NCBI RefSeq assembly: GCF_037975245.1
Contig: NC_092580.1
Location: 21,438,501-21,502,500, forward strand
Origin: Apostichopus japonicus
Lineage: Eukaryota > Echinodermata > Holothuroidea > Aspidochirotida > Stichopodidae
DNA: 64,000 nt
Reading direction: 5' to 3'
How positions within the stretch are numbered: the first letter of the stretch is position 1; each line of letters begins with the position of its first letter. Below, in pieces: positions 1 through 64,000 of the stretch. Both the position numbers and the translations under genes were made by a program. Below the pieces are notes generated by a model, which ran no database searches, had not been told where the DNA came from, and was given only the letters and a program-made list of their open reading frames with translations.

Positions 1-1550
1 ATTTCCACTTTAGACTTCCTCCAGTCTTCAATTTCATATATAAAGAAACGTTAAAGTTGTAACATCTCCCTAAAGAAGTACGGTTTCTCTTAGCTGTTGG
101 CGACTTTGCTCATCACGAGATTGCTCTAGCCTCATTTATAACTACCTTTATCAAGTTAGTGATACCTAGTTACATAGTTGAAGGTCACATACTTTTATAT
201 GAAACTTTGGAAGGTACTAGCATAGTTTATTCTTAAGTAATTATTTTGCTACAAAGGACTAGGAGGGGGGGGGGAGTTTAGACCGAAATTACTAGAAAAT
301 CTGTATAGCAACCTTCAGATTTGAAAAAAACTTTGGATGTTTTCTTTCACAGGCTAAGAAGTTCAGGATCACAGGGGTAGTTATACCAGACCTTTTGGAA
401 AATAAACCAAGTCAGAATATGGACATACAAACCAAATGAACATCACCAAACTGATACACCCTCAGCCCTGGTTTCCATACATTAGGATTGTTAACCCATA
501 AGGTTGCTCTACATAAGAAAGTAGAAGGCACTTAACTTCTCCTTTCTTATGTAGAGCAACTAGTAATTACTGTTCCAGAACGGAAGTTGCAAACCACTCG
601 AAGAATCCATGTATTGTAGATATCAACCGTTTGATTAATCCATGATATTGTGTCTCATTTAGATTGTAAGGAAAGAATTATAACAAAGGTTTTTTTTCTT
701 GACTTTTGAAGTGCGTTTCATACTGTCTTGCCAAATCAATTAATGAAGGATCTTTTACGATTTATCTAAGAAACATGGCTAATTCATTGGCTGACACAAT
801 TTCTTCAAGGATGGTCCAGACAAGTTAAGTTGGATAAAGGGGTTATCGGAAATATTGGAAATATATCGGAAAATGGTGTGCCTTGAGGGGGGTGGGTCCA
901 TTATCTGCTATATTATTTACTATATATACTTATGACATTAGGTAAAATTCACACATTTCTGTTACAAAATATGCCGATGATACTGCTGTATCATGTCACA
1001 AGTCCTAAGAGCTCTGTTGAAACTGACCAATGAAATCATCAGTGTTCTGTAAATGACATAGTTCCAACATGTGACCGCAAGACTTTATTGCGTAACCCCA
1101 CAAAATAAAGGAAATTCGATTTTGAAAATAACACCATAAAACATGAAGGTCGCATTCTATCAAGATCGCAACGTATTATTATTATTGAGGGATCTGAGGT
1201 GGCTATAGAACCTCCACAACTGAGTACTGGGAGTATACAGCGACGACAGTTTGACCTTTTCTTGCAAAGCATCAAGGTATTAAAATAAGAATATTATATA
1301 GTATCTAGTGTGGCTTATACGTTGTGTCTTTCTTTAACCAAAATGCTAAGGAAAATGTTTTCGATACTATTATACAACCTGGCACATGTGATCTATACAG
1401 TGCCTGTCTGGTACCATTTTATATTGCAAAAAGGCAAAGAGAGAAGAATAAAGTTTCTGAAATACACATCAGCGATATTTAATTTAGATAACAATATACT
1501 TTTAGAAAAAGTAAATGCTGCTGCAAGAACTGAGTTTACGAGAATGGCTA
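1..1550 (+). repeat. Long dispersed repeat, copy 1 (pairs with 9691-11166)
   Basis: From the window start, sequence is near-identical to 9691 onward apart from small indels, including a poly-G tract at about 263-275. The repeat therefore extends left of the window. It includes the LINE fragment and a hairpin at 502-560. Confidence 0.9.
502..560. repeat. Hairpin in dispersed repeat copy 1
   Basis: GGTTGCTCTACATAAGAAAG is followed by its near-exact complement after 19 bases. Confidence 0.8.
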
Positions 1551-1740
1551 ATAAGATTTACAGTGATAAGAATCACCCTTTGTACTGTGTATACTGTACT
1601 AAAAAGTCTCCTGCACAAATCGAGTAGAAATCTAAGAAATCCCCACAAAATACCAAACGTAAGTTTACAGAAACTCATTTATTTACCGTGCTGCTTTATA
1701 CATTCCATCCGAGCACTTAGAATATTTTTTGTAGTGTGAC
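620..1740 (+). mobile_element. Degenerate LINE reverse transcriptase, copy 1
   Basis: Broken frames give HTVLPNQLMKDLLRFI, IHWLTQFLQGW, LLQ followed by YADDTAV-like codons near 970, and the C-terminal stretches LDNNILLEKVNAAARTEF and NLRNPHKIPNVSLQKLIY with FIHSIRALRIF. These correspond to motif A, fingers and the C-terminal tail of Jockey/CR1-type LINEs. Multiple stops make it a fossil. The same unit recurs at 10.3 kb. Confidence 0.7.
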
Positions 1741-1757
1741 AGTACAGAGTGTCCCCC

Positions 1758-1789
1758 TGTACAAAGTGTCCGCGGAGACACTTTGTACC
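1758..1789. repeat. Short palindrome in a TGTCC/TGTACC-rich repeat
   Basis: TGTACAAAGTGTC and GACACTTTGTACC flank a six-base loop. Similar TGTCC, GGAC and TGTACC motifs recur around 7160-7370, suggesting one repeat family at both sites. Confidence 0.6.
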
Positions 1790-1968
1790 AGCATATTTAG
1801 TCCGTCGGACATTATCTGCTGAAAATTGTCTCCCCACCTCACAGCAAATATAGTCCGGCCGGACGAAATGTCCTGGTACAGAATATCCGCAAATACTTCA
1901 TAGTATATTTTGTCCCGCATAAAATGTAGGCAATTCGACATTCAAAAGGCAATGAATTTCATTATTTA

Positions 1969-2015
1969 TGTATTTTAGATCCTCCTTATAGCAGGAACTC
2001 GCGATTATATCAATC
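1969..2015 (+). repeat. Dispersed repeat with GATCCTCC and AGCAGGAACTCGCGA, copy 1
   Basis: Shares TGTATTTTAGATCCTCC, a few variable bases, and AGCAGGAACTCGCGA with 37018-37066. Function unknown; probably part of a retroelement end. Confidence 0.6.
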
Positions 2016-2019
2016 ATTA

Positions 2020-5008
2020 AAAGAGATGCATATAGTTAGATGTTCATGACATAAATGAGGCGTTGTGCGTTGCTACAAAACAAAAAAATAGAAGGGAAAA
2101 AAGAAAAGAAAAAGGTAACAAGTCTTCCATCTGTAAAAGTTGTTAATCATGTTTTGTTGTGATTGTTGCTATTTAATCCTCCGTATACGTTGCATGTTGT
2201 ATTCGGCCACTATTTTGCGTTCTTAGTCATCTTTACAGAGGCAGAGATCGCATCAACTTAACTCCCTTCCCAACGGAGGGTACAAAGCTACAACAACAAA
2301 TGATAAATGTAGGGATAAAAGATTACGAACTTAAAGGAGTTCAAACTTCATTGCAGCCGCTTTTCCCCATCACACAGTGGGTATTTGGCAATTATGGTAA
2401 TTGTACTTAATAGGTCTACGAGAGTAGCCTAGCCAATATGAAATTTCATCCGTGCGTAAAGCTCATTATAGGACGGGAACCTATGGTGTTTTCAAGTTAC
2501 ATCCTAAACGAAATCGGCAATGTTGTATACAACACTCAGGCCCATACACAGAGTTGTGAGTGCAAGGACGGAGGGGGGTTGTTGGGATGGTAAGTTATCG
2601 ATTTGTGTCCTGGGGAGGGGTCTTCGTAAGTCCGTGACCTATCTGTGATGAGTTCCAAAATATTTTTGTTTGCTAACAATAACCCTGAAGTAGCTGGAAG
2701 ATACTTCCCTGACCTTGAAAATGTCATTACTGCCCAACCCTCCCGGAACGGGCCTGACACCTGTTTCTTGACTTTCATTACCACTTTTTTACACTTCCTT
2801 ATTTTTCTCACTCAATCGTCGAGTCAAGGTTTTCTCCCTCTCAACAAGGTGGAGGGCCATGCCCCCGCCCCCATCCTCTGCCCCCTAAACCACGTTGTGA
2901 TGACCATGCGTGAAGCAAATATTCATTGTATAGACAAATGGCATTCCGGGCAATTCCAGTGATAAATGATCGTTTTTTCTGATTATGAAATTTTTCTTAA
3001 TGGACAAAAATTGGTTCAAATTAGCAAAGATATATTAGAAAGATATCTTCTTCAAAAGAGCTGCAAACATACAAAAAACAAAGCCAAAAAAAAGTGAAAG
3101 ACAAATAAAGCAAATAGGACAGAGCAGGTTGCAATATGCTAGAGTCTTTGTCTCATCATGTTTCTCACACTTTCAAATACGTCATTCTTGTAAAGATAAG
3201 TTTGTTCAAAGAAATTTGATTAAATAAAAATCAAAACATGAAATTGGATGATAGTCTCAAACATAATATTCTGAATCTATATATCAGACTGGGCAAAGAG
3301 TGAAAATATGATCATACATGGGATAATAACGTTACAACAGGAAGCATACTATGTTCTGTTATAAGTTTTTTTTCTATGAGAAGTTATCTTGAACACAATT
3401 TCCAGAACCAAGAAACACGCCTTCTTATTTGTTATTTTATGAAGCAATGAGGTGATAAAGAATTTCGAGCGTCACATCGCGTCAACTTGAAAACCGAACG
3501 AATGGCAGTGTAAAGTCAATGGCCTGTCTTTGCTTAAACGTGTAGCAGCCGACGAAATTTTCTCTCATGATATGTTAGAGTGAAAGACAGGATTATTGTC
3601 GGCAAAAAGTTAACTGCCGAGAAAATTGTCTAGACATGTCTTCTGGGGTTTTTCTGTTAACTTCATAGATACTCCCTCCATTGGTGGTCAGAGATGAAAA
3701 TGTCAGTACAACCAAATCTGTGCAAAATAAAAATTGAAAGCAATATTATGAGTAGCGAATGCCACATTGTAAGTCATATATAATATCAATTATCATCTTG
3801 AAAGGTTTATGTTTAAGCTCCACTATTAACAAAGATAATTAACATTCACCATATTGGTTGAGTGTAGACTGTTAGTGTACAACTGAACTATGCTTAGGCA
3901 TTGAGTTAATTGTATGACCTTTAATTGTGACACCTACATGTTTATGGGCTCAACTTTTTCTTATTGGAGATTGCATGTCATAATTTTGGCGTTATATATC
4001 ATACATTTTACTACAAAAACTAAGTTTTAACCATGAGCCAATACAACATATGTGACATAATGATTAAATTAAATATCAGACATTTATCAAATTAGAGTAA
4101 GCTAGGATACAACAGAAGTTTGATGCCTTTTGGGTCTCTATTGATGTAATTGTTCATGGTCTGACTGTTTAATGCCAATCAAACATTAATTGTCCTGAAT
4201 CAGGATCCATGGGGTTCAAAACACCCTCTGTACGACCCAAATGCAAAAACAGATAATGCTAGCTAACCATTATTATAGTAAAAAGTACTATTATACAACA
4301 TTTGAATCAAACAAGCCTAAAAATTGCCTTATTTTGCCAAAGAAAAGGGGTCCCTCCCCCAGGTTTCAGAAAATATCCCCCACCAATACACACACAATCA
4401 CATTTAGCAATTTTCCTCAAGGGGCCTAACCGAGAAATGGTACCAAAACTCAGTTGATACATTATCTCTCTTATCTTGTCGAAGTTCCTGTCCAAACAGC
4501 GAAGTAGTAATAAGTTCACACACTATCCAACACTTTTTTGAAAAACAACACACAATAGGTGATGTCTAGCTGTGGAATGTGGTCTTAATTATTTACTCAT
4601 CATTTGTTTGAACAAATAAACTGTGTCTGCTTCAGTGAAACAGGTCCAGGAAAAATCTCTTTTTGGGGATGTATACCAAATAAAGACAATTGTCTGGCTA
4701 TATGCCACTTAAGAACCAGAGGTGGGATCTTTGCAAGTAAATATAGGAAAAGAAACATTTACAGATAAACTTATTAATGGGAACTACACCTGCAAAGGTT
4801 TACAGTACACTTTCTCGGTTCTCACCTACCTTCATGACCTTTCTGTATATGTTTTATACCTATGTGAAAATAGTTATACTCAAACACAGCAGTGTTGACC
4901 ATTCTGCCATGCACTATCAGTTATTTGCATGGTACAAATAACAGATATGGTGCCATTCATTATTGGCACTAACAACAGAAAATTATTAAATGTTTTAGAT
5001 ATGTTTAC
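2020..5008. other. No recognisable gene
   Basis: AT-rich sequence with a few open frames of up to 105 codons (for example 2645-2962) that show no domain or splice context. I see nothing else here. Confidence 0.5.
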
Positions 5009-7048
5009 CTCATTACATCAGTAATGAAATTAGAAGTTAATGCTGCAGTCTTGTCAGGCACTGCCTTAGTCTCGGGCCACTTTGAATAGAAGTCAGACAG
5101 TATTATTATGTACAGTCGCTGGCAGCTGTCACTGGCAGAGGACCAATAAGATCAACACCAACCTGTTAAGAAAGAAGACTGCATTTAGGTGCTAATTTCA
5201 AAAACATTTACAAGTTGCAGGCTTTGCCTTGACTGTTGTTCTATTCCATTGCTTCATTCTGTACACAGATCTAGATAAAAAAAATAGTGCGATATCTGAT
5301 AGAAACAGGGTGTTGGTGGATTTAGGCCAATTATTTTTACTTTACATACATGAAAATGTAACTTAAACCATACTGTACCATACATTTACAATCGCTTAAA
5401 CCACTAAACCAGAAAAGTGGTTCTTCCACTTTTTCCAACTTAAAATTATATGTCTATATTGATGGTTGCTCTGCAGTAATGCCAAAGTGTGGCTTAAAGG
5501 TATGCTGTATTGGCCCTAAATATGCCAGATTTTCACTTCGGTCAAAATTCTTAAAGTATGTGTATTACTACCCTGGAGGAAATTTACCTCACTGGGACAT
5601 TCAATCAGCTAGTGTCATCATTTATAATGTCTGAGCACAATTTAAAGTGTTATTACCCCCAGGAAAGTACTTTTTGAAAACTTCTGACAATTAAAGTGAC
5701 CAAAATTTAGGGCCTATACAGGCTACCTTTAAACTTGTAAATTTTCAATTTGTCCAGACAGAGTGACTTTAACTAAAGTTAACCTTCACTGCATGCTGCG
5801 GACAACCTGTACAATTAGAACAGTTTGAGAATTTACCTGTTTCCATAATCCAGTTACAGGAATGTTATGGAGAAATGTTCGTAGGTCTACAGGACAATGA
5901 CGCTTTGACATCCTGTTGAACATACCTTGTTACATCAACGTTGATAGTTTTCCAACAGAATCTCGACATATTATGTTGTCTGGTTTATCTATGCCAAGAT
6001 GAGCACCTTCAAAGAGATAAGAAAATTTATGATCAAGGAGATATCATGTGTTTTTGTCCCCCCCCCCCAAAAAAAACCCCCCACAATTATATGGGCTGTA
6101 GGATTGGTAATTCTAGCTAAAGTGCCACTAAAATGGAATTACAACTCTATATCAGTGTTTGAAATGGAATATTTCCGTTATTGTACATATTGCATCGCCA
6201 CTATTGGGGTATAGATGTTTATGAAGTTTTCTTCTGCAGTGAGGTTTGGCATGTAGTGAATATGGCACACCTAAAAAAATACTATCAGGCCTTCAATATC
6301 TTACCAACCAAATTAATGACATGAATATGTTACGTACAGTATTAGTGCCACTTTCCTCTAAAAATAGGCTAGGCTATAGTCCATTAGTTACATGTTATAT
6401 TGTCGCATGCATGCAGACCAGACTATCTCTGTAAGCTTTAGTGATATGATTTGGTTATGATTGTTAACTTCTATGATAGGCAGAGCGATAAAAGGTGGAA
6501 ATTTATGATATTTTTCACACAAATTTGTTATGACAAAATGGATTGGGAAAACAAAACGAAAAGAACTAGGCCCTAATAACTTTGTTCATACACTAACAAC
6601 TTTGCTCAAACATAGAACTGATTATAATGTTGCATAAGCAATAGCTTGACTTTTGCGAATGAGTTTTTGCAACTAACCAAACGTGGTAAAAGAATATCAT
6701 GATTTGTGCACCAATCAGGCCTATAGAGGCCTGGTTATATTTTAACTGTGGAATGGCCGTTCGCCATTTAACAACCATAGGCATAGTGTGTATCCTATAC
6801 TGTAAGTTACAGACATTACCTTAGATGCCACTAGTATGAGCTGCCTCGATTTGGGCGAGTTGAGAAGCCCTAGATAGCAAAACTTTCCTTCAATTTCAGT
6901 ATGCAAGAGTTCCATTTTCAGCCAGTCTGAAAAACTTACCTTTTCTCCGTAAGATCCTTTTTTGTTTTATTTCTATGAAACCACTTGGATAGCTCTCATC
7001 TCTTAGAATATCGGCAATTTGTCTCACGTTTTCTGCTAACTTTTCCAT
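5009..7048 (-). pseudogene. Broken intron-bearing Gypsy-type integrase gene (GIN1/KRBA2-like)
   Basis: Three exon-like pieces lie on the minus strand. 7048-6830 opens ATG and reads GFIEIKQKRILRRKGKFFRL, then after a frameshift RQLILVASK before GTAATG. 6006-5837 follows a pyrimidine-rich AAG acceptor and reads GAHLGIDK, part of the HHCC zinc finger, ending IPVTGLWKQ before GTAAAT. 5162-5009 follows TTCTTAACAG and reads VGVDLIGPLPVTA, then after a frameshift ILSDFYSKWPETKAVPDKTA, part of the integrase core with the first catalytic Asp. Introns are unusual for a retroelement but normal for host genes derived from Gypsy integrases. At least two frameshifts and missing downstream catalytic exons argue for a pseudogene. 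A middle exon seems absent. Confidence 0.65.
6244..6330 (+). pseudogene. Inverted integrase core fragment
   Basis: The plus strand encodes SEYGTPKKILS and then LTNQINDMN, matching the YGTPKxIxSDQGxEFVNQ block of Gypsy-type integrases, which should lie downstream of the pieces on the opposite strand. The acidic SDQ is lost. It suggests inversion or a second, opposed copy. Confidence 0.5.
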
Positions 7049-7754
7049 TTATAGTTGTCGCACGACACGATCGACTTACTGCTAAATATACGGAAGCCGA
7101 AATGTGACAAATACGGATACTGCCAGAGTCCATTACTAATTAAAATTTTTCTTCTCTAACGTACCTGCTAGGGCGGACATTGTGTTCAGGGGGACACAAT
7201 TTACAACAAAATATACAACCGGCAAATAATGTCCCCCTTCGTTTAACCATAGCATATACTGTCCGGGAGACAGTCTGTACCATCTGGCCTTGTACAAAAG
7301 GTCCGGGGAGACCAAATGTACTGGTAAATCCAGTATAAATTGTCCCAGTGGGACTAGGACAGTATTTACTGAATATGGAATATTTGCGACAGTTTGTACT
7401 GCTACACCGGCTCTCCTTGCCCTCTATACCTACTCCCCTCATCACATCCGACTCCATCTATGCCACTCAAGAAAAACATACCAAAACACGTATGTTGATA
7501 CCTGCGTGTAACCCATGCAAATTCCTTGTCTAATTATACATTATAGTAAACCGTGGACGTTCTTTTTATAATCAATAAGACCAATGTACCACCCCTTCGA
7601 TTATTTTCTTCTATCCTAAGGTTATTCCACCTAACCCCCCCCCCCCCTTCTCTCCCCATGTGACAGTGAACATTCACGCTATACCCTATGGCTACTACGC
7701 AAAAGTGACGAATACTAGTCTGTGACAAGAAGAAACTTCAAAATTTAGTTCTAG

Positions 7755-8024
7755 CGTAGTGACGAATGTGTGACGAATATCTAAATTAACTGAAAATGAC
7801 ATGATTAACGACTAATATGTTTACACTAAAACTACTACTTTGTAAGAAATTTTTCATTCAGCAACAAATATGAGAACTCAAAGTTATATTTGTTATATTT
7901 AAAATATTGACAACTTTCGGTACAAAAGATCCTTTTTCAATTACGCTATACTATTTAGAGCGCGTTTTCTCAAAACTCACATTTTGAACATTCGTCACTA
8001 CGCCAGAGCGGGGACGACTAGTAG
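7755..8024. mobile_element. Small inverted-repeat element with GCGTAGTGACGAATGT ends
   Basis: GCGTAGTGACGAATGT begins near 7755 and recurs inverted near 7990-8005, followed by CGGGGACGAC. A third end, in plus orientation, lies at 9099-9132. ACGAAT motifs repeat inside and around. Target duplication not identified. Confidence 0.6.
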
Positions 8025-8466
8025 TACTCGACTATGGTATAATGTGTTAAACGTGTGGTAGGCTAGATCTATTCTAGTATTTTGGTATTGCAACGAGGTC
8101 ATTTGCATAACAATTGTTTGAAGTGTGATGTTCATCCCTCACGGTGATGCGTTTCGTTAATTCTCTGTTACGATCGAAATATTCCGCTAAATAACCAATC
8201 AGTTTAAGTGTTACACACGGCTGCTACTCCCATAAAAATGAAGAGAACTCACTTTTTTTGTTGACTCAGATATTTCTATTTTCAGGGATGTCGGAAGATT
8301 GGGAATATAATTCCGTACATTCGCCCACTTCAATCCACGTACGACGGCTGCACTGTGGCGATTACTTATCATGAACACGTCATACAACACGCTACTAATT
8401 ACTATGCAAAGATAATGTAATAATAATTGACGGTTTGGGATTCCCCTAATATTTATATGGAACGCC

Positions 8467-8468
<2 letters not shown>

Positions 8469-8500
<32 letters not shown>
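8469..8500. repeat. TA dinucleotide microsatellite
   Basis: Pure TA run of about 30 bases. Confidence 0.95.
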
Positions 8501-8503
<3 letters not shown>

Positions 8504-9098
8504 TTATTACTAGCGATATCATAAAAAAAAATATGCTCGAGGGGGCGGTCTCCCCCTTCGCCCCCCCCCCCTTGGCTACGCGCCTGCGGTTAGAAATCTT
8601 TTGGAAACAGGCCAAATGGAAACCCAGTGAACCCATATCGATGTGGATCATATATAATCGTACGTACTTACACTCATACACAATAGATGTATAGACATTA
8701 TGATAATAATCATGAGTAACAACTTGCTTTACGGTCACAGGTCACAGAAATGACCACGAAGTGTCATTTACCTCACGCAGCATGTGTTTGATGAAGTTTT
8801 AGCCATGCACCGCGAAATATGATTTGGATAAATAAAATAATCACACGCATTATTTTCTATTTATAGCCACAAAGAAAACTATGCCACCAAATATTGGGGG
8901 GATATTAGATATTAAATACCCCACCTAAAATATTAGGGGGGGCATGTCCGCCCCCCTCCATGATCGCCGCCATTGCCTACGCCCCACCCCTCTAATCGCT
9001 TCCCGATGAGTAACAAGACTTAATTAATGACCTTCGCCCGTAGTACCAAGACCTTGACAAAATCCGGCAAAACAGCACTTCATCGAAAAACAATTAAG

Positions 9099-9132
9099 TC
9101 GTCCCCGTTTTGGCGTAGTGGCGAATGTGCTT
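9099..9132 (+). repeat. Isolated terminus of the GCGTAGTG(A/G)CGAATGT family
   Basis: GTCGTCCCCG followed by TTTTGGCGTAGTGGCGAATG matches the inverted end at 7990-8024. Its partner end is not visible downstream. Confidence 0.6.
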
Positions 9133-10192
9133 TTGGCTAAATTGAGTTAGATATTGTATTACCTATTTCGAGGGTGAAGAATCGGTTGAGCCGGGTTAGA
9201 AGTTTTAAAACTGTCTATTTTTTTAACTATTTTCTGACTGATTTTTGCCGAATGTCCACCTTAGGCCCACTCTCGTTTTCACGTACTGACGAATACTTTA
9301 GTCATTATAACTACTAAGTAACACAATTTGTCTAAGGTCCATGTGTTTTTGTATAACGACGAATATTACCCTTTGGAACAAGCCGAACATAACAACCTTG
9401 TCATACTGATTTGAGAACCAACTAACTGCCATTTGAAAACACTCAGGATTATGAGAAGGTAACATCTTTATTTATTTTCACCTCGTCTTTTAATTGATTA
9501 ATGCAGCATTTCATACACGATAGCATAACTCGTGAAAACAGAATGGCCATTGGGTCAACAATAATATACCTGAATAGTAGCCTAATGTTATGATTTCAGT
9601 ACATTCGATGCTTGATATCTGTTGCGCAAGTAGACAGTATAGACAAACAAATACCAGTATTATGACAAATTAAAAATGCAAACACCAGCTCATTTCCACT
9701 TTAGACTTCCTCCAGTCTTCAGTTTCATATATGAAGAAACGTTAAAAATGTAACATCTCCCTAAAGAAGTACGGTTTCTCTTAGCTGTTGGCGACTTTTG
9801 CTCATCACGAGCATTACTCTCGCCTTACTTATAACTACATTTATCTGGCTTAGTAATACCTAGTTACATAGTTGAAGGTCACATACTTTTACATGTAACT
9901 TTGGAAGGTACTACTAGCTAGCATAGTCATTCTTAAGTAGTTATTTTGCTACAAAGGACTAGGAGGAGGGGGGGGGGGGGCGTTTAGACCGAATTACTAG
10001 AAAATCTGTATAGCAACCTTCAGGTTTGACAGAACCTTGGATGTTTTCTTCCACAGGCTAAGAAGTCCAGGATCATAGGAGACCTTTTGGAAAAATAAAC
10101 CAAGTCAGAATATGGACACACAACCAAATGAACATCACCAAACTGATACACCCTCAGCCCTGGTTTCCATACATTGGGATTGTTAATCCATA

Positions 10193-10256
10193 GGTTGCTC
10201 TACATAAGGAAGGAGAAGGCACTTAAGTGCATTCTCCTTTCTTATGTAGAGCAACC
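10193..10256. repeat. 64-base near-perfect palindrome in repeat copy 2
   Basis: The same hairpin as at 502-560, but the loop also pairs (GAGAAGGCACTTAAGTGC core), giving an almost continuous palindrome. Confidence 0.85.
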
Positions 10257-10319
10257 AGTAGTTACTGTTCCAGAACGGAAGTTGCAAGCCACTCGAAGAA
10301 TCCATGTATTTTAGATTTC

Positions 10320-11166
10320 AAACGTTTGATTAATCCTTGATATTGTGTCTCATTTCGATTGTAAGGAAAGAATTATAACAAAGGGTCTTTTTCTTGACTT
10401 TTTAAATGCGTTTCATACTGTCTTGTCAAATCAATAAATGAAGGATCTTTTACGATTTATCAAAGAAACATGGCTAATTCATTGGCTGACACAATTTCTT
10501 CAAGGATGGTTGGATAAAAGGTTATCGGAAATATCGGAAATAAAGATTGGTGTGCCTTAAAGGGGGGGGGGGGTGGGTCCATTATCAACTATTTTATTTA
10601 CTGTATATACTTATGAAATTAGGTCAAATTCACACATTTCTGTTACAAAATATGCCGATGATTCTGCTGTATCATGCACAATTCCTAAGAGCTCTGTTGA
10701 AACTGACCAATGAAATTATCAGTGTTCTGTTAATGACATAGCCTAGTTCCAACATGTGACGCAAGACTTTAATGCGTAACCCCCAAATATAAAGGAAATG
10801 TGTTTTGAAAATAAAAACATAAAACATGAAGGTCTCATTCTACCAAAATCGCCAAAAAAAACATATTACTGTTGAGGGATATAAGATGGCTAAAAAACTG
10901 AGTACTTGGGAGTATACATCGATGACAGTTTGAGCTTTTCTTGCCATGTATCAAGAAAAGTATAGTATCTAGTTTGGCTTATGTTGTGTCTTTCTTTAAC
11001 AAAAAACCAAATATATATTAGTCGTTTGATCCATGCAGTGCCTGTCTGGTACCATTCATGTTGCAAAAAGACAAAGAAAAAGTAATGAAGGTTATATGTA
11101 ATTTAGATTACAATATACTTTTAGAAAAAGTAAATGCTGCTGCAAGAACTGAATTTACAAGAATCA
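10320..11166 (+). mobile_element. Degenerate LINE reverse transcriptase, copy 2
   Basis: This copy is closely similar to 640-1545 and shares the same broken frames, including YLGVYIDDSLSF-like codons near 10905 and LLEKVNAAARTEFTR near 11130. It ends abruptly at about 11166, where a G-rich fold-back element begins, so copy 2 appears interrupted or truncated by that insertion. Confidence 0.75.
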
Positions 11167-11220
11167 TAGGCGTACGAGGCGGGGGGGGGGGGCAGGGGGG
11201 GCAGACTGCCCCCCCCCAAA

Positions 11221-11362
11221 TTTCCAGAGGACAAGAAATTCTGGCAAAAGTCCTGAAAAATTCGGGCAGCCTTATAGAGGAGAAAAAAATATATATTTTT
11301 GTCTCCTCTTAGGCTGCCCGAATTTTTCAGAACTTTTGCCCGAATTTCTTGTCCTCTGGAAA
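11221..11362. repeat. Fold-back (palindromic) element in a G-rich repeat
   Basis: Two arms of about 66 bases, 11221-11286 and 11296-11362, are near-perfect inverted copies with an AT-rich loop. They begin TTTCCAGAGGACAAGAAATT and end with its complement. A TA dinucleotide run follows. The element breaks LINE copy 2. Confidence 0.85.
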
Positions 11363-11560
11363 TATATATATATATATATATATGCAGTAGCTTGCCCGAA
11401 TCTTTTTCAAATTTTTGCCCGACAATTCCATGATTTTCTTTATTTAGCATCATGATGCCCGAATATTTCCGTGTAACACCACCGTAAGCGCAGTTCATCT
11501 GGGCTACCACGCTTTTTGACGATCAATTTTTTTTCTAACTAGTCAATTGTATACCTGGAC

Positions 11561-11890
11561 CAAGGGCAGCGGAACCGGGGGGGGGGCACAGGGGGCACGT
11601 GCCCCCACTTTTCCTCAGGTTAAAAATGTGCCTTTTTTCTACATGAGGTGCCTCAAGTGCCTCATTTACCAAATATTTGGGGAAGTGTAAATTTCTAAAA
11701 CGTGAGATTATGAAATAAAGAATGTTTAGATGCAACTTGCAAGGCCTCAGAAGTGCCGTTTCCGGCAATCTGAGAGGCATTGTGTGCCAAAAATTTTCTT
11801 GTACGCTACGCGCCAACCGATGGTGGCGCTCCGCTTAGATAGTGTCATGGGAACTTTCGGGCACAAAAAGTTCTGCCCCCCCAAACTGAA
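11561..11890 (+). mobile_element. Second, truncated copy of the hAT-like family
   Basis: Starting CAAGGGCAGCGGAACC, about 75 bases match the left end of the 54.0 kb element, including CACAGGGGGCACGTGCCCCC and the ACTTTTCCTCAG that follows. No matching right terminus or target duplication is visible, so the copy is broken or interrupted. Confidence 0.65.
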
Positions 11891-12076
11891 ATGGTCCCGT
11901 ACGCCTATGACAAGAATGGTTATAACTATGGTTATATGGTTATACTGGCTATGGTTATACCTAGCTATATCAGTGGCGGAACTAGGGGTATTGGTCAGGG
12001 GCGAGAATGGTCTGTAGGTGCGCTTTCGACACTATCTAAGCGGAGCGCCACCACAGGTTGGCGCCGCATAGCGTAC
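11801..12076. repeat. Inverted repeat with 46-49 base arms
   Basis: Arms 11801-11846 and 12028-12076 carry GGTGGCGCTCCGCTTAGATA and its complement, separated by about 180 bases that include TATGGTTATA repeats. Confidence 0.8.
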
Positions 12077-12216
12077 ATAAAGATACTCCCTAGATCGCCG
12101 GAAATGACCCTTTCCAACACACTGATCATGGAGCGGTGTATAACGTACACTGCATGCCGACTTAAAGTTTCGTGTTTATTACTATTTCAGCCACTGCGAG
12201 TGGCGTATCGTCTAAA

Positions 12217-12349
12217 AATGGATCGAAAACGGGCCGTACAGTTCTTGGAAATAGTTTCGTACAACGGAAGTGCCGATAAATTAAAGGCCGCCGTTAGAGC
12301 ATTTTGTCAGAGAATTACACCAACAAAATGTGACACTGAATGTAAATAG
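12217..12349 (+). CDS. Unrecognised small ORF
   Basis: ATG at 12217 opens 43 codons, MDRKRAVQFLEIVSYNGSAD and on to CDTECK. An acceptor-like TTACTATTTCAG lies just upstream and the composition looks protein-like. No family is recognised; it may be a transposon exon or chance. Confidence 0.2.
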
Positions 12350-13199
12350 GTAGATGAGAGCGCAATAAAAAAGTCAATAATCGCGAATAATTAAAATTTG
12401 GTAAAAAGCTAAAGAGGGCGCCAGCAGTCCATTTGAGTCCATCAGGGGGGCATCCCCCCCCCCCCCGACTGTATGGACGCTCCGGCACTGGGCTGTATAC
12501 CAGAGGGTGCACTTGGTTTCAAAAGTTAGTGGAGGGGAAATATTTAGGAAGGAGATTCTAGACTTACGCAGGCAGGGCATGAAACTTTAACAGAGGAGCG
12601 TCTTGTGTCCGGAGAAGTGGTCTAATTCTTGACTCAGCGAACCTTAAAAATGCCACAACTGAAAGTTCCCGCCCTGAAGTTTACTTGGCACATTTTGCTG
12701 GAATGTTACAGTTCTCGAATAATGTTCATTTAGTAATGTAGGCAATCTACAGGCGTCGGCTGTTACTTTACTTATCCCAAAACGCATCTCTTGATCAGTT
12801 ACGTGATTGGATGATTCATGTACCTTAATATATTACTTAATGTATATGTAGTCCACGCATGTACTATATGAAAATCTGAGATATATAAAGAAACGGAATC
12901 GTCTTTCCCCGTAACTAATTTACTACAAACATTTCTCGTTGAGTTATTCAGCCATCGAAATAATATAAATGCAAACGTAATCGGAAAACAAGTTACACAA
13001 TTATCCTTTGTTAGACTGCATGTTTAACTTTTTTGAGGTCCAATGTCCAATAACAGCTTTCTTTCGACTTTCCTACAGTTTGAGTTATGTCTACTAGGAC
13101 CATAGGCGAGCTACGTAAGTATCCGATCGAACAGAGGGCGAAATGTTTTGTATACAAAAGAGCTAACACGTACACAAGGTAGCAGACCATTACAATACT

Positions 13200-13383
13200 T
13201 CAAAATAAAATAAAACTGTTAGCAAATTGTTTATCCACTAGAGAGCCTGTGTAGGAGAATGTGTAAAATTAAGTTGGCCTGATGTTTCGATCCTAGCAGC
13301 ATCTTCTTCAAATGCTTTTTTTTTAACCTTTGAAGAAAATCCTGCTAGGATCGAAACATCAGGCCAACTTACTTTTACACATT
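13200..13383. repeat. Penelope-type 3' ends in palindromic arrangement
   Basis: Arms at 13258-13312 and 13329-13383 are inverted copies, about 55 bases each, separated by 16 bases. Each carries ATCCTGCTAGGATCGAAAC and the GGCCAACTTA tail seen at 51.48 kb. The left flank (13200-13257) repeats the 58.4 kb copy, ending in AAAATAAAATAAAACTG. Confidence 0.85.
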
Positions 13384-13827
13384 ACAATACTTGAATACAA
13401 TCAAACCAATGTTGTATAGTTGATTATCTTAGATCTATTTAAAGATTACCTTCAAGGGGCCAGGCATAAACAATTTTTTTTGAAAACCTTATTAGTTTTA
13501 TTGCAAGTAGTTTGATTAATATATTCTGTAAAATTTGTAGAAGATTTAAGAAAGAGGTAGCTTACACATAAACTTTAAATTGCATGAGAAAGTTGAGAAT
13601 AGATAAAAAGAAAAAAAAACATTTGAATCGCTGTTTCAGTTAGAAGGGTACGTGTTTCTAGTATGATAGAAAATACCAATGAACCTTAAGTAAACGTTAT
13701 ATAGATCAATTATATATGTTGCTACCATGATAAACTCGGTAAAATTGCATGCGGACTCGGATATACTGGATCAGAGTCATAAATGGCCATAATGTCTATC
13801 GACTGGATTCAGCAGTGCCATATCTCA

Positions 13828-13866
13828 ATGTCCAGAGCCGTATATAGAGAGAGTTTGGCCAACCAT
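13828..13866. repeat. Repeat shared in inverted orientation with 18995-19030
   Basis: AGAGCCGTATATAGAGAGAG continuing TTTGGCCAAC occurs here on plus and at 18995-19030 on minus, just upstream of twinfilin exon 1. Confidence 0.6.
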
Positions 13867-14349
13867 GTAACCGATTTGGATTGGTCGAGAGGGACAACGC
13901 CCACACAGGGGGGTAAAATAGGTCCACTTGAAAACTTTATAGCAGGCGACACGCATACTCACAGTGTATAGACTATCGTTTGTGTACACGAAAAAAGTAC
14001 GAAATTATGAATAAAATGGTGCTGGGGATGCTGCAATCGGTCAGAACATGGATATTGTTGTTTGATTTTCCGACTGACCATGAAAGAAGAGGATTTTTTT
14101 GGAAGTAGAAAGAACAAATGGAGATCTAATGAAAAAAAGTCTGTGTAGCCTAGGCCCATAGCCATAGTGTAATACGAGTAATGTACAAGCAATGCGAGAA
14201 TTTTACGTTCAGACTGGTTTCTGTAATTAGGCCTACATTCATGGCCATTCTCTCTCGTTTTACGATCCACAAATTTTCGATTTCATTATGCCAGCTCTCC
14301 TAATCATAGGCATGGCAGTTTCAGTCGCACATATAGCTATCCTAATTCC

Positions 14350-14967
14350 GGGACAAACTAAAACGAATGACAGCGAATGACCGAATGACAATTGACTTTG
14401 TACAGGGTAAATTATCATTTGCGAATGACAGCGAATGACAGCAAATGACAACGAATGACAACGAAGGACGGCGGTGAGAAGAGATAGAATGAATAACGGA
14501 GTGGAGTAAATGCGGTTATTGGTTTTCTGCGCAAAAATGATTTGAGGAAAATCGCATGGTTGTAGGGTTTTGGTGTAATTTACGGATAGAAACCACAGGA
14601 AAGATTTTGTGTGAGAATGCGCTTGAGTGCGGTGCTTTTACCTCTGTAGATTTATATAGAAAGATAACTGAAGCCGTTTCAAGATTATAGTATTGTTAGT
14701 TTCTAACAATTAATATCGAAAAAATGACGTTAAATTTACTTTTTAAAATCAGACTTACAATTTCGCTTGCTATAAGGTGCGTTTTTATCTTGTCCCGGTA
14801 CTATACTAGATCTAGATACCCACGAAGTCTGAACTATATCCAGTTGAAGCAAATGTCTGTGCTGTCATTATACTGTCATTCGTTTTAGTTAACGCAATTT
14901 TTTAGTGTGTACAACATATTGTCATTCGTTACGTGTAACGCAATTGTCATTCGTTTTAGTAACACCC
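14350..14967. mobile_element. 618-bp non-autonomous DNA transposon, 8-bp TSD
   Basis: The element is bounded by direct repeats CTAATTCC at 14342-14349 and 14968-14975. Ends are inverted: left GGGACAAACTAAAACGAATG, right (reverse complement) GGGTGTTACTAAAACGAATG. Sub-terminal CGAATGACA units are repeated several times at both ends, six or more at the left. It has no coding capacity. An 8-bp duplication is typical of hAT and P superfamilies. Confidence 0.88.
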
Positions 14968-14975
14968 CTAATTCC

Positions 14976-16380
14976 TAGTTATTGTATGCCTAGCCTAAAA
15001 AAGTATAACTTTTAGTTTAATGTAAAAGGGTGGGCTAGGCATAACGTAAAGCCCTAATCCTAAGTTAATCCCGAAGCATAAGTTAAGCCTGGGCTTAGTT
15101 AGACCTGGACCATTCTTGCTATTACTACAACTGTTATAGCACATTACATAATATGGCACAGTATAAGGCCCAATTAAACTAGGCCTAAGGAAAACAAAGT
15201 AGCCTAGGCCTAAACTAGTTAGGCTAGGTCTATACTCATTGGCAACTTGTGTACACATACAGGCCTAATTATATAGACCCTTTAAGTATGCCATAAACAA
15301 GTGCCCAAATGGTTAAATGATCTTGGTTTGTGATAATTGTCAGCATTGGCCTAGCCTTTTTAGGCTAACATGAATTCAGCCTAACTTTTTCTTCTTTAAA
15401 AGTATAGCCTAGACCTTGGTTTAATTTGGATGCAGTCAACTATCATTTATCAAAGTAGCAGGGGCCTAGGCTACATTTCAAAGACCACTAGGCCAAGGCT
15501 AATTATGGTACTGGTAGACTAGCCTTAGTTATGCTTATTGCAAAGACTACCCTACACTCTTGTCTTGGTCACTGAATTATCTTAAGAGCCCTGTCACCAC
15601 ATGTTGATAAAATATTGCGTAGGCCTAGCTTGGGCAATGCTCGGTTTTGTTTGACTGTTTTAAAGCAACACTTGAATTGATTTGAAAATTTAGTGTTAAC
15701 TGGTATTTCATTAAAAAGCAAAACTGTCTGTGCATTCCAACGGAGTGCAAATTAAGAGGGGGGGGGGGGGGGATGCAGAATGATACACCTTTCAAGTTTT
15801 AACACATTATAAATGCACTTATGCCAGAAACTCATTGCATCAGTAACTCCTTATTCCCCTAATTGACACCCACATTGACGATTGAAGTTAAAAAAAATCT
15901 TTTAAAATTATCTTTAGACAGTAAATTACAACTCCCTGAATTTCAGGACTTTTTTTACAAATCAAAGGTGACATGTGCTCTGAAGAAAAACTCCTAACAT
16001 AAAAAGCCACAGTTAGCAGACTGTGATAAAGACGAACCTGGTGAGTGACTATTAGACTGAAATCCAGTTCCTGCAACCACAGCAATAAAGTCTTTGTTTT
16101 AATCAATGCACTTGTGTGTTTGAAACTTTCAAATGGACACTCAATGGCAGTTGGTTAAGATATAAGGTTTTACCTTCATCATGGAGAGTTGAAGGGAATC
16201 TGCCTCATCATCTGAATAATGGACTCAAGGATAGCATCAAATCATGATTGGATAATAATTTTGAGCAAGTAAATATCTGGCAATTTGAAAGTTTGTATTA
16301 TTTTTTTACATATTATTTAAGCTGTTTAGCTCACACACAAGCATATGATCAAGTGACAACAACCGATGCAGTATATTCAA
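14976..16380. other. No recognisable gene; AGGCCTA-rich
   Basis: TAGGCCTAG-type short motifs recur densely between about 14990 and 15650, with a G run near 15759. No coding signal. Confidence 0.5.
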
Positions 16381-16381
16381 A

Positions 16382-16734
16382 GGTATTGAAGACTCGCCCT
16401 AAACCGCATGCCGCACTATGAAAAAGTTTACTTTCCGTTGCTTGCAAGTGAAGTTTTTTTTGTGTCGCCACAAAATGCAGACAGTAATGAAACCTGATAC
16501 CTTGTTATCTTTTATCTAGACCTGAGATGTCCACGCTGCTATGTGCACTGTGTTTTGGGTATTGACCGTGATGTTTGTATTGACTGTACACTAATGTCTA
16601 TTTACAGATGGTAGCAAGCTGTGTGTGTATTTTCTGGGATCAATGGTGGTGTCTAACACTTCTGTTACACCGCATTCGAAACTAGGTCAGATAACGGGCA
16701 TGAGACGTTTCTTTGTGCGGGAGTCTTCACACCC
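16382..16734 (+). mobile_element. MITE-like repeat, copy A
   Basis: About 353 bases shared with 20994-21355. The ends are short inverted repeats around TTGAAGACTC and GAGTCTTCAC. No target duplication could be identified. Copies A and B flank the P-like remnant and the twinfilin promoter in direct orientation. Confidence 0.65.
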
Positions 16735-17029
16735 TTTAAGGAGAAGTATTTATATCCCATTAATAGAGAAAGAATTATGTTTCAATTGGTAGCATGCAAC
16801 TTTAAATTTTGCAAACATTAGATACAATCAAACAAATGACAAGGTTCATTTACAAGGTAATCTACTGCCCTATATTTCACATTAATCTGTCACATCAGAA
16901 GGTCACAGCTTTCAATAATTATACAAACAAACTCCCTTGATGGGTGCTTGGTTAGATTCCTGCAATTTTCAAGTTTATCAATGTAATAAGTTCTGAATGT
17001 GGCAATGTGGAGAACTTTGGGATAATCCG

Positions 17030-17665
17030 TGGATAAGACTGCCAGACTATCAACAAGATTCCACATCCATGCAACTCCAACTGCTTCCTTCACCTCCTTG
17101 CAGATGTACCACATGTCCAAAAAAAAGTCAGCATTGGTTAATGTAATTAAAATCTGGCTTCCTCCTGAGCTGGCAAATACACATGAATTGTCAAGTACAG
17201 AGGTCAGCATGAAACCACTGAAAGATCTTCTCAGCTTTCAAGAAAACAAAGACTTGAAGCCAAATTGACAGAGGTCACACTTATACCATTCCACTCTCAT
17301 AAGATGAAGGTATCACACACACTTCATTTTGCTTCTGCGATGCAGTGCCTGATAGACTGTGAGGGTCACCCAATGGATGTTTTAACAACTGCCTGGTATA
17401 TAGAGCTCTGCAACAGATAATTCATCCTGATGACGAGTCGTCATCCTGTCATGGCCTTGAGCAAATTGAACCCAGTTCAACACAAAGCAGCTATTGAATT
17501 CTTGTCTAGGTACTGTCAAATCCACATCACCATCATTGCTGGTTCCAGCTAAGCAGACCATAATAAAAGAGTACAATGAGGGTTGTTTAATTCACCCAAC
17601 AGAGCTTGCATTCCAGTACCTTTGGGCAGCTGAAAAGATATTCAGAAATTGTTATATGAGTGTGT
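17030..17665 (+). pseudogene. P-element/THAP9-like transposase remnant
   Basis: In shifting plus-strand frames I read ADVPHVQKKV (the conserved CDVPHL block), PLKDLLSFQENKDLKPN, LTEVTLIPFHSHKMKVSHTL (compare the KLTEAHLxPxxxxKMxVxxA block of P transposases), WYIELCNR, and near the end PTELAFQYLWAAEKIFRN, resembling the C-terminal region. At least three frame changes and stops break it. I cannot identify the THAP zinc finger. Family recognition is by pattern only; reverse-strand frames over the same stretch show no match. Confidence 0.5.
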
Positions 17666-18979
17666 TTGTATGCATGCATATGTGTGATTTTCTTGCTTTA
17701 CAGAACAGCTCCATTTTGATAAGCTATGTAACGTGGAAACCTGCCAATCATATGTTTGAAATAGGACAGGCTGAAACGATTCTTAAATGAAAAGCTTAAC
17801 GACTTCTTGCATTTTGATACATCACTGTTCAGGTTAGGCCAGTAAGGGCAGTATGAAGAATAAGTAACAATTAATAATTATCATTATGGCCATTTGCTGT
17901 CTGCATAATAACAAACTGAATGATGTCATCAGCCCTGTGCTCAGTTGACAGAACTGACAAGTAGGTGCACTATGTCAGTGTGATCCATGAAACCTTATTA
18001 AGGAAATGACCGTATAGTATATATGTTAATGGAAAATACATAAGCTACAACATACACCAGTATTCAGTTGTTGCAGGGTTTTTTTTTCTCGACAGACCCA
18101 TTCAATCTATTGCACCTACTATAGCCTAGTACTACATTCCTGAGATTTAACACCACAATATCAGTCTTAGGTTTGCCACAGACTCCCAACTATTGCTAAC
18201 TCTACACTCAAGTATATAGTTTAGTTAGTAGAAAAAAGGACCAGAAGAGACACTCAAGTCCCCATTAAGGACCCTACGGCTATATGAGAGGAATAAAACC
18301 GAGGACATCAAATGTCATACCCAATTACAATGCTTAATGTACTCATCCAAAGCATTTTTAAACCCATTCACACTACTTGCAATTCAACCTCAGTCAAACC
18401 ATTCCATCCATTCACAACCCTTGTATTAGACTTTAGAGAAAAAGTTATGCCGAATATTAATCCTACTTTGTAACTTCTGGAGTTTAAGACAATGACCTCT
18501 GGTACAACTACTTTTGGCAAACCTGAGAAAAGATCAGTGAAGCATAAATTGTCATTTTATGTGCAGGCCTACTCTATTTAATTGAAGGATCTATTAATGT
18601 AGGCCTGATGCTTTAGTTGTGCGTCTGTAATCTAGCCTAGCCAGGACTGTGATGTGTGCTTTTCGTTTGTATGACTAAAGTAGGACTAGTAGTATGAGGC
18701 GTAAAATAAACAAGTGTAATGACAGGTTTTCAGCTAGTTTTCTATGCATTTCAGGTGTGAAGATAAACGTAAATGTCATTAACTAACGCATACTCTAATT
18801 CATTACCGGATATCCATTTTGTTCCTCGTATGCCTGTCAAAATCTGACATTCTGAGTCGCTTCGTTTGTTCTCAACGAGCACAGTGTGCAAAGCTGCTAT
18901 ATATTGTGTGTGGTGTTTTTCGTGTTTCGCGCAACTGGTAACGACAACTGGACCTATTTTGATGCCCATGGTTTGCGTG

Positions 18980-18987
18980 TGACGTCA
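18980..18987 (+). promoter_or_regulatory. Perfect CRE palindrome upstream of twinfilin
   Basis: TGACGTCA, the CREB/ATF binding consensus, lies about 310 bases upstream of the twinfilin start codon. It borders sequence shared in inverted orientation with 13.83 kb, so it may have arrived with a repeat. Regulatory use is inference. Confidence 0.3.
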
Positions 18988-19298
18988 CAAATCGCCAGTT
19001 GGCCAAACTCTCTCTATATACGGCTCTGTCAATGTCAGCTGAGTTGGAATGCCTATTAGAAATGGACTGGTACAATCAGTCCTGAGAGGAGACGGAAGTA
19101 AATAGTTCTCCTATAATATCAGGCAGGGTAGCTGTTACAGTATTGCTTCGATCACTAACGTACGCCCCTCAGCTCAATGAACAGTGCAGTAAAGCTTATG
19201 GGTACAGGATATCTGTGGTTTGCTGATACAGTAGTTCCACGGTTAGAGCTAGCTGTTAAAGAAATTAATATACTACACAATTAGCAGAAGGGAAAAGG

Positions 19299-19326
19299 AT
19301 GTCTAACCTGCAGACAGGAATAACTT
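19299..19326 (+). CDS. TWF: Twinfilin exon 1 (start codon)
   Basis: This 28-nt exon encodes residues 1-9, reading MSNLQTGIT, and ends one base into codon 10 before a GTAAGT donor. The family starts MSHQTGI or MAHQTGI, which fixes both the start and the frame. Phase 1 matches exon 2. It is far too short for a standard ORF search. Confidence 0.88.
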
Positions 19327-22300
19327 GTAAGTGTGTTGAATGTTAGTCGACCAACGTTAGGCATAGGTTAAGTCCGAACTTAGGCCTAATGATGGGTGTT
19401 AGGCAAGGTATAACGATTTGCTAAGCAGTTAAGTTTGTTATTAGGCCTAGCCTAAGGAGAAAAGAGTATAGATACTTTCAAGTAACGATCAACTTTGGGT
19501 AGGCCTAGGCCCTATCAATCGTCAAGTACAGTAATGTTATTAGTCCAAAAAACGCAAGCCCCAAAAAAGTTTGTGTAACGTAAAAAAAAAGCTTGCGTCC
19601 CAATCAAACACTGGTTGCATTCATTGTATTACCTACTGTTACTAGGGTAGTGTAGTAACACTGCCTTTACTTTGTGAATGTTATACACAAGGTATAGGGC
19701 AGATGGCTCAGTGCCTTAGCTTCGCTGTTTGACAGGCGGCCCGGCCCACTCCTCCTTTCACCCACATTTCCCTCTCAAACAATTTTCCATCCCCAGCCCC
19801 CTCCTTCATCCGCCCTTGTACTTCCCTACTCACCATCTCCGTAGCAGTTCCATGCTTTGATCTTGCAGCGCTAATTCCAACAACCAACTCTTCAAAAATC
19901 ACTGTACCTACAGTTTGCATATCTCTCACTAAATACCCCACAGTTCACTGTTTCAAATTGCTCTTTTTTTTTGAGAAACAAACCCCAAGTACACACTCAC
20001 AACTAGGGCATTGGAAAACATAACAAAACACATTTTTGAATGAACGTCTTTCATTATTTGCCAATTTTTCTGTGACACAACCAGCCAAATTGTTTGCCAT
20101 ATTTACCCAAATAAAAATATGCCTGATAAAACCTGGGTGAAAATGTGCCCAATACAAAGTTTTGTTGTCATGACAATTGACCCTGTATATTAGTAAGAAT
20201 TTTGTGTGTTCGCAATTCGTTGCAATTGGGGTTTCTAAGATGAACATTAGGGAGTGAAACATGTTTAAAAAAATCCAATGTTTTTAAACAAATGTAGGCC
20301 AAGTTACAATCTTTTGTTGGACTGAAAGACATTAATTGGTTGTAATCAGTGATCTTTGGGAAAATTTAAACCATTTTCATTGACTTTATCTCCGAAATTG
20401 TAGGGATATTAAAAAATGCCAACATGCTGTTTGACCTTATCTTTCAATTTAATCCGGCTGATGAAAAATGCCAAATTTGACATTTAATATGCCAAACTGA
20501 CAACACTAATTTTATTCATCATGGCATACTGACAAATGAACAAATTAGTAAATTACTATGCTAGTGCACTGTATAGCAGTATTTATGCACAGAAAATGTT
20601 TAGTATCTTTGTAAGAGCCTTCAAAACTGGTACTCAAAGTTTGAACACTAAAATTTATTCTCAAACATAAATTAGATAGAAGATTAGGCATTTTCATCCT
20701 AGCAGGAAAATCTTTAGAGTATAGAGGCTAACTGGCACAAAGGCAGACTAAAGGCATATAGGTGTATTGTCTGCAAGGACTGTGGATTGCTTTGCTATGT
20801 ACTATAGAACAGTTTATTCCATTTCAGATGACCATTAACAATTTGTCCAGTACTTTGTTTAATGGACAGGACGTGCACTTCCTGCTTCTGTTGCAGTATA
20901 TTTTGGCAACAAATCAATCCTGTACTGGATATAACTGACAAATGTTTTCACTAATACTAGAGCAAGAAACATCTGAATTCATGGTCTGTTTGAAGGCATT
21001 GAAGACTCACCCCAAACCAAGTGCGGCCATCTGAAAAAGTTAACTTTCTGTTGCTTGCAAGTGACGTTTTGTTTGTGTCGCTACAAAATGCAGACAGTAA
21101 TGAAACGTGATACCTTAATTGTTATCTTTAGCTGGACCTGAGATGTCCATCGCTGTATCGTTTGTATACTGTGCTGTGGGTATTGACCGCAGCTGTATGT
21201 ACTGACTGTACACTAGTGTCTAATTATCCACGGTAGCAAGCTGTGTGTAATTTCCTGGGATCAATGGTGGTGTTTAACACTTCTGTTACACCTCATTCGA
21301 AACTAGGTCAGAATACCGGCATTAGACGTTTCTTTTTGCGTGAGTCTTCACACCCTTTAAGAGGTGCGCAGGGAACACAAGCTTCTATAAAATCCTTGAT
21401 TCTCTTTCCTGTTCCCTTCGTTCATTGTGAAGTGTCAACGTACAGTAAATTGTACAATTGTGCAGGCCGTTTCCTGGACTTGGAGGCACTTGGAGGGTCA
21501 AAGTTTATTTATGTTCTTGAAAATATTGTCTCAGCGATCATTTGAAAGTGAACAGTTAAGTTGTTGTATCTAGACAGAGACTGGATAATACCACTTGTTT
21601 AGATATCAGCATTACTGTATTTCATTTGCTCAGTCTTTGTTTAATACTAATATTTGGGGGAAACAACATCCACTATTGATATACAATTCTTTGTGTTTTG
21701 CATACTGACAAAGATTAAATATAAATCAGTGGTGGGAACATTTAGTTCCATTGTCTTTACAATGGAATGCAGAAGAGGGACACAAAATGTCAGTAATTAA
21801 AGTCCATGGTGAATTTAGAAATGTTGTTATCCATCATCATGACTTAAGTTTTAATAGCATCCATTGCTAACTTAGTGTACCCTTCTAAGATTATCAAACC
21901 CTGTGCAGTTAAACACATTGACACACTAAATTCTATGGAGACAGGTGTTTCAGCTCTGCCACTCCCGAAGTCTGGAACAATTTGCAACAAACATCCGTAG
22001 AACACCTAATCTTAATCGTTTTAAGACAGATTTGAAGAAGTACCTTTTTAGGCTGTTTCAAAACTGTCATTATACTTCTTAGCATGATTTAACTGTTTTT
22101 GTCCCTTTTTACTTATTTTTATATTGTACAGCGTTCGAGATTTCTGGGAGTTGCTATATAAGTATTGCGTATTATTATTATTATTATGATTACTGTGTCA
22201 TATCGCTTTTATTACAGGTTCTGATGGCCTCAGGGAAGTATTGGCCAAAGCAAAGGGCAAGGGGCAACGTCTTGTTCAAGTCTTTATTGAAAATGGTATG

Positions 22301-22811
22301 CTTTATCAAATGTCTGTATTGGATTTGTTTCTTAGTTCTGTTTTGAAGTTATTTGGTACCTCACTTCAATTGTGGTGTCATATTTTTATAATTCCATTGG
22401 ATGTAAGAATTAAGAATTTTGTTTTCATTTATCGTTCACCAGTTTAAGTATAAAATACTTATAAACAGGAGTATCAGGATTAAAGATCTGTTAAAAGGTT
22501 AATAAATGCTGAAAAATATTACTAGAAAATGTAATTTAGTCAACAATAAAAGTTAAGTGCTTCTGTTTGAATAAAGAAAGCAGCACAGCGGATGAAAGAG
22601 ATTGCGAAGGATTGTATTCTACATTGTCGCAAAATAGGACGGTCATCAACATACATACATACATACATACATACATACATACATACATACATACATACAT
22701 ACATACATACATACATACATACATACATACATACATACATACATACATACATACATACATACATACATACATACATACATACATACATACATACATACAT
22801 ACATACATACA

Positions 22812-22842
<31 letters not shown>

Positions 22843-25800
22843 TAAGTTTCTTTCATCCCGATAGACTTGGCTTCAGCAGCCAGTATTTACAATTTTATGT
22901 TGTGATTAAGAATCTAAATGAGATATATTTTAAACCTACTCAAGAAATTTCAGTAACCGGTCTTTACCCTTTTCGAAAAAGCAAAATTATACCAAACAGT
23001 GACTGCGCGGATAATAATATGTTATCGAATGACAGAATTACTGTTAGGACATTATTCTTTCCCTCTTGATTAAAGAATGGCGCTATGTAAGGCTAGCTAA
23101 GCTTGACATAATGTAATTTACTTTACTCAATATCTAAGATGTAGATAATATACAGTATGACATGAAAAAGTAAAAGTCGTTTTTTTTTTTTTATCGATAC
23201 ATACCCTAAATATTCAGATTTAGGTACTCTTTTCAACATCAGATAAATTCAGAATTCATATCCCTGTGTGGGTAATGCTCTGTGACTTTGATATCAGTTC
23301 TACTTTATGCTTTTATATTGACCGTGTTTGCAATACAGATTTCTTTGCGTTTTCTTTGGGTTATGAAACAAACTATTGTGCTCACACATGGGAACCAAAT
23401 CTGCAGTATTATATTTGTAATTCATTTTGTATATCATAAAGCAAACCATATAGTTATATTGTATAGTTATTGAGTATTGTGACTAGATCTTTCAATAGCA
23501 TAATTACTTGAATTAAACTTGAAACTGATAGACACTTGAACCGCCAGTGAGTAGTACTGCAATGAATGTGAAATTAATGTAAAACATTCCCTACAGAAAC
23601 ATCATCATCGATAGAGCCTAGTTTTTTTATAATTTTGTAAATACGATATGTACAGTAGAAAGGACATGCTGTGGATATCAATTTATATATGTGTCATATA
23701 GTTTGTGTCATCAGATGGTGTTTATAAATATGGAAGGTTGCAGTAAGTTTCAGGGAAAATCCTTAACAATTTTTGCTGGTTGACCCCCCCATCCAGACCT
23801 CCACGTTTAGATTTTGCAATCCTTAAAAAAAATCTGGTTGCCCCCCCCCCAGACATCCAGGTTTAAGGTTTTGGTTGTCCAAACAGCAATTTTCCAAAAA
23901 ATGTAGGGAATTTAGCAGGTCAGAATAGAAATTTAGTCGTCTCGCAACGACCATGAAAAATTTGCCACGAGTTGAAACTCTCGAGAGTTGAGATAAGTAA
24001 TACTGTAATGATGGAGAACACATTTTGTGATAACTGTTAATATATTGTTGCTAATGATATATATATAGAAGTTGTCAGTATACACTGTACAGTAAGTAGT
24101 TTTATTTTCAGATGTGTTGTTCTTAGTTATAGGGTATCTTGCAAGCAGTGAACACACACATATATAAATATATATGTATATATATAAATAAATATATATA
24201 TACAAATATATATAAATATATATATATATATACAAATATAAATATTTATAGAGTTGCCAACCAACCAAAGGTATATACATAGATATATATTTCCTTTTCC
24301 CTCTCATTCATTTTCCACTATTTTTTTATTCCTCTATTTCTTTATTCGCAGAAAAATTGGAAAGTGGTGCAGTCCACGATGATTCAGGGTCCTCCTGGGA
24401 GAGTGATATCCTTTTGTAACTTAAATTCAGGTTTTACGAAGGTTCAGCATGATCCTCGTCCTTCGTACCTCAGATATATAAATGAAATATAAAACAAAAC
24501 AGGAAGTAATTATTCAAATGTTCAGTTTTCAAAGAACATCTCGTTCGTCTTATCAGATATTCACAGTTTTTCATCTGTTTACTAATACTTCTGTAAACAA
24601 ATGCAAATAGCAAATGCAAATGCAAATTAAAACATTATTTACCTCCAAATATACTCAGAACACTCTATATAACTCTGATTTTACCCCAATTAACTTATTG
24701 CACGACTATTTGGTCAGGAACCTATTCTACAAATCTTAATCACCTATGTGTCCTCCAGAAGAGAGCTATCCGCCATATATCACATGCTCACCACGTGATC
24801 ATACTAGCCCATTATACAAAAGATTAAATTTATAAGAACTAAATGATATTATAAGAGTCCAGCTTGCAACATTTGCATATAAAGAATGGAATGGATTGCT
24901 ACCCGAGGCTTTTAAAGATTTTATATATAGTAATAGACTAATCCACAACCATCAAACACGCCATTGTAATAACGCCCATGTTTTATCCCAACGAAGTACT
25001 TTAAGTTCTTTTAACCCTCGTATTCGTGCTATAAAAACGTGGAATAATCTCCAGGATAATGTTAAGAATAAGCCTTCATACTCTGTATTCAAAAGGAATC
25101 TCCAAACTGTAATTATTTCTCACTATTGATGGATTTATTCTTGTGTGTGTTTGCGATTAAGATCATTATAAAGATTGTTAGGATTGCTTATTAACATTAT
25201 TAATTTCAAGTAGAGTCAATTCGATTATTTCATCATTGTAGATGCTACTATTAACTTTTCTTTTTCTATTCTTAAGTTTTTCTTTCTTTTTTCTTTTAGG
25301 GGAGTCTCCTACTTTGTTAAGCCTTACAGGCTTTATAGGAAACTTCCCGTCACACTGTAAATTGTGATGAAACAAATAAATATACAAATACAAATATATA
25401 CAAATGTAATGATTCAGGTTCAACCACCAAACCACAATAATTTGAATATATTCTTATATTTTAATATATTTAAAACATATACATCAATTTTTTGCCTGAT
25501 GATTTTTGCCTGCGATTCACAGGGTAAAGTTGACCAGGTAAAGTTGTATAATGGTGAAAGTATTAAAGTTGAATTGTGGTGCCACTTTTCAGTCACATGG
25601 GATTAACAGTAAGCTTTGAATCATTGAGGTTAGGTTTAGTGCATATATCCTGAAAGGTTAGGATCAGCTTAGGCTTATAGCTACTTCAATAGAAAAAGTG
25701 ACAGTTGTAATAGTTGCAACTGTCTGAGTACTGCTACTTTAGTTTTCAACTTATTAACAAGTTAATCCAATCCACAATAATTTGCCCCACAAGGTCATTT

Positions 25801-28800
25801 TAATCAAGTTTGCTAGATTTCCAAGGCTCCAACTTTCATGCTTAAATTTCACGGTATCTTTTGCCATGTTTGTAGAAATAAGTAACATTATTTTGCGATA
25901 CCTTGTCTTTCCTGGCGCTATAAATTTCGACAGACTTTGTCGAGTTCAACGGAAACCACAACAGAAGTGTCTTTAATATACATCTAGTGACTACAGAAAA
26001 CAAGGCATTTGAAACATTTTAGTTGATTCTACTTAACAGTAGAGAATAGCAAACTTCATACAAGATAGTTTTACTAAAAACATTCTGACATCCCATGATG
26101 GAGAGAGTCCTTTGCAGAAATTTTGATTTGAGAGGTGTTTCTTTTTCGTCTAGCTTTGTTCCTTAAAGTTGATTGTTCACATTATGATCAGCTAATCTTA
26201 CCAATAGCCCAGGCTTCTCGTTCATGCTACATCCTTTATCGACTCGATGAAAAACTCGGAGACAGTTACTTGTGGATCTTCATCTACTATATACCTGACA
26301 CAGCTCCGGTAAGTTTTGACCGACCCCTATAAAGTCATCTCACAAATTTGATAAAACAAAAAGAAAAAGAAAAAAATGTTTGAGTGGATTCCCTGCACTT
26401 TCACTTTCCATTTGATTCTATCCTATGAACAATTAATTTTTGCAGATTTGTGTCATTAAAAAAAGTCATTTTCTTCCTGTTTCGAGCACGTATTCTTCAC
26501 CTGCTTGTCGAGTTAGATGTTACCTCCATGCTAACAAACAGGTCAAATAGAATATTCAGATGAAGTGCAAGCAACTTCACCTGACAAATGACAGGCACTC
26601 GTGGAGTAGTGGAATGGAGGGTGTGGGGTATGAGGAAAAGATAATTAAATACCAGACAGGAGGAATCCACCAATCTTCATGTTAAATCGTCCTATATATT
26701 TTTTTTGGGGGGGGGGGGGGTGGGGGTATATTCATGACATGGATTTAATTGCATGTTAAAATTTGTATCTCATTTAGCTTTTTTGTCCTTTAGTGTAAAT
26801 CTTCTACTGTATCTTCTTTCCAAACAAATAATAGGAGTTTGAAATTTGATAATTTTCTTACTTCATGTTTTGCATCATACAGTATTTACTGTTTTCACCA
26901 TTTTTGGGCTGAAAAAGTCATTCTTTTTGTCTTTCCTTTCAAGGTGAGGGACAAGATGTTGTATGCCAGTACAAAGTCAACGATGAAACAGGAGTTCGGG
27001 GGTGGCCTTATAAAGGAAGAAATGTTTGGAAATGTGCCCGTAGGTACCCTTTGAAATGACTTGCAAGTAGTTAACGGTTGTATCCTAAGTTTGAAATATC
27101 ATATCATGATGATAATGCACAGATTTCTGATTTTATTCGTAAATTAAGGGATACTTTCAAATGGCCGAAAGTGATTGATTCAGAATATGTCGTAAAAACG
27201 TCCTGGTAGTATGTCTAATCTCACAGATATGGATTTGACAGAAATGTTATGAATGACTTGTATGTGAAGGCAGAAGAGAGACCATGTAAAGTACACATCT
27301 TTGTAGTTTTTTGTTCAACAAATCCTTTCATGAATATCATGAAATATATTATCAACAGAGGAGAAGAAGTGCTTCTTGTGCAATTAAAGGTTGAGAACCA
27401 ACCATTACATAGATTAAAATTACATTGCATTTCAACGGGGAAATGAACAAGAATTAGTAAAGGAGAGAAAAGCTGCCGTTTCAGTATTTGTAGAATGACC
27501 ACTGCGATCCTTTTCATGGGGAAACTATATTGTGATTTGTCTTGAAACAACCATGTATATTGTCATCAAGGTATAAATGGTTTGTTTTCAAGCACACACT
27601 TTAGTCATCAAGGTATGAAGGTTTGTTTTCAAGCACATACATGTTGTGACAATGTCAAATGTAGTGTTGCTCAAGTTTTCAGTTTTATCATGTATATGTT
27701 GATACTTGCCAAAAGAAGTAAGATATTCTTAGCCCTTCAGGAGAGTTTCATTTCACATGCCTCTATATTACACATGGCCAACTATGACCATTAGGTTTGC
27801 TTCTGCCTTAAGAAACAAGATACTCTTGTCAGCAGTATGAGGTTTTTTTTTGTGTCTTTTTCTTCTTCGTCTTCTTCTTCTTTTCCACATTGTCTGCTAC
27901 TGGAATATATCCCTTGTTAAAGATTTCAAGTTACTTATTGTTTACACTAAGGGGAAATCCCTGTGATCAAGTACTTGTATGAAACCTTGCAAATTGTTTG
28001 GACAGACTCGTTAATGTATATATGAATCATAACTCATCATCACAAAAGATATGGAGAGGAAATTTTGTTCAAGATATCAAGGAACTACTTTCCAGACAGT
28101 GCGATTATGTGTGCAATCGTTGGTTTTAAGTTCCGATATTTTTGGCATTTTCGGTGATCTGACCGATGTAAGAAAAGAAAATAGGACAGAATTGAAGTCT
28201 AGCTACGTGTTTAATTTTGCTGGTTTATGGCAAATGATACGTATCGTCTGTTCGTAAGGGGACAGTTATTACAAATGAAGAGTATAGTTTGCTCAAAAAC
28301 TAGATATTACAAGTCTTCTAATATTTAGAACCTGGGATAAATGTGTTGGAAATATAAGCTGTCAAATGGTGGGGCATTTATTTGGGTCAAAGTTCACAAC
28401 GGAAATATGTCATTAAGTTTGTACAGGATGACGGAATGAGGAAGTAAGGTTACCAGCAAACACAAAACGTTATCATAACATTTTTAAAAGAGCCTCTAAA
28501 ATATGTTTTTATAACGTTAAATGTGGTGTTATAAAACCGTCAGCATAAGGTTTTTATGAAATATTAATGTTGTATTAATGTTATATTAATGTTTTAACGA
28601 AAAAATGTTTTGAAATAATAGCCTGAAAACGTTTTCGTGACATATTTATTACACCACAAATATCATTATCAAACCAAAAGACAAAACCTTTTAATAACGT
28701 ACCAAGGTATTGCCAGAATACATCTGAATATGCATCATCATCCTTCTACAAGCAGCTCAGATGCATCGTTTTTTGCTGAATTCTTAATAGAATCGATGCT

Positions 28801-31800
28801 ACGAAATACCGTAAAAATATAGTCTCAATAAATGGACTTGTCAAGTTATATATTTTAAACAATGAAACTTACTCCAAGGTGAAGGAGGACTTTTAATATG
28901 TCCCATTTGTATCGTGCATTTGTTTCTGTAGCGAGTAGTGACCTAATGTAAGCAAGCAGCTTCATCAAATGTATTTCAACGCAAATCTAACATAACATAT
29001 ATATATATATGTTGAAACACTAAAACAATAAAATTCAATTAAGCTTTGCTATTTTTCATCAAGAAATGCAGAACAACAGAATTTGCTGGCTGATATTTTG
29101 TCAAATTAACATTAATTTTATAAAATTGTCAGTCAATTTAGAAAGCTATATTTTTTTTTGTCTGATCATTGTATTCTGACTGACTACAATATTGCAGAAC
29201 CCTAAAGTGTCCTTGCTTTCATTTATTCATTTAATTTTTTTAAATTTTGTGTCTAGCATATATTTTCCTGTTTTTACTTTGTTCTCATTGAACTTGTTTA
29301 TGAAATTTGTACATTCCTTCTATTATATTTTAGTCTGTCATGAACATGTTTTTTTTTTGTCTACCTTGTCTTTTTCTGAAGGATGACATATCTTTACACG
29401 GCTACAAGAAACATCTAGCAGTGAAAGCTGCCCCGGGTCCTTTATCCGCTCTGGAAGAAGATATCAAATACGTGAACGAGCTGGAAGGCGGCAGAGCGCA
29501 TATAAGTGTGGATTCAAAGCATGAAACAATGAAATCTGTCGGGTTCCCTGTAGTCAGGGAAGCCTTGGAGGCACTCAGGGACTTTAAAAACAAAAAGGTC
29601 AATTATGTACAACTGGTGAGTAGCTATTTGATGTATGCCTTAGATATATATATATTTTGTAATTCCAAGTTCAGTTACTTACTGGATGGAAAATTTATAA
29701 ATTGATTTTTTTTTTCAAATAATTCACAACTCTGTTCTTCGTCTTGGAACAAACTTTGTCTGAACTTGTTATGTTCTAAGCTCAGCGTTAATTCCAGACA
29801 GGTCTGTTACAAGGGAAATTTTACTATAGTTAAGAAGATTTTACTATAGTTAATAATATGAAAGTTAATAATATGAAAGAATATATGAAGAATAATATGA
29901 AAGAAAATAATATGAAAGTTAATAATATGAAAGAATAAAATGAAAGTTATTTCTCACGTTAAGTTTGCAAGAAAAGTTTCATATTCATACTAAATTACTG
30001 ATTGCAAACATGTCTGGGGAGAAAGGAAAAAAAATGTATTCAGACCTAATCGTGAAAACTTAAACAGCAAATTTTGGATTGCATTCATTATGAAAGTCGA
30101 TTAGGTTAGCAGTTGTCAGCAAGGTGACTCTTTAATTAAGCAAACTTTTGCCTCTCCTTTAAATTCAGCTCTTGGATATCACAGCCGAGGAAGTTCATCT
30201 AGCTCTTTCGGAGTCAACAACTGTTACAGAGCTCCCCAGCAGGATACCCACAGACACAGCTAGGTACCACTTGTTTCGATTTGATCACACGTATGAAGGC
30301 GACAGATTTGACAGTGCTAGTGAGTACTATCCAAAAAATAATTCAAAGTGGGGGGGGGGATGCTCTTGTTTATATTATCATTTTTGAAGAATACATGTAC
30401 TTGCATTCTCTTACATCTATATCATTTCATAATGTCAATAATTGATAAGAATGGATGGTTTGTTTCGGTTTCAGATGATACCAGGTTATCAAGTTTTGCT
30501 TGGTTTCAATTGTTATAGTAAACACAGTCAACATTCACTACAAGGCATTTTTACTCCTTCCTGATGCCCAAATCAAATACAGGACAAAGTTTAAAAACTG
30601 AAATTTGATTTCATTTTCGTTCTCTGTTTTTACTATGTGAAAGGGTTATTTTTAACCGCCATTTTATGAAAGTATAAAAAGCAACTCCCTGGCACACATT
30701 TTTTGAGTCAACAGGTTATGTGTATATATGACACTTACAATGTCAAAGACGGCATTGTAATAAACTGCATTTCAGACCTTGTAAATTAATCAAGACGCTC
30801 TCCAAATTTGTGACCCGTTGTATGCTGTTCATGGAAATACGCAGGTACAATTTGCACCCCCCCCCTTCTTCTTTATTATCATCTAAAAGGAAATTATTCT
30901 CCACCCTTTTACTCCAAGTCAGATTGCAAAATTTAATCTAATGACTGTAAAAACATGTTTTGTATTGTATGAAACTCATTTGCAACACAAGGCACTGTGA
31001 TCCTAAATTGCTCAATCATTTAATCATGAATTAGGCTATTTTTAAGTCCACTAAAAAAACTCTGGAGTTTTGTTGTGTTTATAGGTTTACTTCTGGTTGT
31101 CCCTCACCCAACCAGGCCTTACTGTTTGGTTGTCCGAACAGCAAATTTTGTTGTCCAAAAAATATCAGCAAGATGACAAATGGGAGATGTGTAGGTTTGT
31201 TGAATAGAACAACAACTTTTGGGGTGATAGGAATTTATCATTTTACCTGTTTTAAGGTGTTTAGTTACAATGCAATCTGAACTTGATGTGAAAAATTAGT
31301 CATTTGTCGGACAACCCCCAAATATGTTTTTTTTTTATTGTCTGAACATCATAAATTTGGTCATCTCAAATGACCGTACCACCGTTAAAAATTTGCCCTT
31401 CCAGTGTGTTAACAATAAACTTGACAAAGAAATTAGATTAAATGAAGCTCAAACACAAAAGCAGAGTTTTATAATAAGAGGTATATTCTCATCAGAGATT
31501 TAGTCCAATCTCGAGTTAGCAACGGTCATGAAAAGTCACTAAAAATATCATTTTTTTTTACAAATCTATTTAATAATGGTATTCTTTGTTGGGCTTGTTA
31601 CTGTGCATATAGTGTTTCAGTTGCTGAGAGTGTGAGCATGTGTATGAAACTCGAAAAAGGCAGGAAAGGAAATATTTCCTTAAATAATGGTGCTTAGATG
31701 ATCAGTAATTGCTGAGATTGCTCAGTAATCAGATGATCAGATCATAACTGCTGACTGGCTCCTTTCATTCTATTTGTGATACTTAATAAGACTCTTGTTT

Positions 31801-33716
31801 CCTTCTAGCTTGGAATTTTCAGTTTTCTTGATTTAGTAGAAAGATGCACTTTCTCTTTTGTAATTGACAGTTTTCATCTACTCAATGCCCGGTTATAAGT
31901 GTCCCATTAAAGAACGAATGCTGTACTCCAGTTGCAAATCGACGCTGCTGGACGTCATCGAAAATGAGGATCAAGGGGGGATAGAAATCACCAGAAAGGT
32001 TTGTGACTTTGTTTTTCCCGGTTCAGTGAATGGAGAAAGAGCTGTAGGCTAATTTTCTGTCATCTTCAGAGTGTAATATTGATGGTATTTTCTGCCGATC
32101 AATGTTGCCGACTCAAAGATAAATTAAATGTCTCAGCCGATGGATGTGTGAGGTTAACAGGGGTCACTTTTCAAAGAGAAACTTAACAATCATCCTAAGG
32201 TCTGAAATATTTTCATAGCAAATGTCCCTAGACTCTGTGTCTACTTTGCTTCTGTGAGCCGGTCGGGAAGTTATTGTCATAATTATGACTGGAGCATTTG
32301 TTTCACTTTCACATTGTAGATGACCAAACATGTAACATAGCAAAATAGCACCAATACATTGAAGTTACTTGAAAACTAGTTCCTTTAATCATAGCACTAA
32401 TTTCTTGAATCTGGAGAATACTGTATCTGTGGTAAAAACAAAGAATGGCCCAGCTTGGGTTTTGATAGCAAGACACTTCGCATACACTATCAAGATGCTT
32501 TCAAAACTATATATTTAAATATAGGCTGCGTAATGACCCACTCGCTAAAATTGGCAAAATAAATTGATTGACAACTTCCTTGTGATTTTAAACTGTTAAT
32601 GGCAGCTGCACAAAGTCAATTGGTTAACACCTGTCATTGTCAAGTCTGCCCAAAGATGTCTATTATCAATCCTGACAAAAGTGTGTGTCCTTTCAAAACT
32701 GATTGATCCAGTCAAGGGAGCTCGTTTAAAGCAGCCACTTTGTTTGAGAGAATGCAACATTTGTGTGCAATGTTTCCTGTTATGTAAGATATGAGGTCAG
32801 GGTTTTGCATGAGATATGAGATACATTCATTTTCAAAACAAGCTTTTACTGACATCACCTTCGAAGTTACGCCCCTGGGCTAAGTATACTTAGCATATTG
32901 GGACAGACCTTTACTGTATTCAATTTAAAACGCAGAAAGTTCCAGCGAACTGCAAAGCTTTTGATAAAGAAATTGGATGGGTTTAATAAAGTTCATCCTG
33001 AAAGATGAGAAATTAAGTTATGTATTTGCTTATTCCAAAAGTATTTGCAACCAGCTTAACATCAGCAGGAAAATGCTGTCAATTGTTGAAGTGTAGTCCT
33101 TAAGTTTTGTTTAGTTTGCTGAAACATATTGTAAAAATTTTAGTAGAAAAATGGGAAGAATTGGATTAGCACTTGTGCAGGAATGAATCACTACTTAAAC
33201 CTTTTGGCTTTCTGCTCCGATTTATTTGTGTTTACAGGAGCTACCTGTCTTGCTTTAAATCAACCAATTCCTTTTTTTCATAGGTTCACCATATATATAT
33301 TATGGTAATATACAAGGAGAGTAAAAAGTCTTAAAAAGAGCCTGATGGAATCATTAAGTGTTCTGGAGTTATCTTCCATTTGGTGTAACCATTAACCATA
33401 GAGGTCTTAGTTTGATCATTTACAAAAGTCATTTTTTTCTGAAACACTTTGTATTTTTGGTACTTTTGTCAGAAATTTGTTATTAATCAGCAGACCAGTG
33501 GCAAATATTTTGTATGGTAATTAATATGTTTTGTCCATCTCTGTTCCATCTGGACAGCTGGAATTGGATAGCGGGGAAGAACTCTCGGAAGACTACTTGC
33601 TCGAAGAGATCCATCCAAAGAAGAATCTGCACAGACCGGCCTTCGCTAAGCCCAAAGGACCGGTGGGCAAACGTGGGCCAAAGAGGATGATAAAGAAACA
33701 AGAAGGAGAGCAGTAG
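19299..33716 (+). CDS. TWF: Twinfilin, whole gene (9 coding exons, 351 aa)
   Basis: Twinfilin binds ADP-actin monomers, caps barbed ends and binds capping protein in the cytoplasm. Coding exons are 19299-19326, 22218-22295, 24352-24405, 26181-26308, 26944-27039, 29382-29615, 30169-30319, 31871-31998 and 33558-33716. They join in phase to 1056 nt, and human TWF1 has 350 residues, so the gene looks complete. Residues about 1-140 are the first ADF-H domain and about 176-314 the second, recognised by [17 protein letters not shown] and FIYSMPGY. The tail holds HPKK, FAKPKGP and KRGPKR, the conserved capping-protein and lipid-binding region. All splice sites are GT-AG except intron 3, which fits a U12 AT-AC intron. 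AATAAA lies at 33750-33755. No frameshift or internal stop was found. Family assignment is very secure; exon edges come from reading phase and family alignment by eye. Confidence 0.95.
20994..21355 (+). mobile_element. MITE-like repeat, copy B (twinfilin intron 1)
   Basis: Diverged direct copy of 16382-16734 with the same inverted end motif. The open frame across it (21243-21545) shares codons with copy A only at the DNA level and shows no protein signature. Confidence 0.65.
21945..22190 (+). mobile_element. LINE 3' end (CR1/L2-like) in twinfilin intron 1
   Basis: Plus-strand frames read [13 protein letters not shown] and a frame-shifted RFEEVPF, as at LINE C-termini, followed by a 3' UTR and an ATT-repeat tail at 22171-22187. 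It ends about 30 bases before twinfilin exon 2. Confidence 0.65.
22218..22295 (+). CDS. TWF: Twinfilin exon 2
   Basis: The exon begins after ATTACAG and ends at G|GTATGC. It encodes about residues 10-35, the first helix and strand of ADF-H domain 1, including [14 protein letters not shown]. This lines up with the RLLKISIENEQL region of known twinfilins. Phase 1 at both ends matches its neighbours. Confidence 0.92.
22650..22841. repeat. ACAT/ATGT tetranucleotide microsatellite, about 190 bp
   Basis: Some 48 uninterrupted units of CATA in twinfilin intron 2. All frames stay open as YIHT or MYVC repeats; these are not genes. Confidence 0.98.
23800..23970. repeat. Dispersed GGTTGTCC-AACAGCAA repeat, copy 1
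   Basis: Shares GGTTGTCC(G)AACAGCAA and CCAAAAAAT with 31090-31400; both lie in twinfilin introns. No coding signal. Confidence 0.5.
24155..24250. repeat. TA-rich microsatellite in twinfilin intron 2
   Basis: Imperfect ATATAT, AAATA and CAAATA units about 100 bases upstream of exon 3. Confidence 0.85.
24352..24405 (+). CDS. TWF: Twinfilin exon 3 (upstream of the AT-AC intron)
   Basis: This 54-nt exon starts after TTCGCAG and encodes about residues 36-53. Its first codon, shared with exon 2, restores the family motif ENE. It ends TGG GAG AGT G and is followed directly by ATATCCTTTT, the U12-type AT-AC donor consensus. Using that donor gives WESDYD, matching WDKDYD and WERDYD of known twinfilins without insertion. 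A nearby GT at 24403 would need extra residues here. Confidence 0.85.
24406..26180 (+). other. TWF: Putative U12-type AT-AC intron of twinfilin
   Basis: The intron opens ATATCCTTTT and closes TTCAC. TTCCTTAAA at 26159-26167 differs at one base from the U12 branch-site consensus TTCCTTAAC and places the branch adenosine 14 nt from the 3' end, inside the usual 10-20 nt window. Splicing here yields exactly the family spacing. Competing GT-AG choices (donor 24403 with an AG at 26152-26153 or 26167-26168) stay in frame but insert residues. The intron also contains a LINE 3' end. Confidence 0.8.
24640..25410 (+). mobile_element. LINE 3' end in the twinfilin AT-AC intron
   Basis: Frames read [14 protein letters not shown], then from about 24840 a clean 77-codon run with [32 protein letters not shown] and [12 protein letters not shown] ending in a stop at 25129. 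These are LINE C-terminal motifs. A GCCTTACAGGCTTTATAGG hairpin and an AAATACAAATA tail close the copy near 25410. Confidence 0.8.
26181..26308 (+). CDS. TWF: Twinfilin exon 4
   Basis: The exon encodes about residues 54-96 of ADF-H domain 1, with [15 protein letters not shown] and the IPDTAP end. It begins after GATTGTTCAC, an AC acceptor preceded by the branch-like TTCCTTAAA at 26159-26167. It ends before a GTAAGT donor in phase 0. Confidence 0.9.
26944..27039 (+). CDS. TWF: Twinfilin exon 5
   Basis: Exon of 96 nt in phase 0, after TTTCAAG and before GTAGGT. It encodes [13 protein letters not shown] and KQEFGGG, a highly conserved stretch of ADF-H domain 1. An alternative donor four bases on would break the frame into exon 6. 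Confidence 0.93.
28450..28640. repeat. AACGTT-rich repeat in twinfilin intron 5
   Basis: Begins GGTTACCAGCAAACACAAAACG and carries several AACGTT, AACATTTT and ATTAATGTT units. Probably a dispersed repeat with loose internal inverted copies. Confidence 0.5.
29382..29615 (+). CDS. TWF: Twinfilin exon 6 (linker and start of second ADF-H)
   Basis: Exon of 234 nt in phase 0, after TTCTGAAG and before GTGAGT. It encodes [12 protein letters not shown], which closes domain 1, then the linker with [11 protein letters not shown], and the start of domain 2 ending NKKVNYVQL. It is the longest coding exon. Confidence 0.95.
29815..29945. repeat. Tandem AATAATATGAAAG repeat in twinfilin intron 6
   Basis: Five imperfect units of TTAATAATATGAAAG preceded by two TTTTACTATAGTTAA units. 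Confidence 0.8.
30169..30319 (+). CDS. TWF: Twinfilin exon 7
   Basis: The exon follows AAATTCAG and ends at A|GTGAGT, phase 1. It encodes the middle of ADF-H domain 2, with [17 protein letters not shown] and YEGD, near-identical to family consensus. A G-rich tract lies about 30 bases into the next intron. Confidence 0.94.
31090..31400. repeat. Dispersed GGTTGTCC-AACAGCAA repeat, copy 2
   Basis: Second copy of the family at 23800-23970, in intron 7, with an inverted-looking partial unit near 31310-31370. Confidence 0.45.
31871..31998 (+). CDS. TWF: Twinfilin exon 8
   Basis: The exon follows ATTGACAG and ends AAG|GTTTGT in phase 0. It encodes [16 protein letters not shown] and [12 protein letters not shown], the most diagnostic motif of ADF-H domain 2 in twinfilins. 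Confidence 0.95.
33558..33716 (+). CDS. TWF: Twinfilin exon 9 (C-terminal tail and stop)
   Basis: The last coding exon follows TGGACAG and ends with TAG at 33714-33716. It encodes the final ADF-H strand and the C-terminal tail with [17 protein letters not shown] and GKRGPKRM. These residues are known in the family to bind capping protein and phosphoinositides. Confidence 0.95.
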   Translation: MELDSGEELSEDYLLEEIHPKKNLHRPAFAKPKGPVGKRGPKRMIKKQEGEQ

Positions 33717-33749
33717 AGATGCCATGGATAGAATACAATGTGTATATGA

Positions 33750-33755
33750 AATAAA
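33750..33755 (+). terminator. Candidate poly(A) signal of twinfilin
   Basis: A canonical AATAAA sits 34 bases after the twinfilin stop codon. Whether this proximal site is used is unknown; the following few kilobases contain other AT-rich candidates. Confidence 0.45.
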
Positions 33756-36700
33756 GAAGCCAGCTTCTGTTTCAAAGCAATGTAAGACTTAAGAAAGATT
33801 TTATGATGAATTGTATAGACAGAACCATGTAGTGTAAAAATATGAAAAACCAGAGATAAAAGCTCACTGCCTCTCTTCACCTTTAGCAAATGATCCTTAA
33901 TTTGCAAAGAGTGTCTTCTTTGACTCAGCCTAATTGAAAGAGTGACATGGCATAAGTTGAAGGCAGTGCATGTCGACAAGAGAGCATATAATCAAGTCTG
34001 GAATCTCTTTTCCTTCATGAATCGATACACGGAGGCCATCTTGTTTAAAGCCATTACGTGGAATACTGATCTTTTACATGGCACTCTCTTTTGCACGGCA
34101 TTTAAACTATCCAGTAAACAAGATTGGTCGGAGACTTCTCTCAGCCATGTTGTATCAGCTAAAATCAGTGATATGATTGTTGAAGGTGTGTTAGTAAGAA
34201 ATACCCCAAGTAATGTTCATATTTATATCCATCACCAGCCGTGTGTAATTAGTTCTGCCTGGTTCTGTCTATGGCATATATACAGGCTGTGAATATCTAT
34301 CAGGGGATATGTGAACACAGGGCAGGTAGGTGGCTGATGCTATATTTAGAAGATTCTGTCAGTGCATGGTAACAGTAGCTCGGGCATTTTTCCTTTTTTT
34401 TTTTTTTAGGGGTAGACAGATGCAAAATTGGTGAAATGTTGTGTTTTGAATTGGTTCATTTGAAAAACTTACAGACTTAAGCTCTTTTTGTTGTTTTTAT
34501 ACAGTTTCATTTTCTGGGTATGTTTATTAAGAGTAATCGATATTTGCTTTGGTCAATTGCTCATTTTTGCCAATCTGTTACTTAGCTAAAAGACTTAATA
34601 AATTATGAACGTCCTAATTTCCGTCTTTCAGCTTGGAAGTGTTCAGTAGTGTATGGATTCATATCCATTAAGTTTTTGGTTGTTTCAGGAATTTTAGCAG
34701 GGTCTTAGATTTCTCCAGTGCCCATTTTTTACTTAAAAAAGGATGAAAACAATCTTGTTCTGGAGATACCCATGTTTGAAAATAGATATTAGATCACTTT
34801 TTTCTGGAATAAATCATGGTAAACTTTCATGGACATTTAAATGACCTCTCATTGAAGTGTACAAAATTGGTCAAGGCTTAAAGGAATTTATTAGCAGACT
34901 TATTAATGAAAATCTAAGTATTGCATCTTTTGAAGCGGTGGTAAAGCCTGGATTGCCATGCACATGCTGGTAACTGTTGATGTCTGGGCATCTTTAAGTA
35001 AAAGGGTTTTCATTCGGAGGTCTTCTTGTATATTTAGAAGAATAGGTGGCAACCAACATGTGCAGTTATAGCTGCATTTTGTGTTGCATATTCTGCAATC
35101 GAATGCACCACAGTCAACGGATGCACGAGTAATGTGGCATTCTCAACTTGCATCTCTGAGGAATAGGGAAAGTTTGATAAAGGTTGGCAATTAAAGGTGA
35201 AAGCACTACTATGAATTTGTGGGACAAATATTATATTTTGTATTGGATGATAGTTTTATGTTAAAATAGTCAATGGTTTTTATCAAACCACATGGATCTC
35301 TTAACTTAATACTGACAAGAGTATTGAAGTGACTGTGACATGAGACTTGGTCTCTGTGACACAAAGTGACACCTGAGCAGACAATGCAATTTTAGGAGCT
35401 CTCAACTACCTGAAAAGGGTCATCCATATTGCCCCAACAGTTTAGCCTGCTAAAACTTCCTAAATATTTTCAAGAGTACCTTCCCTGGAGGTACAGGATT
35501 AAGCTGTCGCATGATGCAGGAGTTGCTTCTTAGTTTGCTGCCAGTTTAACACTTCCAGCTATTAGTCCTCACTATATAGTCCCATGTAAAGCCAAATTTT
35601 AACCTGCTAAAAATTCCTTCAAGGTTAAGAGAGTAACTTCCCTGGAGGTTCTGACTCCCCAGATACAGAAAGAGTTGTTAAATTAGACATTTAAAACGTC
35701 TCACTGAGGCTGAATGCTTTGCAGTTACAGCAGTAAAATTCTCTTTGAAATACGAGCATCACCGACCGTTATTTGATTTTCTAGCATATTTTGAGGGCCA
35801 TGCTGATGACCTTTTAAGTCACCAAGAGGTTAAGTGTGAATATTACTTAAGAACAAAATTTGTAGACATTCTATAGAAAACAAAATTATTGGTTTCTTTC
35901 TAAAAGTTTTGCTGGAATCACCTTTGGATCTTTTGGGAGGGGGGACACAGTGGGGCAGAAGGACACCCCCCTCCCCATGGAGATTTGATGACAGTGTTGC
36001 CAAAGAATAAAGGAAAACTTAAATTGTTCTCATTCTATCTTGTAAGGATGTCTTAAACCTGTTACTTTGTAGCAGTGTAGTCATTGTCAATTACCTTCAC
36101 CAATTGTGCTTTTTGATTTTGCTGCTGCTGCAAAAATCAGTTCCTTGATCATTTTTCTTCACGTTTACTTTTGTTCATAAATTTAGAGCTAGAATACGAA
36201 TGGAGAACAAAGTGGCATATATTTTGCAGATCATTTCTTTACAGAGCTTTGGGTTTATTAGGGAATTCATTCATTGTAAAATCTAGAGAAATCAGGAAAT
36301 TATGGATTAAATAAATTACATTTCTAATGAACGAAAAATGACTTTTGCCATTTTTGTTGTTGTTGTAGTTTATCAAAATACGATGTAATTATCCAAGGCA
36401 ATGTATAAGTGATTATAAAACAAAACGCTTAACAAAACTAGAGGCATTTGTTTCCCAAGTAAATTGTCCCATGAAATCCCATTCCCCTTCAGTATTGTGG
36501 AAGGAAAAACAAACTTTTGTTTCAATTATGACATTTAAAATCAGTTTAGAATAAATATGGCATGACCTATCTCCAAAGTTGTAAAATTGAATGTAAAATT
36601 GAAAATCAGTGACTAGAAACAACAGCATCATACAAATCTCAGTCTCTGAATTGTCCTTTAAATCTAGCTGATAATATCAAGAGATGTCTGGTAAGCCCCT

Positions 36701-36892
36701 TTAAGGTACCACTGAGACCGTTACAGTGAAACGAATGCAGTACTTTCATCAGCCTCAAAATTTGTTTAAAGAGAACCATTCTCATGCAATATGAGGCTAC
36801 ATATACTACATGCCTGATGGCATTACTTGAACCTGCTGCATTATCATTACCTATTGTAAGAATGAAGCGTGTCATATTTTGGGTGTAATGGG

Positions 36893-36955
36893 GAAGGGAG
36901 CCGGGGGGAAGGGAAGGAAGCAGGGGTAAGGGAAGGGGATAAGGGAAGGAGATAG
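36893..36955 (+). repeat. G-rich purine tract (GGGAAG units)
   Basis: Runs of GGG separated by one to five bases could form G-quadruplex structure. Between twinfilin and TIMMDC1; no gene assigned. Confidence 0.6.
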
Positions 36956-37017
36956 TGACAAAACGTGTAAACCATGGGTGTTGTAACTCCAACAGAATTT
37001 GCTGGCAATACCATGTA

Positions 37018-37066
37018 TGTATGTATTTTAGATCCTCCTGCAAGCAGGAACTCGCGAAGAAGCCAT
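37018..37066 (+). repeat. Dispersed repeat with GATCCTCC and AGCAGGAACTCGCGA, copy 2
   Basis: Second copy of the 1969-2015 repeat, in the region between twinfilin and TIMMDC1. Confidence 0.6.
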
Positions 37067-38152
37067 CATTGACTTATCAAAGCCGCAAGCTGACCGAAGT
37101 AAGTCTCTTAGATTCATATTTAGCGTCCATGATAATGAATTGTCAACAACCATGAATTTGGACGATGGAAAGGTCAATTAATTTAGCTCCTTCAAATGCA
37201 AATCTGAAACTAAGTAGTAGTAGACAGCTGGAGATAAACGAGTGCATGAAACGGTTGTACTAAAACGTAAAATATGAAAACTTCATCGACTGTGAAAGTG
37301 CTTCACTCATTCCACTGTTGCAGTTAACAGAATGAGTATCAATTAGTACGATTAATTTTCGAGACTCTCTCTTAATATTAACTAAGTTGACTGACATCTG
37401 TAGAGGCTCCTGTCTGCTGTCTGATTTCCTTCTTTTGCTTTCACATCGATCCAGTTAAAAGTCACAGCATTGATGTTGTTAGAAAACAAATCAAAAAATA
37501 ACCAATAAAGAGATAAGAAATTTATGTATGGCAATAAGAGGACTGTATTAATTACTCATTAACAACAAAACACAGTGCAGATCTTACTATTATTTTTATT
37601 GCACTGTTTTATAGACTTTCAAAACAATAGTTAACTATCCATCAAAACACACTCCACTAAATCACTCAGTTCTGAATCAGTATACAAAGTTTATCCACTG
37701 TCTACAGACGACCTCATTTACAGGAGGGGTCAAGAACTTATATTAAAGATTTCTAAATCTATGAAGTTCTGAGACTTACAAACTTTAGAAACAACATTGT
37801 CATTTTGATCTATCAATGTGGTTCTCCTGCCACTTCCAAAGCAAAAAAAAAAGAGGCTTTCAAGTCAGTCTGATCTAGTTCCACGATTCTTGAAGAGGTG
37901 CAGCAAACTCACACTGCAGATCATAACAATACTGTACAGTGGGTTGGTCAGTAGTAGTACATAACTTTGTTTGGATTTATTCTGGAGAGTAATCTTTTGA
38001 AACATATTTAAGGTTTTACGGTGAACTAACTCATTTAAGCACATTAAATTGTGTTCTTTTGTCTGTTTGGTCAAACAGCACAAGTGGAACTTTGAACAAG
38101 TCAATCACCCAGGGCCTATGTTCATTAGTCCATTCAAACATGTTCTTATGAT

Positions 38153-38255
38153 TGTGAGCAATTGTTACATTGAGCAATTGCACGCCACTGAGCAATTGAG
38201 CCTTGAGCAATTGAGCCACTTGATCCACTGAGCAATCGTGAGCAATTGCATGCCA
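38153..38255. repeat. Tandem TGAGCAATTG repeat
   Basis: Seven or so units of TGAGCAATTG spaced irregularly, downstream of the TIMMDC1 stop. Confidence 0.85.
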
Positions 38256-39312
38256 TGTCACATTGATCCTGAGATCTGTAAACAGTACAGATTACACACA
38301 TTAGGACTTACATGACAGCGCACCATATGCAGATACCCCATTCAAAACTCACTCGGTAGGGACAAATATTTTACAAACTGTGATTTCATGTCCTGCTTTG
38401 AAGCACTTATGCTGACAGTATGAGCAGTAGAAATATCCTGTTTTCCATCAGACTTATTAGGTTAGGAACTGTTCTGTCTGCCAGCACTTTGAAGCTTAAT
38501 ATGAGAGGACTGCAAAGAGTGGCACTAGGCTATTACCATTGGAAAATTTGTCCCAATTTGGCTGCTTATGAATATTTAATTCACAAACATGTTCAAACAT
38601 TTAAATATGAACTGCCTTGTAGGTCACATCCAAACTAATCCACATTGTTGTGACAATCTTTCAATTCATCTTACTCATTTGATAAGCATATGCATGAATA
38701 TGCAATACACGACCATGTTGAAAACATTTCATGGTCCAGTTTCATCATCAATTTTTATTCTTTTCTACTCAATTAAGACATGAATATTTTTATTTGATTA
38801 AACATACAATACCCATCTGAGACAATTTTTATTATTATAAACTTTTGTACTTTCATATCAAACATGATAAATCTAGGTGCCATAAATTGTTAACAATATC
38901 AGTGAGGTAGATTACCCACTACCTAGTAACCACCTATTGTTGCACTAAAAGACCACATCACTTTGACAATTTAGTGCGTAAATCATTTGAAAAATTACAT
39001 AGAGTAAGCTGCCAGTACTGTCAGTACACTTGCTTTTATGCAATTTGAAATTCGACAGTATTTTATATTTTCTTTGCTGTCTGATCAAGGATTGATCTGT
39101 ATGTAATATGCACGATCTTCGACATATTTGTGTGAAATGTGCGTAATTGATATCCATACTGATCTGCATACATATGCCTCACAGAACATTCTCAAGTTAG
39201 CCAATGTGGAGACTCCTATCATTCCATGGAGATGCTGTCAACTTCTTCTCCTTTCTCTTTCCTCTTGGAGCGATGCTCTTCGGACTTGCAAATGATCCAC
39301 TCATCCTCTTCC

Positions 39313-39353
39313 TGTCACCTGACAGGGTCACCTGACAGGGTCACCTGACAGGG
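39313..39353. repeat. Three tandem 13-bp units at the TIMMDC1 stop
   Basis: On the plus strand TCACCTGACAGGG is repeated three times, the outermost slightly imperfect. On the coding strand it reads CCCTGTCAGGTGA and supplies the stop codon. Confidence 0.88.
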
Positions 39354-39431
39354 CCATTCTCACTCTTGGTTGAACTAACAGAAGCATTGAGATTTCCTAT
39401 AAGAGTCTTGAAGGCATGTTCACGTTCAAGC
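39341..39431 (-). CDS. TIMMDC1: TIMMDC1 exon 7 (stop inside a tandem repeat)
   Basis: The exon follows a clean TTTTTTCAG acceptor and encodes LEREHAFKTLIGNL, a serine-rich stretch, then ENGPVR and TGA. The stop is formed by the first of three 13-bp copies of CCCTGTCAGGTGA. Beyond the array two frames stay open for 30 or more codons, so the natural C-terminus may differ. Possible poly(A) signals on this strand are at 38789-38794 and 38754-38759. Confidence 0.75.
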
Positions 39432-42400
39432 CTGAAAAAACAATACCATCGAAAGTAGAGAGTAACAGATATTTCATAAACTGTTGGTAAATGTACAGGA
39501 CTAAGTCAACACCCCTTCCTTTAATTTTACTCATATAGACTAAATGAAAAGCAAGTCATTGTATACATGCTATGGGGGAAAAAATACTAGAAATGTTATC
39601 TATTTTCTACTCATCACTTCAAAGAATTTGAGACATGTCTCATGCCTAAATATGTTACAGAAGGTATCACCAATGCAGTTTGAATTTTAAAATTTTAAAA
39701 CTAATTAAACAGAAATTTGGTAAGCACTGGCTTTCAACCAACTACCTGCATGTAGCTGGGCTGTTCAACTCTTTGATAAGCAGGTTCTTGTCCTTGTTCA
39801 CCATTTTGTTGCTGGTTGGTACAAGCTATTGAACCTTGCATAGAACCTTGAACCTTGCATATCATTTCACTGAGAATTGTTATCAAGATATACATTCAAA
39901 CAGAATGCCAAGCCCTACTCTCCCTTCCACAACTTTAAAGCTCAGACCTTTTGAAGGGAAGTTTACTGAGAGAAAAAGATAACAAGTTTGAGTTTTACTC
40001 TGAGAATACATGTATTACATTACATATTCTAGTATCAAGACTTCCTTTTTTTTTAAGGACTAATCAATAGTCAGTCATAAAACAGTTCACCTCATACAAA
40101 AATATTCATACATGTAGAATATATAACACTGATAAACTCACAGCTGGAGGTATTGGGAAACAGAGGAGGTTGAATCCTTTGGCGGATATAGTCGAAATGA
40201 AGAAACCATGGTGATTTCAGACAGAGAACAGATCAGTTAAGTCTGAATGGTGGATAACATTGTTCAGGGTTTCATAAAGACTCTAAAAACTCACATATCT
40301 TTCTTCTTTTCTTGCAAATCTTCCAGACGTTTCTTTTTGTTCACTTCAAGCATTGTTTGTCCATAGAGCTTTTGCATTGCTAGTAGACAACAGCCTGCAG
40401 GGACCCTACGAAACAAAAGTAAACAGTATGGTGAAATGCAGGAATAATTTATCAGGTATCACATCGCATTCAAAATAGTTTGCAACTTGCAAATACAAGT
40501 GTAAGTATGTATCATAGTTTGATGTTCATAGAGAGCATAGTATTGTGAAAGAATTCACAATCTACAAAACTATGTACTACACAAAGGTTTAACACTACAT
40601 GATTGCCTGGACTGAGGACACAGAGGGGTGTATTTGATAATACTTTAATTAAGAGGCAGAAATGAGGTAGGCAAGTCTTCAGAATTGGACAGCAACTGCT
40701 TAACATATTTCCTGCTTAACACTTGCTTAACACTGCTTAACCTGCTTAACCTGCTAACCTGCTTAACACTGCTTAACACTTTCCTCTGTGAGTAGCGCCG
40801 GCCAGCCGATTCAGGGTTCTTGGCCAAAGGTGTGGTATTGTAATTGGCCAGAGAGTGAAGATGAACAAAAAATAAATCCAGAGAGGTGAAGGTATTTTAA
40901 CAGCGATATATTGAAAAGAAAACTTCTTACAGTTAGGTTAAGTGTGTTGTACTGGATATGTGGTACAAACTTGAGGCTACGTGGCCCTGAAGCCTACCAT
41001 CAAGAGTGTTTCGTCCAACAGCAACCAGAGTAGACTGGTCTGTCCCTCCCAGGTAATGCATTTTATATCAATCCCTTAACAATAAGTGGAAATACCACAT
41101 GTATACAAATGATGAACTTGACCCTACAACTTAGCTTAAGACATAATACACAAATACTACAGTGCATTCCTACCATCCCCAAGCAATTGTACTCCTTTAC
41201 AGGGATGAATGTGATCACATGAGTATCCCTAGAAAATATCACATGTGTTACATCACAATCCCAGGATAAGCCTGATACCACATGCCAATCCATAGAAGCA
41301 GCCCAAAGCCATAATCTGCCAACAATTACAACTGGTTTACTTATAATGCCAGGAGAGATAACCCCTATATAATTCCAAGGAAATTTAAACACACAATGGT
41401 CAACACCGTCCACACAGAACTCCCATTGCTCCACAATTTTACAGTAACAGCGTTACAATATTATAATCCAACATCGTCAGGAGAAATTTAACCATTCCAG
41501 GGGTTGACAAGCTTCGAAGGGAGATGGATCGGGCGAGAGAACGGTGGCTAACAAAACAGTGTGAAGAAATTGAAAACTTAGATCAATCAGGACGAATGAA
41601 CATCATGTACAAGAAAGTGCAACAACTAACTTCAAACAAGGGAAACTATAATAATACCCAGGTATTGGAAGATAAACATGGAAGGATGCTAACTGAAGCT
41701 GAGCCAATTAAAGCAAGGTGGATAGAATACATAGAAGATCTGTATGGAAAGTCTGAAAAACCAAATGAGCTCCCCTTGGAGGAAGAACAACACATACAAA
41801 TTGATGACATCGGACCGGACCTATTGGAAAGCGAGTTAAGAGCGGCGATAACCAGACTGAAAGGAGGAAAAGCGGAAGGAGAAGATGGCATCCCCGCCGA
41901 ATTCATAGCAGCCTTAGAAAAGGGAGCACAGAGAGAATTTTTCAACATCTGTATGGATATTTACCAAGGCGGTAAATGGCCTGATGATTTCTGCAGAAGC
42001 ATTCTCGTGCCATTGCAGAAGAAGAAGAATACAACTAAGTGTGAAGAACATCGAACTATCAGTCTAATATCCCATGCATCAAAAGTTCTCCTACATGTGC
42101 TCACAACCAGACTGGAGAAACATGCCAACGAATGGATAGGAAGAGATCAATTTGGATTTAGAAAAGGCTGTGGAACTAGGGAGGCGATTGGAGTTATGAG
42201 AGTACTAAGTGAGCGCGGCATAGAATTCAATCAAGATGTGTTTGTCTGTTTTGTGGACTTCGAGAAGGCCTTTGACCGGGTAAACTGGAGCAAGTTATTG
42301 GAGATTCTAAAGAAGATTGGTATAGACTGGAGGGACAGAAAGCTCATCGCCGAGTTGTACATGAAGCAGACAGCGGTAGTAAGAACTACCATGGGCAAAA

Positions 42401-45400
42401 CAAAATCAGCCACAATAGGGAGAGGAGTGAGACAAGGATGTCTTATGTCTCCAGTCCTATTTAACATCTACGCAGAAGCCATGATAATTGACGCACTTGA
42501 TGAAATTCAAGAAGGAATACAAGTTGGAGGACAATGGATAAAGTCGGTACGTTTTGCAGATGACCAGGCAATGTTAGCAAGCACGGAGGCTGGACTTCAA
42601 CGTATGATGGAGAATACCAACAGAGTTGTCAACCAGTATGGGATGAGGATTAACATCAAGAAAACGAAAGTCATGAAGATTGCAAGGGAACAAAGGAGAG
42701 TTCACATAGAGATAGAGGGAAAGGAACTTGAACAGGTCAGACACTTCAAATATCTTGGTAGTCTACTGGCGGAAGATGGATATTGTGAAACCGAAATCAG
42801 AGCAAGAGTGGCAATGGCCAAGGAAACTTTCAAACTACACAACTCTCTTTTTACTGCTAGTCTTGAGTTACAGTTAAAGAAGAGACTAATGAAATGTTTT
42901 GTGTGGAGTGTATTCCTGTATGGCTCAGAAACCTGGACACTAAGGAAAAGAGGACAGAAAAAGAATAGACGCATTGGAGATGTGGCTATGGAGAAAGTCT
43001 GAGAACATAAAGTGGTCAGACAGGGTCACAAATGAGGAAGTTCTACAGAGGGTTGGTGAGGTCCGCAGGCTGGGAGAAACTATTAAGCTGAGAACGAAAA
43101 GGTGGATTGGGCACATCTTGAGACATGACGGACTACTGAAAGATGTGCTTTAAGGTAGAATGAACGGGAAGCGACCAAGAGGGAGAAAGAGAATAATGTT
43201 GATGGATGATATCAGAGATGGCAGAAATTATTTCACTATGAAGAGGAATGCAGAAGAGCGGTTATTATGATTTTGTGTTTGGTGAGGGACCTGCCTTAAG
43301 GCAGATCACCTTTAGAGAGAGAGAGGGGTTGACAGCATTATATATTAAGACCAGGCTGATTATAGTCAGAGCAAATTGAGGAATTCTGAGAGAGAACGAA
43401 GTTGGTGAGGGGGGAGGGCTGGGGAGGTGGTAGCCATGAAATACACAGCTACTTGAGTGCTAATTCAAATGACCATGAAGTAAGTGCTGTCAGTCAGCTT
43501 GCTAACTTAATATAATGATAATAATAATTATCATAATAATAATAATAATAGGAATTCATAAAGCACAAAATGCAAAAGCCTCTAACTTACCCTAACATTG
43601 CCCCAACAACTCCTCCACCAACGACCCCTCTTACACCCAAGTTCACTCGGTAGAGGGCACCTGTGCATACTTGGAACATAAACAAATCATATTCAATGAA
43701 AATGCTAAGAAGATATTTAAAAAAAAACAATTTGTAGCTTCATGTTAAATAACCATTTATACTAAATGCAAAAACATGTGCTCTGAATTCCAGTGCTGAA
43801 TCCATTGAATCTAAAACTTAGATGCTCTTAAAAATATTGAAAGTGTTCTTGAAATACAAAATGAACTGACAGCAGTCCTTTCCAACAGTCCCACCAAATC
43901 CAAATTAATTTTGTGCCTTAGGTTATCATTAAAATGTGAGTGCTTGGAAAACGAAGACTGTACACTGCATTTACAGTACTTCACTACAGATTAACCCATA
44001 TCAATTATGACAGTGTTTGGCCATGTTACAATGTTAATGTAGATTTTGTTCCATTCAAGTTCTGTCCAAATTACAGTACTAACTCACGACTTAGTAACTA
44101 CAACACCTAATACCACATTTGTAATCACACATCTGCTTAAAATGCTCTCTCCCATAAACACCTCAAACTATAGGTACTGAGGTGCATCTGATTGCATGAT
44201 CATGTGAAATATGCAACCTTGTCCCAGCCCTCACCTATAAGCTGCCTATACATGCTTTAGTATCCACTGTCTGTGTATTATGAACTCAATTCTAAGCAAA
44301 GATGTTTCCTTCTTAGTCTTCTCGATGACTTACCAGATGCAGCCGTGTAGTTCAACAGATCTGTTTTATCGCGATACACCGCTAGAAAAGAGGACAGACC
44401 ACTGAAAAATAGAACAACAAATTAATCAAAACAACAAAACAAAATACAAAAACAAAACCCTTCCTATCAATATATCATGCTAGTGGCCAATCATATAGAG
44501 ACAAGGTGCTAAATTGTCTCTTGATATGATACTAACATGACATTGTTACATGTATTCATGTTGGGATATGTTGAATACTACCAGAAGCAGGCACTATTTT
44601 TATTCTCTGCATGGCAATATTTTACTGCTACAGTTACGAAATGTGTCACATTTCAACAGAGGGTAGAGAATAATTTGAGATGTACATGCATGGCTACAGT
44701 CTTGAGGTTTGCATGTTTTGTAGATATGATCTGCGCACAACTATCTTATAGCAATTTGACCAACTAGATTACTACAACACAGGCGATCAAAGTGTGTAGT
44801 CCAGCGTTCTAGCTAAGGGTTTGTAAAGCCTGGTTGCCTGGCCTGGTCAGGTTTGTCATACTTTCACAAAGCATTTTGGGTTTCCTCTTAGCATCTTCTT
44901 TGATGTACTTAGAAGAAGCAACTAACAGAGGTAATTCTGAACAGAGGTTCCTTACGATTATTTCAGCATGGTGCTACATGTTACTTTTACCAAATGTTTG
45001 TATCAAACCATGTTTTGTTTGTGACTATACAAATTCTTGCAACAGGTTGCCCCATTTTCCATAATCAAACTTTCCAGACATGAATATGAAAATAAAAAAC
45101 CCAGATAAAGAGTCCACGACCCACCTGGCCATGACCCACCATTTGGAAACCAGCTCTCCAAAAAATTTCTTGGTATTCATTATGCAAAAGATCACTACTG
45201 ATAAGCATGTCTTATTTTGGTCAGAAAGTCTCCTGGGTTACCCCTTTGGACAACCTTTACTTTCATTAAGGTAGCCACATTAGTTGTCTGTTGGTTGACT
45301 GAGTGCTTTTCAGGTACCACATATCTTTCTATTAACTGTAAGTTACTCTACCATAAAATTGTGGTAAATTGTCCCCCCCCCCAAAAAAAAAACATGAAGA

Positions 45401-47827
45401 GCAGAGACTCACTGAAATCCAATGGCAAGGAATCCAGTCCTCCAGCCCCATCTAAGACCGTACCTGATGAATCCTCTAGTCCCTGCATTATAACTGGTGC
45501 CCTGTTAAATGGAATTAGATGAGTCATTTAGCAGAACATACAACCTAATAAGACTACTACTCAATGAAGAGTTTCTAGGCATGCTTTAACACGAAACGTA
45601 TACAATACTGTATAGTTTCACATCAAAACATGTCAGCACACTACACTAAAGCAAAATATGAGTTCTTGGACACATAACCCTCCTTCCCCTCTCTTAAGAC
45701 GGTAGATATACTACAACTGAGAGCGTGGTGGTCAAGGTTGTGGACTTGTGATCTAAGGATTGCAGGTGCGAGTCCTGGCCAGATCATTACGTTGCGTCCT
45801 TGAGCAATGCACTATATCTCCATTGCCTCTCTTCACCCAGGTGTATAAATGGGGCCTGTGAGATAAACTGTCAGTTGGGTGCTGTTTAGCTGCTGCCATG
45901 TGGAGGGATTGTCTCTATGTTTGACAGGTTATCGTTGACCAGGGTAATATTGTTATGCGCATTGAGCAACGTTATAGGTGGATATGTCTGTGCTTTATAA
46001 ATCCTCTATATTATTATTACAATTGGCATAACTGAAAGTTTTTGTCATTTGTCATTTGTAAATAATGCAGTATTTACAGCATTCAGTTTTAATACAATAA
46101 TTATAACAGAATTTTTACTGGTGTGACATTATAGTGCACAAGTATCCAGGTTCATAAATTGAAATAACATATCGTAAATATCCACCAGTGAGAGCAATAT
46201 TTGGTTAAGAAAAGGTAATACAATTTGGTATATATTTTAAGGATTCTGTGCAAATGAATGTTGAAGACAGCCACACGTTTCCATAGTTGGCATCAGTTAG
46301 CAACCACAGCAAGGCTGTGCAAATTTTGGTAAAAGCGTATAATTAAAGTGGCACCAAAAGTAATTGACTGCAGAAAACTAAAATGAGTGAAATACTTTAA
46401 ATACAAACTTTGGTCATAATTTGATATTATTATTAGTACTTTTATTAGTATTTTCAAGGAAATACAAGGATCTGATTTATAATATGAATAGAATATTTTC
46501 TTACCAACGCTTCCATTTTGCTACTGTAGATGGCTGCATTACTCGTTTGAATGTATCTATTCCTAGCAAACCTGGATGCTGGCATTCCCCCATACAATCC
46601 TCCAGCCGCCGATCCCAGGATAAACATCAAAAACAGCTCATATACCTCACGGGAGATCTCTCCAGTCTTACGGCTGAGTGAAATATGTAAAAGTACATGT
46701 ATGGATTTCAAGATTGTAGTGAGATATATCAAAGAAATTAATATGCAAATACACAGGAACATGTACCTACAGACCACAAAAAAATGTATTCAAGGTTGTG
46801 CATCACTATATATGGACACTTTGGACAGAGTCTAAAGACAGAAAGTTAGCTAAATTTAATTTGTACAATTAAGTCCCCCATATACCACACATGTACCTAC
46901 AGACCACAACATATATTCAAGTTTGTGCATCATTATATATTGACAGAATCTATAGATACAGAAAGTTAGCTCAATTTAATTTGTACAATTAATTCCCCAA
47001 TATACCACACATGTACCTACAGACCACAAAATATATTCAAGTTTGTGCATCATTATATATGGACAGAGACTCACAGAGTCTTAATACAGAAAATATGCTA
47101 AATTTAAGTTTTACAATTAACTCCCCATACAGCACACATGTACAGGTCTACAGACCACAAATTATATTCAAGTTTGTCTTAATACCAAACATATGTAAAA
47201 TTTAATTTGTACAATTAATTACCACATACACTAAGCATGTATATACTAATTAATTTATATCCTAACCAGGGAATAATTTAGAGCTAAAGTTGTGTGTAGC
47301 ACAAAGTCTTCATGGCTCTGAATTTTGTGACTTATAAAGTATATACTATGGATAATGTTTAAAAAAAGTGCTACATACATCATTGAACTTGTAAAGCAAT
47401 TTGACCATTTGAAAACCATTGTGCTATGTGCATGAGACCAGATAAACTAATTCCATGACTCCTTTGTATATTTTCTAAAGACAGAGTCCATGGATAAAAC
47501 TTGATACTGCTCCCTGTTTGGTGACATTACATGCTTAAAATATACCACTCACTCCTCATAACAGAATACTCTTCCTTGAAAGATTAAAAAGTTATGAGTT
47601 TCAACACAGATAGCAAGTAACCAGAATGTGTTATCAATTACTGGGAGCTAAATGTAGAGTCCTGTACAGATGCATTTCAATCCCACACATAGCACAGATC
47701 TTCGTAAAACTCACTTGAAACGATATGCGGCTTTGACATTGTCCCATCCTGACTGCGCTTTGACCTGAGAACTTGCAACTTCCACAGCACTAACGGCTTC
47801 TTCTCCATTGTTACCTGCTTCTTTCAT
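39341..47827 (-). CDS. TIMMDC1: TIMMDC1, complex I assembly factor, whole gene (7 coding exons, 236 aa)
   Basis: TIMMDC1 is a four-helix inner-membrane protein of the Tim17 family that helps assemble the membrane arm of respiratory complex I. Coding exons, 5' to 3' on the minus strand: 47827-47715, 46673-46505, 45501-45413, 44401-44334, 43660-43591, 40405-40295 and 39431-39341. They total 711 nt in one frame. Diagnostic stretches are SGWDNVKAAY, AAGGLYGGMPASRFA, TRGFIRYGLRWGWRTG, VYRDKTDLLNY, LYRVNLGVRGVVGGG and MQKLYGQTM, each aligning with human TIMMDC1. The human protein has 285 residues, longer at both ends. The start used is the first ATG after an upstream in-frame TAG; a 5' UTR exon or an extra N-terminal exon farther upstream is possible. 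The stop lies in a 13-bp tandem repeat. Confidence 0.9.
40295..40405 (-). CDS. TIMMDC1: TIMMDC1 exon 6
   Basis: Exon of 111 nt after TTTCGTAG and before GTGAGT. It encodes VPAGCCLLAMQKLYGQTM, the last membrane helix, and then a lysine-rich helix with NKKKRLEDLQEKKKD. Human reads PVGGLLMAFQKYSGETVQ. The intron before it contains the antisense LINE at 41.5-43.3 kb. Confidence 0.9.
40690..40780. repeat. Tandem CTGCTTAACA-type repeat
   Basis: Eight to ten imperfect 9-10 bp units of CTGCTTAACA and CTGCTTAAC in TIMMDC1 intron 5. Open frames over it are repeat artefacts. Confidence 0.85.
41524..43290 (+). mobile_element. 5'-truncated LINE with reverse transcriptase, recently decayed
   Basis: An open frame of 492 codons (41524-43002) encodes a non-LTR reverse transcriptase. 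Visible motifs: GFRKGCGTREA near residue 215, motif A FVDFEKAFD with Asp245, GVRQGCLMSPVLFNIYAEA, and motif C FADDQ at residues 344-348, where Phe replaces the usual Tyr. After a frameshift near 42965 a second frame continues the C-terminal region (LEMWLWRKSENIKWSDRV and RRLGETIKLRTKRWIGHILR) and is broken by a TAA near 43151. The apurinic endonuclease expected upstream is absent, so the copy is 5'-truncated and non-autonomous. It lies antisense in the TIMMDC1 intron between exons 5 and 6. Clade is unsure, perhaps RTE-like. Confidence 0.9.
43508..43552. repeat. AAT trinucleotide microsatellite
   Basis: Imperfect AAT units about 40 bases from the TIMMDC1 exon 5 donor. Confidence 0.85.
43591..43660 (-). 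CDS. TIMMDC1: TIMMDC1 exon 5
   Basis: Exon of 70 nt after TATGCACAG and before GTAAGT. It encodes GALYRVNLGVRGVVGGGVV and then GAMLG, the glycine-rich Tim17-type membrane helix. Human reads GSLFRINVGLRGLVAGGII. Confidence 0.92.
44334..44401 (-). CDS. TIMMDC1: TIMMDC1 exon 4
   Basis: Exon of 68 nt after TTTTTCAG and before GTAAGT. It encodes GLSSFLAVYRDKTDLLNYTAAS, matching human NVYRNKDALSHFVIAG. It is too short for ORF searches and was found by family alignment. Confidence 0.9.
45413..45501 (-). CDS. TIMMDC1: TIMMDC1 exon 3
   Basis: Exon of 89 nt after TTTAACAG and before GTGAGT, phase 0 in and phase 2 out. It encodes GTRGFIRYGLRWGWRTGF, the strongest family match in the gene; the human protein reads ATRGFIRYGWRWGWRTAVF. 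Confidence 0.95.
45718..46017 (+). mobile_element. tRNA-derived SINE-like element in TIMMDC1 intron
   Basis: An A-box-like TGGTCAAGGTTG (45729-45740) and a B-box-like GGTGCGAGTCC (45765-45775) resemble a pol III promoter. The 3' part has a LINE-like end, CTTTATAAATCC, and a TATTATTATTAC tail, as SINEs mobilised by CR1/L2-type LINEs have. Confidence 0.65.
46505..46673 (-). CDS. TIMMDC1: TIMMDC1 exon 2
   Basis: Exon of 169 nt after TTCACTCAG and before GTAAGA. It encodes the first membrane segment, LFLMFILGSAAGGLYGGMPA, followed by RFARNRYIQ and AAIYSSKMEAL. Human TIMMDC1 has AGIIGWVYGGIPAF and RFDAVQ here. Confidence 0.93.
46759..47230. repeat. Tandem array, about 120-130 bp period, four units
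   Basis: Units start near 46759, 46889, 47008 and 47136 with ACATGTACCTACAGACCACA and contain TATATTCAAGTTTGTG and TTTAATTTGTACAATTAA. It lies in TIMMDC1 intron 1. Confidence 0.88.
47715..47827 (-). CDS. TIMMDC1: TIMMDC1 exon 1 (as read)
   Basis: The exon encodes residues 1-37, ending QSGWDNVKAAYRF, which matches the ESGWDRLRELF region of the human protein. It ends in phase 2 before GTGAGT. A splice acceptor (ATATCAG) lies two bases before the ATG, so transcription starts upstream and the exon may continue a further coding exon. An in-frame TAG four codons up limits extension without splicing. Confidence 0.75.
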
Positions 47828-48189
47828 TTCTGATATAATCTAATTAGGGACAAATGAATATTTTACATTTAAGTCAGATTAAATAAGCAGGTGGCCATGA
47901 GCTCCCCTTTGGTATAAATTTGTTTTAACTCACCATGTAAAGTTAAGCCAACTGAATATTTTCAGAGCTTTTGAAGCCTCTATAAGTTTCATAAGGATAT
48001 ATATAAGGCCTATATAGGTACCATATCACAATAACAGTAGTGTTCTTCCGACTGATCGTTCAACTGTTGGAAGATAGTCCTAGAGTGAGGCTTGGATATT
48101 GAAGAGGATGAAATAAACTACTCACAATTCATATGGTCTAAAATATCTGGGGGATTGAAGGTGATTTTAAGGCATTTCTGGAATGGCCG

Positions 48190-48474
48190 TGGCTATTCTT
48201 ACGACTATAGTCGTAACAATTATTTATAAACTATTCTTACGACAAAGGCGAATTCAAGCGCAGTAAAGTAAATAAAGCAACTGCGCATGTAGTAGGGGTA
48301 ACCCTAACCCTAACTTTAACCCTAAACCCCAATCCTAACCCTAACACTAACCCTATCCGGAAATTATTGTTACTCCTGGTCGTAAAAAATGGTACTCCTG
48401 TCATAGAAATAGCAATGTTCTGCGCATGCGTAATCGGAAATTATTCTTACGAACAGTTGTAAGAATAGCCACTT
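48190..48474. mobile_element. Inverted-repeat element carrying telomere-like DNA
   Basis: GTGGCTATTCTTACGAC at 48190 and its near-complement GTTGTAAGAATAGCCAC at the right end bound about 285 bases. Further TTCTTACGA copies lie inside. The centre is CCCTAA-rich. No clear target duplication. Confidence 0.7.
48297..48356. repeat. Interstitial telomere-like (CCCTAA)n
   Basis: About ten imperfect TAACCC units, some as AACTTT or AACACT, matching the animal TTAGGG repeat. Location inside an inverted-repeat element argues against a former chromosome end. Confidence 0.88.
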
Positions 48475-48616
48475 TGTTCTGGCATTGGTTGAGCTTTTAA
48501 CTCCTAGGCTATAGGTTAAGTCATAATTCCAATTCATAAGTTAGGCCTATGGGTCGATCATTGTGTTGAAATGAGGGGTCCCAAGTACTCATGCAGACTC
48601 CTCCTCCTAGTATAGT

Positions 48617-49112
48617 CAGTAGTGCGAAGTTCGGCATACTGCGAAGTTCGGACACCCAAAGAAATACACGATTTTAAAAAGACAACTGACAGGAAGAGCC
48701 AAATTTCACCAAAAAAGTACGAAGCTACAGTTATTTTCTCTCCAAAATGGCCCGTGTGCAAGAAATTACTTACATATTAGTCAATAAAATGACGGAGATC
48801 TATGAAGTCTGTTATATTACTGAAAAAGCAACTGCGCCACCAATTTTATCACCAGCGCCACACTGTGGGTTGCGTGTCCGAACTTCGCAATACTCTAGCA
48901 AAGAAATACCAGTTCCACAATCACGAAGAATCTTCTTGGAAAACAACGTGAAAACAGTTTGCAGGAAAGAAAGTTTGGCCGTGTATCGTGCTATAACACA
49001 ATTCTCCCACCATATGAAGTATATTTTCTGGTGATTTAGACCAGAAGATTTAGTTTTGGGGTGTTTTAAGTCTTAAGTGTCCGAACTTCGAAGTCACCAT
49101 GCTACTACTACT
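48617..49112. mobile_element. Element with repeated CGAAGTTCGGACAC motifs
   Basis: CGAAGTTCGG occurs twice at the left end, inverted (TCCGAACTTCG) near 48877, and inverted again near 49081 before CTACTACTACTA. The ends form an inverted repeat of about 20 bases. An ORF of 95 codons inside (48747-49034) has no recognised domain. Confidence 0.6.
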
Positions 49113-49799
49113 AGGCTATATAGGGCCACAAGCTCACCTCATAAGTACTCATTACAGGAGTTGCCCAAGCATAATCACTTGTGCCGTGATAATATTGGAT
49201 AAACACAGTGTTACTTGGGATAAGCATGCCAAGAAAGTTCGTAATACTGTTCTTTACAGTTACACTATCTTATCTGTATCACTGTTAATTCAATTGTGTT
49301 ATACCACTATCATAAAGCTAGCCTAACTTAGGTATCCAGGCTGTAGCCTAACGTTAGCCCAGTCTAGTATCATTACGTAATGATAGGCCTTCCTACACAT
49401 TAGTTATAGTTTTGGGAGTGTGTGAACCTGATTTCTGATGAGCAGAACCCATTGGATCCTCTTCTGACCAATTATTTTCTGACTCTTGCCCTTGTCTCGT
49501 ATTTTAAACTTGGAATTTACACCAAAGTAGTAAACTTGTGGAATTGCTTCTAAGGACAAAGTTGGTGGATGTGTCTAAATATTGAGTCCTCCATTCCTGA
49601 GTGACAGCATTTGGGATACGCCTATAACTGGGTAACTAGCCAATAAAATCACTAAATTTAAAAACTGGAATAAAGTCAAGCCTACATTTGTGATAGACGG
49701 CCTCCAAAACCTAAAAGACCGAGATTCTTTTCCAAGTGTTTCATGCCAAACCAGAGTGAATGAAAGATTTACGTGCATAAACCTGAATTTCAAACATCA

Positions 49800-51520
49800 T
49801 AATAATGTTTGTGGACCACTTCATCAAACCTCGTGTTCCTCAGGTTAATTCATACATCCATGACGCTCCAGATTTCCTACGGAAACTTGAAATATCAAGA
49901 ACCAAATCCCCAGTGCAGTCATCATCGGTACTTTTGACGTCACTACTCTGTTTACACTAACATCCCTAATGCTGAAGGTATCGAAACTACGTACCTGTGC
50001 AGCCATGTACAAGAATAATAGCCACCCTTGTCCACCTATTTCTGACCTTAAAGTACTCATGCAACAGGTTCTCACCAAAAACAACTTCACGCTCTTGGAC
50101 AAGCATTACCTTCCAAGACACGGGACTGCCAAGGGTACCAGGATGGCGCCTTCCTTTGCTCCGTGGTGCTCCCTGCCGTCCTCTTATCTGGTGGCGCTAC
50201 ATTGATGACATCTTCTTCTTTTGGACCAGTGATGAAGATAGCCTGCATGCTCACCTATATTAATCACAGCAATTCCTTTTACAGCACCATTAAAGTCACC
50301 TCTGATTACCCTCACCATGGAGCTATAAACGAGATTATAGCTCCATGCCCTCACCAACAGGTTAACTTAATTCCTCGATGCGACTGTTTGCAAGGATCAC
50401 GGCTCTCGCTCCACTATCTTATACACCAAGCCCACAGACACACACCAGAATAACCAGATCATCTACACTGGCAGTGAAGGTCAAAAGGGAAGAGATTGCG
50501 ACTATAGGCTCAGTCTGGTTGTTACTTTCCACCGATATCTTCCTCCTCTTCAGCAAATCACCACTAACAACCACAACATTCTCCTTACTTCAGATAGACT
50601 CCAACGAGCCATCCCTGAAAACCACATCATTGCATATACAGACTCCACGCAACCAACTGGACCTTCTTGTGCGTGCTGCTGTTCAACCTCTAACTTCTAA
50701 CACTACACACATTCAGAATATAGTACTTTCAAATGTGATCGTACTTGAGATGATCGTCTGCAGCCACCACATTGTTGAATCCAATTCCATCACCAGACAC
50801 AGCACCAAATGACACACAAGACTAAAGGGTCCCAGCACTTGAACAACCTCAAATGTCATCTGTCTGATCTCTTTTAGAATTTGCAGCACCCAGTATTTTG
50901 GTGAAACCTAAAACACCCTCAATTGAAGCGGTTCTTTGGTCACAGATCCACAGTCAACACCATGAATTAGGCTGAGACCCCGGTTGGAGAACAAGTACTT
51001 TAACCTTCCAAACCATCCCATTATTGACATGTCCCTACTGGGGATTGAATCCTTGGGTAGCAGTCCTGACCTATAATACGACTCAGCAGAGAGAGAGAAA
51101 GACTGTGGATGCAACGTCTTCGTACTATTCAACCTCATGGGCTCAACATCCAGGAAGAACATGACTAACCTTTCTTCTGCCGCCCCCACTTGTCACCCCT
51201 CTCTCACCCCTCTGTCACCCCTCGTCTCCTAGCTCTACGTCTTCCACCTCTTTTCTCAATACTTTCCTGTGTTTGTCATTCTATAGTTAATCTCCCGTAC
51301 CTCTCCTCTTCCACGTGTTGGTTCCCTTCTTTTCTTTTCTTTCGTTCATCTCCGCCCTTTGTCAACTAATCATCTTACACAAATCTCTTTTGTGTTTACC
51401 CTGCTCATTAACCTATCTGTATTTTGTCCCTTGTAATTTCTGTTACTAATGTCATTCAGCCTCTCTGAAGAAGATCCTGCTAGGATCGAAACGTCAGGCC
51501 AACTTACTTTTACACATAAA
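49800..51520 (+). mobile_element. Degenerate Penelope-like element (RT plus GIY-YIG)
   Basis: Translation in shifting frames gives Penelope-type reverse transcriptase blocks in order: SYIHDAPDFLRKLE, FDVTTL, then DLKVLMQQVLTKNNFTLLDK with HYLPRHGTAKGTRMAPSFA, and WRYIDDIFFFWTSDED (the YIDD catalytic motif). Later TKPTDTHQ and a GIY-YIG-like tail (CSTQYFGET, KTVDATSSYY) follow. Many stops and frameshifts make it inactive. The 3' end at 51465-51515 carries a motif shared with copies at 13.3 and 58.4 kb. Penelope elements are retroelements with a GIY-YIG nuclease. The 5' limit is unclear; sequence back to about 49.6 kb may belong. Confidence 0.82.
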
Positions 51521-51524
51521 AATA

Positions 51525-51625
51525 ATAATGATGATGACGAAGATGATGGTGGTGGTGATGATGGTTATGATGATGGTGATTGTAATGATAATGGTGATGA
51601 TGGTGATGATGATAGTGATGATACC
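51525..51625. repeat. GAT-rich microsatellite
   Basis: About 100 bases of imperfect GATGAT, GGTGAT and GATGGT units follow the Penelope 3' end directly and may have grown from its tail. Confidence 0.85.
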
Positions 51626-51639
51626 AAACACTTATAAGG

Positions 51640-52400
51640 CGCTAATAATAAGCAAAAGTTGTCAAAAGCGCCGTACAAAATAACATCAAAAACAAAACAA
51701 AACCCAAACAAAAGTACCTAGTGAAGAGGTAGGCTTCGTTTTCAGCTTAGCCATCAACAGTGATTTATCGGGTATGAATTTTAGATAATTGGAAAGGGAA
51801 TTCCATGACTTTGGACCAGAGATACAAAAACCACGCTCACGTACGAACAACAGTTTGAGGAACAAATAAATTAAAAAAAAAATAGATTGACGGCTATGGC
51901 GTTTAATTTCACAGAGAATTTGTGGTGGGACACCGTAGATGCAGCTATGTACTAAAGTACTAATTTGAAGTGCAGTATTCTTGCATCAATTGGTAACCAG
52001 TGCAACGATCTGAGAAGGAAGAGGGGATGGGGGTAACGTACAGGTGCATTTTGATTGCTCAAACAGCAGTTAAGCAGCCCAGTTTTGAACTGTTTGCAGG
52101 CGATTTGTGTATATAGGAGTTTTGGAAGACCAATAAAATGGGAGTTACAGAAGTCGAGACGAGATGTCTCAAAAACATGAATTAAACGTCCCCTTAGTTC
52201 ACGAGACAGAGAGTGCCTATATAGTTATAGATCTGATATTCTGAGGTGTACACAACATGACTGAACGATATTTGAGATATGTTTCGTAAGGGTTAAAATT
52301 GTATCAAGATCAGTGATGCCCAAATTTCGTGCATGATTCCATGGATTAACAATCGTACAAAGGTTTAATTTTATATTGGGCATTTGTTTTTTTCTCTCGT
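51640..52400 (-). mobile_element. CR1/L2-like LINE, C-terminal reverse transcriptase region
   Basis: Minus-strand translation gives a typical LINE C-terminus in order: LTKHISNIVQSC, ETSRLDFCNSHFIGLPKLL, LRSLHWLPIDARIL, then ISGPKSWNSLSNYLKFIPDK. Frameshifts and stops are present. The RT core lies outside the copy, so it is truncated. It abuts the 3' end of the Penelope-like element, separated by a GATGATGGT microsatellite. Confidence 0.8.
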
Positions 52401-53442
52401 GATTTTGACACTAACAACAGGAATTCATAACATGAGCGGTTCTTTACACATATAGCGGTGCAGCAGCCACAAGATTTGGCATCACTTACATATATATATC
52501 ACGCACATATATTCGAATGCCTTAGTATATACACTAGCAATTCCGAATCATCCGCGTCATGCATCATACAGCTGTTTACAGTCTCGATGTAACTTTTAAG
52601 GGGACTGGGGTTGAGACGGGGGTCGGTTAGCTGGCAACACCAAAACGATTGCTTAAAAAGATCTATATTAAATACGGGATAATAGATACTTGTATTCCAA
52701 ACATGTTTAGGTTAAGATTACGTCAAAGAATTGAATGACTCAAACAGAAATGTAGTATTTGTTGTCATTATTTACCAAAAGAATGTTACTCAATATGTGT
52801 CAGATTTTCTTACACACGGGACTGATAAACATAGTAAGAACGATTTCAACTACTAAAACACTGAAACAACTTGATTTATATTTTACGCATCACGTAATCG
52901 TTAATCCAGGGTCGTATATAGCTAGACTTTCATTTGGGGGGGGGGGGGGTAGCATATAGCCTACATGGGGGGCTTCAGGTTGGAATTTGACCCAACGGCG
53001 CCGAAGTTAACCGTTCCTACTGAGGGCGTGGGATCCAGGGGGAACGTGTTAGGGCGGGTTCCGACCCGGGACAATGCCCGTTGGTGGACCAATTAAACTA
53101 TAAACTTACAGACCACAATTTTTTTTAGTGTAAAATTATAGCCTAACTCGGATGATGCCACTCAATTAAGGTGTTCAACAGGAAGTATTAATAATACAAC
53201 CATTTTAAAGACATTTTAGTAATGTTTCATTTCCTTTTTTCATTGCAAAAGTTATCCATTTAATTAAATTTCCCTCCTAATTACTTTCTTTCGTCTCCTT
53301 GCCTATTTAATTTCTTACTTCTACTGCCTTTTCTATTTATTCGATCCACTCATGGTCGGTATATGGGACTGTGTCAGTTGTAGGAGGAGGGGGGGGGGGG
53401 GCACATCTGCCACTGGGTCCCCGTAGCTAGCGTTGATTCATT

Positions 53443-55100
53443 GACATATAAACGAGTGATACAAAATGAAAAATTCTTTAATCCCCCCCCCCATAACTCG
53501 AGCTATATAATTTTGATGAGAATATCCATATTTCTGGAGCTAATCTTGATGGAAGTTAGGGATTTTTTTAAAATTTATCATAGCGGTAAAATGTTAAGGG
53601 TCATATTTGGTCGAGTAATATAACTTGTTACCAGTAGTGGACCTATACCACATTAAATTTGGAAGCTCTCATCTCTTCAATTCTGTATGGTTTTGTATTC
53701 AATTTTGATGAAACTATCCATACTTCTCAGTGGAGACACTATCTATGGAATTTAGGGAATTTTCGAACTTGAAATAGTGCTAAAATGTTGAGGGTCATAT
53801 TCGGGTCCAGCTAGAAGGTTTGATACCGATGGTGGAACTATACCAAGATGCCTGGTCTCAGCTTTTCTCATGTGACATTCCAGCCTCTAAAATCTCTCGA
53901 TAACGTGAATTAATTAATTTTGAAAAGCATATTTTGAGAGGCGCTGTCGATGGAATTTAGAGGATTTTCGAATTTGACATTAGCCGTAAAATGTTTAGGT
54001 TTATATTGGCAAGGGCGGCGGAACCGGGGGGGCACAGGGGGCACGTGCCCCCCCACTTTTCCTCAGATTAAAAATGTGCCCTTTTTCTACATAAAAATTT
54101 CTAAATAAAAAAGAGTTTACAAAGCCAAACCCACGTCGAATGAAATATTTCGGGAAGTTTTAAATGTTTACTACCACAGGCGTAGGAGCCCAATTTGATT
54201 TGGGGGGCTGTAACGACTTGCCCGAAAAATATTACCAAAATTTTTCGCGCGCGTAGCGCGCGTTCAACATCTTAATGTGCATATCATATAGGCATGCGTT
54301 GGTTATTACATCGCATGCCAATAACATACAATCATTTGCCGTGTTATAACCCTTCTAAATTGGTTAGAATTATTGGCAAAGTCGTTACAATAATAATGAT
54401 CATAATAATATCAGTTTAACCATTGAAAAACACATAGAAAATCAATTTTCTTTCAGTATTTTCACATATTTCATTTGCTTTCATGCATGTATCGATCGCG
54501 TGTGCAGGGACTTGGACTTTATAATGATTTCACCTCATTTTGTCTTTTTCCTTGTTTCCCAATTTGCACATTAGATACTGCAGTGCTAGTATGCATTGTT
54601 TCCTTGAGGGGGGGGGGGGGGGCGTTGATGGAGTGATGTGTATACGCAAATAAGATGATACAATAAGAGTTATAAAGGGTACTAAATATCAGGCTGCATC
54701 AGTCCAATCGAATTTCTGCAAAGTGCCCTTCGACGTTGGTGCCCCCCCAGATTCAAAGTGCTTCCGCCGCCCTTGTATATTGGTTAGAAATAAGTTTTGC
54801 TACCGATGGTTGGGCCTATACCACGTGAAAGATAAAGATCTCATTACCTTTTGGCACTATTTCGACCTCTCAAGTCCCACTATAAACACGAATTATTGAA
54901 AATTTAGAAGAAAACATATATTGGAGGTGCTCTCAATCGAATTAGATTTTCGAATTTGAAATAGCGGTAAAATGTTTAGGGGCGTTTTTGATCAAGAAAT
55001 CAATTTTGTTGCCGATGGTGGACCTTTACCACGTTAAAGAGGAAGGTCTCGTCTATTTTCTGGTACTATTCCGAACTCATCCCTCCTAAAATCGAATTAT
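53443..55100. repeat. Tandem satellite, about 200-bp unit, split by a transposon
   Basis: Landmark GTGGACCTATACCAC recurs near 53637, 53832, 54810 and 55018; TAGCGGTAAAATGTT recurs in step. Removing the 766-bp element plus its 8-bp duplication leaves spacings of about 195-208. Four to five diverged units are visible. Confidence 0.82.
54010..54775. mobile_element. 766-bp hAT-like non-autonomous transposon, 8-bp TSD
   Basis: Flanked by TATATTGG at 54002-54009 and 54776-54783. Termini are inverted: CAAGGGCGGCGGAACC at left and CAAGGGCGGCGGAAGC on the opposite strand at right. It holds G- and C-rich runs, GCGCGCGTAGCGCGCG near 54247, and no ORF. Start CA and an 8-bp duplication fit hAT. It is inserted into one unit of a tandem satellite. 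Confidence 0.9.
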
Positions 55101-56298
55101 TTTAGTGTATTTTGCTTTATTGTATCCTAGTGGTTACTGGTATAGTTTCATACAGGCCGCTTTTCCACATGCCATGGTGTTGCACGACTGCGATATGGTC
55201 CCGTTACCGATGCGCTGTACCCGCATATGCTAAATTAGTACAGAGCGTATTGTCAGTTCGTAGTTATGTTATACGTAAGTTGTGACTATGCGTGAAGTTA
55301 TGTCTGACTCACTACGGATCATAACAAGTCTTAGAACTAATATTAACGCCTATTTGTACTAGATTCACGATAACATCGTGTATGGATTACTCCGGATGTA
55401 TACTGTAATGAGTCCTTTGGAACTGTCTCTGAACATCGATGTTTAGTTGGACCATATGAACCATTTTCTCATCTGCTAAATTGACCGTTGAGCAAGTTAC
55501 TGTGTCTATGCTATGTTACTTGTTAGGTACGTTTCACTTCTATCTTATTAGGTTAGGCTGTATCGTTAGTGTTAGCGCTACTGTAACCCTTGATATTGTT
55601 TGACCAGGGGTTAACGTTGTTGTTTTTCAAACAAGCCTATACTTTTATATCGTAGGCTAGGCCCAAGGCTAGCCTAGGTCATGCAGACAAAACTAAGTTA
55701 CCGAAAACTTTCATGCCCACACATGTACATTGGTAGATTAGGAATATGATGCCTTAACTTGGACATAAAGATAGACTCAGTATTTGTTACTCTTTTCTTA
55801 AGATTGTAAGGCTGCAGTAGCTGAATGGATTTAGGACCTAAGTACAGCTAAGCTAAGAACTATAGCCTCTAGAGTATAACACAATAACAGTAACACTACA
55901 ATAACACTACATTAACTAATAATACTTTAACAGTGACACCATCAATAGGACTCACTAAAACTTTAAAACGAATATGAGGCTCAGCAAATGTCGAAGAAAG
56001 ATCCAAAGGCTTGTCCATCCTTACCATAAAAGCAAACAGATCAACAATTTTGGTGATGTTTTCTGAAATTTTGATCAAACTGTGGCCTAGGCCTAGTGAG
56101 AGGAAAACTGAAAAGAAAATACGCCATTGGCTTCCACTATATATTAGCCTAGATTACAATTACTAAGCCCCAGCTTTGGCTTAGTTAAATTTTCAGTGGA
56201 TCTAAACTGCAAATATTGGTACTTTTCAGTAGGCCTCCCTGATTGTCAAATTCCTTACAAAGAAAAAAGTTATGAGTACATGAAGAGCTAGGGCACAG

Positions 56299-56997
56299 GG
56301 GTTTCAGTTGTTTTCCGCATACGTTACTTTCCGCTGATTACTTTCCGCTGAAAAAATTCTTCTGCGGAAACACCTATTTTTCACTTACCTGTACACTATA
56401 TTTTTCCGCAATTTGAGATACCAAATTCAGGCAGGATGATTAAAATAACATGAGAAAGTATCAAAGAACGTCGATCAAGGATGGTTAGACTGAGTTCATG
56501 TCAGAAAAGTTAAGCTGTGTATAATTTAGAGGAGGCTTGGGGTGTTTGTAATTACGAATTATTAAAGAAGCATATAATACTAGGGCAAAGAGACGCCCGC
56601 GTTATGAAGGATTGAGTATCTAATTAAGTATTAAAAATTCGGCCCGCGTAATGATGGTTTTAAAAAAAGGTGTAAAAGGCGGTATCTTTGATTTTCGCTG
56701 GAAATAAAATGGCTGTATAAGTAAGCCTTACAGCCTAAGCTACAAGTACAACCTTAGCTACTGTATCCTAAATCTAGTCTCGAAGCTACATTTTATCCTG
56801 TTACAGTCAAATCCTATCTTATCCATCTTCCTAAATCCTTCCATGTGCCTAATAATTTCAGTAAGTCATTCTGTTCCTCCCAAAAAGAAACGGTACTTTC
56901 CGCTGAAAAAAACGTTGTTTTCCGCTGACAAATTTGTTTGCGGAAAACACTGTTTTGTTTCAGCGGAAAGTAACGTGTGCGGAAAACAACGGTACCC
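56299..56997. mobile_element. 699-bp non-autonomous DNA transposon, 8-bp TSD
   Basis: Flanked by GGGCACAG at 56291-56298 and 56998-57005. Inverted ends of about 37 bases: left GGGTTTCAGTTGTTTTCCGC, right GGGTACCGTTGTTTTCCGC on the opposite strand, both continuing ACGTTACTTTCCGCTGA. Extra TTTCCGCTGA units are repeated inward. No coding capacity seen. Confidence 0.88.
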
Positions 56998-57005
56998 GGG
57001 CACAG

Positions 57006-60000
57006 GCTAAGCCAACCTAGCATCTGGTTGTCATGACATTGAGATATTTGAGGGCCTAGGTGGGGGACTAGTTTCTGCCACAGTTAATTTTTCGTCATTA
57101 CTTCAGGCCATATAAACTGTACATTTCTGCGATGGGGGGAAAATCACATTTTTTAGGCAGAAAGTAATGTCCTTAGATTTAACATTTTTTCTAAATGTTT
57201 TACCACTTAACTATCATGACTATTTCTTGGTAATCCACTGTCAATCAACTTTTCAGTTGGTTGTGTAGTCCTGGCTCCGTACAGCAAAACTACTGTTCTG
57301 TACTTACAGTAAGGATGTAATATTTGCAAAGCAGCTTCTCTCTCCCTCCTCCCCCCCCCCCCCTCTCTGACCTCTGGAGGAATTTTCAACAGATCTTTGA
57401 CTCAACCTAAATAGTGCCATATTTGGAACTAGATATGAGAAGCAGCCTGCAAACCATGCCTATTTCAAGCTTAAAAATAATTATCACATAAGGAAAATTG
57501 ACAGCTTTCTTGAAGTGAAAAATGTCACATTACAAAGAGAAAAGAAAGTACCTGAGAAATGTGAACAATTGAAGAATTGTGGCAGGTTGAATGTACATAC
57601 AAATGTATATATATGATGAATCAACTCTTCCATTGCTGTGGATTGTTGATTGTGATGCAGGTTACTTTTGTGGATTCTTAAGTTTCTCATTCTTGGAAAA
57701 GGGCCAATGTTACCTGCCTTTAGTTAAAAAAAAATGAGGATTTAGGTCATTGTGTCATGACAGATATAGGTATGATGCTTGTTTATGTATAACAAAATGC
57801 ATCTAGGACTTAAACTTGATTCTACAGTAGTTTGATAGCACAAAGCAGACACTTAGAAAGAACTCTACAGGAAATACCGTTGTGGATTTGCAAGAACCAA
57901 TAGTTTAATGTTATCGATGTAGTAAGTACTTTTTTGTTGTTTTCTTGTTGTTGATAAAAACCAATGTTTAATACCTTTCCAGTCATGTTGTTAAGGTAGA
58001 GGCAGGTTAGTATCGTCACTTGGAAATCCCCAAACGAGAAAAAAAGTGTTGGAGAATTTGCCGGTGGTACATAATCTGTTATTTAAAGTCTAGTATACAT
58101 GTATCATGTAAAAGAATGGCCTGTGCTATATATACTGTACAGTATGCTTCTTAAAGTTCTTACACCATGGTAATACTACAAAGTCAATGAAATATGAATG
58201 TTGTTTACATTTCACAGACATACATGACGTACCTGGTGTAATCTTTCATATTTTTTATATTTACTCTAGAGATATATGTTTCTTTTTTTTATAATAATTT
58301 GGTGTGTAGTATGCATGTGTTTATATATTTTAATGATGAAGAGAATTACATAGTCACGGTTGTACAGTAAAATAATACTACTTATTTCAGTATGTAAATG
58401 GTTTCATACATGTATGTAACTAAAATCAAAATAAAATAAAACTGTTAGCAAACTGCTTATCCACTAGAGAGCCTGTGTAGGAGAATGTGTAAAAGAAAGT
58501 TGGCCTAATGTTTCGATGTATGTAACTAGTATATATTAGTGTATATCTGTGGAGCATCATAATATTTGCTATGAAGACATTAATACATGTTCTGAAGCAA
58601 TTTATGTTCATACTAGTCATAAATGGGTTACATTAATAATGGTTTCAATGTAGTCTATAAAAGTGCATTATTTGTTTTACCTGCAGGAACTGACCAAGAT
58701 AATACATATACTACAGCCTTTACTGTCCCAGTTTATTGTTATATACTCAAGACCATGTACTGTACCTTTATGTATAGTTTTGCCAAACTTATTTCGTAAT
58801 ATAAAGTTCTACATACTATGCTAATTAAGATAGAAAGTTGGCGACGAGGATTATTTTAAGCCATTGCTGTTTTCGGAAACACTGGAGTCTTTGATGAAAA
58901 GTTGGAAGTGTTTGAAGCTTATTGTGACTGGTGCAATGTGTTTACTGCAGCTACAGTAATGGCATATCAGACGACGTACAGCTGTCATACACACATGTAT
59001 TGCTCTAAAGATTTACTTATTGTATATACATACACATATAGGTAATGTCTCTCTGGACTTTTTACAATGGCAATTCTTGTCATCGATAAAATATGATTTA
59101 CGATCTTCATCTGATATCTTTGTAAGTGGAATCTTTCAAGCAAGGATAAATACATGATATCAATCATACATTTTATAGACTAAACATCCTCCTCCTAGGC
59201 CTACAGTTGGCATGTGATGTAAAACTTTACAGCAAATGAATGGCAAGCAAAGCTGAATGAAGGTACATAAACTGGTAGCCCATTTCTACTGGTGGGCTAC
59301 TGTTACTATACGTTGTAATAACTTCCACAATTATAGTGTTTGATGCATGATTGTTTTTTTTTACGTGGACCATATCCAGTTGTACAGATTGTGATACTAA
59401 AGGTCTAATCTGTGTGACAGTCAGGTACAGATTACACAGATCAAATATAAACCACTTGTTTTAATGTACTGAGACTTCACAAATTTTGAAATCCTAGCAT
59501 AGGCTTATCATCACTATCTCCAATAGGTGACGACACCCTGCTGTGATGTAGAGAACAACACTAACAACAGGTGCTGTACTGTATTACATAGTTCATGTTT
59601 CCAAGACATGCTTGCTGTTTCATTCTATATGTCTACATATATTATTGAAGGGCAGGTTGGCGCCATGGAAGGTCTTTTAAATTTATTACACTATATATAC
59701 TGACTGTCATGAAAGGTTTGTACATTTCCCACAGTGAAAATGGAAACCATTTCAAATTCTGGAGCTTCCATTCTCTAGTTGTTAAAATGTTAATACCACG
59801 GAAACAAGTTTGAAAACAATCTGTAAACCTTGACTACACTGCAGTGAATATGGATGTGGTGCCTTCAGCCCTTCACCACCCATCCCCCTTGATATATATA
59901 TATTGAGAACGTGGTGAGGTGCTGAGGTACACTTTCATCCAATTGATGGGGAATGTTACAGTACTGTGGTGATCCTGAGAGCAGAAATGGGTGCCGCCTG

Positions 60001-62064
60001 GCCCGCCACGTTACATCCTAAACAATCATGCAATAGAGTTCTACGGCTTGATATAAGCTGATGTTCTCACATGGATACCTACAGAACAGTGGGTTTTTCA
60101 CATGAGGTTCTGTTAGTTTTCCAATGTTTGGAAAATACTGAACTCAACTGTTTAACCACTAAATTGTCTCCAACTTAAGTAGCACACTGTACAGTGTACA
60201 GTAAGCGCAAGATGTCCAAGCTCCAAACAAAACTAGTCTTCAATATTATTACTATGATGCAATTATTATCCTGAAAGAGTTACTGTAACAGGCAGAACTT
60301 GTGATTTCACTGGGTACTGTCAATGTCCAGTCCACATGAGAATGGGAACAATGCTATTTTAGGTACAACTAAAATGTCATTCATAAAAGTGCCAATGAAC
60401 AGTACAACTTGTACAGTGGTCATTTTTATCAGCTCAACTTATCTGCCAGCAACATTGACTCAAATGTTGTACTTTAAGTAGATAAAGTTAATTAATGTCA
60501 GAGGTGTCATGGCTGGACATGTACAGTACTGTTCTACTACTGTATAGGTTTCAGTAAATATTGTGTCATTCCAGTAATGTACATTACATTTCACTGTACA
60601 AGAAGCAATATAGTTCAGACACAAACTTTTACACTTTGTAATAGAACCAATAAAATAACATTTTGGTCTTTTCATTTTTTTTTTTAAGTCAGTTTGGTCC
60701 TGGCTGATATAACTCAAATCAACTTCCATGTTCCATAGAAGTTGTATTGTGCATTACAGTAGCACTAAGGGGATGATTGAACTGATTGAGTTATATGGTC
60801 CTCAGGGTTGATTGTTTCTTGGATAATGTGCAGAATGTCGCCAGTAAAAAGTACATACTGTAACCCCCATCACATATAATGTAAGTCTTGTGCACCATTA
60901 AAACAACTAGTGCTATTAAACACCTTATAGAGACATTGTACAGCAGAGATGCTTCTATTTAACAACTACAATGTCCTTATAAACCATCCTGTCAAGTTTG
61001 ATTTACACATTTAGAGATAGTTGGTGGAGGAAATGTGCTGACAGATGATAAGATGAGGCCATTTCTCAGCAGGATATCCCTGAACCTTCCACAAAGGTCC
61101 TCTAGAAGTTAAGATTAATTATGGCACTATACTGTGGAAAATGTCCATGTTAGAGAGTGTGTGGAGTGTTCACTTCTGAAGCTAAATAAGTGGAAACTAA
61201 TGACGTCCTAGAGATCATTGGTATGCAAGTAATGAAGAATGGTAATAATAAGGGTATAAATATACCATTATTCATCAGACTGTACAGAATTGATCACATG
61301 CATGACTGTTTGACGTCAGGCCTACACTTTTACAATCTTAGCCACTTGACAATGAAAGCACTCACATTCCAGCCCACTGGGACTTTTCCTATATCACAAT
61401 GTTCACGCATCCAAGTATTGTAAAGGCTCAGCTGCTTATGGGACCAGCCCCGTAGTATTTGCTGATAATAGGCAGTAATAATATTATGGGCCTTACAGTA
61501 TGACAGTAGGTTTGCAACTCATATAAGTCTTTGCCCATCTTTTTGTACTGTTTTCTTAAAAACCTTTGCCAGAAAAAAGCAAACTGCTTTTTTCCCTAAG
61601 TGCTAGCAATAATTGGCAGTAATTGGAATCGCTTCAAAATTGTGATATATTTAAAAATAAACTAAAATGTTACATTTTGGCCTTAAATTAACATAGCTCG
61701 AACCTGTATTGCAGTCTTACAATTACTGTGCAGGATGGATATAATGTCACTTTGAAAAATTATCCCAATTTATTTTAGCTACGTAGGTTTACCAGAAAAT
61801 TGTGCTGATTTTTTTTTTTTTTGACCTGGGATTAGTAGGTCATGGTGGTTTTATGGGCTGTTTGAGATAAAACAAGGACGAGTACTGTCTTGTGTCTAAT
61901 TATTATCCTTTCTTCTCCCCCTGGCATTGCTGCCCCTACGGTACGGCACTGCCCCCCTCCCTTCATCCACACTTCTCAGTAAATTATAGATCATCCTGTC
62001 AATTATCTTATATGCTTTGACTCTTGGCCAAATTAAAATAATTGTTTTCTTCTCATTTTTACAG
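57006..62064. other. Upstream region or first intron of MAGI, no exon recognised
   Basis: Apart from the 94-bp Penelope fragment at 58.4 kb, I see AT-rich sequence with frequent TACTGTAC-type motifs and no coding signal. An upstream 5' UTR exon of MAGI may lie here or in the 55.1-56.3 kb stretch. Confidence 0.45.
58423..58516 (-). mobile_element. Short 5'-truncated Penelope 3' end with 12-bp target duplication
   Basis: A 94-bp insert matching the left flank of the 13.2 kb copy is bracketed by the direct repeat TGTATGTAACTA at 58411-58422 and 58517-58528. The insert reads, on the minus strand, from TCGAAAC to an A/T-rich terminus. The exact duplication shows this is a true insertion, not a chance fragment. 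Confidence 0.8.
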
Positions 62065-62525
62065 AGATTATGAAATGAAGTCCTGAGTGTTTGAAATGGT
62101 TGGTAATGAATCTCGACTCTACTTCTGAGTCAGTCACTGTTGACGAGTGAGCCCTTCGTGACCACCACTGGTACCTGTATTTGGCAACGACTGAACTTTT
62201 GCTATGCCATCCACTACGAAGGAGCAGAGGAAGGGGTCGAAACCCCCCAAACATTGGACCCAAAATATACAGGATAGTACAGTCGACCGAGCAGAGGATG
62301 GCAAGATTCACTTCTCGGTGAAGGGGGGAGCAGAAAATGGACAATTCATTTTCGTGTCAGACATCAAGCACGACAAAATTGTGATAAGAAGTGGCAAAGT
62401 GCATGTGGATGAAATTTTACTAGAGGTTAATGGAACAAAGGTAGCTGGATTTACTCTTTGGGACATCTATACCCTCTTCCACGAATACAGTGACCAATTG
62501 CTGTACCTGAAGTGTGTCAAAGCAG
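62065..62525 (+). CDS. MAGI: MAGI-type guanylate kinase, first coding exon (partial gene)
   Basis: MAGI proteins are multi-PDZ and WW scaffolds at tight junctions and synapses. The exon starts after a TTTTTACAG acceptor at 62065; coding begins at ATG 62204 (G at -3) and ends in phase 1 at 62525 before GTAAGA. Its 107 residues match the N-terminal PDZ0 region: KHWTQNIQDSTV corresponds to human KNHWTSRVHECTV, then VKGGAENGQFIFV, ILLEVNGTKVAGF and YLKCVKAG. Four upstream ATGs with short ORFs precede the start. Later exons (guanylate kinase-like, WW, other PDZ domains) lie beyond the window or in the last 1.4 kb, where I saw none. Confidence 0.87.
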
Positions 62526-64000
62526 GTAAGAAACTGTTTGGATTTATGGCATTTTCAGCAAAGAATGAGGAAAGAAATGTTTAAACCATTCATTATTATA
62601 CAGTAGTTGTGTGAGATTATGAATAATTCTACAATCAGTCAATGGTTAAATTCCACTTTTTGGGAATTAGAAATTTTCATGACGGTTCTTCAGTACATAC
62701 TGTGTGTAAGACTGAAAAGTTATAGCAAACGTGTTTACTAATTAAAAGTGAGTTACTAAATTTGTAGATTAAAAGGTGAGCAAAATCATGATTTAGTACT
62801 GGCACATTGCTAAATCCCTCTAAAGTACTTTGATCTCACTTTGTTCTATGTTTCCTGTGTATCTAGATTTTATTCCTTCATCCAAAGATTTTCATTCTGA
62901 ATTCAACTTTCTTGGAGTTTGCTGGTACTGTACGTTTAAATTTGAAATGATTCTAATATTTCTTGGAAATTTGAAATTTCATAGAAAATTCATGACAGAA
63001 AAGATACAGTAGATTATAATTTACATTTTGGAAAAAGTGATGGTGTTTATATAATATTTTGAGTAGGAAAAAAACAAAATTGAATGTGGCAGTTACAGGT
63101 AAGTGTTTTTACAAACTCAACCAAGGAAAGTTAAGGAGTGTTCTTCTAATGCACCAACCCTGACACAGGCTCATTATGGGGGGAAGGGGAGGGTGAGGAG
63201 GTGGGAGAAGGTTCAGGAGTCAGAGCGTTGTTTGATGGTGGTGAAATAGCAGACATTGACAGCACCAAGCCTGCAGTAAAATTATTGCTCTGATAATTAG
63301 TGTGCAAGGTCATGTCCCGACCACCCTGGCTGGCATGAGGGCCCTGCCACACCGGTTGAAGGACTGTATGATCAAAACTAGTAGTAAATTTGAATATACT
63401 GTATATATTTGCCTACGTACATTGGAACCCAGCTACTGAGGGAGTGTTAAACATTTATTTTGAAAATAATTGGTTGTACAGATATATGCAATGGTTTACT
63501 CTTGGGGTACACTGTAAGTTTATTTACATAAAGAGGAAAAGTCAAATAAACCTTTAACTTTGTCAAGTACAAATATATGCCAGTAAAGTTTAACCAAGTT
63601 TACTGAACCACAGCTCAGTTTGTATTTAATATCAAATGCCTACAGTTTTAACTATACGTCTGTATGGAGGTCCCTTTTCTTAGTTTGTGTATATACTAGA
63701 ATCAAATTGAAGAAAGTTCTTGGAATTTGGCTCACAAGAAAGGAAGTTGTGTCTTATTCACTTTCTTGAAGTACTGTATCTGTAAGAGGTGATTTGGATG
63801 TCATCTCATTCTGAGAGACTTTCGATCATTTCAGATATTGTCGGCATTGGCATTGCTGTAAGCAGGAGGCGGACGAATGTTGGCTTAGATGAGCTAAATG
63901 TGAACATTATTACACATGTTTAAGAATGGAAAAGAGATATTGGCCATCACTAAGATTTATCGAGTTGACCATTTTGTATGCATTAAAATACTAATTTACA
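62526..64000. other. MAGI: Start of MAGI intron, no exon recognised
   Basis: No stretch matching the next MAGI exon (NKDLRHFLNQRF region) was found to the window end. A G-rich segment with GGGGAAGGGGAGG lies at 63178-63210. Confidence 0.5.

Follow-up and report, generated by a model that had tools for sequence, protein, structure and literature searches.

Evidence for a U12-type AT-AC intron in the twinfilin gene of Apostichopus japonicus

In the minor splicing pathway, U11 and U12 bind the donor and the branch site together, U6atac, U4atac, and U5 are then recruited, and the branch A is used once. The U12-type consensus sequences are RTATCCTTT for the donor and TTCCTTRAY for the branch site, the U2 donor consensus is MAG/GTRAGT, and U12-type introns typically lack a pronounced run of pyrimidines ahead of the 3' splice site. 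The closest described counterpart of the intron reported here is the AT-AC U12-type intron of mammalian SMYD2, which reads ATATCCTTTA ... TTCCTTGAC ... AC and lies in phase 1 (PMC7367187). Introns with AT-AC termini account for 24% of minor introns and are thus a minority class (PMC8280824). Loss of CENATAC affects virtually all (92%) of the A-type minor introns versus 24% of the G-type, the consequence being either intron retention or the use of cryptic major sites (PMC8280824). SYCP2 intron 5 and TAF2 intron 1, which also have AT-AC termini, are U2-type introns that are unresponsive to CENATAC depletion (PMC8280824). Minor introns are biased away from phase 0, and their densities in non-tunicate deuterostomes, such as the starfish Asterias rubens, resemble those of vertebrates (PMC10639083).

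The window analyzed here, a stretch of 64,000 nucleotides from Apostichopus japonicus, contains an intact gene with nine coding exons between positions 19299 and 33716 of the + strand (Table 1). The joined product consists of 351 residues and includes both the start and stop codons. The original prediction had named the gene twinfilin, and this identification was borne out by an alignment with Twinfilin-1 (PDB entry 7ccc_B) that begins at residue 4, opposite residue 3 of Twinfilin-1, extends to residue 345, scores 388.8 bits, and is gap-free at the exon 3/4 junction. Two stretches of the joined protein match the ADF-H family PF00241 (Cofilin_ADF), with the N-terminal part alone scoring 60.9 bits, and residues 319-346 match the Twinfilin-1 tail chains 7ds2_C and 7dsb_D. 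The likeness to Twinfilin-1 (7ccc_B, and 1m4j for the N-terminal domain), judged by comparing the proteins alone, thus runs over the whole length, including both ADF-H domains and the tail. The least certain exon of the gene is exon 1, with its 28 coding bases. A search of the whole genome (671,581,487 bases in 35 contigs) with the joined protein revealed no second twinfilin gene at E <= 0.001, as all seven matches fall inside the window's stretch of contig C20. A scan of bacterial and archaeal contigs for related loci gave 55 pattern matches and, as expected, no relatives.

Table 1. Positions of the twinfilin exons and of the features of intron 3, numbered from the first base of the window.
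Feature	Position	Strand	Basis
Exon 1, coding part (MSNLQTGIT + 1 nt)	19299..19326	+	Pattern search upstream of exon 2; GT donor; 7ccc_B alignment
Exon 2	22218..22295	+	Joined-gene model, protein alignment
Exon 3, ends WES + first base of D codon	24352..24405	+	Joined-gene model, junction test
GT of main in-frame U2-type rival (AGA/GTGATA, 5/9 to MAG/GTRAGT)	24403..24404	+	Junction test
Intron 3, AT-AC, phase 1, 1775 nt, very probably U12-type	24406..26180	+	Signals, pairing, junction test
Predicted U12-type 5' splice site ATATCCTTTT	24406..24415	+	Consensus match; pairing with own U6atac, U11
Putative young LINE-like insertion in intron 3, 5'-truncated	24620..25400	+	Genome-wide copies
AG of main U2-type rival, behind 11/12 pyrimidine stretch	26152..26153	+	Junction test
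Predicted branch site TTCCTTAAA	26159..26167	+	8/9 to TTCCTTRAY; pairing with own U12
Terminal AC	26179..26180	+	Sequence; reading frame and W-x-x-D-Y-D
Exon 4, opens with rest of D, then YDQLILP	26181..26308	+	Joined-gene model, protein alignment
Exon 5	26944..27039	+	Joined-gene model
Exon 6	29382..29615	+	Joined-gene model
Exon 7	30169..30319	+	Joined-gene model
Exon 8	31871..31998	+	Joined-gene model
Exon 9, coding part including stop codon	33558..33716	+	Joined-gene model

Seven of the eight twinfilin introns are of the GT-AG type, and the remaining one is intron 3. Exon 3 ends with ...TGG GAG AGT G at 24405, and exon 4 starts with ATTATGATC at 26181. Between them the intron opens with ATATCCTTTT at 24406 and closes with ...TTCCTTAAAGTTGATTGTTCAC at 26180. 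The donor, ATATCCTTT, agrees with the U12-type consensus at nine of nine positions, and it is the sole site to do so among the 19,294 RT sites on both strands of the window. Against the U2 donor consensus it scores three of nine, versus six to eight of nine for the other seven donors of the gene. The branch site, TTCCTTAAA, matches at eight of nine positions, with an A at the final base where Y is expected. Its eighth base, at position 26166, is the predicted branch A, located 14 nt before the last base of the intron. Only 6 of the 12 bases at -15 to -4 of the AC end are pyrimidines, as is typical of U12-type introns with no strong tract; a pyrimidine stretch does occur further upstream, ahead of the AG at 26153. 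The U12-type signals on which the original prediction was built, namely the donor, the branch-like sequence at 14 nt, and the AC terminus, were all recovered. In addition, the phase of the intron agrees with the phase bias of minor introns (PMC10639083).

Note that ATATCCTTT is not rare by itself. On the basis of base composition, 0.65 occurrences are expected per strand in 64 kb, and one was found on the + strand and none on the - strand. It is therefore the placement of the motif that counts and not its mere presence. At one pre-set site the chance of encountering it is ~1.0e-5, again from base composition, and 25 of the 3,808 AC ends on the + strand have, at a distance of 9-18 nt, a sequence that agrees with the branch-site consensus at eight or more of nine positions. 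The combined chance for the one junction demanded by the protein is ~7e-8, assuming independence and with three slid positions sharing that mRNA. Within the window, 40 of the 19,294 RT sites score at least 8/9 to the U12 donor consensus. The donor of intron 2 (22296-24351; GT-AG, phase 1), GTATGCTTT, departs from that consensus at +5 alone. Given its pyrimidine-rich 3' end, intron 2 is probably of the U2-type; it could have originated as a minor intron that was later converted. It also contains, at ~22640-22850, a long simple repeat that is open in several frames as YIHT or YVCM repeats.

The exon 3/4 junction was tested exhaustively with 29,949 donor/acceptor pairs having any termini. An open frame into exon 4 is provided by 2,126 of these, and the motif W-x-x-D-Y-D(-Q) is restored by three. 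All three yield one and the same mRNA, with the junction sliding by two bases such that the termini may be written as AT-AC, TA-CA, or AT-AT; none is GT-AG or GC-AG. The W-x-x-D-Y-D of the joined protein aligns without gaps with SWDKDYD of 7ccc_B. The assertion of the original prediction that only this splice restores the motif accordingly holds, and its junction, 24405/26181, proved exact to the base. The broader range given for the intron, 24402-26183, does enclose the junction but also extends slightly into both flanking exons. Likewise, the predicted position of the intron inside ADF-H domain 1 is upheld by the Twinfilin-1 alignment and the Pfam ADF match. GT-AG pairs near the junction were considered and rejected: there are 39 frame-compatible pairs in that region (GT-AG, GC-AG, AT-AC, and AT-AG), and the motif arises from one alone. 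A small exon hidden within intron 3 was also considered, and the joined protein needs none when compared with 7ccc_B.

The components of the minor spliceosome were sought in the same genome. One scored match above the Rfam gathering score was located for each of U6atac (104.2 bits), U11 (88.7 bits), U12 (115.9 bits), and U4atac (72.2 bits); in each search the best 40-49 of some 29,000-61,000 first-look candidates were scored, and the copy numbers are lower bounds. The CCDC84/CENATAC family is represented on contig C12 by three pieces that share a strand and lie within ~9 kb. There is also one genome match to the U11-48K-type zinc finger (PF05253), a short model that additionally gave a match in an archaeon, one of the 14 genomes used as controls. 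At +4 to +10 (TCCTTTT), the intron 3 donor is complementary over 7 nt to AAAAGGA in the organism's own U6atac, all Watson-Crick, and TCCTTTTG pairs with the 5' end of its U11 over 8 nt, two of which are G-U. TTCCTTA of the branch site pairs with TAAGGAA of its U12 over 7 nt. For the other seven donors of the gene, the pairing amounts to at most 4 nt with U6atac and 5 nt with U11. With G-U allowed, 43 of the 19,294 RT sites possess U6atac complementarity at +4 to +10, and the U6atac pairing is therefore supportive rather than decisive on its own. Because the sequence signals, the W-x-x-D-Y-D test, the organism's own minor snRNAs and marker proteins, and the pairing all point the same way, the assignment of twinfilin intron 3 to the AT-AC subclass of U12-type (minor) introns is well supported, with a probability, as estimated from the sequence, of about 0.95.

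The main competing explanation holds that the principal splice is of the U2-type, from GT 24403 to AG 26153, that the U12 signals arose by chance, and that the protein carries eight extra residues. Such a splice keeps the frame open, and its acceptor is preceded by 11 pyrimidines out of 12. Its donor, however, matches the U2 consensus at just five of nine positions, and in its product the W-x-x-D-Y-D motif is lost, SD being replaced by ten residues with a resulting 8-residue gap relative to Twinfilin-1. The alignment scores are correspondingly lower than those of the AT-AC form: 372.1 versus 388.8 bits for 7ccc_B, 130.1 versus 147.1 bits for 1m4j, 118.4 versus 135 bits for 2vac, and 56.6 versus 60.9 bits for Pfam ADF. 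The exception is the PDB cofilin 2i2q, which prefers the GT 24403/AG 26153 form (43.2 versus 29.8 bits). As this explanation also reduces a 9/9 donor and an 8/9 branch site to coincidence, it is considered very unlikely. From GT 24403, either of the rival acceptors named in the original prediction, AG 26153 or AG 26168, can be reached in an open frame, adding 8 or 3 residues, respectively. At 26152-26168, immediately preceding and partly overlapping the predicted U12 branch site, there is a pyrimidine-rich stretch with TAG followed by AAAG; by its sequence, this stretch would offer GT 24403 a cryptic U2 acceptor that keeps the reading frame.

Two further possibilities concern how the AT donor itself might be used. 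A U12-type intron might end elsewhere: with AG at 26168 (AT-AG) it would be in frame, and with the slid AT-AT terminus at 26182 it would give an identical mRNA. Yet AG 26168 lies just 2 nt beyond the branch A, which is too close for use as a 3' splice site, and the AT-AT form would require ATCCTTTTG as its donor, in departure from the consensus; neither end appears at all plausible. The intron could instead belong to the known rare class of AT-AC introns handled by the major (U2) spliceosome, as exemplified by SYCP2 intron 5 and TAF2 intron 1 (PMC8280824), whose termini it shares. In contrast to those introns, twinfilin intron 3 displays a U12 donor and a U12-type branch site. The agreement of its donor with the U2 consensus (3/9) compared with the U12 consensus (9/9), together with the 6/12 pyrimidines before the AC, makes handling by the major spliceosome extremely improbable.

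On the U12-type AT-AC assignment, ATATCCTTTT and TTCCTTAAA would be recognized jointly by the U11/U12 di-snRNP, and U11 would then be replaced at the donor by U6atac. The branch A near 26166 would attack at 24406, and the AC at 26180 would serve as the 3' splice site, so that WES-D becomes continuous with YDQ within ADF-H domain 1. The other seven introns of the gene would be removed by the major spliceosome. By analogy with the A-type minor introns, the splicing of intron 3 may be expected to depend upon CENATAC, and the cryptic-site use reported upon its loss (PMC8280824) suggests that GT 24403/AG 26153 would be the likeliest in-frame fallback.

A substantial portion of intron 3 (~44%) is occupied by a LINE-like stretch, 24620-25400, which would play no part in splicing. 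It recurs at 96-99% identity in at least 39 other places in the genome (the best 40 of 706 candidates, one of which is the window itself), and in 36 of the 39 other scored copies the match begins at base 24620. When the edges of five copies were compared, four shared further upstream sequence, and the fifth had that sequence on the other strand. Upstream of one copy (L019) there is an open frame that, by eye, resembles a reverse transcriptase. Because the matches are 96-99% identical and mostly begin at 24620, with other copies continuing upstream, the window copy is best read, on sequence grounds, as a 5'-truncated, young LINE-like element. A Pfam search with the open reading frames at 24597-24824 and 24836-25126 of intron 3 returned no family. 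Downstream of twinfilin, the open frame at 41467-43002 spans 511 residues and contains a reverse transcriptase domain (RVT_1, E 2.3e-33).

It can be imagined that the intron serves as a control point, with limiting U6atac or CENATAC leading to retention of the twinfilin message or to the GT 24403/AG 26153 isoform, which has eight additional residues in ADF-H domain 1. Minor-spliceosome activity might in this manner tune actin turnover, and the LINE-like insertion, having nearly doubled the length of the intron, might have shifted the balance in this lineage. We regard such a role as improbable.

The kind of intron described here is already known. Minor introns are common in deuterostomes, and the twinfilin case is one more member. 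AT-AC examples of the same consensus form are printed in PMC7367187 for SMYD2, with which intron 3 shares the donor core, the type of branch site, the AC end, and phase 1. It differs in residing in another gene, in having T at +10 and a branch site that ends in A, and in being assigned here from sequence. Because minor intron densities in non-tunicate deuterostomes are vertebrate-like (PMC10639083), an AT-AC minor intron in Apostichopus japonicus is expected in kind. The original prediction had described AT-AC introns as rare; they do form a minority class (PMC8280824), but not one so rare as to occasion great surprise. A limited search of the literature revealed no description of a minor intron in twinfilin; a database entry may well exist.

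The twinfilin gene thus adds a well-marked AT-AC minor intron for an echinoderm genome. Annotation programs that assume GT-AG termini are likely to overlook the 24405/26181 junction and to mis-predict the twinfilin protein. Intron 3 can be used as a marker of intron-type conservation or conversion among echinoderms, hemichordates, and vertebrates, the marker codon being that for the D of W-x-x-D-Y-D, which aligns without gaps. If the twinfilin intron is minor in some species and major in others, it would provide a dated case of type conversion.
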